NCBI GenBank assembly: GCA_017439585.1
Contig: JAFSIV010000004.1
Location: forward strand, 124,001 to 188,000
From: Clostridia bacterium
GTDB taxonomy: Bacteria > Bacillota > Clostridia > Oscillospirales > Acutalibacteraceae
Length of the DNA: 64,000 bases
Direction: 5' to 3'
Position numbers and translations under genes: made by a program
Notes under the pieces: model-generated
What the model was told of the DNA's origin: nothing
What the model saw: the letters and a program-made list of their open reading frames with translations, nothing else
The model's database searches: none
Shown here: in pieces, positions 1 through 64,000 of the stretch
Layout: each line of letters opens with the position of its first letter
Position numbering within the stretch: position 1 is the stretch's first letter

Positions 1-1
1 C

Positions 2-172
2 AGCAAAACGGTTACTGATGTTGCTATTAATAAGTCGGAAGATATCGGAAGCGATACATTAGCAGTTTCTATTACAGTTGGTGAGCCTTTGGGCTTTGTT
101 AAGGATTGGGATATTAACGGCGAATCGGTTACAATAGGAATTAAGAAGGAAGGAAGCGTTTGCGGTGAGTAA
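2..172 (+). CDS. C-terminal end of an unidentified protein (partial)
   Basis: An open frame runs in from the left edge and ends at a TAA at 170-172, giving the last 56 residues of a protein. The segment reads SKTVTDVAINKSEDIG and ends KKEGSVCGE. It has no membrane segment and no motif I recognise. The stop overlaps the GTG start of the next gene (GGTGAGTAA), which points to translational coupling and one transcript. Function cannot be assigned without the upstream sequence. Confidence 0.6.
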   Translation, partial: SKTVTDVAINKSEDIGSDTLAVSITVGEPLGFVKDWDINGESVTIGIKKEGSVCGE

Positions 173-497
173 TATAGAAAATAATCCGATGACCTTTGAA
201 GATATAAGCTCTTCAACTTCTGCAAAAAAGCGTAAGTCTGCCTCTAAGGAGTATGGCGAGGGTGCTTTTAAAAATATCGATAAGGTAATTAAGGTGATTT
301 CTTTTCTCGTTTCAATAAGCACCTTCTTGGTTTCTGCTGTTATTGCCGTTGTTTTGGCTTTATATGATTCGGTTTTCCTTATAATATCAATAGGTTTGCT
401 TATTTTTGGTATTTTAATGGCTTTGTTATTGCTATTTTTAATTTATGGATTAGGCCATATTATAACTCAAAATAAGGAAATTTTAAAACGGTTATAA
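165..497 (+). CDS. small two-helix membrane protein, unknown function
   Basis: This 110-residue protein has a charged, Ser/Lys-rich N-terminal third followed by two hydrophobic helices at about residues 42-64 and 68-95, with a short basic tail. That is the layout of a small inner-membrane protein with both ends probably cytoplasmic. I do not recognise a family. The GTG at 165 overlaps the stop of the upstream gene, and an ATG at 189 is an alternative start. A strong terminator follows at 503-535, so it is the last gene of the transcript entering from the left. A role linked to the partial upstream gene is inference only. Confidence 0.65.
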   Translation: MSNIENNPMTFEDISSSTSAKKRKSASKEYGEGAFKNIDKVIKVISFLVSISTFLVSAVIAVVLALYDSVFLIISIGLLIFGILMALLLLFLIYGLGHIITQNKEILKRL

Positions 498-502
498 TTT
501 TT

Positions 503-535
503 ATCCAGCCCCTAAATTAAGGGGTTGGATTTTTT
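503..535 (+). terminator. intrinsic terminator after the small membrane protein gene
   Basis: An 11-bp stem (503-513 with 520-530, one G-U pair) and a 6-base loop are followed by a run of T residues. It closes the transcript entering from the left edge. Confidence 0.85.
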
Positions 536-602
536 AATGAATTTTTTAATGAAATGTATAAAATAATTAAAAATATATTTAAGATTTATGGGATAATTAA
601 TA

Positions 603-631
603 TTGTATTTTTTGTAGAAATATGGTATCAT
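603..631 (+). promoter_or_regulatory. sigma-A promoter of the LTA-synthase-like gene
   Basis: TTGTAT at 603-608 and TATCAT at 626-631 are separated by 17 bp, with TGG directly before the -10 (extended -10). It lies about 40 bp before the GTG start at 673, which has GGAAGG at 661-666 as ribosome binding site. Confidence 0.55.
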
Positions 632-672
632 ATTAATAAGATTATTTTAAATTTCAGGAAGGAAGGCTGTCG

Positions 673-2868
673 GTGAATATTAATAGCATTAAAAATTCAG
701 TTTTCAGCTTTTTTCAACATAAATTACCACAATTTTTTTCAAATAGCTTTAAAGTAACCTCTTCAAAAACTTCTAAAATTATTGGAGCGGTTATTTTTGC
801 TGTAACCTTAATCGGCGTTATAATTTGTGTTAACAGTTTTGTCTCGGCTGAAACCTCTTTTAGATGGTTGCTTTTAGCGATAGCTCTTGCTTTACCCTTT
901 ATTTCAGGCGTTTCTGCCGCTTTTACGGTGAGACTTAAAAGTGAAAAGATAGATAAAATCTGGCATTTTATATTTATATTTATTTTGCCTTTAATTTCGG
1001 TTACCATAACCGAATGTTTAAACGGTATTTTTATTTATGATATGACCTATCTTGGCTTCTTTGGAAACTATCTGGTCTTTTTGGTGTTCTATTTTGTTTT
1101 CTTTGCTTTAACCGGAAGTTTCAGAGTTTCATATATTGTAGTAACAACCCTGTTTTTTGGCTTAGGTGTTGCCCATGCTTATTTAATGGAATTCAGAGGA
1201 ACACCCTTTTTGCCGATGGACTTTTTAAGCATTACCACTGCTATGGGTGTTGCGAACACATATAATTATATGCCGAATTATAAGATTGTTTTAGCGGCGC
1301 TTATGTTTATATTTGTTATAATCGTTAGCATCAAAACTAAGACTCCTAAATATAATCTAGCAACCAAAATTGTTTCCCGTACTTTTACTGCAACATTCAG
1401 TATCATATTATTGTTGCTCTTTTTTGGTACTAATGTGTTTGCAGATATGGGCATTAAGCCTGATTTCTGGAATCAAACCCGCGGTTATAGGAATTATGGT
1501 TTTGCATTTAATTTCTTTTGCAATACAAAGTATTTATATATGTCTGAGCCAACCGATTATAACCCTGATAAAATCAAGGATTATGTTGAAGGCGTTATAG
1601 ATAAAAATGAAACAATAATTGATGATAGCTATGAAAAGCCAAATATAATTTGTATTATGAATGAGTAGCTTTCTGATTTAGGTGTACTCGGTAAATTAGA
1701 AACAAATGAAGACTATATGCCTTTTATGAGAAGTCTTACCGAAAATACGGTTAGAGGTAATCTTTATGTGCCTGTAATCGGTGCGGGAACTTCAAATACC
1801 GAGTTTGAATTCTTAACAGGGCATACGACCGCATTCTTGCCATCGGGAAGTAATGCATATATGCTTTATATTAAGGATGCGCAAGCTTCTTTGGTTTCAA
1901 CCGTTGAGGCGCAGGGCTATTCTTCTTATGCGCTTCATCCATATTATGCTATGGGTTGGAAGCGCACCGAGGTTTATAATAATTTCGGGTTTAATGATTT
2001 CATAAGCCTTGAAGATATTATAGATATATCCCTTATGGAAGAATATCAGGATAAGGGTAACGACCCCAATTATTTAAATCAATTAGTTAACGAAAGATAT
2101 CCGGGCAAAAATATGCTTATTCGTCAATATATAAGCGATGCATATAACTATAAATTGCTTATAGAGGATTTTGAAAACCGTGATAAGAATAAGCCTTACT
2201 TTGCATTTAATGTTACAATGCAAAACCACGGCGGATATACTACGAGTGCAGAAAACTTTGATGAGAGCATTTATGCAACCTCAACCTCAAAGGCTTATAA
2301 TAAAACCAATAAGTATTTATCTCTTGTAAAACAAAGCGATAATGCTTTTAAGGATTTAATAAACTATTTCTCTAAGGTTAAAGAGCCAACTGTTATTTGT
2401 ATGTTTGGCGACCATCAACCCTCGGTTGAAAGTGATTTCATTGCTGAAACATTAGGTGTTTCAAATCTGTCTAATTTAACACCTGAGCAAGAACAAGCCA
2501 GACACTGTACACCTTTCTTCATTTGGGCAAACTATGATATTGAAGAAAAGCAAATTGATAAGTTAAGTTCTAATTACCTTTCTTCATTGGTGCTTGAAAC
2601 TGCGGGTGTTAAGCTTACTGAATATAACCGATATCTTTTGGAATTATCCAAAACCTTGCCGGTAATAGATACTGTGGGTTATATTGATAATAACGGAACT
2701 TATTATAAGTGGAGTGACGCTAGCCCTTATACCCATTTGCTTGATGATTATGAGAGGGTGCAGTATAACAGCATTTTCGACCGCAAAAATGTTAATTCCG
2801 ATATATTCTTTATAGATGGATATGAGTTAATTCCAAATTCGCTTCAAGAAAAAGCAGTGGGTGAGTAA
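673..2868 (+). pseudogene. LTA synthase family phosphoglycerol transferase, interrupted by an in-frame TAG
   Basis: Two open segments in the same frame (673-1668 and about 1669-2868) together encode one protein of about 730 residues. The only break is a TAG at 1666-1668. The first half carries several hydrophobic helices and the family segment FRGTPFLPMDF. It ends in PNIICIMNE, and reading resumes as LSDLGVLGKLETNEDYMPF, so the TAG replaces one residue where related proteins usually have Ser or Ala. The second half is the extracellular sulfatase-like domain: GTSNTEFEFLTG with the candidate catalytic Thr at about residue 373, then CMFGDHQPS. Such enzymes move glycerol phosphate from phosphatidylglycerol onto surface polymers. 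The ATG at 1717 has no ribosome binding site, so an independent catalytic half is unlikely. A fresh nonsense mutation, a sequencing error or readthrough are all possible. TAG ends several neighbouring genes, which argues against general reassignment. Confidence 0.8.
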
Positions 2869-2869
2869 T

Positions 2870-3334
2870 ATGCGAAATACTACCCTTTGTCATATCGAGA
2901 AAGACGGGAAGTATTTTATGCTTCACCGCGTAAAGAAGAAAAATGATATAAATCAGGATAAATGGATTGGTATCGGCGGAAAATTCGAGGATAAGGAAAG
3001 CCCTGAGGAATGTAATTTGAGGGAAACCTTTGAGGAAACAGGGCTTACTATTCATAGCGCGAGATACTGCGGAATAGTAACCTTTGTTACCGATAAGTAT
3101 GAAACCGAATATATGCATATTTTTCATACCAAAGATTTTTCGGGAGAGGTTAAGGAATGCGATGAGGGTAATCTCGAATGGGTGGATAAAAAAGAAATTT
3201 TAAATCTTCCTATTTGGGAGGGTGATAGGATTTTTTTGAAATTGATTGATGAAAAATCGCCCTTCTTTTCTTTAAAACTGGTTTATGAGGGAGATACCCT
3301 CATAAAAGCAATATTAAATGGAGAGTCAATATGA
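2870..3334 (+). CDS. Nudix hydrolase, 8-oxo-dGTPase (MutT)-like
   Basis: This 154-residue protein has a complete Nudix box, G-x5-E-x7-RETFEETGL, in about residues 37-60. That is the metal-binding motif of enzymes that split nucleoside diphosphates linked to another moiety. The N-terminus MRNTTLCHIEKDGKYFMLHR resembles the 8-oxo-dGTP diphosphatase branch, so pool sanitation of oxidised nucleotides is the likely role, though exact substrates cannot be read from sequence. I chose the ATG at 2870 because GGGTGAG sits just upstream. A GTG at 2861 in frame would place its ribosome binding site inside the preceding gene. It starts one base after the LTA-synthase-like stop and overlaps the next gene by four bases (ATGA), so the three are probably co-transcribed. 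Confidence 0.88.
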   Translation: MRNTTLCHIEKDGKYFMLHRVKKKNDINQDKWIGIGGKFEDKESPEECNLRETFEETGLTIHSARYCGIVTFVTDKYETEYMHIFHTKDFSGEVKECDEGNLEWVDKKEILNLPIWEGDRIFLKLIDEKSPFFSLKLVYEGDTLIKAILNGESI

Positions 3335-3912
3335 ATATTTGTCTTTACGGTGCTTCAAGCAATGAAATAGATAAAGCTTTTATAACTGCGGTTGAGCTTT
3401 TGGGTGAAAAAATGGCAAAACGCGGTCATAATTTGGTTTATGGTGCAGGTGCTAACGGACTTATGGGCGCTGCGGCTCGCGGTGTTTGTAAAGGCGGCGG
3501 CAAGATTATTGGTGTTGTGCCGAAGTTTTTTAATGTTGACGGTGTTATTTTTGAGGATTGCACCGAGTTAATTCGTCCTGATACAATGCGCGAACGCAAG
3601 GCAATTATGGAGGAGAGGGCAGATGCCTTTGTATGCACTCCCGGAGGAATAGGAACTCTTGACGAAATTTTTGAAATATTATCATTAAAGCAATTAGGCA
3701 GACATGAGAAAGCGGTTGCTCTATATAATGTTAACGGATATTATAATGATATTTTGAATATGTTTGAGAAAGCTGTTAGCGGCAAATTTATGTCGAGAGA
3801 AAGTGCAAATATGCTTCATATTTTCGATAATCCTGATGACCTTTTGGATTATTTTGAAAATTATAAAGCGGATGAATATGATTTTTCTGTTTTAAGAAAG
3901 GTCAGCAAATAA
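3331..3912 (+). CDS. LOG / TIGR00730-family Rossmann-fold protein
   Basis: The 193-residue protein carries the family signatures GAGANGLMGAAARG near residues 38-51 and PGGIGTLDE near 108-116. The second is the PGGxGTxxE motif of lysine-decarboxylase-like (LOG) proteins, which act as nucleotide 5'-monophosphate phosphoribohydrolases in the characterised cases. The bacterial substrate is uncertain. Length is typical of the family. The start ATG overlaps the Nudix stop (ATGA), so translation is coupled. A nucleotide-cleaving enzyme next to a nucleotide-sanitising Nudix enzyme fits a housekeeping salvage role, but that link is inference. Confidence 0.88.
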   Translation: MNICLYGASSNEIDKAFITAVELLGEKMAKRGHNLVYGAGANGLMGAAARGVCKGGGKIIGVVPKFFNVDGVIFEDCTELIRPDTMRERKAIMEERADAFVCTPGGIGTLDEIFEILSLKQLGRHEKAVALYNVNGYYNDILNMFEKAVSGKFMSRESANMLHIFDNPDDLLDYFENYKADEYDFSVLRKVSK

Positions 3913-3998
3913 AAAGGATATTGCAAAATACATTAGTATTTTGTCTATATAAAAACACTGTTTTTTAGTGGGTAAATAATTTTTCGGAGGAATTTTTT

Positions 3999-5132
3999 AT
4001 GGCAAGTATCGATTTTAAACACGGACCTTACGGTGATTTGGCGCTTATCAGTATGCGCGGCTGCGAGGACATTTCTGCTAAGGTAGACTATTACCTTAAA
4101 AACTGGCGCGGTATTGATAGTGAGAGCGATGAGTCTTTTGTAATCTCTGCTAACTGCCCTCGTTTTGGTACGGGTGAAGCAAAAGCTGTTCTAAATCACA
4201 CAGCGAGAGGTTTGGATGTTTATATAATTTGCGATTGCTTTAATTATAATGTTACATATAAAATGTATGGTCAAACAGTTCCTATGAGTCCTGATGACCA
4301 TTTCCAAGATTTAAAGCGCGTAATTGCTGCTCTTGGCGGAAAGGCAAGAAGAATAACCGTTATTATGCCTATGCTTTACGAGGGAAGACAGCATAGAAGA
4401 ACCGCTAGAGAATCTATGGACTGCGCTATGGCTTTGCAAGAGTTAGTTGCTATGGGTGTTAAGAATATTATTACCTTTGATGCTCACGATCCTCGCGTTA
4501 ATAATGCTATTCCGCTTGAAGGCTTTGATAATGTTCAGGCAACCTATCAGATGATTAAGGCATTGCTTAAAACCGTTCCTGATATTAAGCTTGACCGCGA
4601 CCATACTATGATAGTATCTCCTGATGAGGGCGGTATGGGCAGATGTATTTATTATTCATCTGTTTTAGGCTTAGAGCTTGGTATGTTCTATAAGCGCCGC
4701 AATTATTCTGTTATTGTAAACGGCAGAAATCCGATTGAAGCTCACGAATTTTTAGGAAACGATATAAAGGGCAAGGATTTGATTTTGGTTGATGATATGA
4801 TTTCATCAGGCGAATCTATGCTCGATATTGCCGCTAAGCTTAAAGAAAAAGGCGCTGCCAGAATCTTCGTATTCTCAACCTTCGGTCTATTTGTTGAGGG
4901 ACTTGAAAAGTTTGATGAATATTATAAGAACGGTCTTATCGATAAGGTGTTTACCACTAACCTTATTTTCCAACCCGAAGCGCTTTTAAACCGCGAATGG
5001 TATTGCAGTGTTAATATGTCAAAATACATAGCTTTAATAGTTGAAACCTTAAATTACGATAATTCTATCAGCAGTCTTTTAGACCCGGTTGACAGAATTA
5101 AAAAGATTATGGCAAAATATAATCAAGGTTAA
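3999..5132 (+). CDS. prs: ribose-phosphate pyrophosphokinase (PRPP synthetase)
   Basis: The protein makes PRPP from ribose 5-phosphate and ATP for purine, pyrimidine, His and Trp synthesis. The C-terminal half has the PRPP-binding loop DLILVDDMISSGESMLDIA at about residues 259-277, and the middle has MPMLYEGRQHRR, matching the ATP-binding flexible-loop region. At 377 residues it is longer than the usual 310-320, in keeping with a longer Prs variant I associate with Clostridia. The N-terminal portion is also unlike the standard enzyme. The start has a strong GGAGG site at 3985-3989. It is a single-gene unit ended by the terminator at 5137. Confidence 0.88.
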   Translation: MASIDFKHGPYGDLALISMRGCEDISAKVDYYLKNWRGIDSESDESFVISANCPRFGTGEAKAVLNHTARGLDVYIICDCFNYNVTYKMYGQTVPMSPDDHFQDLKRVIAALGGKARRITVIMPMLYEGRQHRRTARESMDCAMALQELVAMGVKNIITFDAHDPRVNNAIPLEGFDNVQATYQMIKALLKTVPDIKLDRDHTMIVSPDEGGMGRCIYYSSVLGLELGMFYKRRNYSVIVNGRNPIEAHEFLGNDIKGKDLILVDDMISSGESMLDIAAKLKEKGAARIFVFSTFGLFVEGLEKFDEYYKNGLIDKVFTTNLIFQPEALLNREWYCSVNMSKYIALIVETLNYDNSISSLLDPVDRIKKIMAKYNQG

Positions 5133-5136
5133 TTTC

Positions 5137-5174
5137 AAAAGCCCTAAATTTCATTTGAAATTCAGGGCTTTTTC
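5137..5174 (+). terminator. intrinsic terminator of prs
   Basis: AAAAGCCCTAAATTTCA pairs with TGAAATTCAGGGCTTTTT, with a short loop, a small bulge and a T run. It lies directly behind the prs stop codon. Confidence 0.9.
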
Positions 5175-5262
5175 TTGACTTTTTTTCATAAATATTGTAA
5201 AATAAAGGACAGAATATTACAAAATATGACAAAAATTTACTGAATTTTTGGTTTGGTTAAAA

Positions 5263-5294
5263 TAAAAAATCTCCGCCTTATAAGGCGAAGATTT
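5263..5294 (-). terminator. intrinsic terminator of tRNA-Thr
   Basis: Read leftward, a stem around CGCCTTATAAGGCG extended by AATCT/GGATT-type pairs is followed by TTTTTTA. It begins just after the encoded CCA of the tRNA. Confidence 0.75.
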
Positions 5295-5370
5295 TGGAGC
5301 TGAAGATGGGACTCGAACCCACGATCTGCTGATTACGAATCAGCTGCTCTACCAACTGAGCCACTCCAGC
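5295..5370 (-). tRNA. tRNA-Thr (anticodon CGT)
   Basis: The reverse complement folds as a 76-nt tRNA. The acceptor stem GCTGGAG/CTTCAGC has one G-U pair, the anticodon stem GCTGA/TCAGC holds loop TTCGTAA (anticodon CGT, codon ACG), the T arm contains GTTCGAGTC, and the 3' CCA is encoded. It is single and flanked by its own promoter and terminator. Confidence 0.97.
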
Positions 5371-5383
5371 ATATTAGATATAT

Positions 5384-5412
5384 ATTATAACAATTAAAAC
5401 GGTTTAAGTCAA
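5384..5412 (-). promoter_or_regulatory. promoter of tRNA-Thr
   Basis: On the minus strand TTGACT (5412-5407) and TATAAT (5389-5384) are separated by 17 bp, 13 bp before the mature tRNA 5' end. Confidence 0.8.
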
Positions 5413-5453
5413 GTATTTAAAGGCAATATTGAAATTAAAGAGGTGTTTAATTT

Positions 5454-5879
5454 ATGGCTAAAATAGTTGAGAAGGAAATTAACAGGCGTGTTCGAGAGCG
5501 CCGAGAGGAATTAGGGTATACTCAAAAAGAGGTTGCCGAGCTTATCGGTATGAAGCAGAACGCATATTCTCAAATGGAGAAAGAAGGGAATATTTCTGCT
5601 CAACGCATAATGAATTTGGCGGTCGTTTTAAAAACCACTACGCAATATTTGCTTTACGGCAACAAAGAAAATATCTTTGATATCCAAGCAGGCGCAAAAA
5701 CTAACCTTACTTTTAATGAGCCTGCGCCTAAATTTGATGCGGTTGACCCTTTGATTGAAACTATTACCAACCGTGAAAAGAATGCTATTAAAATGCTTAG
5801 AAACATAAAGCAGGAAGATAGAGAAGAGGTTTACCGCATAATTAAAGAATTTCACGATAAAAAATTTAAGAAAGCTTAG
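5454..5879 (+). CDS. XRE-family helix-turn-helix regulator
   Basis: The 141-residue protein has an N-terminal Cro/C1-type DNA-binding domain at about residues 10-70 (RRVRERREELGYTQKEVAEL, then MKQNAYSQMEKEG). A C-terminal part without a known domain is rich in charged residues (ITNREKNAIKMLRNIKQEDR). The start ATG is preceded by AAAGAGGTG. The gene ends 14 bp before mnmE and has no terminator of its own, so the two are probably co-transcribed. Target genes are unknown, and autoregulation of this unit is an inference from the usual habit of such proteins. Confidence 0.85.
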   Translation: MAKIVEKEINRRVRERREELGYTQKEVAELIGMKQNAYSQMEKEGNISAQRIMNLAVVLKTTTQYLLYGNKENIFDIQAGAKTNLTFNEPAPKFDAVDPLIETITNREKNAIKMLRNIKQEDREEVYRIIKEFHDKKFKKA

Positions 5880-5893
5880 GTTGAGATTTAAAA

Positions 5894-7255
5894 ATGGCAG
5901 AGAGAACAATAGCCGCAATAGCAACTCCTGCGGGAGACGGTGCTTTGGGTGTTATAAGAATATCGGGTGAAGAAGCTTTTTCGGTTGCAGATAAGGTTTT
6001 CTTCGCATTTTCAGGCAAAAAAATTAGAGAGCATAAGCCTTATACCGCTTCATACGGTGAAATTAAGGAAAACGGAAATCGTCTTGATGATGCGGTTGCT
6101 TTGGTTTTTGTGGCTCCAAACAGTTATACTGGGGAGAATACGGTTGAAATTACGGTTCATGGTGGAAGTTTAATGCTTCGCTCGGTGCTAAGATTAATAC
6201 TTAAAAACGGAGCTTATTTAGCCGAGGCGGGCGAGTTTACAAAAAGAGCATTTTTAAACGGCAAAACCGACCTTACAAAAGCCGAGAGTATTATGGGTTT
6301 GATTTCTGCTCGAAATGACGCTGAGCTCAGGTTATCTCGCGCCGCTCATAATGGAAAGGTTTCAAAGAAAATATCCGAAATGGAATCGGTTTTGGTAGGT
6401 ATTAACGCTTCTATTGCGGCTTTTTCTGATTATCCTGATGAAGATATCGAGGGTTTAAACTATGAAAATTTTTTAAACTCTTTGCAAAATTTATCCTTAG
6501 AGCTTCAAAAAATGCTCAGAGAATATGATAGCGGAAGAATTTTAAAAGAGGGTATTATAACCTCAATAGTTGGAAGACCAAATGTTGGCAAATCCACCCT
6601 TATGAATTTATTGGTGGGTTTTGACCGCTCTATTGTAACCGATATTGCAGGAACAACGAGAGATATAGTTGAAGATACCGTAACCTTAGGAGATATAACT
6701 CTCCACCTTGCCGATACTGCCGGTATTCATAATACGGACGATACGGTAGAAAGCATAGGAGTTAAATTAGCTAAAGACCGAATAGAAACTTCTCAGTTAA
6801 TTCTTGCGGTTTTTGATTCAACCGAGCCTTTAACTAATCAGGATTTTGAGCTTTTAGAGGCGATTAAGGATAAAAATACCATTGTTATATTAAATAAAAC
6901 TGATTTAGCCGATAAAATTAAAGAGGAAGATTTAAAGGATTTTAATGTTGTTAAAATTTCTGCAAAAGAGGGCAAGGGAATAGAAAAGTTATCCGAAACT
7001 ATTAATGAATGTTGCTTAGAGGCAAATTTAAATCCTGATAGCGCTGTGCTTTTAGGTGAAAGGCAGCGTGCTTGTGCCGAGCGAGCCTTAGATGGTGTAA
7101 ATTCTGCCATAGAAGCGCTTGTTATGGGAGCTACTATGGATGCAGTCGGTATATGTGCAGATGATGCGCTTGCTGCCTTGTTAGAGCTTACAGGAAAGCG
7201 GGTAACAAATGAAGTAACCGATGAAATATTTCGAAGATTTTGTGTTGGAAAATAA
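5894..7255 (+). CDS. mnmE: tRNA modification GTPase MnmE (TrmE)
   Basis: With MnmG, MnmE installs the carboxymethylaminomethyl group on uridine 34 of several tRNAs. At 453 residues it has the normal length. The N-terminal formyl-tetrahydrofolate-binding domain begins TIAAIATPAGDGALGVIRISG. The inserted G domain shows GRPNVGKST, DIAGTTRD, DTAGIH and NKTD, and the C-terminus ends CVGK, giving the conserved terminal Cys (usually CIGK). It is often found near mnmG, rnpA and jag; here it follows an XRE regulator instead. mnmG is not in this window. Confidence 0.97.
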   Translation: MAERTIAAIATPAGDGALGVIRISGEEAFSVADKVFFAFSGKKIREHKPYTASYGEIKENGNRLDDAVALVFVAPNSYTGENTVEITVHGGSLMLRSVLRLILKNGAYLAEAGEFTKRAFLNGKTDLTKAESIMGLISARNDAELRLSRAAHNGKVSKKISEMESVLVGINASIAAFSDYPDEDIEGLNYENFLNSLQNLSLELQKMLREYDSGRILKEGIITSIVGRPNVGKSTLMNLLVGFDRSIVTDIAGTTRDIVEDTVTLGDITLHLADTAGIHNTDDTVESIGVKLAKDRIETSQLILAVFDSTEPLTNQDFELLEAIKDKNTIVILNKTDLADKIKEEDLKDFNVVKISAKEGKGIEKLSETINECCLEANLNPDSAVLLGERQRACAERALDGVNSAIEALVMGATMDAVGICADDALAALLELTGKRVTNEVTDEIFRRFCVGK

Positions 7256-7319
7256 AACTAAAAAGCTAATTTACAAAAAATAATAAAATGAAAAATCTTT
7301 ATATTGTCGCTTATGCCGC

Positions 7320-7540
7320 GACGGGCACGCCCTTTCTTATGTAGGCGAAAAGAAAGGGCGGAAAGATTCGCCTAAGGGGGAATTTCGATTTCCCCCTCAG
7401 GCGGCAAATTTTAATTTTTGCTTAATCGCTGACAAAGAGTGAAAACTATGTTTTCAATTTGTCAGCAAGTTTTATATTTTTTATAGTAACATTGTTGCCG
7501 CCTTACCCCCCCTTAGACGACAAGGGCTTCGCCCTTGACC
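7320..7540. repeat. cluster of palindromes in a 409-bp gene-free interval
   Basis: No convincing gene lies between mnmE and ireB. Four hairpins do: 7329-7339 with 7350-7360 (CGCCCTTTCTT type), 7370-7403 (CGCCTAAGGGGG paired with CCCCCTCAGGCG), 7429-7466 (GCTGACAAA/TTTGTCAGC with an inner GAAAAC/GTTTTC stem) and 7521-7537 (CAAGGGC TTC GCCCTTG). In addition, 7400-7407 (GGCGGCAA) can pair with 7495-7502, and 7372-7380 with 7507-7515. This fits a decayed palindromic mobile element or a structured transcript. I cannot tell which. Confidence 0.45.
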
Positions 7541-7627
7541 TATTTGAAAACAGGAAGTAATTATTGCGTAGCTCGTAAGCTGATAAAAGATGCTTTTGTG
7601 CATTGCCAATGATATATACAAAAAAGA

Positions 7628-7662
7628 AAAAGCTGATTTGCATTTTGCAAATCAGCTTTTTT
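7628..7662. terminator. bidirectional terminator between mnmE region and ireB
   Basis: AAAAAGCTGATTTGC pairs with GCAAATCAGCTTTTTT across a 4-base loop, with A and T tracts on the two sides, so it can end transcripts from either strand. It lies directly behind the leftward ireB stop. Confidence 0.85.
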
Positions 7663-7664
7663 GT

Positions 7665-7910
7665 TTATGCAGTTAAATAATACCTAACGAGCGACTGCAA
7701 TAGAGTATCGCGGTCAATTCTCTTTATTAAATTGCGGGCATTATTATGAGTGGTAATATAAGTTGGGTCCTCAGATAATATATAGCCTACAATTTGGTTG
7801 ATAGGATTATATCCTTTTTCCTTTAAAGCATCATAAACTAACATAAGCACATTTCGGATTTCCTGTTCGGTTTGATCACCTATCGAAAAGGTCATAGTTT
7901 GGTCATTCAT
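7665..7910 (-). CDS. ireB: IreB family regulatory phosphoprotein (UPF0297)
   Basis: This 81-residue protein closely matches the UPF0297/IreB family: EIRNVLMLVYDALKEKGYNP, INQIVGYILSEDPTYITTHN and ARNLIKRIDRD are hallmark segments. In Enterococcus faecalis IreB is a substrate of the Ser/Thr kinase IreK and affects cephalosporin resistance. Thr residues near the N-terminus (NDQTMTFS) are candidate phosphosites. I chose the ATG at 7910 because GAGGTG lies 6 bases upstream; a GTG at 7919 would overlap that site. ireB usually precedes ruvX and a DUF1292 gene; neither is here, so it stands alone. Confidence 0.93.
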   Translation of the reverse strand: MNDQTMTFSIGDQTEQEIRNVLMLVYDALKEKGYNPINQIVGYILSEDPTYITTHNNARNLIKRIDRDTLLQSLVRYYLTA

Positions 7911-7975
7911 CAATAACACCTCGCAAAATTAATTATTTATTTTATTTTATATTATTATTCAAAAAAGTGCAAGTA

Positions 7976-10366
7976 TTATTTTCTAAGCTCGGCGCCTATT
8001 TGTTCAAGCTTCTTGATAATTTTAGCATTAACATCATCAATTTCCTTGTCGGTAAGGGTGCTGTCTGCCGAGCGAAGCCATACACTGTAAGCAACACTTT
8101 TCTTGCCCTCAGGAATCTGAGCACCTTGATAAATATCAAATAATTTAATTTTTTCGCATAATCTACCTGCACCTGAGGTTATTGCTTTTTCTATATCACC
8201 AACCGGAACTTCGGCGTTTACCAGCATAGCAAAGTCGCGCTCAACGGCAGGGAATTTAGGCAGAGGCTTATAGGTTGTTTTGCGTTTTTCAATACCAAGC
8301 AGAACATCAAGCTTGATTTCGGCAACATAAACCTTGGTATCAATATCATAAGCAGAAGCTACTGTTGGGTGAACCTCACCGAATACTGCAACCGGTTTAT
8401 TGTTTGCTTTAACAAGAGCCTGTCTGCCTGGATGGAGATATGGCTCTGAGCTTCTTTCATACATAGTATGAGCGCCTGAAATTTTGCAAATAGCCTCAAT
8501 TAAGCCTTTAAGGGTGAAGAAATCTTCATTTTCACCGTAAATACCGATAGACATTGTGGCAAGCTCGTCGGGTTGCTCGGTAAGCGGCAAGGATTTAGCA
8601 ATAAAACGCTTGCTGATCTCGAAAAATCTGCCGTCTTCAATCTTTTTATTGATATTGGTGGCGAGAACGGTTAGCATACTTGTTGTAAGCTGAGTACGCA
8701 TAGTTGAATATTCGTCGCCCAAAGGATTGATAATTTTAATTTGATTTCGGCGTTCGTCGGCTTCGTCTAATAGCAAGGTATCAATAGCCTTTGAGGCGAT
8801 AAAGCTATAAGTTGCGATTTCATAAGCACCGCAGGAATTGAGAAGCTTTTTTATCTTATTTGTTTTAATGCGTTCAGGTAACAATTTACCGCGAACAACA
8901 TCACCGCGCATAGCAGTTCCAACAATATGGTCATAACCATATATTCTCATAATTTCTTCGGCTAGGTCGGCCCTGCCTTCAATATCGTCACGAATTGAAG
9001 GAACGCGGCAGGTCAAATCTTTGCCGTTTAAGGAAGCATTAAGTCCCAACCTGTTTAAAATAGAAACAATAGTTTTATCAGGAACTTCAACGCCTATAAG
9101 CTCTAAAATTTTATTGGTTGTTGTGGTAATAATTTTATCCTCAGGCAAACCGCAGTTACAGTCGATACTGCCTTCAATAATATCACCTGCGTCTAGCTCA
9201 TAAATAAGCTGCAAAGCGCGTTCAGAGGCATATTCAACATTAACTATATCAACACCGCGCTCAAATCTTCCGCTGGCCTCGGTGCGAATACCTAACGCGC
9301 GACCTGTATGGCGGATATTATCGCGACGGAATTTTGCAGATTCTAAGAATAAATCCTTGGTATCATCCTCGATTTCGCTTTCCTTACCGCCCATAATACC
9401 TGCAAGGCAAGAGGGCTTTTCACCGTCGGCAATAACGAGCATATCCTCGGTTAAAGTATAGTCCTTACCGTCAAGTGTGGTAATGGTTTCGCCCGCCTTT
9501 GCATTGCGAACAATAATCTGCTTGTTTGCTAAATCATTGTAATTAAAAGCGTGCATAGGCTGTCCCGTTTCGAGCATAACGAAGTTGGTTATATCAACAA
9601 TATTGTTGATAGGACGCATACCAGAGGCGGTGATTGCTTTTTGCATCCAGTCAGGTGAGGGCTTAATTCTTAAATTCTTTATAATTCTACCAACATAACG
9701 GGGGCAAAGGTCATAGTTTTGAACCTCGATGCTTATATAATCATTTATATTCTCGCCGACGGTTTTATATTCCGGTTTTGGCATTTTAAATTCTGTTCCC
9801 AAAACAACCCCGATTTCCTTTGCAACGCCGATAAAGCAGTTGCAGTCGGGACGGTTGGCGGTGATTTTAAAGTCTATAATATAATCGTCAAGACCTAAAA
9901 CCTCGCGCATATCTGTGCCAACGGGGTGAGTATCCTTCAAAATCAAAATTCCGTTTACAGAAGCGCCCTCGTAGTCATTTTCGGTTAGACATAATTCCTC
10001 GCCTGAGCAGAGCATACCGTTTGAAACAACACCGCGAAGCTTACCGTTAACAATATGAGCACCGCAGGGCAAATAACTGTCATTCAAAGCGGCGGGAACA
10101 AGGTCGCCAACCTTAATATTTTGAGCACCTGTCACAATTTGAACCAACTCATCTTTGCCTATATCCATTTGGCAGATTTGCAAATGGTCGCTATCCTCGT
10201 GAGGCTTAATATCAGCAATGCGGGCAACAACAACATTAACGAGATTATCGCCCTCTTTTTCAATGCTTTCAACCTCAAAGCCTGCCATAACCATACGGTC
10301 GCAAAGCTCTTCTACGGGGACATTTATATCAACATAATATTTTAATGCTTTAAGTGAAATTTTCAT
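7976..10366 (-). CDS. pheT: phenylalanine--tRNA ligase beta subunit
   Basis: Together with PheS it forms the (alpha beta)2 synthetase that charges tRNA-Phe. The 796-residue length is normal. Visible domains in order are the N-terminal B1 region, the tRNA-binding (OB-fold) domain from about residue 40 (VVVARIADIKPHEDSDHLQI), the B3/B4 editing domain, the B5 domain, the catalytic-like core, and the C-terminal ferredoxin-like anticodon-binding domain (PAVERDFAMLVNAEVPVGDI). A strong AAGGAGGGG site precedes the start, 13 bp after the pheS stop. Expression is expected to follow the Phe T-box ahead of pheS. Confidence 0.97.
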   Translation of the reverse strand: MKISLKALKYYVDINVPVEELCDRMVMAGFEVESIEKEGDNLVNVVVARIADIKPHEDSDHLQICQMDIGKDELVQIVTGAQNIKVGDLVPAALNDSYLPCGAHIVNGKLRGVVSNGMLCSGEELCLTENDYEGASVNGILILKDTHPVGTDMREVLGLDDYIIDFKITANRPDCNCFIGVAKEIGVVLGTEFKMPKPEYKTVGENINDYISIEVQNYDLCPRYVGRIIKNLRIKPSPDWMQKAITASGMRPINNIVDITNFVMLETGQPMHAFNYNDLANKQIIVRNAKAGETITTLDGKDYTLTEDMLVIADGEKPSCLAGIMGGKESEIEDDTKDLFLESAKFRRDNIRHTGRALGIRTEASGRFERGVDIVNVEYASERALQLIYELDAGDIIEGSIDCNCGLPEDKIITTTTNKILELIGVEVPDKTIVSILNRLGLNASLNGKDLTCRVPSIRDDIEGRADLAEEIMRIYGYDHIVGTAMRGDVVRGKLLPERIKTNKIKKLLNSCGAYEIATYSFIASKAIDTLLLDEADERRNQIKIINPLGDEYSTMRTQLTTSMLTVLATNINKKIEDGRFFEISKRFIAKSLPLTEQPDELATMSIGIYGENEDFFTLKGLIEAICKISGAHTMYERSSEPYLHPGRQALVKANNKPVAVFGEVHPTVASAYDIDTKVYVAEIKLDVLLGIEKRKTTYKPLPKFPAVERDFAMLVNAEVPVGDIEKAITSGAGRLCEKIKLFDIYQGAQIPEGKKSVAYSVWLRSADSTLTDKEIDDVNAKIIKKLEQIGAELRK

Positions 10367-10379
10367 TTTTTACCCCTCC

Positions 10380-11399
10380 TTAAAATTGGTCTAAGAAACG
10401 CTTGTCGTTCTCGAATAAAAGACGGATATCGCTTATCTTATAGCGGGTGGTGGTGAGTCGGTCAAGACCGATACCAAAAGCAAAGCCTGAATATTCCTCA
10501 GGGTCTATTCCGCAGCTTTTAAGAACATTCGGATGCACCATACCTGCGCCTAGAATTTCTATCCAACCGCTTCCTTTACAAACACGGCAGCCCTTACCAC
10601 CGCATTCTGAACAGGTAACATCAACCTCAACCGAAGGCTCGGTAAAGGGGAAGAAGGAGGGACGGAATTTAACCTTGGTATCGCTTCCGTAAATTTCATG
10701 AGCAAACTGCTCTAAAACACCTTTAAGGTCGCACATGGTAACTCCCTTGTCAACAACAAGACCTTCAATTTGGTGGAAAACGGGTGAATGGGTAGCGTCA
10801 ACCTCGTCTGCTCTAAAAACACGACCGGGACAAATAACGCGAATAGGGGGCTTTCTGGTTTCCATTGTTCTGATTTGTGCCGCAGAGGTTTGAGTTCTGA
10901 GCAATAGATTTTCTGCAAGATAGAAGGTATCCTGCATATCACGGGCAGGATGGTCTGCCGGCACATTTAAGCATTCGAAATTATAATGGTCGGTTTCAAC
11001 CTCAGGACCGTCAACAACATCAAATCCCATAGACTGAAAAATGTTAATCATATCGTCAAGCACAGTGTTTAGAGGGTGAAGCTTACCAACCTTAACCTCT
11101 TTTGCAGGCATAGTTATATCAATAGTTTCAGCCTTTAATTTTTCTTCAGTAGCTTTTGCTTTTAAAACCTCTCGCTTGGCATTAATAAGCTCTTCAAGTT
11201 CTGCCTTAGCCTCATTTACAAGCTGACCCATTATAGGTCTTTCTTCGGGAGAAAGACCGCCCATTTGCTTTAAAATAGCTGTAAGCTCGCCTTTTTTACC
11301 TAAATACTTAACTCTGACATTTTCGATTTCGCTTTCGTTTTCGCAAATCTCAACCGCCTGTTTTGCGGCAAGACTAATGCTTTTAAGTTGTTCTTTCAT
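10380..11399 (-). CDS. pheS: phenylalanine--tRNA ligase alpha subunit
   Basis: The catalytic subunit, 339 residues, has an N-terminal coiled-coil arm and class II motifs. Motif 2 is near FRADEVDATHSPVFHQIEG and motif 3 near FGIGLDRLTTTRYKI. Cys clusters CSECGGKGCRVCKGSGW sit before motif 3. The true start is the ATG at 11399 with AAAAGGAG just upstream. The frame stays open to 11468 only because it reads through the T-box terminator hairpin. It is the first gene of pheST. Confidence 0.97.
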   Translation of the reverse strand: MKEQLKSISLAAKQAVEICENESEIENVRVKYLGKKGELTAILKQMGGLSPEERPIMGQLVNEAKAELEELINAKREVLKAKATEEKLKAETIDITMPAKEVKVGKLHPLNTVLDDMINIFQSMGFDVVDGPEVETDHYNFECLNVPADHPARDMQDTFYLAENLLLRTQTSAAQIRTMETRKPPIRVICPGRVFRADEVDATHSPVFHQIEGLVVDKGVTMCDLKGVLEQFAHEIYGSDTKVKFRPSFFPFTEPSVEVDVTCSECGGKGCRVCKGSGWIEILGAGMVHPNVLKSCGIDPEEYSGFAFGIGLDRLTTTRYKISDIRLLFENDKRFLDQF

Positions 11400-11429
11400 A
11401 AAACTACTCCTTTTCATATATTTCAGAGC

Positions 11430-11686
11430 AAAAAAATAAACTTCGCCCTGATTAACAGGACGAAGCATTAAAATTTAATTCTCCGCGGTACCACCCGTAT
11501 TTTCGCTCAAAGAGCAAACACTCTCTTGACATATAACGGTGTCCAACCGATGAAGCCTACTGAATTTTCAGCCACACTGCTCAAAAGGGAACTTCGATAA
11601 ACCCGCTCTTTAATGCGCTCGCAGCCTAAGACGCATACTCTCTTAAAAGGCAAAATTTATTTACTTTCCTTTGTCATCGCATTTAC
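11430..11686 (-). promoter_or_regulatory. T-box leader (tRNA-Phe responsive) of pheST
   Basis: The leader contains the T-box core GGGTGGTACCGCGG (11496-11483), which pairs with the acceptor end of uncharged tRNA. It is followed by a terminator hairpin, CTTCGTCCTG with CAGGGCGAAG plus T tract, at 11465-11430. A long stem I region lies upstream. A TTC triplet at 11591-11589 in GAAGTTCCC is my candidate Phe specifier. Uncharged tRNA-Phe would favour the antiterminator and switch pheST on. Confidence 0.93.
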
Positions 11687-11692
11687 TAGTAC

Positions 11693-11721
11693 ATAATAAC
11701 ATTTTTCAAAATTTTTTGCAA
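11693..11721 (-). promoter_or_regulatory. promoter of the pheST T-box transcript
   Basis: On the minus strand TTGCAA (11721-11716) and TATTAT (11698-11693) have a 17-bp spacer. Transcription would start near 11686, at the beginning of the T-box leader. Confidence 0.7.
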
Positions 11722-11787
11722 GCATTTTTTTAATATTTATGTTAAAATTGTAAAAAATATAAAAAATATCTTTAAAGGAGAATTTAT

Positions 11788-13029
11788 ATGCTTGGTAAAA
11801 TTAAAAAAATAGAGGGTTTTGAGGTTTTGGATTCTCGAAGCAATCCAACCGTTGCGGCGAGGGTTACACTTAATGACGGAAGTATCGGTTTTGCTATTTC
11901 TCCATCAGGAGCTTCAACCGGCGAATTCGAGGCACATGAGAAGCGAGACGGCGATAACACAAGATATTTCGGCAAAGGTGTTAAATCAGCGGTTGAGGGA
12001 ATAAATAATGAAATCAACAACACTCTTTGCGGTGTTGAGGGTTTAAATCAAAGAAAAATTGATAAAATTTTAATTGATTTGGATGGAACAGAAAATAAAT
12101 CGCGTCTTGGTGCGAATGCTTTGCTTGCGGTGTCTCTGGCGGTTGCGAAGGCTAGTGCGGTGTCTTATAAAATGCCGCTTTACAGATATTTAGGCGGTAT
12201 AAACAGCGGTTTATTGCCCAGACCTATGATGAATATTTTAAATGGCGGCGCCCATGCGGCAAATAATATTGATATTCAGGAATTTATGATTATGCCAACT
12301 AAAACAGAGTGCTTTTCTGAGAGTTTAAGACAGTGCAGTGAAATTTATCATACCTTAGGTAAAATTTTAAAAGACCTAAATATGAGTACAGGCGTTGGAG
12401 ATGAGGGTGGTTTTGCACCTAATTTGCAGTCGGACGAGCAGGCGATTGAGCTTATAGTCGAGGCAATCGAAAAAGCGGGATATGATACCGATAATATTAA
12501 AATCGCTTTGGATATAGCTTCAAGCGAGTGGTATAACGGAAATAGTTATTTGTTACCGAAACGAAATGAGCAAAAGTTAGCAGAGGAATTGATTTCATAT
12601 TATAAAGAGCTTTGCTCAAAATACCCGATTATTTCAATTGAAGACGGTGTTTCGGAAAACGATTGGTCGGCTTGGGAGAAAATGACCAAGGAGTTGGGTG
12701 ATAAGGTGCAGCTTGTTGGCGACGATTTGTTTGTTACCAACCGCAAAAGATTAGAAAAGGGAATTGAAACAAACTGCGGTAATGCGATTTTGATAAAACC
12801 CAATCAAATAGGCACTTTAACCGAAACCTTAGATGTTATAAACCTAGCTCAGCAAAACGGATATAAAACGGTTATTTCCCACCGCTCAGGCGAAAGCGAA
12901 GATACAACTATCGCCGATATAGCGGTAGCCACAAATGCGGGGCAAATTAAAACAGGTGCGCCATGCAGAACCGATAGAGTTGCAAAATATAACCGACTTT
13001 TGATTATTGAAAATGAATTAATAAAGTAA
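11788..13029 (+). CDS. eno: enolase (phosphopyruvate hydratase)
   Basis: It converts 2-phosphoglycerate to phosphoenolpyruvate in glycolysis. The 413-residue protein keeps the mobile loop SGASTG, the metal-binding ISIED and GDDLF regions, the catalytic Lys in [12 protein letters not shown], and [13 protein letters not shown]. Several normally invariant neighbours differ: SRSNPTV instead of [21 protein letters not shown] where HADNN is usual, and LDIASSEWY where LDPAASE is usual. It may be a diverged or second enolase. The start has AAAGGAG at 11774-11780. It is transcribed alone, diverging from pheST, and ends in a terminator that reaches into spoIVB. Confidence 0.93.
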
Positions 13030-13053
13030 AAATTTCTAATTTTAAAAAACTTT

Positions 13054-13106
13054 AAAACGCGCAAACTATTATGGGAGTGATTTTCGTGAAAGTTGCGCGT
13101 TTTTTT
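13054..13106 (+). terminator. eno terminator overlapping the spoIVB ribosome binding site and start
   Basis: AAAACGCGCAA (13054-13064) pairs perfectly with TTGCGCGTTTT (13093-13103), extended by CT/AG across a bulged A, and is followed by seven T residues (13100-13106). The roughly 23-base loop holds the spoIVB GGGAGTG site and GTG start. The 3' arm and T tract are spoIVB codons 3-7. It lies 25 bases after the eno stop, a normal terminator position. Confidence 0.75.
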
Positions 13107-14327
13107 GTTAAAAGCGTTTTTTATATAATGTTAGGCTTGTCGGTTATGGTTTTTGGTCTCTTGATTTATATGAACAAAAGCTTTGAAAATGAATATAAGA
13201 TTAAAATCGGTGATACATTTATAGTTGAAACTTTTATGCCTGTAACGGCAGAATATAAAGGGGTTAAGGTATCGTGCGAAAATCTTAATACAGTCGGCGA
13301 GGAATATGATGTTGATTTAAAGCTTTTCGGCTTGATACCTGTTTCAAAGGTTAATGTTCAGGTTGTGGACGAAATGCATGTTGCGGTTTTGGGGACACCT
13401 TTTGGTATGAAAATTTATACCGAGGGAGTTTTGGTTACCGATATGACCGATGTTAAAACCGAAAATGGCACTAAAAACCCTGCAAAACAAGCAGGCATTA
13501 AAAAGGGAGATTATATTGTTTCGGTGAACGGCGAAAATGTTTATACTAATGAGGATTTGAGCGATAAGGTTAGAAAATCCGAGGGCAAAAAAATGGATTT
13601 TCTCATTAGCAGGAATAATACCAAAATTCATATATATTTAACTGCGGTGAAATCGGCAGACGACGGAGAATATAAAATCGGTATTTGGATTAAGGATAGC
13701 TCGGCAGGGATTGGAACTTTAACTTTTTACAGCCCTGCAACAAATGTTGTTTGTGGATTAGGACACGGCATTTGTGAGGAGGATAGCGATAAGCTTTTGC
13801 AGATGAATTCGGGTGAAATCGTTTCGGCTGAGATAACCGATGTTAAAAAGGGAAAAGCGGGAGCGCCCGGTCAGTTAGAGGGAACTTTAAATTATACAAG
13901 CATAGGAACTATCGACCTTAACAGTAATTTAGGGGTTTATTCGAAATATAAGGGTAATATTGATATTTCTAATTTAACCGAAATAGCGCTTAAACATGAT
14001 GTTACAAATGGTGACGGTGAGATTTTATGCACCGTAGACGGCGAAACACCGAAGCTTTATTCTTGCAAGATAACGGTTAGAAAACTAAACTTTTTATCTA
14101 AAACGCAAAATATGGTTATAACTATAACCGACGAGCGACTTTTAAGCAAAACAGGCGGAATAGTTCAGGGAATGTCTGGCAGCCCAATTATTCAAAATGG
14201 AAAACTCGTTGGCGCGGTTACACATGTGCTTATTGACGAGCCAACTAAGGGCTATGCAATATTCGCAGAGAATATGCTTGAAACGGCGCAAGGTGTAGCG
14301 GAACAGCAATTAAAAGAAGTGTCATAA
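13086..14327 (+). CDS. spoIVB: SpoIVB peptidase (S55 family), sporulation
   Basis: In spore formers SpoIVB is secreted by the forespore and cleaves SpoIVFA, releasing pro-SigK processing in the mother cell. The 413-residue protein has one N-terminal membrane anchor (about residues 7-28), a PDZ domain at about 95-185 (KQAGIKKGDYIVSVNGENV), and the S55 domain with GLGHGI (His 227) and GMSGSPIIQNGKLVGAVTH (Ser 366). I chose the GTG at 13086, six bases after GGGAGTG; the ATG at 13071 lies upstream of that site. Its beginning is nested in the eno terminator. SpoIIM, Spo0A and other usual neighbours are absent. Confidence 0.95.
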   Translation: MKVARFFVKSVFYIMLGLSVMVFGLLIYMNKSFENEYKIKIGDTFIVETFMPVTAEYKGVKVSCENLNTVGEEYDVDLKLFGLIPVSKVNVQVVDEMHVAVLGTPFGMKIYTEGVLVTDMTDVKTENGTKNPAKQAGIKKGDYIVSVNGENVYTNEDLSDKVRKSEGKKMDFLISRNNTKIHIYLTAVKSADDGEYKIGIWIKDSSAGIGTLTFYSPATNVVCGLGHGICEEDSDKLLQMNSGEIVSAEITDVKKGKAGAPGQLEGTLNYTSIGTIDLNSNLGVYSKYKGNIDISNLTEIALKHDVTNGDGEILCTVDGETPKLYSCKITVRKLNFLSKTQNMVITITDERLLSKTGGIVQGMSGSPIIQNGKLVGAVTHVLIDEPTKGYAIFAENMLETAQGVAEQQLKEVS

Positions 14328-14331
14328 ATTG

Positions 14332-14414
14332 TAGGGGAGGGTCTCCGCGCCCTCCCAATAAATTTATTATGGCTTTAAAAAACGGGAGGGCACAGAGACC
14401 CTCCCCTACAACCA
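14332..14414. repeat. long near-perfect palindrome (MITE/REP-like element)
   Basis: TTGTAGGGGAGGGTCTC at 14332-14348 is the inverse complement of 14398-14414, and the arms extend to about 28 bases with only two differences, CCGCG versus CTGTG, which still allow G-U pairs in RNA. The loop is about 27 bases. Its terminal TTGTAGGGG is typical of short palindromic elements scattered in Clostridia. No target-site duplication is obvious. It sits directly behind spoIVB and marks the left side of the accessory segment. Confidence 0.75.
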
Positions 14415-14417
14415 CCT

Positions 14418-14446
14418 TCCTTTATAAAAGGGAGGCTTTTATTTTA
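14418..14446 (+). terminator. probable spoIVB terminator
   Basis: CCTTCCTTT pairs with AAAGGGAGG (one mismatch) across a 3-base loop and is followed by CTTTTATTTT. It lies just after the palindromic element. Confidence 0.6.
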
Positions 14447-14561
14447 ATATACCATAAAATTATTGCAATTTTTTAAATGATATTATAAACTAGAAATGTA
14501 TAAAGCTTAATTTTAGAAAAGAATGGTTAGGCATATTTTATTACTTAAAAAGAGGTATAAA

Positions 14562-14879
14562 ATGAAGATTAAAGAAACAATAATGCATTATATTGGGGTT
14601 TATGACGGTTGCGAAAAGAGAGTGATACAGAGAACGATAGAAAGTCATAGATCTGAATTTAAAAATAAGGATCAAGCATTTTTAGCGGTTAATGAGTGTA
14701 TCATTTGGCTTATTAAGAATAAATATATTGCTATGGTAAACTATAATGAAATGACTGATATGCAGAAGCGTTATTTTGAAAGTGATGGCGGTTTGATATA
14801 CAGCATTATTAAAAGATATAATGAATCAGAATATTTAAAGGAAAAATATGCTCAAAACTGCGAAGGGTATGGAAAATAA
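14562..14879 (+). CDS. orphan small protein, unknown function
   Basis: This is a 105-residue, charged, soluble protein starting MKIKETIMHYIGVYDG. The central part (FKNKDQAFLAVNECIIWLIKNKYIAMV) could be a helical or winged-helix fold, but I do not recognise a family. The ATG at 14562 has AAGAGG six bases upstream; an ATG at 14523 lacks a good site. Codon choice (many ATA, AGA, AAT) looks more AT-rich than its neighbours. It lies between a palindromic element and a candidate structured RNA, away from any housekeeping operon, and may be an accessory gene acquired together with them. Confidence 0.6.
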   Translation: MKIKETIMHYIGVYDGCEKRVIQRTIESHRSEFKNKDQAFLAVNECIIWLIKNKYIAMVNYNEMTDMQKRYFESDGGLIYSIIKRYNESEYLKEKYAQNCEGYGK

Positions 14880-14957
14880 ATTATTAAAAAAAGCGTTGTA
14901 AAAAAGTCTTTTTTTTAACAAAAAGAATCTTTTTTAATGGAATTATAATAAAAATTA

Positions 14958-14986
14958 TTGCAAATTTTAACAATGTATGTTAAACT
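14958..14986 (+). promoter_or_regulatory. possible promoter of the structured RNA
   Basis: TTGCAA (14958-14963) and TAAACT (14981-14986) are spaced 17 bp apart. The same TTGCAA -35 element with a 17-bp spacer occurs at three other promoters here. A start about 7 bases downstream would fall at 14993, the first base of the perfect 11-bp inner part of the closing stem. The -10 match is modest. Confidence 0.4.
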
Positions 14987-15216
14987 GATAGTGCCAAACT
15001 AACTGAATATTTTGTGTGAAATTGGGTGTATTTAATTTTTTATGCATAAATACGCTTGGTTTTTCGCAACATATAATTGTTATGGATTTGATAAAAATGC
15101 AAATTCCGGCGATTGTATGTTGTGAGCGTTTTACGCCCCATTTCACACTCGGTTAGTTTGGCGACTATCGGAGTTTGCGTTTTTTGTGCGGTTACTTCGG
15201 TAGCCGCACTTTTTAA
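14987..15216 (+). ncRNA. candidate structured non-coding RNA (6S-like or new) with own terminator
   Basis: A gene-free interval of 374 bp folds almost completely. P1 is 14987-15003 with 15152-15169 (17 bp, one bulged G). P2 is 15014-15026 with 15137-15148 (12 bp, one bulge). P2 encloses a junction with P3 (15028-15034/15047-15053, 7 bp), P4 (15066-15077/15112-15123, 12 bp with G-U pairs, topped by 15084-15090/15100-15107) and P5 (15126-15129/15133-15136). A textbook terminator follows: 10-bp stem with UUCG loop at 15186-15209, then a T run. The 183-nt closed domain with a junction, a 3'-side small hairpin and an apical stem resembles 6S RNA, which regulates RNA polymerase. I see no sequence hallmark that proves it. 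Alternatives are a leader RNA for the next gene or a new class. Confidence 0.6.
15186..15216 (+). terminator. UUCG-loop terminator of the structured RNA
   Basis: GTGCGGTTAC pairs with GTAGCCGCAC (one G-U) around a TTCG loop, followed by TTTTTAATTTTTT. It lies 38 bases before the start of the next gene, so it either ends a free RNA or gates entry into that gene. Confidence 0.9.
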
Positions 15217-15253
15217 TTTTTAGGAAAAACTCGAAGGTCGCCGAGGTGGTAAA

Positions 15254-16279
15254 ATGGGCATTTTTGATTTTGCAATCAACACTCAAGACGCTAAAATAGA
15301 AGATTTTAATAAAGCGGTTGATTGTTTAAAATATATGGAGCAAAGAAACAAAAGGGATAATGATAGCTATTATTTTGAAGAATATGAACAATGGATAAAA
15401 GCGATTTATATATTTATTGAAAGATGTATTGATTTTTATCCACCCTCAAAGAATTTTGATTTTTTATATAGAGATTTTAATATAAAAGAGGGGATAAAAC
15501 GTTATCTTCGCATTTATATTTTAATGGAGTATATGAGAAAAAAAGAATGTTTGTTATTTGCATATAGCTACTTTGAGAATGAAATAACAGATATGGAAAA
15601 GGATTTAACAGACTTTGTTAATACTTCAAATTTTATTCGTGAATTTATAATATCATATAATCGTGTGGTTGATTTTGATATGGAGGAATACAAAGAATTC
15701 GGTAAATTATTTAAAATAAATGATTTTGTATCAGATTATTTTCCATTTGTTAAAGCAGACTTTTCTTATAGTATTGGAATTAATGAAAGCGGTGAAGAAT
15801 GTTTTGAAGTTATAAATTTTTATACATTTGAATATATCGTTTTCAGAGGACAATTATTAAAACTTAATTTAAGTGATTTTTACTCGAATGAGGAAAAAAT
15901 TCAAGATTATTTTAAACAGCATTCGGAATATAAAGAAAAGTTCGATGCATTGATTAAAGAAATATTAAATAATAGAATTAAAAAGGAAGAACTTTACTCA
16001 AAGTTTTCAAATGTTTGGAATAGAAGAAAAGAATATGTGTTGCAAGCTATTAAAAAGTATGAAGATCCGTTGGCACCGCTAATTCTCAAATCAGAAAATA
16101 AAGATTTAGATGTTTTAAAAGAGTATGTATCAGAAAAAGAGAAACTTGAATTAAGTATTAGCCAATGTTCTTTTGAAATAGATTCTATAAATAGAGAAAT
16201 ACAAGAGTTATCTTGTTTAAATAAGGTAAGAATGTTTTTATTATCTTTGCCGGATTTTATACCATATAAGAATATTTAG
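15254..16279 (+). CDS. orphan 341-residue protein with C-terminal coiled coil
   Basis: I do not recognise this protein. It is soluble, acidic and aromatic-rich, with no signal peptide or membrane helix. The N-terminal half is helical and rich in Tyr/Phe/Glu (DNDSYYFEEYEQWIKAIYIF). The last 80 residues contain a coiled-coil stretch (EKEKLELSISQCSFEIDSIN) and then a hydrophobic end (MFLLSLPDFIPYKNI). The start has GAGGTGG four bases upstream. Codon use is noticeably richer in ATA, AGA and AAT than flanking housekeeping genes, which suggests later acquisition. It directly follows the structured RNA and its terminator, so regulation by that RNA, or a joint function, is possible but unproven. Confidence 0.7.
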   Translation: MGIFDFAINTQDAKIEDFNKAVDCLKYMEQRNKRDNDSYYFEEYEQWIKAIYIFIERCIDFYPPSKNFDFLYRDFNIKEGIKRYLRIYILMEYMRKKECLLFAYSYFENEITDMEKDLTDFVNTSNFIREFIISYNRVVDFDMEEYKEFGKLFKINDFVSDYFPFVKADFSYSIGINESGEECFEVINFYTFEYIVFRGQLLKLNLSDFYSNEEKIQDYFKQHSEYKEKFDALIKEILNNRIKKEELYSKFSNVWNRRKEYVLQAIKKYEDPLAPLILKSENKDLDVLKEYVSEKEKLELSISQCSFEIDSINREIQELSCLNKVRMFLLSLPDFIPYKNI

Positions 16280-16305
16280 TTAATATAATTTTTAGTCAAG
16301 AGTTA

Positions 16306-16343
16306 AACTAACCCCCAAGGTAATAAAACCTTGGGGGTTAGTT
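16306..16343. terminator. bidirectional terminator between convergent genes
   Basis: AACTAACCCCCAAGG (16306-16320) and CCTTGGGGGTTAGTT (16329-16343) form a perfect 15-bp stem with an 8-base loop between the rightward orphan gene and leftward pgcA. The T tracts are poor on both sides, so efficiency is uncertain. Confidence 0.7.
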
Positions 16344-16359
16344 GTTAATACTTATTAAA

Positions 16360-18069
16360 TTAAAAGCCTAATAGTTTAGTTCCTGCTTTTATAATACTTT
16401 CTTTTTTAGCTGTTGCAGCCTCAGTTGAGTTGCCTATTGCACCGATATATATTTTAATTTTAGGCTCGGTGCCTGAGGGACGAACAATAAGCGAGCAGCC
16501 GCTATCTAAAACAAAGGATAAAACATTTGACTTCGGCAAGGTTAAAGCGGTTTCGGTACCGGAAATTGCGTCAATCGAGACGGAATTTTGGTAATCCTTT
16601 ATGGTTATAACCTTATCGCCGTCGATAGTCTTAGGTGGGTTTTCTCTGAGAGAAATCATAATATTTTTGATTTTTTCCATACCTGTTTGACCTTCACAAG
16701 TGAAGCTTTTTTGAGCATCCTGGAAGAAGCCGTATTTATTATAAATCTCTTCTAAAACATCACCTAAGGTTTTGCCGATGGTTTTATAATAAGCGGTCAT
16801 TTCACATATAAGCATTGAGCCTACAACCGCATCCTTATCTCTTGCATAATCGCCTGCCAAATATCCATAGCTTTCTTCAAAGCCTAAGATATAGCGCTCG
16901 GGTGCGCCTTGGTCTGCTAAAATAGTTATTTGTTCACCGATAAACTTAAAACCGGTTAAAACATTAATCAAGGTGCAACCGTAATCATCTGCGATTTTCT
17001 GGCAGAGCTCGGTTGAAACAATGGTTTTAACCGCAACGGGATTTTCAGGTAAAGTGCCGTTAGCTTTACGACGAGATAAAATATAATTTAAAAGCAAAAC
17101 ACCAACATCGTTACCGCTAAACAATTTATATTCGCCATCAATTCTAACAGCAATACCAACACGGTCGGAATCGGGGTCGGTTGCAAGCAATATATCAGGC
17201 TTTTCTACTTCCGCTAATTTTAAAGCACATTCGAAAGCTTGGCGGATTTCGGGGTTGGGATAAGGACAGGTGGGGAAGTTGCCATCGGGCATTTCCTGTT
17301 CAGAAACAACCGAAACCTGAGTGATACCGAGTCTTTTTAAAATTTCTCTGACAGGTTTATTGCCTGCGCCGTTTAAGGGGGTATAAACAACCTTTAAGCT
17401 CGACAAATCGGTATCAGGCTCAATTCTTTGAGCTTCAACACAGTCCAAATATTCATTTACAATATCCTGACCAATATACTCGATTTTACCGTTTTTAAGA
17501 GCTTCATCATAATCCTCAAACTTTATTCCTGAGAACATATCGACCTCATTCATTTTTGAAAGAACATAGTCGGCAGCTTCGGGCCCTAGCTGAGCACCGT
17601 CTGCCCCGTAAGCCTTGTAACCGTTATATTTAGAGGGGTTATGGCTTGCAGTTATAACAACACCTGCATCGCATTTAAGTCTTCTAACTGCGAAAGAGAG
17701 CATAGGTGTTGGCACTAATTCCTTATAAATATAAACCTTTATTCCGTTTGCGGCGAAAACCGAGGCGGCAGTGCGCGCGAAAACATCAGATTTAATTCGG
17801 CTATCATAGGCGATAGCAACGGTACCGTTTTCAGCTATTGAATTAACATAGTCGGCAAGGCCCTGAGATGCTTGACCCACGGTATAAATATTCATTCGGT
17901 TAGTACCTGCGCCGATAACTCCGCGAAGACCGGCAGTACCAAATTCAAGACTTGTATAAAAAGCATCGGAAATAAGCTCGTCGTTACCCTCTATTTCTTT
18001 TAGTTCTGCAATTAAATCGGGGTCAGCGGTTGCTTTTTCGCGCCATAATTTATAAAGTTCATTAATCAT
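16360..18069 (-). CDS. pgcA: alpha-phosphoglucomutase / phosphomannomutase
   Basis: It interconverts glucose 1-phosphate and glucose 6-phosphate (and often mannose phosphates), feeding UDP-glucose, glycolipid and wall-polymer synthesis. The 569-residue length fits the PgcA/YhxB branch. Visible motifs are the active-site loop TASHNPSKYNGYK with the phosphoserine, the metal-binding DPDSDRVG, the sugar-specificity loop GFEESYGYL, and the phosphate-binding RPSGTEPKIKIY near the C-terminus. The start ATG has GAGAGGAG upstream. It is a single-gene unit with its own promoter, diverging from the sigma factor gene. Confidence 0.96.
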   Translation of the reverse strand: MINELYKLWREKATADPDLIAELKEIEGNDELISDAFYTSLEFGTAGLRGVIGAGTNRMNIYTVGQASQGLADYVNSIAENGTVAIAYDSRIKSDVFARTAASVFAANGIKVYIYKELVPTPMLSFAVRRLKCDAGVVITASHNPSKYNGYKAYGADGAQLGPEAADYVLSKMNEVDMFSGIKFEDYDEALKNGKIEYIGQDIVNEYLDCVEAQRIEPDTDLSSLKVVYTPLNGAGNKPVREILKRLGITQVSVVSEQEMPDGNFPTCPYPNPEIRQAFECALKLAEVEKPDILLATDPDSDRVGIAVRIDGEYKLFSGNDVGVLLLNYILSRRKANGTLPENPVAVKTIVSTELCQKIADDYGCTLINVLTGFKFIGEQITILADQGAPERYILGFEESYGYLAGDYARDKDAVVGSMLICEMTAYYKTIGKTLGDVLEEIYNKYGFFQDAQKSFTCEGQTGMEKIKNIMISLRENPPKTIDGDKVITIKDYQNSVSIDAISGTETALTLPKSNVLSFVLDSGCSLIVRPSGTEPKIKIYIGAIGNSTEAATAKKESIIKAGTKLLGF

Positions 18070-18106
18070 TTTATTGAAATCTCCTCTCGGTTTTTGGCTA
18101 GTATTA

Positions 18107-18135
18107 ATAATAAACTAATTTCTAGTTTTTGTCAA
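18107..18135 (-). promoter_or_regulatory. promoter of pgcA
   Basis: On the minus strand TTGACA (18135-18130) and TATTAT (18112-18107) have a 17-bp spacer and lie about 40 bp before the pgcA start. Confidence 0.75.
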
Positions 18136-18192
18136 TATTCACAAAGTTAATATATATTATATTTTTATTACGATAAAGTATTAAAATTATAC

Positions 18193-18221
18193 TTGACAAA
18201 TTTTTCATAATATTGTAATAT
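18193..18221 (+). promoter_or_regulatory. promoter of the SigH-like gene
   Basis: TTGACA (18193-18198) and TAATAT (18216-18221) have a 17-bp spacer and lie about 43 bp before the TTG start at 18264. Confidence 0.65.
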
Positions 18222-18263
18222 GTATATATATTTGTTGAATAGTACTGTTTTGGAGTAACAATA

Positions 18264-18827
18264 TTGACTGATTTTGTCGAAAATTACGAAAATTTATCCG
18301 ATAGCGAAATAGTGACCGAAATAAACGGCGGAAATTATGAACTTATGAAGGTTATTATCGAGCGTTATTATTCGGTTGTTATTTTTAATGTTCGCAAATA
18401 TTGTTCTGAGGATTGCTTCGATGATGCGGTGCAAGAAGCGAATTTGGCTCTTTATACGGCGGTTAGAAGCTATGATAGTGAAAAATCTGCTTTTTCAACC
18501 TTTGCAACTCTTTGCATTAAGCGAGCTTTGTTTAGTATGCTTAAACAGAGAAATGGTCAAAAAAATATTCCGAAAGAGTTGATAAGCTCTATCGAAGAAA
18601 CCGAAATAGTTGATGTTAACAGTCCCGAAAAGCTTTTTATTGAAAAAGAAAGTTTAAAAACTTTAAAGAATAATATTCAGGTTGAATTATCTTCCTTGGA
18701 ATATAAGGTTTTGCAGCATTTTTTAAACGGCGAAAGCTATTCGGATATTGCCAAAAAGCTTGATATTTCTCAAAAGTCGGTTGACAATTCTTTAACCAGA
18801 ATTAGAAAAAAACTTAAATTTAAATAG
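18264..18827 (+). CDS. SigH-like sigma-70 family RNA polymerase sigma factor
   Basis: This 187-residue sigma factor has region 2 (RYYSVVIFNVRKYCSEDCFD, then AVQEANLALYTAVRSYDSEK and FSTFATLCIKRALFSML) and region 4 (LSSLEYKVLQHFLNGESYSD, then AKKLDISQKSVDNSLTRIRK). The pattern is closest to SigH of Bacillus, which drives early sporulation and stationary-phase genes. It is about 20-30 residues shorter than SigH, mainly at the ends, so exact orthology is not certain. The start is a TTG with GGAG eight bases upstream. No anti-sigma factor gene is adjacent. Confidence 0.85.
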   Translation: MTDFVENYENLSDSEIVTEINGGNYELMKVIIERYYSVVIFNVRKYCSEDCFDDAVQEANLALYTAVRSYDSEKSAFSTFATLCIKRALFSMLKQRNGQKNIPKELISSIEETEIVDVNSPEKLFIEKESLKTLKNNIQVELSSLEYKVLQHFLNGESYSDIAKKLDISQKSVDNSLTRIRKKLKFK

Positions 18828-18946
18828 CGGTATCCCGCGTTTAAATATATATGCCCGAAAAGCTTAAAATAGAGCGAATAATAAAAGAAGACGGTGTGAT
18901 TCCGTCCGGGGCTATTAAATTAAATCAAACAAGAGAGGTAAAAAAC

Positions 18947-19243
18947 ATGTTTGAAGACAAGACATTAGTTTGCAAAGATTGCGGAGAGGAATTCGTATTC
19001 ACTGCAAGAGAACAGGAGTTTTACGAGTCCAAAGGCTTTGAGAATGAACCGCAGCGTTGTAAGCCTTGCCGCGACAAACGCAAAAATGCCGGTAGAGCTC
19101 CGAGAGAGATGCATGAGGCAGTATGTGCTGCTTGTGGCGGTGTTGCAACCGTTCCTTTTGTTCCGCGTGATGATCGTCCGGTTTATTGCAGCGAGTGCTT
19201 TGCAAAAATGAAGGAAGAAAATTCTGCTGAATCTGCTGAGTAA
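18947..19243 (+). CDS. zinc-ribbon protein with two CxxC pairs per half
   Basis: This 98-residue protein carries two zinc-binding modules. The first is a zf-trcl-type segment: CKDCGEEFVFTAREQEFYES with CKPCRDKRK. The second is CAACGGVATVPFVPRDDRPV with CSECFAKMKEE. Proteins of this type are common and uncharacterised in Clostridia and resemble cold-shock-associated zinc ribbons; nucleic-acid binding is plausible but not shown. I chose the ATG at 18947 with GAGAGG eight bases upstream. An open frame from 18851 has no good start. It is 120 bp behind the sigma factor and ahead of a strong terminator, so they may be one transcript. Confidence 0.85.
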   Translation: MFEDKTLVCKDCGEEFVFTAREQEFYESKGFENEPQRCKPCRDKRKNAGRAPREMHEAVCAACGGVATVPFVPRDDRPVYCSECFAKMKEENSAESAE

Positions 19244-19252
19244 GCTTAAATC

Positions 19253-19279
19253 GACCGCCAAAATTTTGGCGGTCTTTTT
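19253..19279 (+). terminator. intrinsic terminator after zinc-ribbon gene
   Basis: The palindrome GACCGCCAAAA/TTTTGGCGGTC is followed by TTTTT. Confidence 0.92.
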
Positions 19280-19365
19280 AGTTATAAAATTTATTATCAT
19301 TATTCATATTTTTGTAATAAAATTGATGTATTATACCTTTAAAGTGTATTTTAGGGAGAAAATTT

Positions 19366-20055
19366 ATGCAATATAAGATTCTTATTGTTGATGATGATGT
19401 TAATATTTGCGAGCTTTTGCGTCTTTATCTTGAAAAAAACGGGTTTGAAACTATTGTTGCTAATGATGGGTTAAAGGCGGTTGAATATGCTTTAAAGCAT
19501 AGTCCAGACCTTATTTTGCTTGATATTATGCTTCCTGGTCTTGACGGTTGGCAGGTTTGCAGAGAAATCAGAAAAACGAGTGAAGTACCTATTATTATGC
19601 TAACTGCTAAGGGCGAAACCTTTGATAAAATCTTAGGTTTAGAATTGGGTGCAGATGATTATGTTACCAAACCTTTTGATACCAAAGAGATTATCGCAAG
19701 AATTAAAGCGGTGCTCAGAAGAAGCAGTGAAAAGGATAAGAAGGGCGAAACAGAGGAAGTTAAATACGATAAGCTTTGTATTAATATTACTAATTACGAG
19801 CTTGTGGTGGACGGTAACAGAATTGATACTCCCCCTAAAGAATTAGAGCTTATATATCATTTAGCAAGCAATCCTAACAGGGTTTATACCCGCGACCAGC
19901 TTTTAGACGAGGTTTGGGGATTTGACTATTACGGTGATTCCAGAACGGTTGATGTTCATGTTAAAAGGCTCAGAGAAAAGCTTGAAAATGTATCGGATGA
20001 GTGGTCGCTAAAAACCGTTTGGGGCGTTGGTTATAAATTTGAAACGGTTAAGTGA
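19366..20055 (+). CDS. response regulator, OmpR/PhoB type
   Basis: The 229-residue protein has a receiver domain (acidic pocket near residues 9-11, phospho-acceptor Asp53 in LLDIMLPGLDGW, conserved Lys in LTAKGE) and a C-terminal winged helix (RVYTRDQLLDEVWGFDYYGD followed by SRTVDVHVKRLREKL). It is a DNA-binding transcription factor activated by the kinase encoded immediately downstream, whose start overlaps or abuts its stop. The start has AGGGAG upstream. Signal and regulon are unknown; the htrA gene behind the pair suggests an envelope-stress theme. Confidence 0.95.
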   Translation: MQYKILIVDDDVNICELLRLYLEKNGFETIVANDGLKAVEYALKHSPDLILLDIMLPGLDGWQVCREIRKTSEVPIIMLTAKGETFDKILGLELGADDYVTKPFDTKEIIARIKAVLRRSSEKDKKGETEEVKYDKLCINITNYELVVDGNRIDTPPKELELIYHLASNPNRVYTRDQLLDEVWGFDYYGDSRTVDVHVKRLREKLENVSDEWSLKTVWGVGYKFETVK

Positions 20056-20057
20056 AT

Positions 20058-21476
20058 ATGAAATTAAAGCTTTTTAACAAGTATTTTTTTACAACAAGTC
20101 TTATAATTGTTTTTAGTCTTGCTTTTATGTTGCTTATATTATCTTTTTCGCTTGATAATTATATTGCAAAAACTAAATATAAATCGCTTGATAATGCCTG
20201 CGGCGAGGTTACGGAATATATAACAAATTTTTCTGCGGAAAATAAAATAACAACCAATCAGCTTCACGGAATGTTAAGCACGGTGTCGGGTGTTGCAGAC
20301 GCGGATATCTTTATTTCGGATAATAGCGGCAGGGTTTTAGTTTGCGGTTGCGAGGAATGGTCGCAAAAAGGTGCTTGTATGCATTCGGTGGCGCTGATAC
20401 CCTCTAAGGCTTTGAATAAAGCGGAAAAATCCGAAGAATTTTTTGTTAGTACAATGGATATCTATGAAAATCCGCATTATGTTACTGCGAAATCCTTGCT
20501 GAACGACAGCGGCGAAAGATATTGCACCGTTTTTGCGGCGGCATCGGTTTCAACAGTCAGGCAATTATTATCTTCTATAACCAGACTTTATACAATTTCT
20601 GCGATAATTCCTATTATCATAATGTTTTTCTGCATTTATGCGATGACATATCATTTAACAAAACCGTTAAAGCAAATGTCAAGAGCGGCAAAGGCTATGG
20701 CTAAGGGTGATTTCTCAAAGCGTATCGCGGTTACTACCGACGATGAAATAGGAGAACTCGCAGCCTCTTTTAATATGATGACCAATTCATTGGCTCGGCT
20801 TGAGGGCATGAGAAAGAGTTTTGTTGCCAATGTTTCGCACGAGCTTAAAACCCCAATGACCACGATAGGCGGGTTTATTGACGGTATTTTAGACGGAACG
20901 ATAGAGCCTCAAAAGCAGGAATATTATTTAGGTATAGTGTCCGATGAGGTTAAAAGATTATCCCGTTTGGTAGATTCAATGCTTAGTATGTCAAAGCTTG
21001 AAAGCGGAGAATTTAAGTTGAAGCCTGAGCTTTTTGATTTCAGAGAGCTTTTGTTTAATATAGTTATAAGCCAAGAACAAAGAATTGAAGCTAAAAAAAT
21101 TCAGATTATAGGTCTTGATGAGCTTGACGGATTATCGGTTAATGCCGACCGTGATTTAATTCATCAGGTTATATATAATTTGGTTGATAACGCAATTAAA
21201 TTTACAGATGATGAGGGAAGTATTAGTTTTACCCTTAAAAAAGAAAACAAAAAGACGGTGTTTACGGTTACTAATACGGGAAAAGGTATCCCCGTTTCCG
21301 ACCTTCCGTTTGTTTTTGAGAGATTTTATAAGGTTGATAAATCAAGGTCGGTAGGAAAGAACAGCACGGGACTTGGACTTTATATAGCAAAAACAATAAT
21401 AACTGCTCATGAAGGCACGATAACCGTATCCTGCAATAAAAATGAGTTTACAACCTTTAAAATAGTATTACCCTAG
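20058..21476 (+). CDS. sensor histidine kinase
   Basis: The protein has two membrane helices (about residues 12-33 and 172-195) enclosing an extracytoplasmic sensor of about 140 residues. That sensor contains three Cys near residues 95-110 (CGCEEW and GACMH). A HAMP domain, the HisKA box VSHELKTPMTTIGG with the phospho-accepting His, and the ATPase boxes NLVDNAIKF, NTGKGIP and STGLGLYIAK follow. Partner of the upstream response regulator. I list the ATG at 20058; an in-frame GTG at 20052 overlaps the regulator's stop and may be the real coupled start. The sensor Cys/His residues could bind metal or sense redox, an inference only. Confidence 0.94.
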   Translation: MKLKLFNKYFFTTSLIIVFSLAFMLLILSFSLDNYIAKTKYKSLDNACGEVTEYITNFSAENKITTNQLHGMLSTVSGVADADIFISDNSGRVLVCGCEEWSQKGACMHSVALIPSKALNKAEKSEEFFVSTMDIYENPHYVTAKSLLNDSGERYCTVFAAASVSTVRQLLSSITRLYTISAIIPIIIMFFCIYAMTYHLTKPLKQMSRAAKAMAKGDFSKRIAVTTDDEIGELAASFNMMTNSLARLEGMRKSFVANVSHELKTPMTTIGGFIDGILDGTIEPQKQEYYLGIVSDEVKRLSRLVDSMLSMSKLESGEFKLKPELFDFRELLFNIVISQEQRIEAKKIQIIGLDELDGLSVNADRDLIHQVIYNLVDNAIKFTDDEGSISFTLKKENKKTVFTVTNTGKGIPVSDLPFVFERFYKVDKSRSVGKNSTGLGLYIAKTIITAHEGTITVSCNKNEFTTFKIVLP

Positions 21477-21486
21477 GAGAGTTTTT

Positions 21487-22833
21487 ATGGATGAAATTTT
21501 AAATAACAACGAAATAGAAAATGAAGAAATTAAAAATGTTGAGGAGTCCTCTTTTGAGGAGACTATTGAAGAACCTTCTTTTGAGGAAAATGAAACAAGC
21601 GAGAACGAGGTTTTTAATCCCGTAACCGTTTCAAAACCTAAGCCGATTAAGAATTATAAGCCAATGAGCGTGGGGCTTAAAGTATTTTCTATTATAATGG
21701 CAGGAATTATTATGCTTACTGCGGCTTGCTCGGTAGGTTACTTTGTTGGCAGAAGCAGTATTAAATTTGCCGAAAGAAAAACCGAGGAACTTGATTTAAA
21801 GGCAAGACCAAAGGATGCTGAGCAAATGAGCGAGGCTGAGATTTATAATAAGACGGGGCAGTCGGTAGTTGGAATTATGGTTTATAATTCCTCAGGTAAA
21901 GGCTCTCAGGCGAGCGGAATAGTTTATTCTGAAAATGGATATATCATAACAAACGACCATATTTATTCTGAAATACCTTCGGCTAAATTCAAGATTTATA
22001 CCCATGACGGTAAGGAATATAATGCAAAGTATATTGCAGGAGATAAGGTTAGCGATTTGGCGGTTTTAAAGGTTGATAATGCAAAACTTAAACCTGCAAC
22101 CTTCGGAAATTCTGATGATTTATACTATGGAGAGCATGTTGTTGCGATAGGAAGACCTAGAAATGCAAACGAGGATTCGAGTATAACCTCAGGTATAATT
22201 TCAGGGCTTAACCGACGCGTTCAAACAACCTCCTCATATTCTTCAAGGGTTATTCAAACCGATAGTGCGATAAACCCCGGAAGTTCGGGCGGTGCTCTTG
22301 TTAATATGTACGGTCAGGTGATAGGTGTTACATCTTCAAAAATGGCGAGTGTTGATTATGAGGGAGTTGGATACGCTATTCCAACCACCGTTATGAAACG
22401 CATTGTTACCGAGCTTATAGAGGAAGGCAAGGTTATAAGCCGAGCAAAGCTTGGTATCACCTATAAGGCTATTGACAGTGTTTTAGCTGAGATTAACGGC
22501 AGTAAGTATACAGGACTCTTAATAGATAGCGTTACCGAGGAGAGCGGTCTTTACGGCAAGGTTAACCAAGGGGATATTATCACCCATATAAACGGTATTG
22601 CCGTTACTAATGACAGTATTGTATTAGATATAATTGAAAGCTGCAAGGCGGGGGATAAGGTTAATATTACTGTGGTTGATACTGCGCAAAAAACCAAGAC
22701 TTTTAATGTTGTTCTTTTGGCTAATGTCAGCGAATCGAGTTACACAATAACTGATGTTTTACCTGAGATTTCAGGCGAAGCAGAGGAATCTGAGAAAAAC
22801 GGCGGAAAATTCAATTTCCCGTTTGGCGAATAA
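21487..22833 (+). CDS. HtrA/DegP-like membrane serine protease with PDZ domain
   Basis: The 448-residue protein has an acidic cytoplasmic N-terminal tail (Glu/Asn-rich, residues 1-50) and one membrane helix at about 62-85. A trypsin-like domain carries the triad His (ITNDHIYSE), Asp (VSDLAVLKVD) and Ser (NPGSSGGALVN), followed by a single C-terminal PDZ domain (GLYGKVNQGDIITHINGIAV). HtrA proteases degrade or refold damaged exported proteins. It lies 10 bp behind the kinase gene with an AGGAG site, so it is likely the output or partner of that two-component system. Confidence 0.94.
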   Translation: MDEILNNNEIENEEIKNVEESSFEETIEEPSFEENETSENEVFNPVTVSKPKPIKNYKPMSVGLKVFSIIMAGIIMLTAACSVGYFVGRSSIKFAERKTEELDLKARPKDAEQMSEAEIYNKTGQSVVGIMVYNSSGKGSQASGIVYSENGYIITNDHIYSEIPSAKFKIYTHDGKEYNAKYIAGDKVSDLAVLKVDNAKLKPATFGNSDDLYYGEHVVAIGRPRNANEDSSITSGIISGLNRRVQTTSSYSSRVIQTDSAINPGSSGGALVNMYGQVIGVTSSKMASVDYEGVGYAIPTTVMKRIVTELIEEGKVISRAKLGITYKAIDSVLAEINGSKYTGLLIDSVTEESGLYGKVNQGDIITHINGIAVTNDSIVLDIIESCKAGDKVNITVVDTAQKTKTFNVVLLANVSESSYTITDVLPEISGEAEESEKNGGKFNFPFGE

Positions 22834-22840
22834 ATTTTAA

Positions 22841-22870
22841 AGCAGATAGTTTAAAAGCTATCTGCTTTTT
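22841..22870 (+). terminator. intrinsic terminator after htrA-like gene
   Basis: AGCAGATAG pairs with CTATCTGCT and is followed by TTTTT. Confidence 0.9.
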
Positions 22871-22972
22871 ACTTGCTTTTATATGAATTTTATAGTAAAA
22901 TTATTTATGTATTTAACATTTTTCTTTAATTTCCGTAAAATATGGTGTAGCTATATTTTGTGGGGTGGAAAA

Positions 22973-25650
<2,678 letters not shown>

Positions 25651-25653
25651 ATA

Positions 25654-25682
25654 TTGACAAATACATTTATGAGTAATATAAT
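25654..25682 (+). promoter_or_regulatory. consensus promoter of the FMN riboswitch transcript
   Basis: TTGACA (25654-25659) and TATAAT (25677-25682) are both perfect, with a 17-bp spacer, directly ahead of the riboswitch. Confidence 0.9.
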
Positions 25683-25689
25683 TACTTTA

Positions 25690-25801
25690 TAATCTTCGGG
25701 GCGAGGTGCAATTCCTCACCGGTGGTAAAAGCCCACGAGCCTTTTTAGGTTGATTTGGTGTAACTCCAAAGCCGACGGTATAGTCCGGATGAAAGAAGAT
25801 G
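25690..25801 (+). promoter_or_regulatory. FMN riboswitch (RFN element)
   Basis: The closing stem ATCTTC/GAAGAT encloses the conserved RFN segments GGGGCGAGGTGCAATTCC, CACCGGTGGTAAAAGCCCAC, GCCGACGGTATAGTCCGGAT and GAAAGAAGA. It binds FMN and here should switch the ribU gene off by termination when flavin is plentiful. Confidence 0.97.
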
Positions 25802-25835
25802 CAAATATATTTTCTATGTTTATATTTGTATTAAG

Positions 25836-25867
25836 TCCCCGTCTTTAAGGCGGGGAATTTTTATTTT
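25836..25867 (+). terminator. riboswitch-controlled terminator before ribU
   Basis: TCCCCGTC pairs with GGCGGGGA around a 5-base loop and is followed by ATTTTTATTTTT. It sits between the FMN aptamer and the ribU ribosome binding site. Confidence 0.88.
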
Positions 25868-25881
25868 TAAAGGTGATTACT

Positions 25882-26556
25882 ATGAGAAAAGCAAAGGAAC
25901 TTAAAAAAATCAGCGTTGTGGCTATGCTTAGCGCGGTGGCTTATTTATGCGTTGTGCTCTTTAAATTTAAAATCGGTTTTTTAACCTTTGATTTAAAGGA
26001 TGTTTTTTTAGTTATAATCTCCTTTTTATATGGTCCGCTTTATGCCGTATTATCGGCTTTTTTGGTTGCGGTATTAGAGTTTTTAAGCATTAGCGATACA
26101 GGGGTTTACGGGCTTATTATGAACGCTCTTTCGAGTATGGCTTTTGCAGGTGTTGCAGGTGTTGTTTATAAATATAAGAGAACATTTTCGGGAGCTATTA
26201 TCGGCTCTGTTATTGCGGTGCTTTCAATGGTTTTGGTAATGCTTTGCGCAAATGTTTTAATAACACCTTATTATATGGGTGCTGAGAGAAGAGAGGTTAT
26301 TGCTATGATACCAACAATGCTTTTACCCTTTAATCTTATAAAAGGCGCGGTTAATATGTCTTTAACCCTTATTCTTTACAAACCCTTTACCTCTGCTCTT
26401 AGAAAAGTAGGTCTTATAGAACATAATTTTTCAAATACAAACAAGGTAAAATTCTGGATTTTAACCGCGGTTTCCTTAGCGGTTGTTATTGGATGTTTCT
26501 TACTTATTTTCTTAATACTTGGCGGTAAAATCGAATGGGGAATTTTCGCAAAATAA
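25882..26556 (+). CDS. ribU: riboflavin ECF transporter S component RibU
   Basis: The 224-residue integral membrane protein has about six helices with conserved ECF S-component features (LRKVGLIEH, AVLSAFLVAVLEF). The FMN riboswitch directly upstream identifies riboflavin as the substrate. RibU works with the shared EcfA/EcfA'/EcfT module, which is not in the window. I chose the ATG at 25882, six bases after AAAGGTG. A terminator follows at 26566. Product and regulation are mutually consistent. Confidence 0.93.
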   Translation: MRKAKELKKISVVAMLSAVAYLCVVLFKFKIGFLTFDLKDVFLVIISFLYGPLYAVLSAFLVAVLEFLSISDTGVYGLIMNALSSMAFAGVAGVVYKYKRTFSGAIIGSVIAVLSMVLVMLCANVLITPYYMGAERREVIAMIPTMLLPFNLIKGAVNMSLTLILYKPFTSALRKVGLIEHNFSNTNKVKFWILTAVSLAVVIGCFLLIFLILGGKIEWGIFAK

Positions 26557-26565
26557 TGTTTTTTG

Positions 26566-26593
26566 GCAGAGTGGTTATCCGCTCTGCTTTTTT
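26566..26593 (+). terminator. intrinsic terminator of ribU
   Basis: GCAGAGTGG pairs with CCGCTCTGC (one G-U) around TTAT and is followed by TTTTTT. Confidence 0.88.
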
Positions 26594-26706
26594 AGTGGAA
26601 ATTTAAAGAAATATATGATATAATTAATTTTATAAATCGGGTTTAATGTACTATAATTGGGACTTTTAAAATGTTATTATAAAAATAGAAAAAATGAGGT
26701 GATATT

Positions 26707-29700
26707 TTGTTGCAGTTTGTTTTAGGAAAACCATCTTCGGGAAAGAGTTATGCGGTTTTAGAAAAGATTAAGGAATTATCTTTAAAGGGTGAAAAGAGCG
26801 TGCTTATAGTGCCTGAACAGTTTACCTTTGAAAGCGAGCGCGCGGTTTTAAAAACTGTTGGAGACAGTTTTATTTTAAATACTGAGGTTTTAAGCTTTAC
26901 GAGACTTTGTTCAGAGGTAGGTCGCGCGGTTGGAGGAGTTGCAGGCAGAACCTTAAATGACTGCGATAAGGTTATCTTCATAAAAAGAGCTTTAAATCAA
27001 GTGAAAGATGAGCTTAAACTTTGGGGCAAATATTCTAATTCCATAAGTTTTTGCAAAACCTTGCTTGATACTATAAATGAGCTTAAATTAAATAATATAT
27101 CCCCTAAGGATTTGCGTAGGGTTGAGCAAATAACCGATAAACCAACCTTAAAGTTAAAGCTTTTTGATGTTGCGCTTATATACGAAACCTATGATTATTT
27201 AATGGGAGAAAAATTTATAGACCCATCGGATAATCTGGCTTTGTTATATGAAAAATTAGCTGATTATAAATATTTTGAAAATAAAACGGTATTTTTAGAT
27301 TCTTTTAAAGGGTTTACGGGAAGTCAGTTTAAAATTATTGAGCGCATTCTGTCTCAGGCGGATAATCTTTATATAACCTTTACTGATGATACCGAAAATA
27401 ATAAGGATTATAATATTTTTACTAATATTAAAACCACTCAAAATAAAATTTTGAAAAAGGCTTCGGATTATAAAATAGAAGTTTCTAAACCTATTGTTCT
27501 AGGTGAGGGAAGATATAAGAATAAAGGCTTGGCGGATGTTGAAAAACTGATTTCTGGTGTTAAGATTGATAAAATAGAAAACGACCAAAGCGTTAATATC
27601 TGCGAATGCGAAACTGTTATAGACGAAGCAGAGTTTGCAGCGAGGACTATAAGAAAACTAGTTCGCGAAAATGGGTATCGTTATCGCGATTTCGTTATAA
27701 TTTCGCGAAATGCAGCTGATTACAGCGAGGTTATAAAAAATGCTTGCAGGAGAAATAAGGTTAGTCTTTTTTATGATAATAGACAAGCTTTATCCTATTT
27801 TCCGCTTGCGGTTGCGGCAAAATCGGCGATAAACTCTTTAAGCTTTTCGAGCGAAGATATTTTCCGTTTTCATAAGAGCGGTCTCGGCAGTATATCGGCA
27901 GACGAGATTTCTATTTTAGAAAACTATGTTTATGTTTGGAATATTGAGGGAAGTCTTTGGTGCGATACTTGGGATATGAACCCCGAGGGCTTAACCGAAA
28001 CCGACCAATCAAAAAAAGAGGAAACTAAGAAGGCATTAGAGGAAATTAATGCCTTGCGCGAGCGCGCGATAGAGCCGCTTTTGAAGTTTAAAGAGAATTT
28101 TCGCGGCAACGCTTATAATATGGCAAAAGCTATCTGCGATTTGTTTGAGGATTGCTCGGCGGCAGAAAAGCTAGCCGAAATGGGCGCATTTTTTGAAAAA
28201 GAAGAGGATATTTTCTCCCGCGATACTTTAAAACAATCTTATGATGAGTATATGAAAATACTTGATAGCTTGGTTGTTTGCTTCGGTCAAAAAAGCATTA
28301 GCCGAGAAGAGTTTTGCGAAACCTTAGAGCTTAGTGTTTCTTTGGCGGATGTTGGTGTTATACCCCAAACATTAGATCAGGTAACCTTTGGCTCGGCGGA
28401 TAGAATAAGACCTTCTCGACCTAAAATTGCTTTTATTTTAGGTGCTAATCAGGGGGTATTTCCGAGCCTTGTTCAAAACAATGGCGTTTTTGGTGTTTTT
28501 GACCGCAAATATTTAATTGAAAACGATATAAAAGTGCCTGATAATTCGGTGCTTTCTTCAATAGACGAAAATTATTTGGTTTATTCAAATTTGTGTTGTC
28601 CATCCGACCGACTTTATATAAGCTATTATACTCAAAGTCTTTCGGGCGAAAAGGCAGAGCCTTCGGCTTTTGTTAATCAAATAAAATCAAAGCTGGGCGT
28701 TGAAATTTTGCGCGAGCCTCAGGAAAAACTAAATTTCTATAATCTTCCTGAAACCGAAAGCTCGGCATTTTATGAATACTCTATCAGAGCTTTGAACGAT
28801 ATTAATGGTGCAACTTCAATAAAGGAAGCTCTAAAAAACAGTAAAGAGGCTTCTAAAATAGCATATATAAACAGTGCTAATGAAAAGAGTGAAAGTTTAA
28901 CCGGTGAAACAGTAAAAGCGCTTTACGGCAAGGATATCAGATTATCTGCTTCAAAAATTGATACCTTTAACCGTTGCCATTTTTCGTATTTCTGCAAATA
29001 CGGTTTAAAGGTTAACAAAATTCAAAAAGCCGATTTTGATGTTTTGCAAAGAGGAACTATCGTTCATTTTATTTTAGAAAAGCTTATCAGCGAGTATAAA
29101 GAAGATTTAGAGAGTTTAACCGCCGAGTTTATAGCAGTTAAAACTCGTGAGTATGCCGAGGAATATTTAAGCCGTGTTTCAGGCTTTAATAAAACGAGAA
29201 ACGCAAAGACCGAGTTTATCATAAACCGAATACTGCGCTCGGTTAATGATGTTGCTTTGCATATTGTAAATGAGCTTCGCCAAAGCGACTTTAAACCAAG
29301 CAATTTTGAACTTGAAATTGGTGCTAAAAATAGTCTTTCTTTCCCGTTTGATAACGGAAATGTTTATGTTTCGGGTTATGTTGACAGGGTTGATAAGTAT
29401 GACGGTTATATTAGAATTATAGACTATAAAACAGGTTCCAGAAGCTTTAAGCTTCCAGATGTTTTGTTTGGTCTTAATTTGCAGATGCTAGTGTATCTAT
29501 ATGCACTTACAAGGTCGAGCGGTTTGCCTGATAACAGCGCGGCAGGTATTTTATATCAACCATCAAAGCGAAACACAACCGATAATTCTCTTGCTATGAA
29601 CGGTTTGTTGCCCTTGGATTTAGAGCTTTATAAGGCTATGGAAAAAGAGGGCAAGGGCGAATTTGTACCGAGACTTAGACTTACAAAGGACGGAACACCC

Positions 29701-29967
29701 TATAAAAATATGGCAGCTTTTATCGAGCCTGACGGATTTATGGCTATTTTCGATTATATTGAAAAGTTGATGCGAAAAATGGGTAATGAGCTGTCAAATG
29801 GAGATATTTCTATTTCGCCGATAAACGGTAAAGACTCTGAGGCTTGCAAATACTGTGATTTTGCGGCAGTTTGCGGTATTGAGGATGCGGAAATTAAATC
29901 TGTACCCGATTTAAGCAATAATGAAGTTTTAGAGATAATGAAAGAGGGTGAATTGGGTGGCATTTAA
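26707..29967 (+). CDS. addB: AddB, ATP-dependent nuclease subunit B (RexB)
   Basis: AddAB processes double-strand DNA ends for recombination, the counterpart of RecBCD. The 1086-residue AddB has an N-terminal Walker A (GKPSSGKSY), inactive-helicase-like central domains, and a C-terminal RecB-type nuclease (IDYKTGSRSFKLPD) held by an iron-sulfur cluster. The cluster Cys residues are visible: one near residue 757 (CHFSYFCKYGL) and three in CKYCDFAAVC near 1047-1056, the same spacing as in B. subtilis AddB. The start is a TTG with GAGGTGA. The end overlaps the addA start region. Confidence 0.95.
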   Translation: MLQFVLGKPSSGKSYAVLEKIKELSLKGEKSVLIVPEQFTFESERAVLKTVGDSFILNTEVLSFTRLCSEVGRAVGGVAGRTLNDCDKVIFIKRALNQVKDELKLWGKYSNSISFCKTLLDTINELKLNNISPKDLRRVEQITDKPTLKLKLFDVALIYETYDYLMGEKFIDPSDNLALLYEKLADYKYFENKTVFLDSFKGFTGSQFKIIERILSQADNLYITFTDDTENNKDYNIFTNIKTTQNKILKKASDYKIEVSKPIVLGEGRYKNKGLADVEKLISGVKIDKIENDQSVNICECETVIDEAEFAARTIRKLVRENGYRYRDFVIISRNAADYSEVIKNACRRNKVSLFYDNRQALSYFPLAVAAKSAINSLSFSSEDIFRFHKSGLGSISADEISILENYVYVWNIEGSLWCDTWDMNPEGLTETDQSKKEETKKALEEINALRERAIEPLLKFKENFRGNAYNMAKAICDLFEDCSAAEKLAEMGAFFEKEEDIFSRDTLKQSYDEYMKILDSLVVCFGQKSISREEFCETLELSVSLADVGVIPQTLDQVTFGSADRIRPSRPKIAFILGANQGVFPSLVQNNGVFGVFDRKYLIENDIKVPDNSVLSSIDENYLVYSNLCCPSDRLYISYYTQSLSGEKAEPSAFVNQIKSKLGVEILREPQEKLNFYNLPETESSAFYEYSIRALNDINGATSIKEALKNSKEASKIAYINSANEKSESLTGETVKALYGKDIRLSASKIDTFNRCHFSYFCKYGLKVNKIQKADFDVLQRGTIVHFILEKLISEYKEDLESLTAEFIAVKTREYAEEYLSRVSGFNKTRNAKTEFIINRILRSVNDVALHIVNELRQSDFKPSNFELEIGAKNSLSFPFDNGNVYVSGYVDRVDKYDGYIRIIDYKTGSRSFKLPDVLFGLNLQMLVYLYALTRSSGLPDNSAAGILYQPSKRNTTDNSLAMNGLLPLDLELYKAMEKEGKGEFVPRLRLTKDGTPYKNMAAFIEPDGFMAIFDYIEKLMRKMGNELSNGDISISPINGKDSEACKYCDFAAVCGIEDAEIKSVPDLSNNEVLEIMKEGELGGI

Positions 29968-32900
29968 TCCTACGAGAGAACAAGAAAATGCGATAAAGGC
30001 AACCGGTAATATACTTATATCTGCGGCGGCAGGCTCAGGTAAAACTGCGGTTTTGGTTGAAAGGGTTATAAAAAAACTTTGCGATAAGGAAAACGGAATT
30101 AGCGCGGATAAGCTTTTGATTGTAACCTATACTAATGCGGCGGCGGCAGAGATGAGGTCCAGAATTGAGGCAAGACTCGAAGAAGAAATCGCAAAAACAG
30201 AGGATAATGCTCATTTGATTTATCAAAAGCATTTGTTGCCCACTGCTAAGATTAGCACGGTTGACTCTTTCTGTATTGATTTAGTTAGAGAAAATTTTGA
30301 GGTTTTAGGTGTTTCTCCCGACTTTAAAATGAGCGACCCGAAAAGCCTGAAACTTACCGATATATCGGTTATATCTAAAATAATTGAAAGAAAAATCGAA
30401 GAAAACGACCCTGTGTTTTTAGAGCTTCTTGATATAATAGGCTCTGAATATGATGAAAACGGTTTTATAAATTTTGTGCTTGATATATTCGATTATAGCC
30501 GCCAGCTTCCTTTTCCTGAAAGTTGGTTTAAAAGCTTTGGGGATATTTATTCGAGCGGTAAATTTGAAAAGGAAAATATATGGTATAAATATTCTTTTGA
30601 AAAAGCAAAGAAAACTATTAAGAGTGCTAGAAAAGCCCTATCAAACGCTATTGATTTAATGTCGGTATCTTCGGCGGCAGCTGAGGGATATATTCCAACC
30701 TTATCCGAGGCTTCAAAGAAACTTTATGAATTAGAGGAGATTTGCGATAGCGGAGAATGGGACGAGCTTTATAATGCTTTAAATAATCTCTTTTTACCTA
30801 ATCTTCCAACGGGGGTTAAGGGTGTTTCTAAAATACCTGAAATCAATTCGGCTAAAAGCATTTATAAATATATCCAAACCAAAATATTTGAGAGCCTTAA
30901 AAAGCTTTTTTATGCCAATTTAGAATTTTTAAATTCGCAGTTTGCAAAGCTTAAAGAGCCGATAAAGCTTTTAAGCGAAATTCTAATCGAATTTGATAAC
31001 GCCTTATTTGAAGAATATAAAAAAGAAAATACCTTTACTTTCCATAACACCGAGCATTTGGCGTTGAAGCTATTATGCCGCCGGTCTGAGCAAAATGAAA
31101 AGGGAATTGAAATTTTGCCTAATGCCAAAGAGCTTATAGACCGCTTTGGCGAGGTTATGGTTGATGAATGTCAGGACACAAATGATTTGCAGGATTTGCT
31201 TTTCTATGTTTTGTCCGACCGAGAAAGCAAGCTATTCGTTGTTGGAGATGTTAAGCAGAGTATTTATAGATTCAGAGGCGCTAATCCTAAAAACTTCCTT
31301 GATAAGAAAAATTCTTATATTCCTTATGAAGTATCAGAGGAAAATGAGCCTAAAAAAATTGTTTTAGGAGCAAATTTTAGGTGCAAAAATGAGGTTTGCG
31401 ATTTTGTTAATTTCTTCTTTGAACTCTTTATGACCGGAGAAACAGGGGAGATTATTTACGGCGAGGAGGAAAGGCTTATTCCTGCTGCCGAATACCCTGA
31501 AACTAATATTGTTTCAACCGAATTTTGCGTTGTTGAGACAAAGGGTGAGGACGAAAAGGATATAAAAATCGAGGCTATGCATATAGCAAAATATATCAGA
31601 AAAGTGATGAATGAGGGCGCGGTTATAAGGGTTGATAAAAGCACTCTTAGAAAGGCCGATTATTCAGATTTTGCGATTTTGCTCAGAAATGCAAACCTTA
31701 AAGGTCCTGTTCTAGCCTCCGCTTTAAAGGAATGCGGTATACCTGTTGCTATTAGTAAAGAAAGCTTTATAGAAAGCTTTGAAATTGCGGTTGTTTTATC
31801 GCTTTTAAAGGTTATTGATAACCCTAGAAACGATATTGAGCTTTTGGCGGTTATGATGTCTCCAATATTCCGTTTTACTGCTGAGGATATGGCGAAAATC
31901 AGGGTTAACTCTAAATATACAACCCTTTATAATGCGGTGTCAACTTATGCTTTAAAAGATGAAAAAACTGCCGAGTTTCTTGAAACTCTTAAAAAGCTTA
32001 GAGTTTATGCAGCGGTTAATTCGGTTGATAAAATAATAGGTTATATTTTAGATAAAACCGACTTTTTGCAAATGAGTCTCATTTTAAATGACGGAATTAG
32101 AAGAAGAAATAATTTAAATCTGTTATGCGATTTAGCAAAAGGGTACTCTGAAAGTCAAGGCGGAAGTATTGGAGGGTTTGTTAAATATATCGAAAAGCAA
32201 TCCGAATACGGTATAAAAGTTGGAGGTACTGTTTCGGGTGATAACTCGGTTAAGATTATGAGTATACACGGTTCTAAGGGCTTGCAGTTTCCGGTTTGCA
32301 TTTTGGCAGAACTATCAAATGGCTTTTCAAAAACCGATTCCAAGAAATCTGCGGTTTATTCAACCGGGAACGGTATAGGCTTTAAGTATTATGATGAGAC
32401 TCAGAAAGAGCGGTTTACAACTATCGGCAGAGAGGCTATTTTAGATAAGGCGAATGCGGAAAATTTAAGCGAGGAGCTAAGGCTTTTCTATGTTGCTATG
32501 ACCAGAACTCAGGACCGTCTTTTTATGATAGGCTGTGTTAGTGATTTAGAAAAGAAAACAAAAGAATACACCTCGCTTTTGATGACTTCAAATAACAAAA
32601 TAAGTTTTGATTTGTTTTTGAAAACCAACTCATATTTTGATTGGCTTATGCTCTCATTGCTTCTTCACCCTGACGGTAAAATTTTAAGAGACAGCGGTCA
32701 TTCGCTTGTGGTTTTGAATACTGATAGCAGAATAAATTTTAATATTAAAAACGGTATTCCCGATTTAGAAAACCAAAAAGCAGAAGATAATACCGTATGC
32801 CAAGCAGATAGAAATATAACCGATGCTATAAAGCAAAATCTTAATTTTGTTTATCCTTTTGAGGAACTTTTGGAGATAGAATCAAAGGCGTCCGTATCAA

Positions 32901-33478
32901 GTATTGTTGGAAAGGCCGAAAGTATGAAATATGCTTTTTCTTATAAGCCTGCCTTTTTATCTGAGGGTGGTATAACCTCTGCCGAAAAGGGAACTGCAAT
33001 GCATAAGGTTATGGAATACTTTGATTTTGATAAGTGCGATGATATTGAGGCAGAGCTCGAAAGACTTTATGAATGGCAGTATATCTCCGAAAAGGAATAT
33101 AACTCTATTGATAAGAGTAAGTTGCAATCCTTCTTTAAAAGTGATATATTTAATCGTATAAAAAATGCTTTATCACTAAATCGCGAAATGAGATTTTTAA
33201 CCGAGGTTGAAGCTGGTAGCATAAAACCCGATTTAAAGGATAATATTTCTAATGAAAAAATTATCGTTCAGGGTGCGGTTGATGTGTGCTTTACCGAGCC
33301 TGACGGGGTTGTTATATTAGATTTTAAAACCGATAGGGTAAAAGACAAAGAAAGTCTTATCAGTGCATATTCAGAGCAGCTTAACATTTATGCTTTGGCG
33401 GCAGAGAAGATTTTCTCAAAGCCGGTAAAACAAAAAATTATTTATTCCTTTGAGCTTTTAGAGGAGATAGAGGTTTAG
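29957..33478 (+). CDS. addA: AddA, helicase-exonuclease subunit A (RexA)
   Basis: This is the active UvrD-type helicase and second nuclease of AddAB. The 1173 residues show Walker A (SAAAGSGKTAVLVERV), Walker B (VMVDECQDTNDLQ), the SF1 motif GDVKQSIYRFRGANP, motif V/VI (MSIHGSKGLQFPV, LFYVAMTRTQDRL), and a C-terminal RecB nuclease domain with GAVDVCF and ILDFKTDR. I chose the GTG at 29957, six bases after GAGGGTG, giving an 11-base overlap with addB; an in-frame GTG at 29948 lies inside the site. It continues with a 4-base gap into the ABC exporter genes. Confidence 0.96.
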   Translation: MAFNPTREQENAIKATGNILISAAAGSGKTAVLVERVIKKLCDKENGISADKLLIVTYTNAAAAEMRSRIEARLEEEIAKTEDNAHLIYQKHLLPTAKISTVDSFCIDLVRENFEVLGVSPDFKMSDPKSLKLTDISVISKIIERKIEENDPVFLELLDIIGSEYDENGFINFVLDIFDYSRQLPFPESWFKSFGDIYSSGKFEKENIWYKYSFEKAKKTIKSARKALSNAIDLMSVSSAAAEGYIPTLSEASKKLYELEEICDSGEWDELYNALNNLFLPNLPTGVKGVSKIPEINSAKSIYKYIQTKIFESLKKLFYANLEFLNSQFAKLKEPIKLLSEILIEFDNALFEEYKKENTFTFHNTEHLALKLLCRRSEQNEKGIEILPNAKELIDRFGEVMVDECQDTNDLQDLLFYVLSDRESKLFVVGDVKQSIYRFRGANPKNFLDKKNSYIPYEVSEENEPKKIVLGANFRCKNEVCDFVNFFFELFMTGETGEIIYGEEERLIPAAEYPETNIVSTEFCVVETKGEDEKDIKIEAMHIAKYIRKVMNEGAVIRVDKSTLRKADYSDFAILLRNANLKGPVLASALKECGIPVAISKESFIESFEIAVVLSLLKVIDNPRNDIELLAVMMSPIFRFTAEDMAKIRVNSKYTTLYNAVSTYALKDEKTAEFLETLKKLRVYAAVNSVDKIIGYILDKTDFLQMSLILNDGIRRRNNLNLLCDLAKGYSESQGGSIGGFVKYIEKQSEYGIKVGGTVSGDNSVKIMSIHGSKGLQFPVCILAELSNGFSKTDSKKSAVYSTGNGIGFKYYDETQKERFTTIGREAILDKANAENLSEELRLFYVAMTRTQDRLFMIGCVSDLEKKTKEYTSLLMTSNNKISFDLFLKTNSYFDWLMLSLLLHPDGKILRDSGHSLVVLNTDSRINFNIKNGIPDLENQKAEDNTVCQADRNITDAIKQNLNFVYPFEELLEIESKASVSSIVGKAESMKYAFSYKPAFLSEGGITSAEKGTAMHKVMEYFDFDKCDDIEAELERLYEWQYISEKEYNSIDKSKLQSFFKSDIFNRIKNALSLNREMRFLTEVEAGSIKPDLKDNISNEKIIVQGAVDVCFTEPDGVVILDFKTDRVKDKESLISAYSEQLNIYALAAEKIFSKPVKQKIIYSFELLEEIEV

Positions 33479-33482
33479 TTTA

Positions 33483-35204
33483 ATGATTAAATTGCTTAAA
33501 TATTTAAAAAAATATATATTTCAAGCTATATCCGCCCCCGCGCTTAAAGTGTTGGAGGTTTGCTTCGAGTTAATTGTTCCGTTGGTTGTGGCATCTATTA
33601 TTGATGTTGGAATTAAGAATTCGAACACTTCTTATGTTTTGAAAATGTGCGGTATATTGGCTGTTTTAGCGGTTGTTGGTTTGGGATGTACTCTAATAGC
33701 GCAGTTTTTTGCCGCTAAAACTGCGGTAGGTTTTTGCGCTGATATAAGAGCGGCATTATTTAAGCATATTTCTTCTCTTTCATATTCCTCTCTTGATAAT
33801 TTAGGTGCTTCAACCCTAATTACTAGATTAACCTCCGATTTAAACCAAGTTCAAACGGGGGTTAATTTAACCTTGCGTTTATTGCTCCGTTCGCCGTTTG
33901 TTGTATTCGGTGCTATGATTATGGCATTTATAGTGGACAGCAAGGCGGCTTTGGTTTTTGTTATAACCATACCCTTGCTAGCTGTTATAATATTCGCAGT
34001 TATGCTAGTATCAATTCCGCTTTACAGGTCTGTTCAGGCGGCTCTCGATAAGGTTGTTCTTAAAACGGGAGAAAATTTGCAGGGTGTTAGAGTTATCAGA
34101 GCATTTTGCAAAGAAAATGACGAAATTGCAGAGTTTGAAGAAAAAAATAAGCTTTTAAACGCTATGCAAATCAGGGTTGGCAAAATTGCCGCTCTTTTAA
34201 ACCCTGCAACAATAATTATCATAAATATTGCAATTTCCATTCTTATCTATAAAGGTGCTTTAAGGGTTAATATCGGTGAGCTTTCGGCGGGTGAGGTTGT
34301 TGCCTTATATAACTATATGAGCCAGATTTTAATTGAGCTTATAAAGCTTGCAAACCTTATAATTAATGTTACAAAGTCGGTAGCTAGCGGTAACCGAATT
34401 CAATCTGTTTTCGAAATAGAGCCAGAGCAGAATAGGGGTAAAATTAAAACAGTTGATTTCAGTAAACCGGCTGTTGAGTTTAAAAATGTAAGTTTTTCCT
34501 ATAACGGTGAGGGCGAAAATGCCATTGAAAATATTAATTTAAAAATCGGCTCAGGAGAAAATGTTGGAATAATAGGTCCAACCGGTTCGGGTAAAAGCAC
34601 AATAGTTAATTTAATACCTGGATTTTATAATATAACCTCGGGTGAAATTAAAATTTTCGGCGAAAATATCGAAAATTTAGACCTTGATTTTTTGCGCAGT
34701 ATTATCGGAATAGTGCCTCAAAAGGCGGTGCTTTTTAAAGGAAGCATCAGAGATAATATGAAAATATCTGCACCAAATATTTCTGACGAAGAAATTTATA
34801 CTGCTTTAAAAATGGCTCAGGCATATGAGATAGTTAAAGGCAAAGAGGGCGAGCTTGATTTTATTATTGAGCAGGATGGAAGAAATCTTTCGGGCGGTCA
34901 AAAGCAGCGACTTTGCATAGCAAGGGCGCTTGTCAGGAAGCCTAAAATTTTGATACTTGATGATTCTTCCAGTGCCTTAGATTTTGCAACTGATGCCGCA
35001 TTAAGAAAGGCTTTAAGTGAAATATCTGCAGATACCACCGTTATAACCATTTCTCAAAGAGCATCCGCTATTAGAAATTGCGATAATATTTTCGTTTTAG
35101 ACGAGGGCGTTTTATTAGCGAGTGGCAAGGATAACGAGCTTAAAGACTCTTGCGAGCTTTACTTAGAAATTCGCAAAACCCAATTCGGCGAGGAGGGGGC
35201 TTAA
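33483..35204 (+). CDS. ABC exporter half-transporter with degenerate ATPase site
   Basis: The 573-residue protein has a six-helix membrane domain (residues 1-310) fused to an ATPase domain. Walker A (GPTGSGKST) and the signature LSGGQKQR are intact. The catalytic Glu after Walker B is Asp (ILILDDSSSALD), and the switch His is replaced by Gln (TISQRAS). This is the BmrC/LmrC-type subunit of a heterodimeric exporter: it binds but hardly hydrolyses ATP at its own site. It pairs with the next gene, one base away. Substrate (drug, lipid or peptide) is unknown. It follows addA by 4 bp. Confidence 0.93.
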   Translation: MIKLLKYLKKYIFQAISAPALKVLEVCFELIVPLVVASIIDVGIKNSNTSYVLKMCGILAVLAVVGLGCTLIAQFFAAKTAVGFCADIRAALFKHISSLSYSSLDNLGASTLITRLTSDLNQVQTGVNLTLRLLLRSPFVVFGAMIMAFIVDSKAALVFVITIPLLAVIIFAVMLVSIPLYRSVQAALDKVVLKTGENLQGVRVIRAFCKENDEIAEFEEKNKLLNAMQIRVGKIAALLNPATIIIINIAISILIYKGALRVNIGELSAGEVVALYNYMSQILIELIKLANLIINVTKSVASGNRIQSVFEIEPEQNRGKIKTVDFSKPAVEFKNVSFSYNGEGENAIENINLKIGSGENVGIIGPTGSGKSTIVNLIPGFYNITSGEIKIFGENIENLDLDFLRSIIGIVPQKAVLFKGSIRDNMKISAPNISDEEIYTALKMAQAYEIVKGKEGELDFIIEQDGRNLSGGQKQRLCIARALVRKPKILILDDSSSALDFATDAALRKALSEISADTTVITISQRASAIRNCDNIFVLDEGVLLASGKDNELKDSCELYLEIRKTQFGEEGA

Positions 35205-35205
35205 T

Positions 35206-36951
35206 ATGGCAAAAATGGAAAAAAGCGTTATAAAACGAGTGATAAAAACCGTAATGCCATATAAAGTTTTGGTATTATTCTCCCTGGTTTTAACCGTTTT
35301 GAGTGTTGGTTTAACCCTTTATATACCTGTTTTGGCAGGTAGAGCTATCGACTCTATAAAAGGCTTTAAGGATGTTGATTTTGAGTCTTTATACAAATGC
35401 CTTATTATGATTTCTGTTTGCGCTGTTTTGGCGGGCGTTTTGCAATGGATAATAAGCGTTATTAATAATAAAATTGCTTATAAAACGGTAAGAAGCCTTA
35501 GAAATCAGGCATTTGCTCATTTGAATAAGCTTCCTTTAAGTTTTATAGACAGTCATCCATACGGCGATATTTTAAGCCGAATTACTGCCGATGCAGAGCA
35601 GTTTACCGACGGGCTTATTTTGGGATTTTCGCAGTTTTTTAATGGAATAGTAACCATTCTTATAACCCTTGTTTTTATGGTTATGATAAACCCGTTGATT
35701 TCGCTTGTTGTGGTTCTTTTAACCCCGATATCTCTCTTTATTGCTAAATTTATAGCAAGCAGAACACATGGATTTTTTAAAGCTCAGTCGGATATAAGGG
35801 GAGAGCAGACCGCCTATATTAACGAGAAAATTCAAAACTCGAAAACGGTGAAAGCTTTTTCTTATGAGGCCGAATCGGTTAAAGATTTTGAAAATATAAA
35901 TGATAAACTAAGAAAAGTTTCGGTTAAAGCTATTTTCTTTTCTTCGCTTACCAATCCGAGCACAAGATTTGTTAATAATCTAATCTATGCGGCGGTAGGT
36001 CTTGCAGGAGCATTTGCGGTTATATCAAACCCGGATTATTTATCGGTTGGCGGTTTTGTTAGCTTTTTAGCTTATGCAAATCAGTATACTAAGCCATTTA
36101 ATGAGATTTCGGGGGTTTTAACCGAGCTTCAAAATGCGTTAGTTTGCGCCGGCAGAATTTTTGATTTATTGGATACCGAACCTGTAAGCTCGGATGAGGA
36201 TTTAAAAGAGCTTAAAAATGCCAACGGCAATGTTGAAATAAATAATGTCAGCTTTTCTTATGATAAAACTAAAAAGCTTTTGCAAAACCTCAATTTGCAG
36301 GTTAAAAGCGGTCAGAAAATTGCGATTGTCGGACCGACAGGTTGCGGAAAAACCACCCTCATAAATTTGCTTATGAGATTTTATGATGTTGATAGTGGAA
36401 GCATTAAGGTGGAGGATTTTGATATCAGGGAAATAACCAGAAAAAGTCTCAGAGAAAGTTATGGTATGGTATTACAGGAAACCTGGCTTAAAGACGCAAC
36501 GGTTAAAGAAAATATTGCTTACGGCAACGAAAATGCAACTGATGAAGAGATTATAGCGGCTGCAAAAGCGGCTCACGCTCATAAATTTATTAAGAGACTT
36601 CCAAATGGTTACGATACCCATATCAGTAATTCTAGCGGTAAGTTATCGGTTGGCGAGCGTCAGCTTTTATGTATTGCAAGAGCTATGCTTTCTAATCCTT
36701 CTATGCTGATTTTAGACGAGGCGACTTCTTCTATTGATACTCATACCGAGCAAAAGGTTCAGTCTGCTTTCAGAAGATTAATGCAAAATAAAACCTCTTT
36801 TGTTGTGGCTCACAGGCTTTCAACAATACTTGATGCTGATTTAATTTTGGTGATGAAGGATGGCAATATCATAGAGCAGGGAACCCATAAAGAGCTTCTT
36901 AAAAAAGGCGGTTTTTATACCACTTTATACAACAGTCAGTTTGCGGTTTGA
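35206..36951 (+). CDS. ABC exporter half-transporter, catalytically competent partner
   Basis: The 581-residue protein has six membrane helices followed by an ATPase domain with Walker A (GPTGCGKTT), Walker B with its catalytic Glu (LILDEATSSID) and the switch His (VAHRLST). Its signature is LSVGE instead of LSGGQ. In a heterodimer the altered signature faces the Walker A of the preceding subunit, so both defects fall on the same composite site, as in LmrCD and BmrCD. GAGGGGG precedes the start. It overlaps or abuts the SLOG gene that follows. Confidence 0.93.
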   Translation: MAKMEKSVIKRVIKTVMPYKVLVLFSLVLTVLSVGLTLYIPVLAGRAIDSIKGFKDVDFESLYKCLIMISVCAVLAGVLQWIISVINNKIAYKTVRSLRNQAFAHLNKLPLSFIDSHPYGDILSRITADAEQFTDGLILGFSQFFNGIVTILITLVFMVMINPLISLVVVLLTPISLFIAKFIASRTHGFFKAQSDIRGEQTAYINEKIQNSKTVKAFSYEAESVKDFENINDKLRKVSVKAIFFSSLTNPSTRFVNNLIYAAVGLAGAFAVISNPDYLSVGGFVSFLAYANQYTKPFNEISGVLTELQNALVCAGRIFDLLDTEPVSSDEDLKELKNANGNVEINNVSFSYDKTKKLLQNLNLQVKSGQKIAIVGPTGCGKTTLINLLMRFYDVDSGSIKVEDFDIREITRKSLRESYGMVLQETWLKDATVKENIAYGNENATDEEIIAAAKAAHAHKFIKRLPNGYDTHISNSSGKLSVGERQLLCIARAMLSNPSMLILDEATSSIDTHTEQKVQSAFRRLMQNKTSFVVAHRLSTILDADLILVMKDGNIIEQGTHKELLKKGGFYTTLYNSQFAV

Positions 36952-36959
36952 GGTGGGGT

Positions 36960-37505
36960 ATGAAGGAATATAAAAAATGTTGTTTTACAGGCTACCGCCC
37001 CTCGAAATTGCCCTTTAATGTTTATATAAGGGATAAGGCTTATAATGATTTTGAAAATCTTGTAACCGAGGGGATTTTAAAGCTTTATAACGAGGATTGC
37101 CGAGTTTTTTATACCGGTATGGCAATGGGGTTTGATATAATCTGCGCTGAAACGGTGCTTTTGCTTAAAAGGCTTTATAACTGCGAAATCAAGCTTATTT
37201 GCGCTATCCCTTTTAAAGAGCAGCCTGAAAAATATGATGAGCATTGGAGAAAACGCTATTTTGATATTTTAGCCCAGTGTGACGAAAAGGTTATTTTATC
37301 TGATAGCTATAATAAAGGGTGTTATCAAAAGCGAAATGAATATATGGTTGATAACAGCGATTATGTTATGACCTGGTTTGACGGTAAACAGGGAGGCACA
37401 AAAAATACCGTAAACTATGCCATAAAGCAAAATAAATTCGTTTTAAATTTAAATAAAAACTCAACCGAAAACTACTCTTATCAAACAACTTTTGAGATTT
37501 TTTAG
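36960..37505 (+). CDS. SLOG-family (DUF1273/YpsA-like) protein
   Basis: The 181-residue protein begins KKCCFTGYRPSKLPF and contains FYTGMAMGFDIICAE, the glycine-rich nucleotide-binding signature of YpsA/DUF1273 proteins in the SLOG superfamily, then CYQKRNEYMVDNSDYVMTWF and GGTKNTVNYA. Such proteins are predicted to bind nucleotide-like ligands; YpsA affects cell division in Firmicutes. I chose the ATG at 36960 with GAGGTGGGG upstream; a TTG at 36948 would overlap the exporter gene. It is the last gene of the addB-to-SLOG run and is followed by a terminator. Confidence 0.87.
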   Translation: MKEYKKCCFTGYRPSKLPFNVYIRDKAYNDFENLVTEGILKLYNEDCRVFYTGMAMGFDIICAETVLLLKRLYNCEIKLICAIPFKEQPEKYDEHWRKRYFDILAQCDEKVILSDSYNKGCYQKRNEYMVDNSDYVMTWFDGKQGGTKNTVNYAIKQNKFVLNLNKNSTENYSYQTTFEIF

Positions 37506-37537
37506 TCCGCATTTTTCCATTTGCGGACTATTTTTTT
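37504..37537 (+). terminator. intrinsic terminator of the addB-SLOG run
   Basis: AGTCCGCA pairs with TGCGGACT across a 10-base loop and is followed by ATTTTTTT. The 5' arm starts at the stop codon of the SLOG gene. Confidence 0.9.
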
Positions 37538-37587
37538 ATTTTTTGTAATAAAATTGTAACTTTTTTTATTTTTTTCGTTAATAACAC

Positions 37588-37616
37588 TTGCAAAATCTTT
37601 CGAAAAAGTGTAGAAT
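37588..37616 (+). promoter_or_regulatory. promoter of the cell-division block
   Basis: TTGCAA (37588-37593) and TAGAAT (37611-37616) have a 17-bp spacer, about 70 bp before the regulator gene that precedes ftsEX. Confidence 0.6.
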
Positions 37617-37689
37617 AACTATATATATAATCTAAATTGGATTTCTATTGCAAAAAATAATCAATTATCTTAAAGGATGTGTATATAAT

Positions 37690-38766
37690 ATGTCAAATCG
37701 TCTTTTTCAAGGTGTAATTCATCAAATGAAGGAATCTATTGATAGAACCTTCGGTGTTATTGATGAAAATGCAACTATTATTGCTTGCAGTGAGCTTGCA
37801 AAAATAGGTGAAGAGATTACTGAAGTTCCAGCAAATGCAAGTGAAGTTTGTGCAATCGGCGGGCTTACATTTAAAGCTCTCGGAAATTCTCAGGGAGCAA
37901 ATTATATAGTTTTTGTTGATGGTGATGATATTCTGGCTTCAAAGTATGCCGCAGTAATTGCTGTTGCTTTTGCAAATATCAAATTTTATTATGACGAAAA
38001 GTATGACCGTAGCAATTTTATTAAGAATATAATTCTTGATAATATTTTGCCGGGTGATATCTATCTTAAAGCTCGCGAGCTTTATTTTAACAGTGATGTT
38101 AGCCGTACTGTTGTGCTTATTCGCGTTTTAGATAACCATGATGTTTCGGTTTATGATGTTTTGCAAAATCTCTTCCCCGATAAATCCAAAGATTTTGTTA
38201 TCAATATAAATGAAACCGATATCGCTTTGGTTAAAGAAACCAAAACAGGTATCGACCCTAAAACTATTGAAAAATTGGCAACAACCATTGCTGAAACAAT
38301 GTCCGGTGAATTTTATCTCCATCCGTATATTGGCATTGGAACAACTGTTGATAACCTAAAAGACCTTGCTCGTTCTTTCAAAGAGGCTCAAACCGCTATG
38401 GAGGTTGGAAAGGTATTTGATACCGAAAAGACCATTGTTTCTTATGAGGCATTAGGAATTGCAAGACTTATCTATCAGTTGCCGACTACCCTTTGCGAAA
38501 CCTATCTTAAAGAAGTATTTAAGTTGGGCTCTATTGAAAGCTTAGACCAGGAAACTTTATTTACAATTCAGCGTTTCTTTGAAAACAATCTTAATGTTTC
38601 GGAAACCTCCCGTAAACTCTTCGTTCACCGTAACACCTTGGTTTACAGACTTGAAAAGATTAAGAAGTTTACAGGTCTTGATCTTCGTGAATTTGACCAT
38701 GCTATTATATTCAAAATTGCTCTTATGGTAAATAAGTATTTAAAGAGCAATCCCGTTAAGTATTAA
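37690..38766 (+). CDS. PucR/CdaR-type helix-turn-helix regulator upstream of ftsEX
   Basis: The 358-residue protein has an N-terminal sensory region without a clear domain, a middle GGDEF-like/CdaR segment (YIGIGTTVDNLKDLARSFKE), and a C-terminal PucR-type DNA-binding domain with the helix-turn-helix FFENNLNVSETSRKLFVHRN and TLVYRLEKIKKFTGLDLR. I chose the ATG at 37690, behind AAAGGATGTG. It stands 23 bp before ftsE with no terminator, so it probably shares the transcript and may regulate it. The ligand is unknown. Confidence 0.85.
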   Translation: MSNRLFQGVIHQMKESIDRTFGVIDENATIIACSELAKIGEEITEVPANASEVCAIGGLTFKALGNSQGANYIVFVDGDDILASKYAAVIAVAFANIKFYYDEKYDRSNFIKNIILDNILPGDIYLKARELYFNSDVSRTVVLIRVLDNHDVSVYDVLQNLFPDKSKDFVININETDIALVKETKTGIDPKTIEKLATTIAETMSGEFYLHPYIGIGTTVDNLKDLARSFKEAQTAMEVGKVFDTEKTIVSYEALGIARLIYQLPTTLCETYLKEVFKLGSIESLDQETLFTIQRFFENNLNVSETSRKLFVHRNTLVYRLEKIKKFTGLDLREFDHAIIFKIALMVNKYLKSNPVKY

Positions 38767-38789
38767 TTAAAGGAATGAAATTTTAATAA

Positions 38790-39515
38790 ATGGAAGAACA
38801 ACTTTTAAATAGTGAAAGTTTTGCTCCTTCGAAGCCTATTATTGAATTTCGCGGTGTTTCTAAAACATATCCGGGCGGAACTCATGCTTTAAAGGATGTT
38901 AATATAAAGATAAACAAAGGCGAATTTGTCTTTGTTGTTGGTTCTTCGGGCGCAGGCAAAAGTACTTTTATGAAGCTTATTATGCGCGAAGAGAAGGCTA
39001 ATACAGGTATTATTAAAGTAAACGGCTTTAATTTAACAAATATGAAGCGCAAGCAGGTGCCGATGCTTCGCAGAACTATGGGTATAGTTTTCCAGGATTT
39101 CAGACTTATACCTACTATGAATGTTTTCCAAAATGTTGCTTTTGCAATGTATGTTGTTGGTGAAACCGGAAGCCATATAAGACGCGAGGTTTCGAAGGCT
39201 TTAAGCAAAGTAGGTCTTGGCGATAAGGCTCGCTCAATGCCCAATCAGCTTTCGGGCGGTGAGCAACAGCGTGTGGGACTTGCCCGCGCATTAGTTAACT
39301 CTCCCGACCTTATCATTGCGGACGAGCCTACCGGTAATGTTGACCCGAATATGTCTTATGAAATTGTTAATATGCTAACCGAAATAAACAAGCAGGGAAC
39401 TACTATTTTGATGGTAACCCATGACCATAACCTAGTTAGAGATTTTAAGCATCGCGTTATCATGCTTGACGGCGGTATAATTGTTGCCGATAATGCAGGA
39501 GGTGATGCTGAATGA
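38790..39515 (+). CDS. ftsE: cell division ATP-binding protein FtsE
   Basis: FtsE is the ATPase of the FtsEX complex, which couples the divisome to peptidoglycan hydrolases. It shows Walker A (GSSGAGKST), Q-loop ([20 protein letters not shown]), signature ([15 protein letters not shown]), Walker B ([12 protein letters not shown]) and H-loop (VTHDHN). At 241 residues it is slightly long because of about 16 extra N-terminal residues before the usual [11 protein letters not shown] start. AAAGGA lies about 14 bases before the ATG, which is rather far. Its stop overlaps the ftsX start (ATGA). Confidence 0.96.
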
Positions 39516-40555
39516 AATTAGGAAGTCTAAAATACCTGACAGGCGAAGGTGTTAAAAGTGCTTGGGTAAACCGCCTTATGTCTTTGGCATCTATCGGTGT
39601 TTTGGTTGCTTGTATGGTAATTATAGGTCTTGCTATTTTAATCAGCGAGAATGTTAATGTTGCTGTTGGTAAGCTAGAACAACAAAATGTTGTTATGGTT
39701 TATATGAAGGATTATAGCTGGGCTTTGTATAATAAAGAAGAAGCTGATACTGAGGATACTTCTTCTAAGGAAACCAATTCTGAAACCGAGGAAAAAGAAA
39801 CCGACGAAAACGGTATAAGCGAAGAGGATTATTTAATTCATAATAAAGATGAGGCAAACGCTTTATGCGATAAAATAGAGAAGCTTGCTAATGTTTCAGA
39901 GGTTGAATTTGTTTCAAGCGAAGAGGGTCTTAAAACCATTAAGGAATCTATGCTTGAAGGTCAGGAGGAGTATTTCACTTTTCTTGACGAGGAGTACGGA
40001 AATCCGCTCCCTAATGCCGCTAAGGTTCATATGAAAGATATGGCAAAGTTTGATGAAACTATCAAACAGATTAAGAAAATGGATGAGGTTAGCAGTATTC
40101 AGTCTCAGGACGATTTGGCAGAAACCATTGCCGCTATTAAAGACGGTATAGGTGTTGCAGGTATTTGGATAATCTCTATTTTGATGATTATAGCGCTTGT
40201 AATCGTTTCTAACACCATCCGCGTTACTATGTATAACCGCAAGCTTGATATAAGCATTATGAAAGCGGTTGGCGCAACTGATGCTTTTGTTAGAATTCCG
40301 TTTGTAGTTGAGGGTGTTATAATAGGTCTTATTTCTGCGGTTATAGCTGAGGTTTTGCTCTATTTCTGTTACAGAATTGCAACCGAAACTATTATTTCCG
40401 CTTTGGGAACATCTGATATTGTTAAATACGGTGATATGGCATGGATTTTATTGTTAGTATTTATCGGTATCGGTGTTTTGGCGGGCGTTTTAGGAAGCGT
40501 TATTATAATAACTAAATATTTAAAGCATGAGGGTAGCGAATTCTCAGCTTTTTAA
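39512..40555 (+). CDS. ftsX: cell division protein FtsX
   Basis: FtsX is the membrane partner of FtsE and transmits its ATPase cycle to an extracellular hydrolase. The 347-residue protein has one helix near residues 20-45, an extracellular domain, and three C-terminal helices (about 214-237, 262-290, 310-335). The extracellular part contains an unusual acidic, low-complexity insertion at about residues 75-110 (EEADTEDTSSKETNSETEEK). The rest matches the FtsX extracellular domain. It overlaps ftsE by four bases and is followed 34 bp later by the likely target hydrolase. Confidence 0.95.
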   Translation: MKLGSLKYLTGEGVKSAWVNRLMSLASIGVLVACMVIIGLAILISENVNVAVGKLEQQNVVMVYMKDYSWALYNKEEADTEDTSSKETNSETEEKETDENGISEEDYLIHNKDEANALCDKIEKLANVSEVEFVSSEEGLKTIKESMLEGQEEYFTFLDEEYGNPLPNAAKVHMKDMAKFDETIKQIKKMDEVSSIQSQDDLAETIAAIKDGIGVAGIWIISILMIIALVIVSNTIRVTMYNRKLDISIMKAVGATDAFVRIPFVVEGVIIGLISAVIAEVLLYFCYRIATETIISALGTSDIVKYGDMAWILLLVFIGIGVLAGVLGSVIIITKYLKHEGSEFSAF

Positions 40556-40589
40556 ACTATTGTATTAGATGAATTTTTTGGAGGATTTT

Positions 40590-41804
40590 ATGAATAAATA
40601 TACAAAACGAGTATTATCTTTTTCGCTTTGTATTTGTATGACTTTTATTGCTTTTAATTGCACTAATTGGATTAAATCTGAGGCAGCTAGTACAAGCTCC
40701 TTGAAGAATGATATTGCCCAATTGCAAAAAGAGTCCGCGGCTCTTGAAAAAGAGATTAACCGTTTGCGTGGCGAAAAACAGAGCCAGAAGGTTGTGCTTA
40801 GTGCTGTTCAAAAGAAAATTGCAAACATTCAGGCTCAGGTTATGCGTTGCAACCAAGAGATAAACTCAATAAACGCTAAAATTGATGCAAATAAAAAAGA
40901 AATTAATAATAAAAATAAGAAAATAGATGAAAGCAAAGAAGCTTTTAAAAAACGTATTCGTGCTATCTATATGAGTAATACAGGTAGCAATATTCAGGTG
41001 CTTTTAGGTGCGGATAGCTTTTCGGAATATTTGCAATTATCTCAGTTAACTTCTTCTGTATCGGCAAGAGATAAAAAAATGATAGAGGATATGGTTGCTG
41101 ATATTAAGGAACTTGAATCCAAAAATGAGGAAAACAAAAAGCTTTTGGAAAGTCAGGTTGCGGTTAGAGAAACTATCGTGAAAGCTCAAAAGGAGCTTGA
41201 AAAGGAAGAAAATGCCGCTCAGTCAATTTATGATTCGATAGCTGCCGAGGAAAAGCAAAATGTTGACGCCAATAAGGCTGTTGAGGCAACTATTAGGGAA
41301 AAACAGAATTATTTGAATAGCTTGTTATACGGCGGCGCAAATTCTAACTTCCAAAATTCCAAGGTTGGTTTTGTTTGGCCGGTTCCCAGTTGCAGAAATA
41401 TCACCTCTTATTACGGACCTCGTTGGGGTACTATTCATAAGGGTATAGATATTTCGGGCGGCTCAATATTCGGCAAACCTATCGTTGCTATTACTGACGG
41501 TACTGTTTACCAAACATATAACTCTTGTCCTCATAAGGATAGAGGAAGCCGTTGCAGATGCGGTAGCGGATGGGGTAACCATGTAGCTATTGACCATGGT
41601 ATAGTTCAGGTGAACGGTGTGGGTCAGCATATTAAAGCTATGTATGCGCATATGAATACTATTGCCGTTTCTAATGGTCAACATGTAAAACAAGGTCAGG
41701 TTATTGGCTATGTTGGTACTACCGGTGATTCAACAGGATACCATCTCCATTTTGGTATAATGCGTAATAATGACGGATATGTCAATCCATTAAACTATTA
41801 TTAA
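40590..41804 (+). CDS. secreted coiled-coil M23 peptidase, PcsB/EnvC-like FtsEX target
   Basis: The 404-residue protein has a signal peptide (about residues 1-33, ending EAAS) and a long coiled coil at about 36-245. A C-terminal LytM/M23 domain carries zinc-ligand motifs GIHKGIDISGG-type (THKGID read as IHKGIDISGG) and HLHFG. A Cys-rich insertion (CPHKDRGSRCRCGSGWGNH) lies inside the peptidase domain. In Gram-positives FtsEX activates coiled-coil hydrolases such as PcsB or CwlO, and in E. coli EnvC. Position directly after ftsX supports the same pairing. The start is the ATG at 40590, five bases after GGAGG. Confidence 0.93.
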   Translation: MNKYTKRVLSFSLCICMTFIAFNCTNWIKSEAASTSSLKNDIAQLQKESAALEKEINRLRGEKQSQKVVLSAVQKKIANIQAQVMRCNQEINSINAKIDANKKEINNKNKKIDESKEAFKKRIRAIYMSNTGSNIQVLLGADSFSEYLQLSQLTSSVSARDKKMIEDMVADIKELESKNEENKKLLESQVAVRETIVKAQKELEKEENAAQSIYDSIAAEEKQNVDANKAVEATIREKQNYLNSLLYGGANSNFQNSKVGFVWPVPSCRNITSYYGPRWGTIHKGIDISGGSIFGKPIVAITDGTVYQTYNSCPHKDRGSRCRCGSGWGNHVAIDHGIVQVNGVGQHIKAMYAHMNTIAVSNGQHVKQGQVIGYVGTTGDSTGYHLHFGIMRNNDGYVNPLNYY

Positions 41805-41810
41805 AATATA

Positions 41811-41840
41811 AAGCCGTCGCAAATGCGGCGGCTTTTGTTT
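41811..41840 (+). terminator. intrinsic terminator after the M23 peptidase gene
   Basis: AAGCCGTCGC pairs with GCGGCGGCTT (one T-G) around AAAT and is followed by TTGTTT. The next gene begins 13 bases later, so partial readthrough may feed it. Confidence 0.8.
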
Positions 41841-41852
41841 AGGGTGATTAAA

Positions 41853-42326
41853 TTGAGAAAAGCTAAGATTTTAAAGGCTAATTCTGAGTTGATTGAAAGA
41901 CTTGAAATTCAAAGCTCTTATATTAAAAAGCTTCAAGTGGAAAAGGAAGAGCTTTTGAAGAAAATTTCTCTTTTAAAAGAAGAAAAAGAAGAGCTTAAAG
42001 CTCAAATGCAGAAAAGCAAACCCCTTTTAGAGCTGGAAGAAAGGGTTATAGAAAACGCCAATATAAATGACGAAACAAAATACGGTGCTTCTGCAATAGG
42101 CAAAATAGTGGTTTCTGCAACCAAAAACTGCAATTTGCTGGCTAATGAAAATCTTGCTAATGCAAAAGAGCTTGTTAATCTTATTTTAGGAAGAACTGAG
42201 GTTGCAAAAGCGGAAATTTTAAAAATAGTTTCTTTGGAGAGCGATTTTGAAAGCAAAAAAGCGCTTATTGATAATGAAATAATCTCTGCCGAAGATTATT
42301 TTTTAAGTGTTAGAGGGCAGATATAA
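41853..42326 (+). CDS. coiled-coil protein of unknown function
   Basis: This 157-residue protein has an N-terminal coiled coil at about residues 5-60 (IKKLQVEKEELLKKISLLKE) and a helical C-terminal half. It has no membrane segment or signal peptide. I chose the TTG at 41853, six bases after AGGGTG; an ATG at 41823 would fall inside the terminator hairpin and lacks a site. A DivIVA-like or divisome-associated scaffold is conceivable from its shape and its place behind ftsEX, but no family motif supports it. It is followed by a strong terminator. Confidence 0.7.
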   Translation: MRKAKILKANSELIERLEIQSSYIKKLQVEKEELLKKISLLKEEKEELKAQMQKSKPLLELEERVIENANINDETKYGASAIGKIVVSATKNCNLLANENLANAKELVNLILGRTEVAKAEILKIVSLESDFESKKALIDNEIISAEDYFLSVRGQI

Positions 42327-42329
42327 TTA

Positions 42330-42361
42330 AAAAGTGGATTGCGCTTGCAATCCACTTTTAG
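42330..42361. terminator. bidirectional terminator between convergent genes
   Basis: AAAAGTGGATTGC pairs with GCAATCCACTTTT around GCTT, with T-rich sequence on both sides. Its right arm touches the last codon of the leftward DtxR-family gene. Confidence 0.9.
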
Positions 42362-42723
42362 TTTTTATTAACTTGTTTTTTTATTGCTTCAAATGTTTCT
42401 TGGCTTATATGATGCTCCATTTTGCAAGCATCCTGAGAAGCGGTTTCGCGGTTAACACCAATACTTACGAGATAATCGGTTAGTATATTATGTCTCTCAA
42501 AAATTTGCTCAGCCACTTCTTTTCCAATTTCGGTTAAATAAAGGAAACCGTCTTTATCACTTGTTATAAAACCGCCGTTTTTGAGAAGTCCTACTGCGCG
42601 CGAAACACTGGGCTTAGAAAAGTTCATATATTCTGCAACATCAAGCGAGCGCACATTATTTGTCTTTCTTGATAGAATAAGTATTGTTTCGAGATACATT
42701 TGACCTGATTCCTGTAAATCCAA
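42358..42723 (-). CDS. DtxR/MntR-family metal-dependent repressor
   Basis: The 121-residue protein has the family's N-terminal winged helix (MNFSKPSVSRAVGLLKNGGF, then LYLTEIGKEVAEQIFERHNI) and a dimerisation/metal-binding region with C-KMEHHIS, the Cys-x2-Glu-His-His cluster of metal-sensing members. It should be a manganese- or iron-dependent repressor of metal uptake. It lacks the C-terminal SH3-like domain, as MntR does. GGGGGCG lies before the start. It stands alone, and no transporter gene is adjacent. Confidence 0.88.
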   Translation of the reverse strand: MDLQESGQMYLETILILSRKTNNVRSLDVAEYMNFSKPSVSRAVGLLKNGGFITSDKDGFLYLTEIGKEVAEQIFERHNILTDYLVSIGVNRETASQDACKMEHHISQETFEAIKKQVNKN

Positions 42724-42832
42724 AATAACGCCCCCTTAAATTACTTTTATTGTATTTTACCATAAAAAAGATAGGTTTTCAAGGCTAAAACCCAAACTAT
42801 TTGGAAAAATATAAAAATATTCAAGAAAATAC

Positions 42833-42861
42833 TTGCAAATAAAAGGGTTTTGTGGTATAAT
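42833..42861 (+). promoter_or_regulatory. strong extended -10 promoter of rpsB-tsf
   Basis: TTGCAA (42833-42838) and a perfect TATAAT (42856-42861) have a 17-bp spacer, with TGG immediately upstream of the -10 (TGnTATAAT). Confidence 0.85.
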
Positions 42862-42869
42862 TTTCAGGC

Positions 42870-42975
42870 TACTGAAAAAGTAGTAATAAAAAACACACAT
42901 TCCGCGTAGTCGGGCGAGGTGTCGGCAAGAGCTGATTTCCGAAGACAAAAGGCGGGATGGAGGAAAAACCTCAGG
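42870..42975 (+). promoter_or_regulatory. structured 5' leader of rpsB, possible autoregulatory site
   Basis: About 115 bases of leader separate the promoter from rpsB. A stem ATTCCGC/GCGGGAT (42899-42905 with 42950-42956) encloses a further TCGG/CCGA hairpin and lies just before the GGAGG region. Position and shape suit feedback control of translation by S2, as known for other ribosomal-protein leaders, but I do not recognise a specific family. Confidence 0.45.
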
Positions 42976-42986
42976 AGGAAAAAGAC

Positions 42987-43733
42987 ATGGCAGTAGTATC
43001 AATGAAACAGCTTCTTGAAGCCGGTGTTCATTTCGGACATCAAACAAGACGCTGGAATCCGAAAATGGCAGAGTACATTTTCACAGAACGCAACGGAATT
43101 TACATTATCGACCTTCAAAAGACAGTTAAGAAGCTTAACGAAGCTTATATCTTCGCTCGCGACATAGCTGCTGAGGGTGGCGATATTCTTTTCGTTGGAA
43201 CAAAGAAACAGGCTCAGGATTCTGTTAAAGAAGAAGCAGAGCATTGCGGTATGCCCTATGTTAACGCTCGTTGGCTTGGCGGTATGCTTACAAACTTCTC
43301 TACTATTCGCACCAGAATCGCTCGTTTAAACCAGTTGCGCGCTATGCGTGATGACGGTACTTTTGAGCTTCTTCCTAAAAAGGAAGTTATCAAGCTTAAC
43401 CTTGAAATTGAAAAGCTCGAAAAATTCTTGGGCGGTATCCAAGATATGAAGAAAATCCCCGGTGCTCTCTTTATTGTTGACCCTCGCAAAGAAAGAATTG
43501 CCGTTGCAGAAGCAAAAAAATTAGGCATTCCGATCATTGCTATTGTTGACACTAACTGTGATCCTGATGAAATCGATGCCGTTATCCCCGGTAACGATGA
43601 TGCTATTCGTGCAGTTAAGCTTATTGCTGAAACTATGGCAGCTGCTGTAATCGAAGGCAGACAGGGTTCAGAAATGGGCACAGCAGCTCAGGATGAAGAA
43701 GTTGCTGAGGAAACAGCAGAAGACGCTGAATAA
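42987..43733 (+). CDS. rpsB: 30S ribosomal protein S2
   Basis: S2 belongs to the head of the small subunit. The 248 residues match the family throughout ([60 protein letters not shown]). The C-terminus ends in an acidic tail ([13 protein letters not shown]). The true start is the ATG at 42987 with AGGAGG nine bases upstream; an earlier in-frame ATG reads through the leader. tsf follows 20 bp later, the usual rpsB-tsf operon. Confidence 0.98.
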
Positions 43734-43753
43734 TTTAATCGGAGGAAACTAAA

Positions 43754-44665
43754 ATGGCTTTTACTGCAAAAGACGTTCAGGCTTTAAGAGAAAAAACCGG
43801 TTGCGGTATGATGGACTGTAAAAAGGCTCTTACCGAAACTAACGGTGATATGGAAGCCGCAGCAGATTATTTAAGAGAAAAAGGTCTTGCTTCGCAAGCT
43901 AAAAAAGCAGGTCGTATTGCCGCTGAGGGTACAGTTGCTGCTTATACTAAGAATGGTATCGGTGTTGTTGTTGAGCTTAACAGTGAGACCGACTTCGTTG
44001 CTAACGGTGATGGCTTCAAGGCTCTCGCAGCTGAGGTTGCTGAAATCGTTGCTGAGCAGAATCCCGCTGATGTTGATGCGCTTCTCGCTTGCGTTAAAGA
44101 CGGTAAGACTGTTGAAGAGAAAGTTCAGGAATTATTCCTTGCTATTCGCGAAAACATCAAGATTCGTCGTTTTGCTCGTATGGAGGGTAAGGTTGTATCT
44201 TATGTTCATGCAGGCGGAAAAATCGGTGTTATCGTAAACTTTGATACAGCTCTTGATGCTGACAATGCAGACCTTATTGCTATGGGTAAAAACATTGCTA
44301 TGCAGGTTGCAGCTATGAATCCTGCTTATTTGGACGAAGCTTCTGTTCCGGCAGAGGTTTTAGCTAAGGAAAAAGATATCCTTATTGCTCAAATGAAGGA
44401 AGATCCTAAAATGGCAGGCAAGCCTGAAGCAGTTCTCGGTAAAATCGTTGAAGGTAAAATCGGCAAATACTATAAGGAAAACTGCCTTGTTGAGCAGCAA
44501 TTCGTTATGGATGGCGATTTAACTGTTGGCAAGTATATCGAAAAGACCGCTAAGGAACTTGGCGCAGAGATTAAGCTTGCTTCTTTCGTTCGCTTTGAAA
44601 AGGGTGAAGGTATCGAGAAGCGCGTTGATGATTTCGCAGCTGAAGTTGCAGGCATGGTAAAATAA
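43754..44665 (+). CDS. tsf: translation elongation factor Ts
   Basis: EF-Ts exchanges GDP for GTP on EF-Tu. The 303 residues begin with the UBA-like domain ([20 protein letters not shown]) and contain the core motif [20 protein letters not shown], which includes the TDFV contact to EF-Tu. GGAGGAAA precedes the start. It is the second gene of rpsB-tsf and is closed by a terminator. Confidence 0.98.
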
Positions 44666-44673
44666 AAACTTTT

Positions 44674-44706
44674 AACCGGAAGACTTATGTCTTCCGGTTG
44701 TTTTTA
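44674..44706 (+). terminator. intrinsic terminator of rpsB-tsf
   Basis: AACCGGAAGAC pairs with GTCTTCCGGTT around TTAT and is followed by GTTTTTT. Confidence 0.93.
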
Positions 44707-44731
44707 ACTTGTTTTGGAAGGATAGATTTAA

Positions 44732-45262
44732 TTGAATATTTGGCATGATATTGACCCTAAAAGAATAACTCCGAAGGATTTTGTTGCGGTTGTTGAAATA
44801 TCAAAGGGAAGCAAAAAGAAATATGAGCTTGATAAAGAAACAGGTTTGCTTATTCTAGACCGCGTTCTTTATACTTCCACGCATTATCCCGCTAATTACG
44901 GTTTTATTCCGCGTTCCTTCGGTGATGACGGCGACCCGCTTGATGTGCTTATTTTATCCTCTCAGGCATTAGAACCGTTAACCCTTGTACGTTGTTTTCC
45001 TATAGGTTATATTTCAATGCTTGATGACGGAAGAAACGATGAAAAGATTATCGCTATTCCGTTTGCTGACCCAACCTATAATAAGTATACCGATATTTCT
45101 GAGCTTCCTGAGCATATCTTTGATGAAATGAAGCACTTCTTTAAGGTGTATAAAGCGTTAGAAAACAAAGATACCGTTGCAGGAGAGGTTAAGGGTAGAG
45201 AAGATGCAGTTAATGTTATTGCATCTGCACTTGATAATTATATCGAGAATTTTTGTAAATAA
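44732..45262 (+). CDS. ppa: soluble inorganic pyrophosphatase (class A)
   Basis: It hydrolyses pyrophosphate released in biosynthesis. The 176-residue protein has the class A signature DDGDPLDVLIL with the metal-binding Asp residues, YPANYGFIP, and the later DDGRNDEKIIAIP and FFKVYKALENK segments with catalytic Lys residues. The start is a TTG with GGAAGGA upstream. It stands alone behind the rpsB-tsf terminator and ends in its own terminator. Confidence 0.95.
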   Translation: MNIWHDIDPKRITPKDFVAVVEISKGSKKKYELDKETGLLILDRVLYTSTHYPANYGFIPRSFGDDGDPLDVLILSSQALEPLTLVRCFPIGYISMLDDGRNDEKIIAIPFADPTYNKYTDISELPEHIFDEMKHFFKVYKALENKDTVAGEVKGREDAVNVIASALDNYIENFCK

Positions 45263-45271
45263 AATTATGAA

Positions 45272-45300
45272 AAAAGCATCCTTAAAAGGATGCTTTTGTT
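45272..45300 (+). terminator. intrinsic terminator of ppa
   Basis: AAAAGCATCCTT pairs with AAGGATGCTTTT around a 2-4 base loop, followed by GTT. Confidence 0.85.
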
Positions 45301-45353
45301 ATGCCAAAAAGGAATATAACGGTGCGTAATTGTGTTGTTCGAAAAATAAGAAT

Positions 45354-45521
45354 TTACTTATTTTCTTTATCCTGTTTGGACACTAGAATGATTGAACCAA
45401 CAAGCAAGATAACACCAAGAGTAAAAAATACGCATCCAATAACTGTATTCAATTGATTTGCAAAAAAACCTATCATTCCACTACCTGCCGCACAGCAAAT
45501 GATGTGTATTATTTTTTTCAT
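45354..45521 (-). CDS. small two-helix membrane protein, unknown function
   Basis: This is a 55-residue protein beginning MKKIIHIICCAAG. Two hydrophobic helices (about residues 3-20 and 25-46) end in a charged tail (KQDKENK). I do not recognise a family. The ATG at 45521 has GGGGAAAG upstream; an in-frame TTG at 45536 would overlap that site. It is isolated between the ppa terminator and a hairpin array. Small size makes it a weak call, but the ribosome binding site and membrane pattern support it. Confidence 0.55.
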   Translation of the reverse strand: MKKIIHIICCAAGSGMIGFFANQLNTVIGCVFFTLGVILLVGSIILVSKQDKENK

Positions 45522-45604
45522 ATCATCTTTCCCCAAAATTCTTATTTATCGAATTGATTATATCATAACTTTAACAATTATTCAATGATATATCGTTTTT
45601 AAAA

Positions 45605-45782
45605 TCAAGGCGAAGCCTTGTATATTATCCGCAACCTGTTGCGGTATATCATCAATACGAAGTGTTGTATATCATCAAGCCGCAGAGGAATACACGCTGA
45701 CGCGTGATGAGATACAGCCCGAAGAGCTGATGATATACACCATGCTTTGCATGGTGATGATATGCAAGCCTGCGGCTTGGAT
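45605..45782. repeat. array of short hairpins separated by TATATCATC-like spacers
   Basis: A series of small palindromes is interspersed with TATATCATC or GATGATATAC. They include CAAGGC GAA GCCTTG, CCGCAAC CT GTTGCGG, and CCATGC TTT GCATGG; an outer pair AAGCCGCAG/CTGCGGCTT near the two ends closes part of the array. Arrays like this occur between genes in many gut Clostridia and look like a repeat family, not a coding region. Nothing else is visible in this 300-bp interval apart from the following terminator. Confidence 0.7.
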
Positions 45783-45786
45783 AAAC

Positions 45787-45823
45787 AAAAAGAGAACTTT
45801 TGTTTACCAAAAGTTCTCTTTTT
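45787..45823 (-). terminator. terminator of the tRNA-Ser pair
   Basis: AAAAGAGAACTTTTG pairs with CAAAAGTTCTCTTTT around a 5-base loop with T tract on the leftward strand, right behind the encoded CCA of tRNA-Ser(GCT). Confidence 0.88.
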
Positions 45824-45825
45824 GC

Positions 45826-45919
45826 TGGCGGAGTAGGAGAGACTCGAACTCTCGCGCCGGGGTTTAGCCGACCTACGCCCTTAGCAGGGGCGCCTCGTCA
45901 CCAACTTGAGTACTACTCC
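45826..45919 (-). tRNA. tRNA-Ser (anticodon GCT)
   Basis: The reverse complement folds as a 94-nt class II tRNA. The acceptor is GGAGTAG/CTACTCC, the anticodon loop CTGCTAA (anticodon GCT, codons AGC/AGT), a long variable arm follows, the T arm holds GTTCGAGTC, and CCA is encoded. Confidence 0.97.
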
Positions 45920-45951
45920 ATTTGATGAACGGTTTAATAATATTAAAAAAA

Positions 45952-46039
45952 TGGCGGAGAGGATGGGATTCGAACCCATGTGCCTTTTGGGCAAACGGTT
46001 TTCAAGACCGCCTCGTTATGACCACTTCGATACCTCTCC
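45952..46039 (-). tRNA. tRNA-Ser (anticodon TGA)
   Basis: An 88-nt class II tRNA with acceptor GGAGAGG/CCTCTCC, anticodon loop CTTGAAA (anticodon TGA, codon TCA), a long variable arm and encoded CCA. It lies 32 bp upstream of tRNA-Ser(GCT) in transcription order and shares its promoter. Confidence 0.97.
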
Positions 46040-46054
46040 GAATGCGACTAAGAT

Positions 46055-46083
46055 ATTGTAACATAAGAACTATAAAAAGTCAA
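46055..46083 (-). promoter_or_regulatory. promoter of the tRNA-Ser pair
   Basis: On the minus strand TTGACT (46083-46078) and TACAAT (46060-46055) have a 17-bp spacer, 15 bp before tRNA-Ser(TGA). Confidence 0.72.
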
Positions 46084-46108
46084 CACCGATTTTAATATTT
46101 TTTATTTA

Positions 46109-46324
46109 TTAAATCTCGAAATCCTCCGGTTTATAATTATCAGAAATTTTTAAACTTGCAGGTTCGCGCTTTAATGGGTCATATTTATAGTGTCTGCAAC
46201 GGTCATCCTTTGCAGTGATACCTTTTTTCTTGCAGGCTACATCGTTGCTGTTTTCAAGCAAATTTCCAAAAACACAATATTCACAGCGTTTTTGAAGCTT
46301 TTTATTAAATGCTTTTTCAGCCAT
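46109..46324 (-). CDS. small Cys-rich protein, probable metal-binding
   Basis: The 71-residue protein has four Cys in a pattern C-x2-C (CEYCVFG), C (DVACKKKG) and C (DDRCRHYKYDPLKREP), typical of a small zinc site. The FxYDPLKRxP tail recurs in uncharacterised clostridial proteins as I remember them, but I know no function. GGAGG lies eight bases before the ATG. It is transcribed leftward, ahead of the tRNA-Ser promoter and behind ylbJ, with only 32 bp to ylbJ, so the two may share a transcript. Confidence 0.8.
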   Translation of the reverse strand: MAEKAFNKKLQKRCEYCVFGNLLENSNDVACKKKGITAKDDRCRHYKYDPLKREPASLKISDNYKPEDFEI

Positions 46325-46356
46325 TTAGATTTCCTCCGTTTTTGTTACTTTTAATA

Positions 46357-47412
46357 TCATATCATATCATCAAGCAATTTTCCAGTATATTTTTTTGTTT
46401 GAAGCGATATAATGAACACTAAAACCATTAAAGAGGTGGAGATAGCTACGGCAAAGGAAGAGTAAAAGTATTCGGTTTTTATGCCTTCGGATAGGGTGTT
46501 AATCGTGACAGGAAAAATTTTTAATAATGTAAATGTTATAAAAACGCTAATTGCACCTTGCAAAACTCTAAAAAACGCAAACTTGAAAAAACTAAACTTA
46601 ACATTTTTTGCAATGCTCATTATTTGGCACCAAACAGCAATTCCTCCAAATCCCAAAAGAAAAGATATCATATAAATGTTTTTTGTTAGTGTTATGCCGT
46701 TTGTAACCTCTAAAAATAGGCTGATAACTTTTAAAAATTCAATTCTTTTGGCTAGATATAATATGTATGCATTTATACCGCCAAACAAAATCACATAAAC
46801 GCAAATACTAAGAACTGATTTTGATGCCTCGGCAACCGATAAAACAAAATTATCGGCTAAATTAAGGTCTATTGGTTTTTGGTTATTTTGCTTTGCAGAA
46901 ACGGTTAAAGGAAAGGCTATGAAACGGATTATGACACCTGATAAAATATGTGAGATAAGCAAAATAACCCCTGCTTTTTGCGAATGTAATATTTCGCTTC
47001 CAACGGCTGAAACAATAAAGGCGGGTCCTGCGTTTGTGCAGTATAAAAGCATTTTTCCTGCATTTTCGGCGGATATTTTTTTATTTTCAACTGCATTACT
47101 TAAAAGCTTCGCACCAATAGGATAACCGCCGATAAAGGATAAAAGAAAAATCAAAAAGTTTTCGGTGTCCAGTTTGAAAATTTTAAGGGTTATGGGATTT
47201 AAAAAGTTTAAACCATTTAATGAGTTAGAGTTCGATATAAAAAGCACGCAAGCGATAAAAGGCAAGAAGGACGGAATAATAACCCTTCCGCAAAGCAAGA
47301 TACTCTTAATAGTCGCTTCCTTGCAAATTTGAGGATTAGAAATTAAAAGTATAGAATAGAAAACCACTAGTAAAACAGTTATATAATTAATAAATCTCGA
47401 AAACCTATTCAT
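46357..47412 (-). CDS. ylbJ: sporulation integral membrane protein YlbJ
   Basis: The 351-residue polytopic protein has the family's gate-type segments: VIIPSFLPFIACVLFIS, FIGGYPIGAKLLSNAVENKK and MLLYCTNAGPAFIVSAVGSE. YlbJ belongs to the nucleoside-recognition (Gate) transporter-like proteins and is needed for spore cortex or heat resistance in Bacillus. I chose the ATG at 47412, about six bases after GGGTGA; an in-frame GTG at 47421 overlaps the site. It diverges from yqfC-yqfD, so two sporulation units share an intergenic region. Confidence 0.88.
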   Translation of the reverse strand: MNRFSRFINYITVLLVVFYSILLISNPQICKEATIKSILLCGRVIIPSFLPFIACVLFISNSNSLNGLNFLNPITLKIFKLDTENFLIFLLSFIGGYPIGAKLLSNAVENKKISAENAGKMLLYCTNAGPAFIVSAVGSEILHSQKAGVILLISHILSGVIIRFIAFPLTVSAKQNNQKPIDLNLADNFVLSVAEASKSVLSICVYVILFGGINAYILYLAKRIEFLKVISLFLEVTNGITLTKNIYMISFLLGFGGIAVWCQIMSIAKNVKFSFFKFAFFRVLQGAISVFITFTLLKIFPVTINTLSEGIKTEYFYSSFAVAISTSLMVLVFIISLQTKKYTGKLLDDMI

Positions 47413-47511
47413 ATTTTTCACCCAAAATAATATATGAATTTTTGGCTCTGTAATAATACTTTTTCTTTATTCATACTATTTACTGTGTAAATTTTTGTGG
47501 AGGGGAAAGGC

Positions 47512-47811
47512 TTGTCTAAACGGTTAAAAATAGAAAAATCCTCTAAGAAAAATAAATGGAATTTACTAAAAGTGGACGATAGATTTATTGATAAAGATGT
47601 TTTGCTTTCGCCTCATATTGAAATTTTTGGAAACGAAAAAATAAATATTGAGGGCTGTTATAAGGTTCTTGAATATACCGATAGTTATTTAAAATTAAAG
47701 CTTAAACAAGGACAACTGATACTTCAAGGAAATAAATTCGATATTTTACTTTTTGAGAGAAGATTAATTACAGTAAAAGGAAAGATATCTTCGATAGAAT
47801 TTTGCATTTGA
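47512..47811 (+). CDS. yqfC: sporulation protein YqfC
   Basis: The 99-residue soluble protein shows the YqfC pattern: LLSPHIEIFGNEKINIEGCY, VLEYTDSYLKLKLKQGQL and LITVKGKISSIEF. Homologues are sporulation-controlled genes that affect spore morphogenesis. The start is taken as the TTG at 47512 after GGAGGGG; a GTG at 47497 lies ahead of that site. yqfD follows after 10 bp, the standard pair. Confidence 0.88.
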   Translation: MSKRLKIEKSSKKNKWNLLKVDDRFIDKDVLLSPHIEIFGNEKINIEGCYKVLEYTDSYLKLKLKQGQLILQGNKFDILLFERRLITVKGKISSIEFCI

Positions 47812-47821
47812 GGTAAGAAAA

Positions 47822-48985
47822 ATGGGAAACATTTTAAAACTTTTCAGCGGTTTTTTAAGGGTTGAATTTAGCGGGGAAATGCCTGAAAGAATTTTTAATT
47901 TAAGTATAAAAAACCGAATTTGTTTATGGGATTCTAAAAAAAACGAGGATGCTATTGAATGTTCATTATCGGTTGGAGATTTTAAAAGGCTTCGCCCGAT
48001 AATCAGAGGAAGTAAAATAAAAATGCATATCCTGGAAAAACACGGAATCAGGTTTAAAATTCATAAAAATCGCCGAAGATTTGGATTGGTTATCGGACTT
48101 ATATGGCTTTTAGTTTTTTTAAAGCTTATGTCGGGCTATGTTTGGATTATAGATATAGAGGGAAACCAAAATTTATCCGACGGCGAGATAATATCAGTTT
48201 TGGAAACAATAGGAATAAAAGAGGGAATGAAAGCCAGTAAAATTGATTCAAAGATCGACCGAGAAAGACTTCTTTTGAAAACCGAGGAATTGGCTTGGGC
48301 CTCTTTAAATGTTGAGGGGAGCAAGCTCACGGTTAATGTTAGTGAGGTGAAGTCCAGAAAGCCTGAAAACACCGCTTGCAATTTAATTTCAAATGCAGAT
48401 GGAATTATCAAGAAAATAGATGTAACCTCAGGAAATTGCTTGGTGAAAATTGGAGATACGGTTAAGAAAGGAGATGTTTTGGTTTCGGGTATTAAGGAGA
48501 CGGGGTCAGGTACCGAATTTATTGTATCTCAGGGGGAAATAATAGCAGATATAAAGCGAGAAATTTCTTTGAGCGAAAAAAGAAATCAAACGGTTAAAAG
48601 CTTTATTAGTAAAACTAAAAACAAAGCAGTTTTAGAGGTTTTTACATTTAAAATACCTCTTTATTTAACCTGCGAAACCGAGAAATACGAAAGCGAAACA
48701 AAGCTTAAACAGGCAAAGCTTTTCGCTAAAAATCTGCCCTTTAAGTTATACATAAAAAGCTTCGATTTTTTTAAGGAAGAAAAGATTAAATATACCGATG
48801 AACAACTAAATTTAAAAATTGAAAATCGTCTAAAAAATGAACTTAAAAAAGAAAAAATAGAGGATTTTTCATTATCGGATAAGGTTATTAGTTTAACCGA
48901 AGAAAAAATAACTCTTAAAGCTATAATTTCAACCGAGCAAAATATAGCGAAAAAGCAAGAATTAAATATTAATCCAACCAATTAA
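47822..48985 (+). CDS. yqfD: sporulation protein YqfD
   Basis: The 387-residue protein has one membrane helix at about residues 90-110 (GLVIGLIWLLVFLKLMSGYV), a POTRA-like segment (IDIEGNQNLSDGEIISVLET) and an extracytoplasmic domain (GIIKKIDVTSGNCLVKIGDT) with an iron-sulfur/stage-V-like VKKGDVLVSG motif. It ends in a Lys/Glu-rich helical tail. YqfD partners with YqfC in spore development. GAGGTAAG precedes the ATG. No terminator is obvious before the murA promoter. Confidence 0.9.
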   Translation: MGNILKLFSGFLRVEFSGEMPERIFNLSIKNRICLWDSKKNEDAIECSLSVGDFKRLRPIIRGSKIKMHILEKHGIRFKIHKNRRRFGLVIGLIWLLVFLKLMSGYVWIIDIEGNQNLSDGEIISVLETIGIKEGMKASKIDSKIDRERLLLKTEELAWASLNVEGSKLTVNVSEVKSRKPENTACNLISNADGIIKKIDVTSGNCLVKIGDTVKKGDVLVSGIKETGSGTEFIVSQGEIIADIKREISLSEKRNQTVKSFISKTKNKAVLEVFTFKIPLYLTCETEKYESETKLKQAKLFAKNLPFKLYIKSFDFFKEEKIKYTDEQLNLKIENRLKNELKKEKIEDFSLSDKVISLTEEKITLKAIISTEQNIAKKQELNINPTN

Positions 48986-49036
48986 ATCAAATACAAATAA
49001 TCCAACCAAAAACTGTTAACAAAGTTTAAATAAAAA

Positions 49037-49065
49037 TTGACAAAAATAGATATATAGTTTATAAT
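49037..49065 (+). promoter_or_regulatory. consensus promoter of murA
   Basis: TTGACA (49037-49042) and TATAAT (49060-49065) are both perfect, with a 17-bp spacer. An 11-bp hairpin (49079-49089 with 49093-49103, no T tract) would lie at the 5' end of the transcript, where such stems often stabilise mRNA. Confidence 0.85.
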
Positions 49066-49185
49066 ATATGTGTCTTATTATATTTGCATTTTATGCAAAT
49101 ATATCTCGGTTAAGTTTAAGAATTTTATTTTAATTATAAAGGTAGTTTATTAGTCTATTATTTTTGTTGACAGGAGTTGCCTTAT

Positions 49186-50472
49186 TTGGAAAAATTTGTT
49201 ATAAAAGGCGGCAAGGCTCTTAAAGGAGAAGTCCATATAAGCGGAGCTAAAAATGCTGCAGTTGCTATTTTGCCGGCAGTTATGCTTGCTGATAGCCCTT
49301 GTGTTATAGAAAATTTACCTGATATATCAGATGTTTCGGCAATACTTAATGTTATGAGCTCTTTGGGAGCGGATGTTAAGCTTGTCAATAAATCATCCGT
49401 TAGAATTGACCCTAAAAATATTAATTCCTATATTGTAACCAAGGAAATGGCTGAGGGTATGAGAGCTTCGAGCTATTTCTTGGGAGCGCTGCTTGGCCGT
49501 ATGAACCGTGCAAGAGTTGCGCCTCCGGGAGGTTGCAATTTCGGTGTTAGACCTATAGACCAGCATATCAAGGGCTTTGAGGCATTAGGCGCTGAAATGA
49601 CCATTGATAACGGTATGGTGGACGGTCGCGCAGAGGTTTTAAGAGGAGCTTCAATATATCTTGATGTTGTGTCGGTTGGAGCAACCATTAATATTATGTT
49701 AGCCGCAGTAAAGGCAAAGGGTTTAACGGTTATTGAAAATGCGGCAAGAGAGCCCCATATTGTTGACCTTGCAAACTTCTTAAACTCTATGGGTGCAGAT
49801 ATTATGGGTGCAGGAACAGGAATGATTAAAATTCGCGGTGTTTCCAGCCTTAGAGGAACAACATATAGCATTATACCCGACCAAATCGAAGCCGGAACTT
49901 ATATGGCGGCAGCGGTTGCAACAGGCGGAGATGTTTTAATTAATAATGTAACTCCTGAGCATTTGGATTCGATTATAGCTAAGCTTAAAGAAATCGGTGC
50001 AGAAATAATCGAGTATGACGAAGCTGTTAGGGTTACTATGAATAAAAAGCCTCGCAAATGCAAGGTTAAAACCTTACCTCATCCCGGATTTCCAACCGAT
50101 ATGCAACCCCAAATTGCAACTGTTTTATCGGTTGCAGATGGTGTTAGTATTGTAACCGAAGGAGTATGGGATAGCCGTTTCAGATATGTTGATCAGCTTA
50201 CAAGTATGGGAGCTAATATTCAGGTTGACGGTAAAATGGCAGTTATAACAGGTGTTGAAGCTTTAACGCCTGCTCCTGTAAAGGCGGTTGATTTGCGCGC
50301 AGGTGCAGCTATGATAATAGCAGGTCTTATGGCAGACGGTGTTACCGAGGTTGAGGATATTATTTATATCGACCGAGGCTATGAAAAGATAGTTGAAAAG
50401 TTTTCTAAGCTCGGCGCGGATATTAAACGCGTTCCGATAATTGAGGAAACTGCAATAAACAAACTCGCATAA
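49186..50472 (+). CDS. murA: UDP-N-acetylglucosamine 1-carboxyvinyltransferase
   Basis: MurA takes the first committed step of peptidoglycan synthesis, adding enolpyruvate to UDP-GlcNAc. The 428-residue protein has the two EPSP-synthase-like halves (KGGKALKGEVHISGAKNAAV at the start) and PPGGCNFGVRPIDQHIKGFE with the catalytic Cys that fosfomycin attacks. That Cys is intact, so natural resistance by Asp replacement is not expected. The start is the TTG at 49186, nine bases after CAGGAG; a TTG at 49177 touches the site. A single-gene unit with terminator. Confidence 0.96.
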   Translation: MEKFVIKGGKALKGEVHISGAKNAAVAILPAVMLADSPCVIENLPDISDVSAILNVMSSLGADVKLVNKSSVRIDPKNINSYIVTKEMAEGMRASSYFLGALLGRMNRARVAPPGGCNFGVRPIDQHIKGFEALGAEMTIDNGMVDGRAEVLRGASIYLDVVSVGATINIMLAAVKAKGLTVIENAAREPHIVDLANFLNSMGADIMGAGTGMIKIRGVSSLRGTTYSIIPDQIEAGTYMAAAVATGGDVLINNVTPEHLDSIIAKLKEIGAEIIEYDEAVRVTMNKKPRKCKVKTLPHPGFPTDMQPQIATVLSVADGVSIVTEGVWDSRFRYVDQLTSMGANIQVDGKMAVITGVEALTPAPVKAVDLRAGAAMIIAGLMADGVTEVEDIIYIDRGYEKIVEKFSKLGADIKRVPIIEETAINKLA

Positions 50473-50476
50473 TTTA

Positions 50477-50508
50477 AAACGGGAGAAATTTTCTCCCGTT
50501 TAATTTTT
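50477..50508 (+). terminator. intrinsic terminator of murA
   Basis: AAACGGGAGAA pairs with TTCTCCCGTTT around ATT and is followed by AATTTTT. Confidence 0.87.
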
Positions 50509-50532
50509 AAGTTTCAAAGAACGGAGATTAGT

Positions 50533-51321
50533 ATGTCAAGAATATGTCCGCTTTTTAGCGGTTCATCAGGAAACAGTACATATATAGGCACTCAAAACGG
50601 TGGTATTCTTATTGACGCGGGAGCATCCTTTAAAGGCTTGTGCTCGGCGCTCGAAAGAGCAGGAGGGGAGTATGGCGAAATTAAGGCTGTCGCTGTAACC
50701 CATGAGCATATAGACCATATTTGCGGTCTTAAAACCTTTTTAAATAAAACCGATGCATCTCTTTTGGCTTCAAAGCAAACCCTTGAAGCTTTGATTTCTG
50801 CCGATAAGGTGCCAAAAAATACTAATGTTATAGAAATAGCCGAAAGTGAGGTAGATATTAACGGTATTATAATAAACCGATTTGCCACTAGTCACGATTG
50901 CGAGGGCTCGAGCGGATATAATCTTATTTTGCCGGACGGTAAAAAGGTTTCGGTCTGCACCGATTTAGGTGTTGTTACAGACGTGGTCAGGGCTTCAATT
51001 TCTAAAAGTGATGTAATTCTAATAGAATCCAATCACGATATTGATATGCTTAAAAAAGGACCATATCCGCCTCACCTTAAAATGCGAATAATGTCTGATA
51101 AAGGTCATATTTCAAATAACACCTGTGCGGCGGAAATTAAGGAGCTTTTTAAGGGCGGAACTATGCGATTTATTTTGGGGCATCTAAGTCGTAATAACAA
51201 TACTCCTGTTTTGGCGCGTTCGGCTTCCGAGTCTGCTTTGATGGATTTGGGAGCAGTAAACGGTAAGGATTATCTATTGTCGGTTGCAAGTCCTAAGGAT
51301 AACGGGGTAATTGTTATATGA
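50533..51321 (+). CDS. walJ: MBL-fold metallo-hydrolase, WalJ/YycJ type
   Basis: The 262-residue protein has the metallo-beta-lactamase signature THEHIDHICGL (HxHxDH) and further ligand residues SHDCEGSSGYNL and GHLSRNN. WalJ homologues (YycJ) are linked to the WalKR wall-stress system and have 5'-exonuclease activity in Bacillus. Here the two-component genes are missing. The ATG has ACGGAG upstream. It overlaps rlmH by four bases (ATGA); that pairing recalls the yycJ-rlmH neighbourhood of other Firmicutes. Confidence 0.9.
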   Translation: MSRICPLFSGSSGNSTYIGTQNGGILIDAGASFKGLCSALERAGGEYGEIKAVAVTHEHIDHICGLKTFLNKTDASLLASKQTLEALISADKVPKNTNVIEIAESEVDINGIIINRFATSHDCEGSSGYNLILPDGKKVSVCTDLGVVTDVVRASISKSDVILIESNHDIDMLKKGPYPPHLKMRIMSDKGHISNNTCAAEIKELFKGGTMRFILGHLSRNNNTPVLARSASESALMDLGAVNGKDYLLSVASPKDNGVIVI

Positions 51322-51797
51322 TTAAGGTTACTTTAATTGCACTAGGCAAACTAAAAGAAAAATATTTAAAGGATGCTGTTTCGGAGTATTCGAAAAGGCT
51401 TGGCGGATATTGTAGTTTAGATATTATAGAATTAGAGCCCGAAAGGTTATCTAATTCACCGTCGCAGTCAGAAATTGAGATAGCATTAAAGAAAGAACAA
51501 GAGAAAATCGAAAAGAAAATACTTCAAAACAGTACGGTTTTTTCGCTTTGCGTTGAGGGTAAAAAGCTTTCGAGTGAAAGCTTTGCCGAAAAAATTAAAA
51601 ATGCCGAGAATTACGGTAAAAATATAACCTTTATTATTGGAAGCTCTTATGGACTTTGCGAGGATATAAAAAGGAAAGCAGATTTTAGATTATCGGTTTC
51701 GGATATGACCTTTCCGCATCAGCTTTTCAGAGTTATGCTTTTAGAGCAAATTTACCGCGGTTTTAAAATTAATGAGGGTTCAGCTTATCATAAATAA
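51318..51797 (+). CDS. rlmH: 23S rRNA pseudouridine-1915 N3-methyltransferase RlmH
   Basis: RlmH is a SPOUT methyltransferase that modifies helix 69 of 23S rRNA on the assembled ribosome. The 159-residue length is standard. Key segments are LGKLKEKYLKDAVSEYSKRL at the start, FIIGSSYGLCEDIK (the SAM-binding knot) and MTFPHQLFRVMLLEQIYRGF ending SAYHK. Coupled to walJ by the ATGA overlap. Confidence 0.97.
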   Translation: MIKVTLIALGKLKEKYLKDAVSEYSKRLGGYCSLDIIELEPERLSNSPSQSEIEIALKKEQEKIEKKILQNSTVFSLCVEGKKLSSESFAEKIKNAENYGKNITFIIGSSYGLCEDIKRKADFRLSVSDMTFPHQLFRVMLLEQIYRGFKINEGSAYHK

Positions 51798-51824
51798 TAA
51801 GTATATAGTTTATTATATAAAATT

Positions 51825-51861
51825 AAAAAGGAATCAATCAGTAAAGATTGATTCCTTTTTA
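51825..51861 (-). terminator. terminator between rlmH and tRNA-Arg
   Basis: AAAAAGGAATCAATC pairs perfectly with GATTGATTCCTTTTT around a 6-base loop, so it can act in both directions. It is right behind the tRNA-Arg CCA and also follows rlmH. Confidence 0.88.
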
Positions 51862-51863
51862 AT

Positions 51864-51940
51864 TGGCACGCTGAAAGGGATTCGAACCCCCGACCCTCTG
51901 CTTAGAAGGCAGATGCTCTATCCAACTGAGCTATCAGCGC
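51864..51940 (-). tRNA. tRNA-Arg (anticodon TCT)
   Basis: The 77-nt reverse complement has acceptor GCGCTGA/TCAGCGT (one G-U), D arm AGCTCAGTTGGATAGAGC, anticodon loop CTTCTAA (anticodon TCT, codon AGA), T arm GGTTCGAATCC, and encoded CCA. Confidence 0.97.
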
Positions 51941-51966
51941 AGATGTGAGATTTCGCAACGCGATAT

Positions 51967-51995
51967 ATTATAACACAAGATTATAAAATAATCAA
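51967..51995 (-). promoter_or_regulatory. promoter of tRNA-Arg
   Basis: On the minus strand TTGATT (51995-51990) and TATAAT (51972-51967) have a 17-bp spacer. Confidence 0.72.
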
Positions 51996-52177
51996 GTGGT
52001 TTTTGAAATATTTTTTAAATATTTTGTGTTCAGTTAATTGGCGTAGTGAGAGTCTATGCGATAAGGCTCCGAGACACAATTAATTATAGCTCTTAAAAAA
52101 TGATAGGTGATTGATTTGGGGAATCAACTATGTTATAATCTAATTGAAACCAATATTTAACAATGGAGAATAAACTT

Positions 52178-52504
52178 ATGGAAAGTATTTTTACTGCGAT
52201 TATAGGTTTGATATGTATTATTATAGGAATTTTTAACCGAAAGGGAAATATTTCATCACTTCATTCTTACCATAGAAAACGAGTGTCAGAAGAGGATAGA
52301 CTACCGTTTGGTAAAATGGTAGGTCTTGGCACTATTATTGTTGGTATCGCTTTAATTTTAATGGGTGGTTTTTCTTTTATGGCAACTGTTTTGCAAAAAG
52401 ATTTTTATTTGGTTATTGGGAGTATTTTTTTGATAATCGGTTTGGTTGTCGGTTTGGGTATTAGTTTTTATGCTATGATTAAATATAATAAGGGGATTTT
52501 TTAA
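52178..52504 (+). CDS. small membrane protein, DUF3784-like
   Basis: The 108-residue protein has three predicted helices (about residues 3-20, 48-70, 77-101). Between the first two is the segment FNRKGNISSLHSYHRKRVSE, which resembles the conserved loop of DUF3784-type membrane proteins. Function is unknown. I chose the ATG at 52178, behind GGAG nine bases upstream; the ATG at 52163 has no site. It stands alone between tRNA-Arg and an RluA-type gene, 15 bp upstream of the latter. Confidence 0.7.
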   Translation: MESIFTAIIGLICIIIGIFNRKGNISSLHSYHRKRVSEEDRLPFGKMVGLGTIIVGIALILMGGFSFMATVLQKDFYLVIGSIFLIIGLVVGLGISFYAMIKYNKGIF

Positions 52505-52519
52505 TTTAAGTAAATTTAT

Positions 52520-53149
52520 ATGGATATAATTTTTGAAGATGAAAGTATAATAGTTTGCATAAAGCCTCGCGGTATAGTATCTCAGGCAGATTTTGGCGGG
52601 AAAGAGAGTATGGTTAAATTATTGTCCGATTATACGGGCGGTGAGATTTATCCGCTTCACCGTCTAGACCGAGATGTTGCAGGAATAATGGTGTTTGCTA
52701 AAACCAAAACGGCGGCAGCCTTTTTGAGCGAGGAAATAAGGGAACATAAGTTTAATAAAGAATATATAGCTGTTGTTCGTTCAAAACCGCAAGAAAACAG
52801 GGGAGAAATGCGCGATTTGCTATTTAAGGATAGCAGAAAGAATAAGTCCTATGTTGTGAAAAGAGAGCGTAAAGGGGTTAAAGAAGCGGTTTTAGAATAT
52901 GAGTTGCTTGAAACCTTTATGATAGCGGGAATTGAGTGTTCAAAGGTTAAGATTAAACTGCACACAGGACGGACTCACCAAATCAGAGTTCAGTTTGCAA
53001 GCAGAAAAATGGCTCTGCTTGGTGATAAAAAATACGGCGCTCGCGATAGCTTTGATAAAATTTTTCTTTGGTCGTATAGTTTATCTTTTAAACATCCCGT
53101 AACCAAAGAAAATTTAAACTTTAAAGCAGAACCAAAATTTGATGCATAA
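52520..53149 (+). CDS. RluA-family pseudouridine synthase
   Basis: The 209-residue protein has the catalytic motif YPLHRLDRDVAGIMVFAKT, whose Asp attacks the uridine, and the later KIKLHTGRTHQIRVQFA and LLGDKKYGA segments. It isomerises uridines in rRNA or tRNA; the specific site cannot be read. It lacks the N-terminal S4 domain found in RluC/RluD. The start has no strong ribosome binding site, so coupling to the preceding small membrane gene is possible. Confidence 0.92.
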   Translation: MDIIFEDESIIVCIKPRGIVSQADFGGKESMVKLLSDYTGGEIYPLHRLDRDVAGIMVFAKTKTAAAFLSEEIREHKFNKEYIAVVRSKPQENRGEMRDLLFKDSRKNKSYVVKRERKGVKEAVLEYELLETFMIAGIECSKVKIKLHTGRTHQIRVQFASRKMALLGDKKYGARDSFDKIFLWSYSLSFKHPVTKENLNFKAEPKFDA

Positions 53150-53152
53150 TAA

Positions 53153-53183
53153 AAAGCTCGGTACAAAAACCGAGCTTTGTTTT
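53153..53183. terminator. bidirectional terminator between rluA-like gene and folT
   Basis: AAAGCTCGGT pairs with ACCGAGCTTT around a 6-base loop with A and T tracts on either side. It separates two convergent genes. Confidence 0.88.
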
Positions 53184-53730
53184 ATATAATCTTCTTTAAA
53201 TTTTTTTCTAGAAGTTTTCGTATATGGCTTTCTCTTGAAAAAACAATCATTAATATTATAAGTTCAACAGCGGCGCTAATTCCTGTTCCTACAAGGCGTC
53301 CTGTAAATACAAGAGGGAAAGCATCTATACCACCGCGATAGAGAATTGAAATCCAAAGTGTATTAAGTAAGAGGGAGCAAACAAGCTTATTTAAAATAAC
53401 ACAAAGGATAACCTTAAACCAACTGGCATTTTTATAAAGAAATATTGCAAGGATAATGCCGTAAACACAGTTTGTTAGAGTGAAACCCGGGAAATAAGTA
53501 CCAAATGGGAACAAAAGCGAACCTAATAAATCACCAACACCTGCAACTGCGGCGGCATAAGGTAATCCTAGAAAAGCGGCGGCGAATGCAACGGCTATAA
53601 AACCAAAACTTATATCTTGGCTCCAAATTTTATAGGATGGAACTATTCTTTCCAGCACTAAGTTCATACCGATTAAAACTGCGGTTAAAATAATTTTAAA
53701 AAGCTGCTGTTGTTTTTTACTTTTTGACAT
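53182..53730 (-). CDS. folT: folate ECF transporter S component FolT
   Basis: The 182-residue membrane protein has about six helices and ECF S-component features (GMNLVLERIVPSYKIWSQDI, AFLGLPYAAAVAGVGDLLGS, TNCVYGIILAI). A tetrahydrofolate riboswitch precedes it, which identifies folate as the cargo. The shared energising module is not in the window. The start ATG has AAGGAGG eight bases upstream, and that site can be hidden by a hairpin. Confidence 0.93.
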   Translation of the reverse strand: MSKSKKQQQLFKIILTAVLIGMNLVLERIVPSYKIWSQDISFGFIAVAFAAAFLGLPYAAAVAGVGDLLGSLLFPFGTYFPGFTLTNCVYGIILAIFLYKNASWFKVILCVILNKLVCSLLLNTLWISILYRGGIDAFPLVFTGRLVGTGISAAVELIILMIVFSRESHIRKLLEKNLKKII

Positions 53731-53737
53731 AAAAAAA

Positions 53738-53775
53738 TCCTCCTTTTTACCCGTTTTTTCGAATAATAAGGAGGA
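53738..53775 (-). promoter_or_regulatory. hairpin that sequesters the folT ribosome binding site and resembles a terminator
   Basis: TCCTCCTT (53775-53768 in transcript order) pairs with AAGGAGGA (53745-53738), which contains the Shine-Dalgarno sequence, across a loop of about 22 bases. TTTTTTT follows directly, before the ATG. The same stem could end transcription or block ribosome access. It lies between the THF riboswitch and folT, so it is the probable expression platform. Confidence 0.65.
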
Positions 53776-53803
53776 ATAATTTTCGTATTCTTTTTATTAA
53801 TCG

Positions 53804-53900
53804 TCAGCGGGATGCGATAGTCAAACCGTGGTTTAAAACCTTCGTCCGCACGGCAACTCCCCGTCCATACGGCACTTAACGCAAGACTATCTACTCTGTA
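53804..53900 (-). promoter_or_regulatory. tetrahydrofolate (THF) riboswitch
   Basis: The transcript shows the THF-II-free, classical THF pattern: AGAGTAGATAGTCTTGCGTT, AAGTGCCGTATGGACGGGGA, GTTGCCGTGCGGACGAAGG, and finally GACTATCGCATCCCGCT. GTAGAT...GACTATCGCATC forms the outer helices and GCCGTA/TGCCGT-type pairing the inner hairpin. It senses folates and controls folT. Confidence 0.93.
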
Positions 53901-53911
53901 ATAATAAATTC

Positions 53912-53939
53912 ATTATAATACTTTTAAAAATATTGTCAA
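53912..53939 (-). promoter_or_regulatory. promoter of the THF riboswitch-folT transcript
   Basis: On the minus strand TTGACA (53939-53934) and TATAAT (53917-53912) have a 16-bp spacer. The -35 lies inside the last codons of the upstream PAP2 gene. Confidence 0.8.
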
Positions 53940-54859
53940 TCCTTTTTATAAAGTTTTTTTGAAAACCAACTGAATATCATAGGCCATAAGCAAGCTGCTA
54001 CTGATGCCATTAAGAAATATCTAATGCAATCGGCAAATAAATTTCCTCCGAATAGATTTAATAAAGGTTCTTTAAGAAGCTCTTTTATAAGGAAAATCGG
54101 GATAACACCGATAGCAAGTTTTAAACCTTGAAACCATACTGGCGCTTTGGTTTCAAAATGGGTAAATCTTGTATCAACCTCAAAGGAAAGTAAAATTCCC
54201 AAAATGCAACCGAGCATTTTATATCCGTTTTCAATAGCACTATTTAAATTCTTTTGGTTAATATCCTGAGGGAATTTATATAGGTTTACAAATATTACAA
54301 AAGCTAAACATAAAACTGCGGCTACAATTATTGAAATTCTAAGCGAGTTATCGTTTTTAGTCACCTTGCTTATTATTGGGTAAAGAACAAATATAAGAGT
54401 TAAAGCTATTAAAATAGAAACTCCGATATCGAGTGGAGTGTGAACCCCTAAATATAAACGAGAAAATGAAACTAATAAGGCAATAGCAATGCAGCTTATC
54501 CTAATGATAGTATTTTTATTCCACCTTGCAATGCCGCCAAAAACACCAACCGAAGATTGCGTATGACCGCTTGGGAAGGAATAACCCGTTGCTCCAATAT
54601 TTGAATTGCCAACATACTTAAAATTAGGGTCTTTAATCCAAGGACGAGGCACTCTGAAAACAATTTTTAAAAATTGATTAAATATTATACCAACAAAACC
54701 GACTAGCAAAAGGTAATAGCCCTCACGCTTATTTATACACCAAAAGAATACAAGACCTATAATTATAAATAGCGTTTCTTCGCCGAATCTGGTAACAATT
54801 TGGAAAAAATTGTCGAGAAAAGGGGTGCGAAAATCTGCTAAAAATCTAAGAAAATCCAT
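53936..54859 (-). CDS. membrane PAP2-family phosphatase
   Basis: The 307-residue polytopic protein has the three acid-phosphatase motifs: KIVFRVPRPW (KxxxxxxRP), YSFPSGHTQ (PSGH) and SRLYLGVHTPLDIG (SRxxxxxHxxxD). It is an integral membrane lipid-phosphate or undecaprenyl-pyrophosphate-type phosphatase, acting on the outer face of the membrane. The N-terminal segment FRTPFLDNFFQIVTRFGEET resembles PAP2 proteins of gut Firmicutes. It follows the cyclophilin gene by 7 bp in a leftward envelope cluster. Confidence 0.92.
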   Translation of the reverse strand: MDFLRFLADFRTPFLDNFFQIVTRFGEETLFIIIGLVFFWCINKREGYYLLLVGFVGIIFNQFLKIVFRVPRPWIKDPNFKYVGNSNIGATGYSFPSGHTQSSVGVFGGIARWNKNTIIRISCIAIALLVSFSRLYLGVHTPLDIGVSILIALTLIFVLYPIISKVTKNDNSLRISIIVAAVLCLAFVIFVNLYKFPQDINQKNLNSAIENGYKMLGCILGILLSFEVDTRFTHFETKAPVWFQGLKLAIGVIPIFLIKELLKEPLLNLFGGNLFADCIRYFLMASVAACLWPMIFSWFSKKLYKKD

Positions 54860-54866
54860 AAAACAC

Positions 54867-55517
54867 CTACTCTAAAATCTCTATTTTGCTGATTTTTGGT
54901 TGATTCTGTTTCAAAACCAATCCGCTTTGATAATCTGAAACCTTTGCGTCTTTAACTATTTTATCAACTATATCCATTCCCTCGGTTACATAGCCGAAAG
55001 CGGCATATAATGTATCTAACGAGGAGGTATAATCATCAGATAAAACTATAAAAAACTGGGAGGTTGCGGAATCATAGTTGTTTCCCAATCTTGCCATTGA
55101 TATAACACCGCGTTTATGAGAAATGGTATTTGAAACACCGTTAGCTATAAATTCGCCTTTAATTGTGTCTTTACTTCCGCCTGTTCCGTCTGCCTTAGGG
55201 TCTCCGCCCTGAATAACAAAATCTTCAACTATTCTATGAAAGGTGAGACCATCATAAAAGCCGCTTTTTGCAAGGGTTATAAAGTTTTCCACAGTTATCG
55301 GAGCTTGCGATTTATCGAGAGCTAGTTTAATTTCACCGTAATTTTCAACATAAATCACAGCTTTCGGAAAACTATCTATGTTTTCGGGAAGCGAGTCGGA
55401 CATTTCTTCTGAGCCTAAATCGGTATTTTCGCTTTTTTCACCGCAGCCTGAAAAACTGAAAATTAAAAGGGAGGCTAGCGATAAGCAAAGCATTTTTAAT
55501 AATTTATTCTTTATCAT
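54867..55517 (-). CDS. cyclophilin-type peptidyl-prolyl isomerase lipoprotein
   Basis: The 216-residue protein has a lipoprotein signal peptide with a lipobox ending in SFSGC (Cys about residue 24) and a Ser/Glu-rich linker. A cyclophilin domain with FHRIVEDFVIQGGDP, SMARLGNNYDSATSQFFIVL and the late VTEGMDIVDKI motif follows. It should help fold exported proteins at the outer face of the membrane. The ATG at 55517 has AGGTG six bases upstream, placing its start 14 bases inside the end of the carboxypeptidase gene, so translation is coupled. Confidence 0.92.
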   Translation of the reverse strand: MIKNKLLKMLCLSLASLLIFSFSGCGEKSENTDLGSEEMSDSLPENIDSFPKAVIYVENYGEIKLALDKSQAPITVENFITLAKSGFYDGLTFHRIVEDFVIQGGDPKADGTGGSKDTIKGEFIANGVSNTISHKRGVISMARLGNNYDSATSQFFIVLSDDYTSSLDTLYAAFGYVTEGMDIVDKIVKDAKVSDYQSGLVLKQNQPKISKIEILE

Positions 55518-56859
55518 CGAATTCACCTTTCTTATAGGGCATATAGCGAACCTTTCTTTTCTTAATTCTTCCGTAATTCAGATAAACACACATAAGTATA
55601 TATATCAAAATTGCAAGAACGATAATAATTATTAGAGCTAGTCCAATATACTTAACAGGTTTGCTTTTGAAGAATTTTAAAATAGAGTCTCCTATTTTTA
55701 AAATAGAAAAGGCTTCGATATTATCATTCGCCACCAAATCAACCGTTCCTATAACCTCTTCGGCATATATAATATCGGCAGTGCCTAAAACTTGTCCCTT
55801 CTTAATAGGAGCTTCTACCGTTTCGGATTTTAAATTCGGTTTTATAACAAAGGTTGAATCGTTTGCTTCGTTTGGCAGCACTGTTACGAAAGGCTGTTTA
55901 AAATAAAGAGGAACAAAGTCGGTCTCCAAAGAAAGCTTAACGGGAACTTCGCAAACCGGTTCGTTTGAGTTTGCAACCTTTTTATATGAAAAATTATTGA
56001 ATGCCCAACGGTAAAGACTGGCGCTTTCTAAAAATTCATATCTTCTGCCTTTGTTTGCGGGGCAACCCATAAGAATACATAAATAATTATATCCGTTATA
56101 GCTTGCGGTACTAACCAAGCATCTGCCTGCTTCATCGGTATAACCTGTTTTAACACCCTTTGCGTATTGATAATAGTAATTCGTTGTATTATCCTGCAAG
56201 AAGTTGGTGGTTGATAATGTGCGCTCGCCTGACATATTGGTTGCTGGCATTGTATAACGCTTTTTAGCGCAAATTTCTTTAAATGTTTCGTTTTTGAGGG
56301 CGTATTCAGTAAGAGTTCTGATATCATTTACTGTGGTATAATTCTCAGGGTCGTGAAGTCCAACAGGGTTTTGATAATGAGTTCCTTTAAGTCCTAATTC
56401 CTTGGCTTTATTATTCATCATCTCAACAAAGTTTTCAACACTACCGCCATAATATTCAGCCGCAAGATAGGTAACATCGCCTGCTGAAGCCATAAGTACC
56501 AAATGAACTAAATCAAGCTGAGAAAAGGTTTCACCCTCTTTCAAGGTAGAAACCGAGCTTCCTGTTCCTAAAACCAAATCCATCGCCGATTTAGTCATAC
56601 TGATTTTTTCATCTGCATTATATTTATCACTTTCTAAGATAAGAATGGTAGTCATTATTTTAGTTATGGAAGCAGGGTAGAGCTTTTCATTTGTATTATT
56701 TTCATATAATACCTTGCCTGTATCTAGCGAAACCAAAATTCCTGCTTTTGCGGATATATCAAACTCGGTAACCTCATAGGCGGAAACGCTTATAGGGGAA
56801 AAAATCGAAGTTATTATAATCAGTATAGAAAAAAATATTAAAAAAAGCTTTTTAGGCAT
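55504..56859 (-). CDS. D-alanyl-D-alanine carboxypeptidase, DacF-like, with altered SxN motif
   Basis: The 451-residue protein has a signal peptide (about residues 1-27) and a penicillin-binding peptidase S11 domain with SxxK (S64-I-T-K67) and KTG (237-239). A C-terminal beta domain, a membrane helix near residue 405-430 and a short basic tail follow. The second active-site motif is SAG (125-127), followed by DVTYLAA, where SxN is the rule, so the usual Asn is replaced by Gly. It would trim terminal D-Ala from cell-wall pentapeptides. AGGAG precedes the start. It is the first gene of the leftward cluster. Confidence 0.9.
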   Translation of the reverse strand: MPKKLFLIFFSILIIITSIFSPISVSAYEVTEFDISAKAGILVSLDTGKVLYENNTNEKLYPASITKIMTTILILESDKYNADEKISMTKSAMDLVLGTGSSVSTLKEGETFSQLDLVHLVLMASAGDVTYLAAEYYGGSVENFVEMMNNKAKELGLKGTHYQNPVGLHDPENYTTVNDIRTLTEYALKNETFKEICAKKRYTMPATNMSGERTLSTTNFLQDNTTNYYYQYAKGVKTGYTDEAGRCLVSTASYNGYNYLCILMGCPANKGRRYEFLESASLYRWAFNNFSYKKVANSNEPVCEVPVKLSLETDFVPLYFKQPFVTVLPNEANDSTFVIKPNLKSETVEAPIKKGQVLGTADIIYAEEVIGTVDLVANDNIEAFSILKIGDSILKFFKSKPVKYIGLALIIIIVLAILIYILMCVYLNYGRIKKRKVRYMPYKKGEFDDKE

Positions 56860-56938
56860 AGCAATTCTCCTGAAAATATGTTAATATAAGTATAATAATG
56901 GATGTTGTGCAAATCAAATCATATAATTTAATTTTGCT

Positions 56939-56985
56939 AAGCCACTTAAAAAGTGGCTTGTCGAAACGCTTTTTAGCCTTTCGAC
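56939..56985. repeat. two adjacent hairpins upstream of the metallophosphoesterase gene
   Basis: AAGCCACTT (56939-56947) pairs with AAGTGGCTT (56951-56959), and GTCGAAA (56960-56966) with TTTCGAC (56979-56985). The region lies between divergent genes and carries no coding frame. A terminator or a structural role is possible. Confidence 0.45.
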
Positions 56986-57046
56986 CAATTACAGTCATTA
57001 TAACATATATTTATAAAAAATTAAAGTATTATTTGCAATTTTCGAG

Positions 57047-57736
57047 GTGATTTTTACGGTTTATATAACAGGCGATACCCACGGCAATTTAGAACGCCTT
57101 TATGATAAAGGGTTTAGAAAGCTTAAAAGCGGAGATGTGCTTATTATTTGCGGAGATTTCGGTTATATTTTTGATGGCTCAAAAACCGAGAAGCAGGTTA
57201 TAGATTATTTAGCAAACCGCCGGTTTGTTACCGCTTTTATAGACGGAACTCACGATAATATGAATACCATAAACAGATGTAGGGAAACCTATTGGCACGG
57301 TGGCAAGGTGCATCGCATTAAGGGTAACTTAATCCATCTTATGCGAGGTCAGATTTTTGATATAGAGGGTAACAGATTTTTCACCTTTGGCGGCGGCGAG
57401 AGCACCGATAAGGATATGAGGGTTGAAAAGGGAACTTGGTGGCGCGAGGAAGAGCCTACGCCTATTGAAATGGCTGAGGGGGCTCAAATTCTTGATGACG
57501 CAGGCTGCAAGGTGGATTATATAATAACTCACGAGCCACCCTCATTAGTTAAAAGCGCTATGCTTTTGCGATTGGGAAACAGGGATAGAGTTAACAAATT
57601 AAATGGTTACTTAGAGGAGATTGGTCGCTCTTGCGAGTTTAAGCATTGGTATTTTGGCTCGCTTCATGAGGATAAGGTTATAACACCTAGACATACTTGC
57701 GTCTATGAAAAATATATAGCAATAAAAAAAGATTGA
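57047..57736 (+). CDS. metallophosphoesterase
   Basis: The 229-residue protein has calcineurin-type motifs GDTHGN, GDFGY, GTHDN (GNHE-like), THEPP and a C-terminal WYFGSLHED (GHxH-like), the metal ligands of the fold. Substrate is unknown. The frame opens with GTG at 57047, but that codon forms part of the GAGGTGA ribosome binding site. Six bases after that site comes ACG at 57056 followed by GTTTAT. Most relatives begin MxYITGDTHG at about that point. Either the GTG is used with a weak site or ACG is the true start (see findings). Its stop overlaps the adhE promoter. Confidence 0.88.
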   Translation: MIFTVYITGDTHGNLERLYDKGFRKLKSGDVLIICGDFGYIFDGSKTEKQVIDYLANRRFVTAFIDGTHDNMNTINRCRETYWHGGKVHRIKGNLIHLMRGQIFDIEGNRFFTFGGGESTDKDMRVEKGTWWREEEPTPIEMAEGAQILDDAGCKVDYIITHEPPSLVKSAMLLRLGNRDRVNKLNGYLEEIGRSCEFKHWYFGSLHEDKVITPRHTCVYEKYIAIKKD

Positions 57737-57761
57737 CATTTTTTTATCAATTAATTATAAT
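57733..57761 (+). promoter_or_regulatory. consensus promoter of adhE, -35 inside the upstream stop codon
   Basis: TTGACA (57733-57738) and TATAAT (57756-57761) are both perfect, with a 17-bp spacer. The TGA of the metallophosphoesterase gene lies within the -35. No Rex-type TTGTTAA palindrome is obvious downstream. Confidence 0.85.
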
Positions 57762-57808
57762 AGACTAGTAAATGTAAAAAATGAAATTTGCTTTAAAGGA
57801 GTATTTCA

Positions 57809-60418
57809 ATGGAAAACATTATTATAGACAATGTTGAAAGCTTAGAATTGGCGATTGGTAAGGTTCGCGAAGCTCAAAAGCAGTTTGCAACTTTCAGTCA
57901 AGAACAGGTTGACAAAATCTTTGCCGCCGCCGCTTCAGCTGCTAATAAGGCGAGAATTCCGCTTGCTAAAATGGCTGTTGAGGAAACAGGAATGGGTATC
58001 GTTGAGGATAAGGTTATTAAAAACCATTATGCCGCAGAATATATCTATAATGCTTATAAGAATACTAAAACCTGCGGAGTTGTAGAAGAAGATACTCAGT
58101 ATGGCATCAGAAAAATTGCTGAGCCGATTGGTGTTATTGCCGCTGTTATTCCAACAACTAACCCAACATCAACTGCAATCTTCAAATGCTTGCTTGCGCT
58201 TAAAACCCGTAACGGTATTATAATAAGTCCTCACCCGAGAGCAAAGAATAGCACTATTGCTGCTGCAAGATTAGTTCTTGAAGCCGCAGTAGAAGCAGGT
58301 GCTCCTGAGGGTATTATTGATTGGATAGATGTTCCGAGCCTTGAAATGACCAATATGGTTATGAAGGAATCTGATATTATTCTTGCAACCGGTGGTCCCG
58401 GTATGGTTAAAGCCGCTTATTCGAGCGGAAAGCCTGCTGTCGGCGTTGGCGCAGGAAACACCCCTGCTATTATTGATGAGAGTGCGGATATTTTATTAGC
58501 AGTTAACTCTGTAATTCATTCTAAGACCTTTGATAACGGTATGATTTGCGCTTCTGAGCAGTCGGTTGTTGTCCTTAGCAAGGTTTATGATAAGGTTAAG
58601 AAAGAATTTGCTCGCAGAGGCTGTTATTTCTTAAATGAAGAAGAAACCGAAAAGGTTAGAAAAACCATTATAATAAACGGTGCGTTAAACGCTAAAATTG
58701 TTGGTCAAAGCGCATTCAGAATAGCCGAGCTTTCGGGCGTTTCGGTGCCAAAAGATACTAAGATTTTAATAGGCGAGGTTGAGAGCGTTGAGCTTTCTGA
58801 GGAATTTGCTCATGAAAAACTTTCTCCTGTTCTGGCAATGTATAAGGCAAAGGATTTCAATGAAGCATTAGATAAGGCTGAAAGATTGGTTGAAGACGGT
58901 GGCTTCGGTCATACCGCATCGGTTTATCTTAATGAAATCACCGAAAAAGAAAAGCTTGAAGCATATCAACACAGAATGAAGGCTTGCCGTATTCTTGTTA
59001 ATACACCTTCGGCTCAGGGTGGTATCGGAGACCTTTATAACTTTAAGCTTGCTCCGTCGCTAACTCTCGGTTGCGGTTCTTGGGGCGGCAACTCGGTTTC
59101 TGAAAATGTTGGTGTTAAGCATTTGCTTAATATTAAAACAGTTGCATTTAGGAGGGAAAATATGCTTTGGTTTAGAGCACCTGAGAAAATTTATATTAAA
59201 AAAGGCTGCTTGCCGGTGGCTCTTGATGAGCTTAAAAATGTTATGGGCAAAAAGAGAGCATTTATCGTAACCGATACCTTCCTTTATGAAAATGGATATA
59301 CCAAGTCTATAACCGATAAGTTAGATGAAATGGGTATTGTTCATGCAACCTTCTTTGATGTTCAGCCCGACCCGACCTTGAAAAATGCAAAAGACGGTGC
59401 GGCTCAAATGTCTGCTTTCAAGCCTGATTGCATTATCGCATTAGGCGGTGGCTCTGCAATGGATGCCGCTAAGATTATGTGGGTTATGTATGAGCATCCT
59501 GAGGTAGACTTTATGGATATGGCTATGAGATTTATAGATATCCGTAAACGTGTTTATACCTTCCCGAAAATGGGCGAAAAGGCATACTTTATCGCAATTC
59601 CAACATCTGCAGGTACCGGCTCGGAGGTTACTCCTTTTGCCGTTATTACTGATGAAAGCTCAGGGGTTAAATATCCTCTTGCTGATTATGAATTGCTTCC
59701 TAATATGGCAATTATTGATACCGATTTCCATATGTCTGCTCCTAAGGGACTAACTGCCGCTTCTGGTATTGACGCTGTAACTCACGCATTAGAGGCTTAT
59801 GCCGCAATGCTCGCAACCGATTATACCGATAGTTTGGCATTGCAGTCTTTAAAGGTTGTATTTGAATATTTGCCGAGAGCTTATGAAAACGGTCAGACCG
59901 ATATTGAAGCTCGCGAGAAAATGGCAAATGCGGCAACTATGGCAGGTATGGCTTTTGCAAATGCGTTCCTTGGAATTTGTCATTCAATGGCTCATAAGCT
60001 TGGTGCATACCATCATTTGCCGCACGGTGTTGCAAACGCGCTTCTTATAAATGAGGTTATTCGTTTTAATGCAAGTGAAACTCCTCGCAAGATGGGAACC
60101 TTCTCTCAATATGACCATCCGCATACTCTTGCTCGTTATGCTGAGGTTGCAAATGCACTCGGTTTAAAGGGTAAAACTGATGAAGATAAGCTTGAAAGCT
60201 TAATTAAGGCTATCGACGAGCTTAAAGCCAAGGTTGGAATTAAGAATTCTATTAAGGATTATGTTCCAAATGAAGAGGAATTTATGGCAACATTAGATAA
60301 AATGGTTGAAGACGCGTTTGACGACCAGTGTACCGGAGCTAACCCGAGATACCCATTAATGAGCGAAATGAAGCAAATGTATCTTAATGCTTATTATGGC
60401 GAGCATAAAGAAGTGTAA
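57809..60418 (+). CDS. adhE: bifunctional acetaldehyde-CoA / alcohol dehydrogenase
   Basis: AdhE reduces acetyl-CoA through acetaldehyde to ethanol, recycling NADH in fermentation. The 869 residues contain an N-terminal CoA-acylating aldehyde dehydrogenase (catalytic Cys in NGMICASEQSVVV) and a C-terminal iron-dependent alcohol dehydrogenase. The latter shows GGGSAMDAAKIMW and iron-ligand His residues in DAVTHALEAY and FLGICHSMAHKLGAYHHLPH. Length is normal. AAAGGAG precedes the ATG. A kinase gene follows 16 bp later. Spirosome formation is known for the family. Confidence 0.97.
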   Translation: MENIIIDNVESLELAIGKVREAQKQFATFSQEQVDKIFAAAASAANKARIPLAKMAVEETGMGIVEDKVIKNHYAAEYIYNAYKNTKTCGVVEEDTQYGIRKIAEPIGVIAAVIPTTNPTSTAIFKCLLALKTRNGIIISPHPRAKNSTIAAARLVLEAAVEAGAPEGIIDWIDVPSLEMTNMVMKESDIILATGGPGMVKAAYSSGKPAVGVGAGNTPAIIDESADILLAVNSVIHSKTFDNGMICASEQSVVVLSKVYDKVKKEFARRGCYFLNEEETEKVRKTIIINGALNAKIVGQSAFRIAELSGVSVPKDTKILIGEVESVELSEEFAHEKLSPVLAMYKAKDFNEALDKAERLVEDGGFGHTASVYLNEITEKEKLEAYQHRMKACRILVNTPSAQGGIGDLYNFKLAPSLTLGCGSWGGNSVSENVGVKHLLNIKTVAFRRENMLWFRAPEKIYIKKGCLPVALDELKNVMGKKRAFIVTDTFLYENGYTKSITDKLDEMGIVHATFFDVQPDPTLKNAKDGAAQMSAFKPDCIIALGGGSAMDAAKIMWVMYEHPEVDFMDMAMRFIDIRKRVYTFPKMGEKAYFIAIPTSAGTGSEVTPFAVITDESSGVKYPLADYELLPNMAIIDTDFHMSAPKGLTAASGIDAVTHALEAYAAMLATDYTDSLALQSLKVVFEYLPRAYENGQTDIEAREKMANAATMAGMAFANAFLGICHSMAHKLGAYHHLPHGVANALLINEVIRFNASETPRKMGTFSQYDHPHTLARYAEVANALGLKGKTDEDKLESLIKAIDELKAKVGIKNSIKDYVPNEEEFMATLDKMVEDAFDDQCTGANPRYPLMSEMKQMYLNAYYGEHKEV

Positions 60419-60434
60419 TATAGGAGGCTTTTAT

Positions 60435-61184
60435 ATGAAACTTGATAATGTTGTAGCTGTTAGAAATCGCAAAAAAATCTATCGCGACGGTGATAACTGC
60501 ATTAAGGTTTTTAACGAAGAATATTCAAAGGCTGATGTCTTAAATGAGGCTTTAAATCAGGCAAGAATTGAAGAGACAGGTTTAAACATTCCTAAAATCA
60601 AAGAAGTTACTATGATTGACGGAAAATGGGCAATAGTTTATGAATATATAGAGGGTAAAACCTTAGCAGAGCTTATGAAAGAAAACAGCGATAAATTCGA
60701 TGAATATTTAGAGTTTTTAGTTGATTTGCAGCTTGAAGTTCATTCTAAAAAAGCTCCTCTTTTAAACAAGCTTAAAGATAAGATGAACAGAAAAATCAGC
60801 GAGGCAGATTTAGATGCAACTACTCGCTATGAGCTTCATACAAGACTTGAAGGAATGCCTAAGCACACTAAGGTATGTCATGGAGACTTTAACCCTTCAA
60901 ATATTATAATAAATGATGAAGGTAAAGCTTTTATAATTGACTGGTCTCATGCAACTCAGGGTAACGCTTCTGCCGATGTTGCCAGAACTTACTTGCTTTT
61001 CTGCCTTGAGGGTGAAGAAGAAATTGCTAAAAAGTATCTTGACCTTTTCTGCAAAAAGAGTGATACAGCGAGACAGTATGTTCAAAAATGGATGCCTATT
61101 GTAGCGGCTTCGCAGTCGGTTAAGGGTAACCCCGAGGAAAGAGAATTCTTGCTTTCTTGGGCAGATGTTGTTGAATACGAATAA
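60435..61184 (+). CDS. aminoglycoside phosphotransferase-like kinase
   Basis: The 249-residue protein has kinase-like APH-fold motifs: an N-lobe with VRNRKKIYRDGDNCIKVF and VYEYIEGKTLAELM, the catalytic loop CHGDFNPSNIII and IIDWSHATQGN (DxD-type metal site). This fold covers choline, sugar, antibiotic and protein-associated kinases; I see nothing that fixes the substrate, so the antibiotic label should not be read as resistance. The start ATG has TAGGAGG eight bases upstream. It lies behind adhE without a terminator, so both are likely expressed together. Confidence 0.85.
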   Translation: MKLDNVVAVRNRKKIYRDGDNCIKVFNEEYSKADVLNEALNQARIEETGLNIPKIKEVTMIDGKWAIVYEYIEGKTLAELMKENSDKFDEYLEFLVDLQLEVHSKKAPLLNKLKDKMNRKISEADLDATTRYELHTRLEGMPKHTKVCHGDFNPSNIIINDEGKAFIIDWSHATQGNASADVARTYLLFCLEGEEEIAKKYLDLFCKKSDTARQYVQKWMPIVAASQSVKGNPEEREFLLSWADVVEYE

Positions 61185-61194
61185 TTATAATTAA

Positions 61195-61233
61195 AAAAAT
61201 CAGCGTTTCTTTTAAAAAGAACGCTGATTTTTG
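61195..61233 (+). terminator. intrinsic terminator of adhE-kinase
   Basis: AAAAATCAGCGTT pairs with AACGCTGATTTTT through a longer stem with a small bulge. Confidence 0.87.
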
Positions 61234-61241
61234 GCTTTTAG

Positions 61242-61270
61242 TTGACAAAATGGGTGTTATTAGGTATTAT
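61242..61270 (+). promoter_or_regulatory. promoter of htpG
   Basis: TTGACA (61242-61247) and TATTAT (61265-61270) have a 17-bp spacer, about 35 bp before the htpG start. No CIRCE-type inverted repeat is visible. Confidence 0.72.
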
Positions 61271-61304
61271 ACTAAAATTATAAAGATAAAATTAAGGTGA
61301 TAAA

Positions 61305-63206
61305 ATGCGTACTAAACAGTTTAAATCAGAATCTAAAAAGCTTATGGATATGATGATTAATTCTATCTATACCCATAAGGAAATATTTTTGCGTGAATTG
61401 ATTTCAAATTCGAGCGACGCTTTGGATAAGCTTTATTTCAAATCCTTAACCGACAATAATGTTGGTATAAAAGCGGATGAATTTGAAATTGAAATTAAAA
61501 TTGATAAGCAAAACCGTATTCTGAAAATTATTGATAACGGTATCGGTATGACCGAGGAGGAGCTTGATAAGAATTTAGGAACTATTGCAAAGTCTGGTTC
61601 TTATAATTTTAAAAATGAAACCGAAAAGACCGAGAATGTTGATATTATCGGTCAGTTTGGTGTTGGTTTTTATTCTGCGTTTATGGTTAGCGATAAGGTA
61701 ACGGTTGATAGCAAGGCTTATGGAAGCGACGAGGCTTTTCGTTGGCAGTCCTCAGGTGCTGAGGGTTATACGGTTTCTGCCTCTGATAAAGAAACAGTTG
61801 GAACAGTTGTTACCTTGCATATTAAGGAAAATACCGAGGACGAGAATTATGACGAGTTTTTAGAAAGTTATAGAATTTCTTCTCTCATAAAAAAATATTC
61901 CGATTATATCCGCCATCCGATTAAAATGGAGTTTACAACCAAAGAGCCTATCGAGAGTGAGGATGAAAACGCCGAGCCTCAGTATAGGGAAGTTACAGAG
62001 ATTAGAACCGTTAACAGTATGATTCCAATCTGGAAAAAGGCGAAAACGGATTTAAAAGAAGAGGATTACAACAGCTTTTATAAAGAAAAGTTTTATGATT
62101 ATAACGACCCTGTTAGAACAATACATTATAAAACCGAAGGTCAGGCAACATATTCTGCTTTGCTTTATATCCCGAAGCAACCGCCTTTTGATTACTATAC
62201 CAAGGAATTTGAAAAGGGCTTGCAGTTATATTCAAAAGGCGTTTTAATTATGGATAAATGCGCCGACCTTTTGCCTGATTATTTCAGTTTTGTTAAAGGA
62301 TTGGTTGATAGTGAGGATTTATCCTTAAATATTTCTCGTGAAACCTTGCAGCATGACGGGCAGTTAAAGCTAATTGCAAAAACCCTTGAAAAGAAAATTA
62401 AGTCTGAGCTTGAAAAGCTTTTGAAAGAGGATAGAGAGGCTTACGAGGAGTTTTTCAAGGCTTTTGGTATCGGTCTTAAATTCGGTATTTACAATGATTA
62501 TGGCTTGCATAAAGATGTTTTAAAGGATTTAATTCTGTTTAAGAGTTCAGCAGAAAAGAAGTATGTTACTTTAAAGGAATATACCGAAAAAATGCCTGAG
62601 AGCCAGACTGCGATTTATTATGCCGCAGGTGAAAATCCCGAAAAAATAGATATGCTTCCGCAAGCAGATGCCGTTAAGGATAAGGGCTATGATATTTTAT
62701 ATCTAACCGAAAATGTTGATGAATTCTCGCTTATGATGTTAGGCGAGTATAACGGCAAGAAATTTATGAATATCTGCGATGATAAGTTGGAGCTTGATTC
62801 TGAGGATGAAAAGAAAGCCTTAGAAGAGGAAAATAAATCTTTTGCGGATATGTTTGCTAGTATGAAAGAGAGCATTGGTGATAAAATTAATGCAGTTAGA
62901 TTTACTAATAAGCTTAAAAAACATCCTGTATGCTTAACCAGTGAGGGCGGTATTTCATTGGAAATGGAAAAGACTTTAAATTCTATGCCCGGCGCTCAAA
63001 ATGATAAGGTTAAAGCTCAGCTTGTTTTGGAAATTAATGCAAATCATCCTGTTTCAGAAAAGCTAAAAGCATTATATAATGAGGATAAGGAAACCTTATC
63101 TAAATATGCTAAGCTTCTTTACGGCGAAGCTTGTTTAATTAACGGTGCCAGTGTGCCGGACCCTGTTGAGCATAGTAATTTAGTTTGCGAGCTTATGACA
63201 AAATAA
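61305..63206 (+). CDS. htpG: molecular chaperone HtpG (Hsp90)
   Basis: HtpG is the bacterial Hsp90, an ATP-driven dimeric chaperone. The 633 residues carry the N-terminal ATP domain (FLRELISNSSDALDKLYFKS; IDNGIGMTEEELD; GQFGVGFYSAFMVSDKV), the middle domain with the catalytic loop NISRETLQ, and the C-terminal dimerisation domain. Length is typical. AAGGTG precedes the ATG. A single-gene unit closed by a strong terminator. Confidence 0.97.
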   Translation: MRTKQFKSESKKLMDMMINSIYTHKEIFLRELISNSSDALDKLYFKSLTDNNVGIKADEFEIEIKIDKQNRILKIIDNGIGMTEEELDKNLGTIAKSGSYNFKNETEKTENVDIIGQFGVGFYSAFMVSDKVTVDSKAYGSDEAFRWQSSGAEGYTVSASDKETVGTVVTLHIKENTEDENYDEFLESYRISSLIKKYSDYIRHPIKMEFTTKEPIESEDENAEPQYREVTEIRTVNSMIPIWKKAKTDLKEEDYNSFYKEKFYDYNDPVRTIHYKTEGQATYSALLYIPKQPPFDYYTKEFEKGLQLYSKGVLIMDKCADLLPDYFSFVKGLVDSEDLSLNISRETLQHDGQLKLIAKTLEKKIKSELEKLLKEDREAYEEFFKAFGIGLKFGIYNDYGLHKDVLKDLILFKSSAEKKYVTLKEYTEKMPESQTAIYYAAGENPEKIDMLPQADAVKDKGYDILYLTENVDEFSLMMLGEYNGKKFMNICDDKLELDSEDEKKALEEENKSFADMFASMKESIGDKINAVRFTNKLKKHPVCLTSEGGISLEMEKTLNSMPGAQNDKVKAQLVLEINANHPVSEKLKALYNEDKETLSKYAKLLYGEACLINGASVPDPVEHSNLVCELMTK

Positions 63207-63211
63207 AATTT

Positions 63212-63239
63212 AATCCCCCTCGTTCGAGGGGGATTTTTT
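63212..63239 (+). terminator. intrinsic terminator of htpG
   Basis: AATCCCCCTCG pairs with CGAGGGGGATT around TT and is followed by TTTTTT. The convergent asparagine synthetase ends next to it. Confidence 0.93.
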
Positions 63240-64000
63240 CACCTTTTAATAAAATATTCTTCATACCAGACAAGAAAGGTATAAATAGTCCAAACCTTGC
63301 GCCAGTTATCTGAATTTCCGTTTATATATTCATTGAAAATAGCGTTTATTTCGTCAATATTAAAAAACTTTTCGGCGGTTTCGCTATTGAATTTTTCGCG
63401 AACATCCTTATTATAATTCTCGTTTGCCATCCATTTTCTGATAGGAACAACGAAGCCCAACTTTTTCCTGAAAGCGATTTCCTCAGGCAAAACCTTTAAG
63501 GCGGCGGTTCTAAGAGCTAATTTATTATTGATTTCATCAATTTTGCAGTTTGAAGGCATACGGGATGCAATATCGAAAATTCTTAAATCGGTTAAAGGCA
63601 TACGAACTTCAAGCCCTGCGGCGCGGCTCATCTTATCAACATTAAGATAAATATCACCTTCAAGCCAAACCTGAATATCAACGTCCGACATTTTAGATAA
63701 TGGGTCTAGGTTTTCGTTTTCTTTGTAAATATCTTTTACTAAATCTATCGGTTCAAAATTTTCGAAATAGGTTTTAAGAATTTTACGTTTTTCGTCCTCT
63801 TTCATTATATTGGTGTTGCCAACATAAAAGGTTTTGAGGTTATCGCCATAGCGTTCGGCGTTTCGATACATATTATATCCGCCGAAAAACTCGTCTGCAC
63901 CCTCGCCTGAATAACAGATTTTAGTATGCTTAGCGGTTGAAATGCAACCTAGCGCAAAGGCTATTGCAGAAGCATCGCCGAGGGGCTGTTCCATATTATA
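63239..64000 (-). CDS. asnB: asparagine synthetase (glutamine-hydrolysing), C-terminal part
   Basis: The frame is open to the right edge, so this is the last 253 or so residues of a larger protein. It shows the synthetase domain of AsnB: EQPLGDASAIAFALG near the edge, SGEGADEFFGGYNMYRN (the conserved aspartyl-AMP loop SGEGADE) and RMPLTDLRIFDIASRMPSNC, ending at the C-terminus in YEEYFIKR. The N-terminal glutaminase domain with the catalytic Cys2 lies outside the window. It makes asparagine from aspartate and glutamine using ATP. Confidence 0.93.
   Translation of the reverse strand, partial: YNMEQPLGDASAIAFALGCISTAKHTKICYSGEGADEFFGGYNMYRNAERYGDNLKTFYVGNTNIMKEDEKRKILKTYFENFEPIDLVKDIYKENENLDPLSKMSDVDIQVWLEGDIYLNVDKMSRAAGLEVRMPLTDLRIFDIASRMPSNCKIDEINNKLALRTAALKVLPEEIAFRKKLGFVVPIRKWMANENYNKDVREKFNSETAEKFFNIDEINAIFNEYINGNSDNWRKVWTIYTFLVWYEEYFIKR

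What the first reader, a model, noticed from the sequence alone, without database searches (positions are those of the whole stretch)
14987..15216. Strongly structured candidate RNA with its own terminator between two orphan genes
Almost all of a 374-bp gene-free interval pairs into a closed domain: 17-bp and 12-bp stacked stems enclosing a junction with three hairpins, then a 10-bp UUCG-loop terminator. Several pairs are G-U or flank single bulges, as expected for a functional RNA and not for a simple inverted repeat. The 183-nt closed part, with an apical stem and a small 3'-side hairpin, is the topology of 6S RNA, so 6S is the leading known explanation. If it is not 6S, it is a free RNA or leader of unknown class beside two proteins I cannot place.
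Basis: partly seen in the sequence, partly recalled or inferred. Interest (0 to 1): 0.75.

Follow-up and report, generated by a model that had tools for sequence, protein, structure and literature searches.

The report
Multi-copy RNA switch before accessory genes
This stretch encodes an RNA leader that appears able to fold in two ways, stopping or allowing the reading of the gene behind it; many gut Clostridia carry several copies in front of unrelated, often cell-surface, genes, and we found no name for it.

The parts
14958..14963 (+). -35-like box TTGCAA of the leader's own promoter
   Evidence: Read; over 166 copies aligned on P1, T 83%, T 80%, G 48% at positions -35 to -33. P1 choice gave a small bonus for promoter-like letters, so the logo is not fully independent.
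14981..14986 (+). -10-like box TAAACT, 17 nt after the -35 box
   Evidence: Read; over 166 copies T 75, A 82, T 56, A 78, A 62, T 78% at -12 to -7 from the P1 start (same caveat).
14993..15006 (+). P1 5' strand; likely transcript start at or just before it
   Evidence: 14 of 14 pairs with 15149-15162. In 47 aligned copies the 11 inner pairs are 97.9% paired and 7 of 11 show changes on both sides.
15064..15125 (+). P3 arm (15064-15081 with 15108-15125) that carries P4 at its tip
   Evidence: Predicted fold, 18 of 18 pairs; sequence and length of this arm vary between copies.
15084..15106 (+). P4 hairpin: 15084-15090 with 15100-15106; alternative to X:Y
   Evidence: 7 of 7 pairs; 96.0% paired in 47 copies but no change on both sides there; over 265 copies permutation z 14.2, over 69 divergent copies z 9.8.
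15093..15108 (+). Strand X (AAAAAUGCAAAUUCCG), shared by P4 and by helix T1
   Evidence: 16 of 16 pairs with 15169-15184; T1 98.5% paired in 47 copies; median 15 bp in 166 copies; permutation z 13.2 all, 9.8 divergent.
15149..15162 (+). P1 3' strand
   Evidence: As P1 5' strand.
15165..15174 (+). Strand Y, antiterminator part (CUAUCGGAGU), pairs with Z
   Evidence: 10 of 10 pairs with 15194-15203; all 10 form, with P1 and P4, in the lowest-energy fold of the transcript cut at 15203.
15169..15184 (+). Strand Y, part captured by X (CGGAGUUUGCGUUUUU) to form T1
   Evidence: 16 of 16 pairs with X; T1 duplex -19.2 kcal/mol.
15186..15214 (+). T2: intrinsic terminator, stem 15186-15195 with 15200-15209, UUCG loop, U run 15210-15214
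   Evidence: 10 of 10 pairs, -16.3 kcal/mol; 98.1% paired in 47 copies, 4 of 10 pairs with changes on both sides.
15194..15203 (+). [not shown]
15243..15249 (+). Ribosome-site-like GAGGTGG
   Evidence: Read; over 189 copies a start codon with such a site lies within 30 nt of T2 in 40.7%, at random places in 3.7%. In the window copy the start is 44 nt behind T2.
15254..16279 (+). Regulated gene: 341-aa protein of unknown family
   Evidence: no Pfam match above cut-off, none in NCBIfam. A 346-aa relative stands behind the same leader in one congener (L038).

Best explanation
[not shown]
Confidence: 0.8

Rival explanations
1. A family of trans-acting small RNAs, each with promoter and terminator, that merely tends to lie in front of genes.
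For: Own promoter and terminator in each copy; tandem arrays of two or three complete units 200-500 nt apart in L208, L090, L114, L158, L124, L100, L179; 31 of 189 copies without a gene start found.
Against: Start codon and ribosome site within 30 nt of the terminator in 40.7% of 189 copies against 3.7% at random; the terminator's top covaries with the upstream strand Y, which a constitutive terminator does not need.
Confidence: 0.08
2. An attenuator controlled by something other than a small ligand: an RNA-binding protein, temperature, or the speed of transcription at the U runs.
For: Helix energies favour a kinetic choice: P4 -2.7, Y:Z -9.5, T2 -16.3, T1 -19.2 kcal/mol. Most of the P2-P3 arm varies freely; the conserved unpaired letters are few (AAUA behind P1; CUCUNUUU behind X in the short type).
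Against: Conserved unpaired elements exist, and up to 16 copies per genome upstream of unrelated genes resemble second-messenger riboswitch regulons (recalled).
Confidence: 0.4
3. A leader-peptide attenuator in which a translating ribosome decides.
For: In the window copy X contains an AUG that opens a short frame.
Against: At that AUG at least 9 of 47 rows have C for U (CG pairs at column 141), so it is not kept. Other upstream frames were not searched systematically.
Confidence: 0.04
4. A 6S RNA.
For: Size and a long closed arm.
Against: No 6S match in the genome at E <= 10 while 8 of 14 controls ring; not among the matches to the interval; many copies per genome.
Confidence: 0.01

Closest known systems
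c-di-GMP riboswitches (GEMM-I/II) as a regulon type (recalled)
   Same: Many copies per genome in front of unrelated, often exported, genes; transcription-terminating platform.
   Different: No GEMM match in Rfam at this copy; 8 of 14 RNA-bearing genomes searched have no GGDEF match.
Transcription attenuators with four mutually exclusive strands (trp-type logic) and riboswitch expression platforms (recalled)
   Same: Chain of competing helices ending in terminator or antiterminator.
   Different: No kept leader peptide at X; sensing domain of another shape; antiterminator pairs with the terminator's loop and upper stem.
L20_leader, Rfam RF00558
   Same: Best weak Rfam match: long-range pairing before a terminator.
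   Different: 21.0 bits at the window copy against a cut-off of 58.7; 23.9 bits at most in 20 other loci; genes behind it are not ribosomal-protein genes.
6S RNA, Rfam RF00013
   Same: About 180-nt closed arm.
   Different: No match in the genome; multi-copy leader.

Membership tests
6S RNA (RF00013) | Match to the covariance model | tested here: not met
   0 matches in the genome at E <= 10, 8 of 14 controls ring
Any family of Rfam 15 | Score at or above the curated cut-off | tested here: not met
   Window copy: none; copies in 20 loci of the long type and 20 loci of mostly divergent type: none; the only matches above a cut-off there are two tRNAs away from the copies
Transcription attenuator | Intrinsic terminator between promoter and gene | tested here: met
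   T2 in 47 of 47 rows with 98.1% of cells paired; promoter logo; start codons
Transcription attenuator | Antiterminator that excludes the terminator and covaries | tested here: met
   Y:Z, z 16.7 and 10.6
Transcription attenuator | Regulated read-through observed | not testable with these tools
   No expression data
Riboswitch | Direct binding of a small ligand | not testable with these tools
   No binding data
Riboswitch | Sensor domain whose fold is coupled to the platform | tested here: inconclusive
   P4:X and X:Y compete and covary, but a conserved binding pocket is not evident
Leader-peptide attenuator | Conserved short upstream frame | tested here: inconclusive
   AUG in X lost in at least 9 of 47 rows; other frames not searched
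LoaP or EAR-type processive antitermination | LoaP gene or EAR element present | not tested
   EAR is an Rfam family as I recall and gave no match; LoaP was not searched

The most novel reading that the evidence does not exclude
A new riboswitch-scale class, spread over many families of gut Clostridia and found in a gut phage contig, that puts mobile and cell-surface accessory genes under one common, still unidentified intracellular signal: in effect an RNA-level licence for expressing acquired cargo.
Probability: 0.4. Interest if true: 0.9.

Novelty: new member of a known kind. Interest (0 to 1): 0.78.

Why it matters
If right, roughly a quarter of the sampled genomes of one class of dominant gut bacteria use an RNA switch that had no entry in Rfam 15, to control genes that shape contact with host, diet and phage. 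A multi-copy switch with a clear antiterminator is directly testable, and finding its signal would reveal a signalling route in organisms that are mostly uncultured; the lack of GGDEF matches in 8 of 14 searched carriers argues that it is not c-di-GMP.

Tried and rejected
6S RNA: rejected. Rfam families at permissive thresholds: only weak chance-level matches. Mobile-element reading (multi-copy, copies near contig ends): no copy in viral contigs by exact pattern, none in plasmids, one phage record; copies differ strongly in sequence while keeping pairing, so a recent mobile repeat does not explain them. Insertion boundaries from synteny: 12 regions around the phosphoglucomutase gene were fetched; in only 1 of the 12 (L282) was spoIVB found nearby, with other genes between, so no boundary could be read. 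RNAalifold on the sequence-only alignment found T1 and T2 but not P1, because the variable arm is misaligned. Anti-phage defence cargo: PADLOC gave 9 families with one member each of 119, so not a theme. T1 as a first terminator of its own (it ends in U6): considered, not tested. c-di-AMP and ppGpp as signals: their synthases are in 14 of 14 genomes, so nothing is excluded. Literature: search listings only; passages found by term in PMC11109978 and PMC8632094, neither naming Ruminococcus-type hosts outside references; nothing describing this element was seen, in an open-licence library that lacks most subscription papers.

Rows dropped: of 60 fetched regions, 5 copies without a full 5' domain (L060, L079, L081, L084, L088) and one duplicate (L062) were left out of the 55 references; the 47-row alignment A1 leaves out 8 more (six short-type loci, one with two copies, and L087, which is cut). 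Of 289 copies with a terminator call, 282 passed the filter and 229 are unique.

Full report
Observation. The interval 14987-15216 folds at -95.4 kcal/mol against -51.25 (sd 4.6) for 200 shuffles, z -9.60. No Rfam 15 family reaches its cut-off there and at E <= 10 only 12 weak matches appear, the best by bits L20_leader with 21.0 against a cut-off of 58.7. The 6S model has no match in the whole 1.49-Mb draft genome (87% complete) at E <= 10, while it rings in 8 of 14 control genomes.

It is a repeated element. A DNA search with 14960-15225 over 60 genomes (own and relatives) gave 56 with a match at E <= 1, many of them chance-level, but also full-length relatives and several strong partial matches per genome. 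Sixty regions were fetched and all held a match at E <= 0.01. Aligned, the copies share a closing stem, a hairpin GAAUUUG-AUAAAAAUG-CAAAUUC, a tail GACWAUCGGAGUUUGCGUUUUU and a terminator, followed often by AGGAGG and a start codon. A model (R1) of the 3' part (54 copies) finds 6 matches in the own genome at E <= 1, four of them at E <= 3.3e-8. Across samples it matches 138 of 394 genomes of the order at E <= 0.001, 81 of 341 of the class at E <= 1e-4 and 1 of 299 of the phylum, the own genome. The samples overlap, and only 12 to 16 candidates per genome were scored there, so copy counts are lower bounds. Six genomes chosen as rich gave 16, 13, 12, 13, 12 and 12 matches at E <= 0.001. Viral contigs gave none by exact pattern, plasmids none, phages one record, MT835503.1, from human faeces. 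There a whole unit (promoter, P1, X, Y, T2) stands before an EcoRI-type methyltransferase gene.

Anatomy. Copies aligned on P1 show TT(G) near -35 and TATAAT-like letters at -12 to -7 (166 copies; P1 was chosen with a small bonus for such letters). In 47 long-type copies P1 (11 pairs) is 97.9% paired with changes on both sides in 7 pairs, T1 98.5% with 1, T2 98.1% with 4; overall covariation 0.276 against 0.149 shuffled, and at most 0.068 when partners are slid. P4 is 96.0% paired but has no change on both sides in that set. P4 and T1 use the same strand X, so they exclude each other.

The antiterminator. In divergent families the terminator loop is not UUCG, and its new letters match the strand just behind P1. 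Tested on 229 unique copies, Y and the top of T2 pair with a median of 10 bp; permuting the partner among copies lowers the mean score from 9.80 to 8.19 (z 16.7), and from 9.28 to 7.08 (z 10.6) in 69 divergent copies. Against that, swapping UUCG loops into copies without UUCG lowers the median only from 9.25 to 8.3. Pair tables show different standard pairs at most positions (conditional on pairing). X:Y and P4 pass the same permutation test (z 13.2 and 14.2 in 265 copies, 9.8 and 9.8 in 69 divergent copies). So four strands form a chain P4-5':X:Y:Z, the usual sign of a switch.

Folding order. For the window copy the transcript cut at 15203 has all of P1 (14), P4 (7) and Y:Z (10) in its lowest-energy fold; once the other half of T2 is made, T2 wins. 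Over 259 copies with at least 6 bp of Y:Z (of 267), 98% form at least 70% of it when cut at the end of Z; at full length 59% keep Y:Z and 41% form T2. The balance is close, which fits a switch but does not show it. T1 crosses P1, so its energy in place could not be computed.

Natural variants. L079 and L081 (one genome, both before BspA-like genes, so perhaps one event) have a promoter joined straight to Y and T2, without P1 to X. Under the model they should be ON always. Units also occur in tandem.

What it controls. Of 189 copies with more than 300 nt behind them, 158 have a gene start by my rule within 110 nt, 134 with a ribosome site; 40.7% have one within 30 nt of T2, against 3.7% of random places. 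Of 119 genes scanned, 19 carry BspA-type repeats, 7 SHOCT, 4 DUF6809, 4 a zinc ribbon, 3 AMP-binding, and 56 Pfam families occur in all. A hydrophobic N-terminus, by a simple rule, is found in 51 of 82 such proteins of at least 150 aa and in 204 of 827 neighbours (odds ratio 5.0, p 1.2e-11); if all 19 BspA-type proteins were among the 51 and were removed, 32 of 63 would remain. In the window it is a 341-aa protein of unknown family.

Signal. Eight of 14 carrier genomes searched have no GGDEF match (five of these eight at least 95% complete), which speaks against c-di-GMP. Synthases of c-di-AMP and ppGpp are in 14 of 14. The short type keeps letters AAUA behind P1 and CUCUNUUU behind X unpaired in the ON fold (65 copies); these may be where the signal acts. 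That is inference.

Novelty. Not in Rfam 15 by the tests above; five literature searches (listings) and passages of two discovery papers showed nothing like it. The library lacks most subscription journals. I file it as a new member of a known kind, riboswitch-type attenuators, with the ligand question open.

Noticed in passing
14330-14415: Imperfect inverted repeat around GTAGGGGAGGGTCTC between spoIVB and the 118-aa ORF; its core occurs twice in the window and in 7 of 372 fetched loci, so probably a dispersed intergenic repeat.
   Followed up: partly
L216 about 325-545 (MT835503.1): A whole unit of the leader in a phage record from human faeces, before an EcoRI-type methyltransferase gene.
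   Followed up: partly
L208 698-1323; L090 4508-5023 (reverse strand): Three tandem units, each with promoter and terminator, before one gene.
   Followed up: partly
L079 and L081, near 5000: Promoter joined directly to Y and T2 without the sensor domain, before BspA-like genes.
   Followed up: partly
L221 1501-1544 (own genome): A degenerate copy: P1-like and Y letters but no terminator.
   Followed up: no
11453-11686 (-), 25688-25804 (+), 53803-53900 (-): Ordinary T-box, FMN and THF riboswitches in the window.
   Followed up: no
short-type copies, e.g. L306, L329, L339: A second, shorter architecture in which the A run of X pairs with a U run in P4 and the letters CUCUNUUU follow X.
   Followed up: partly
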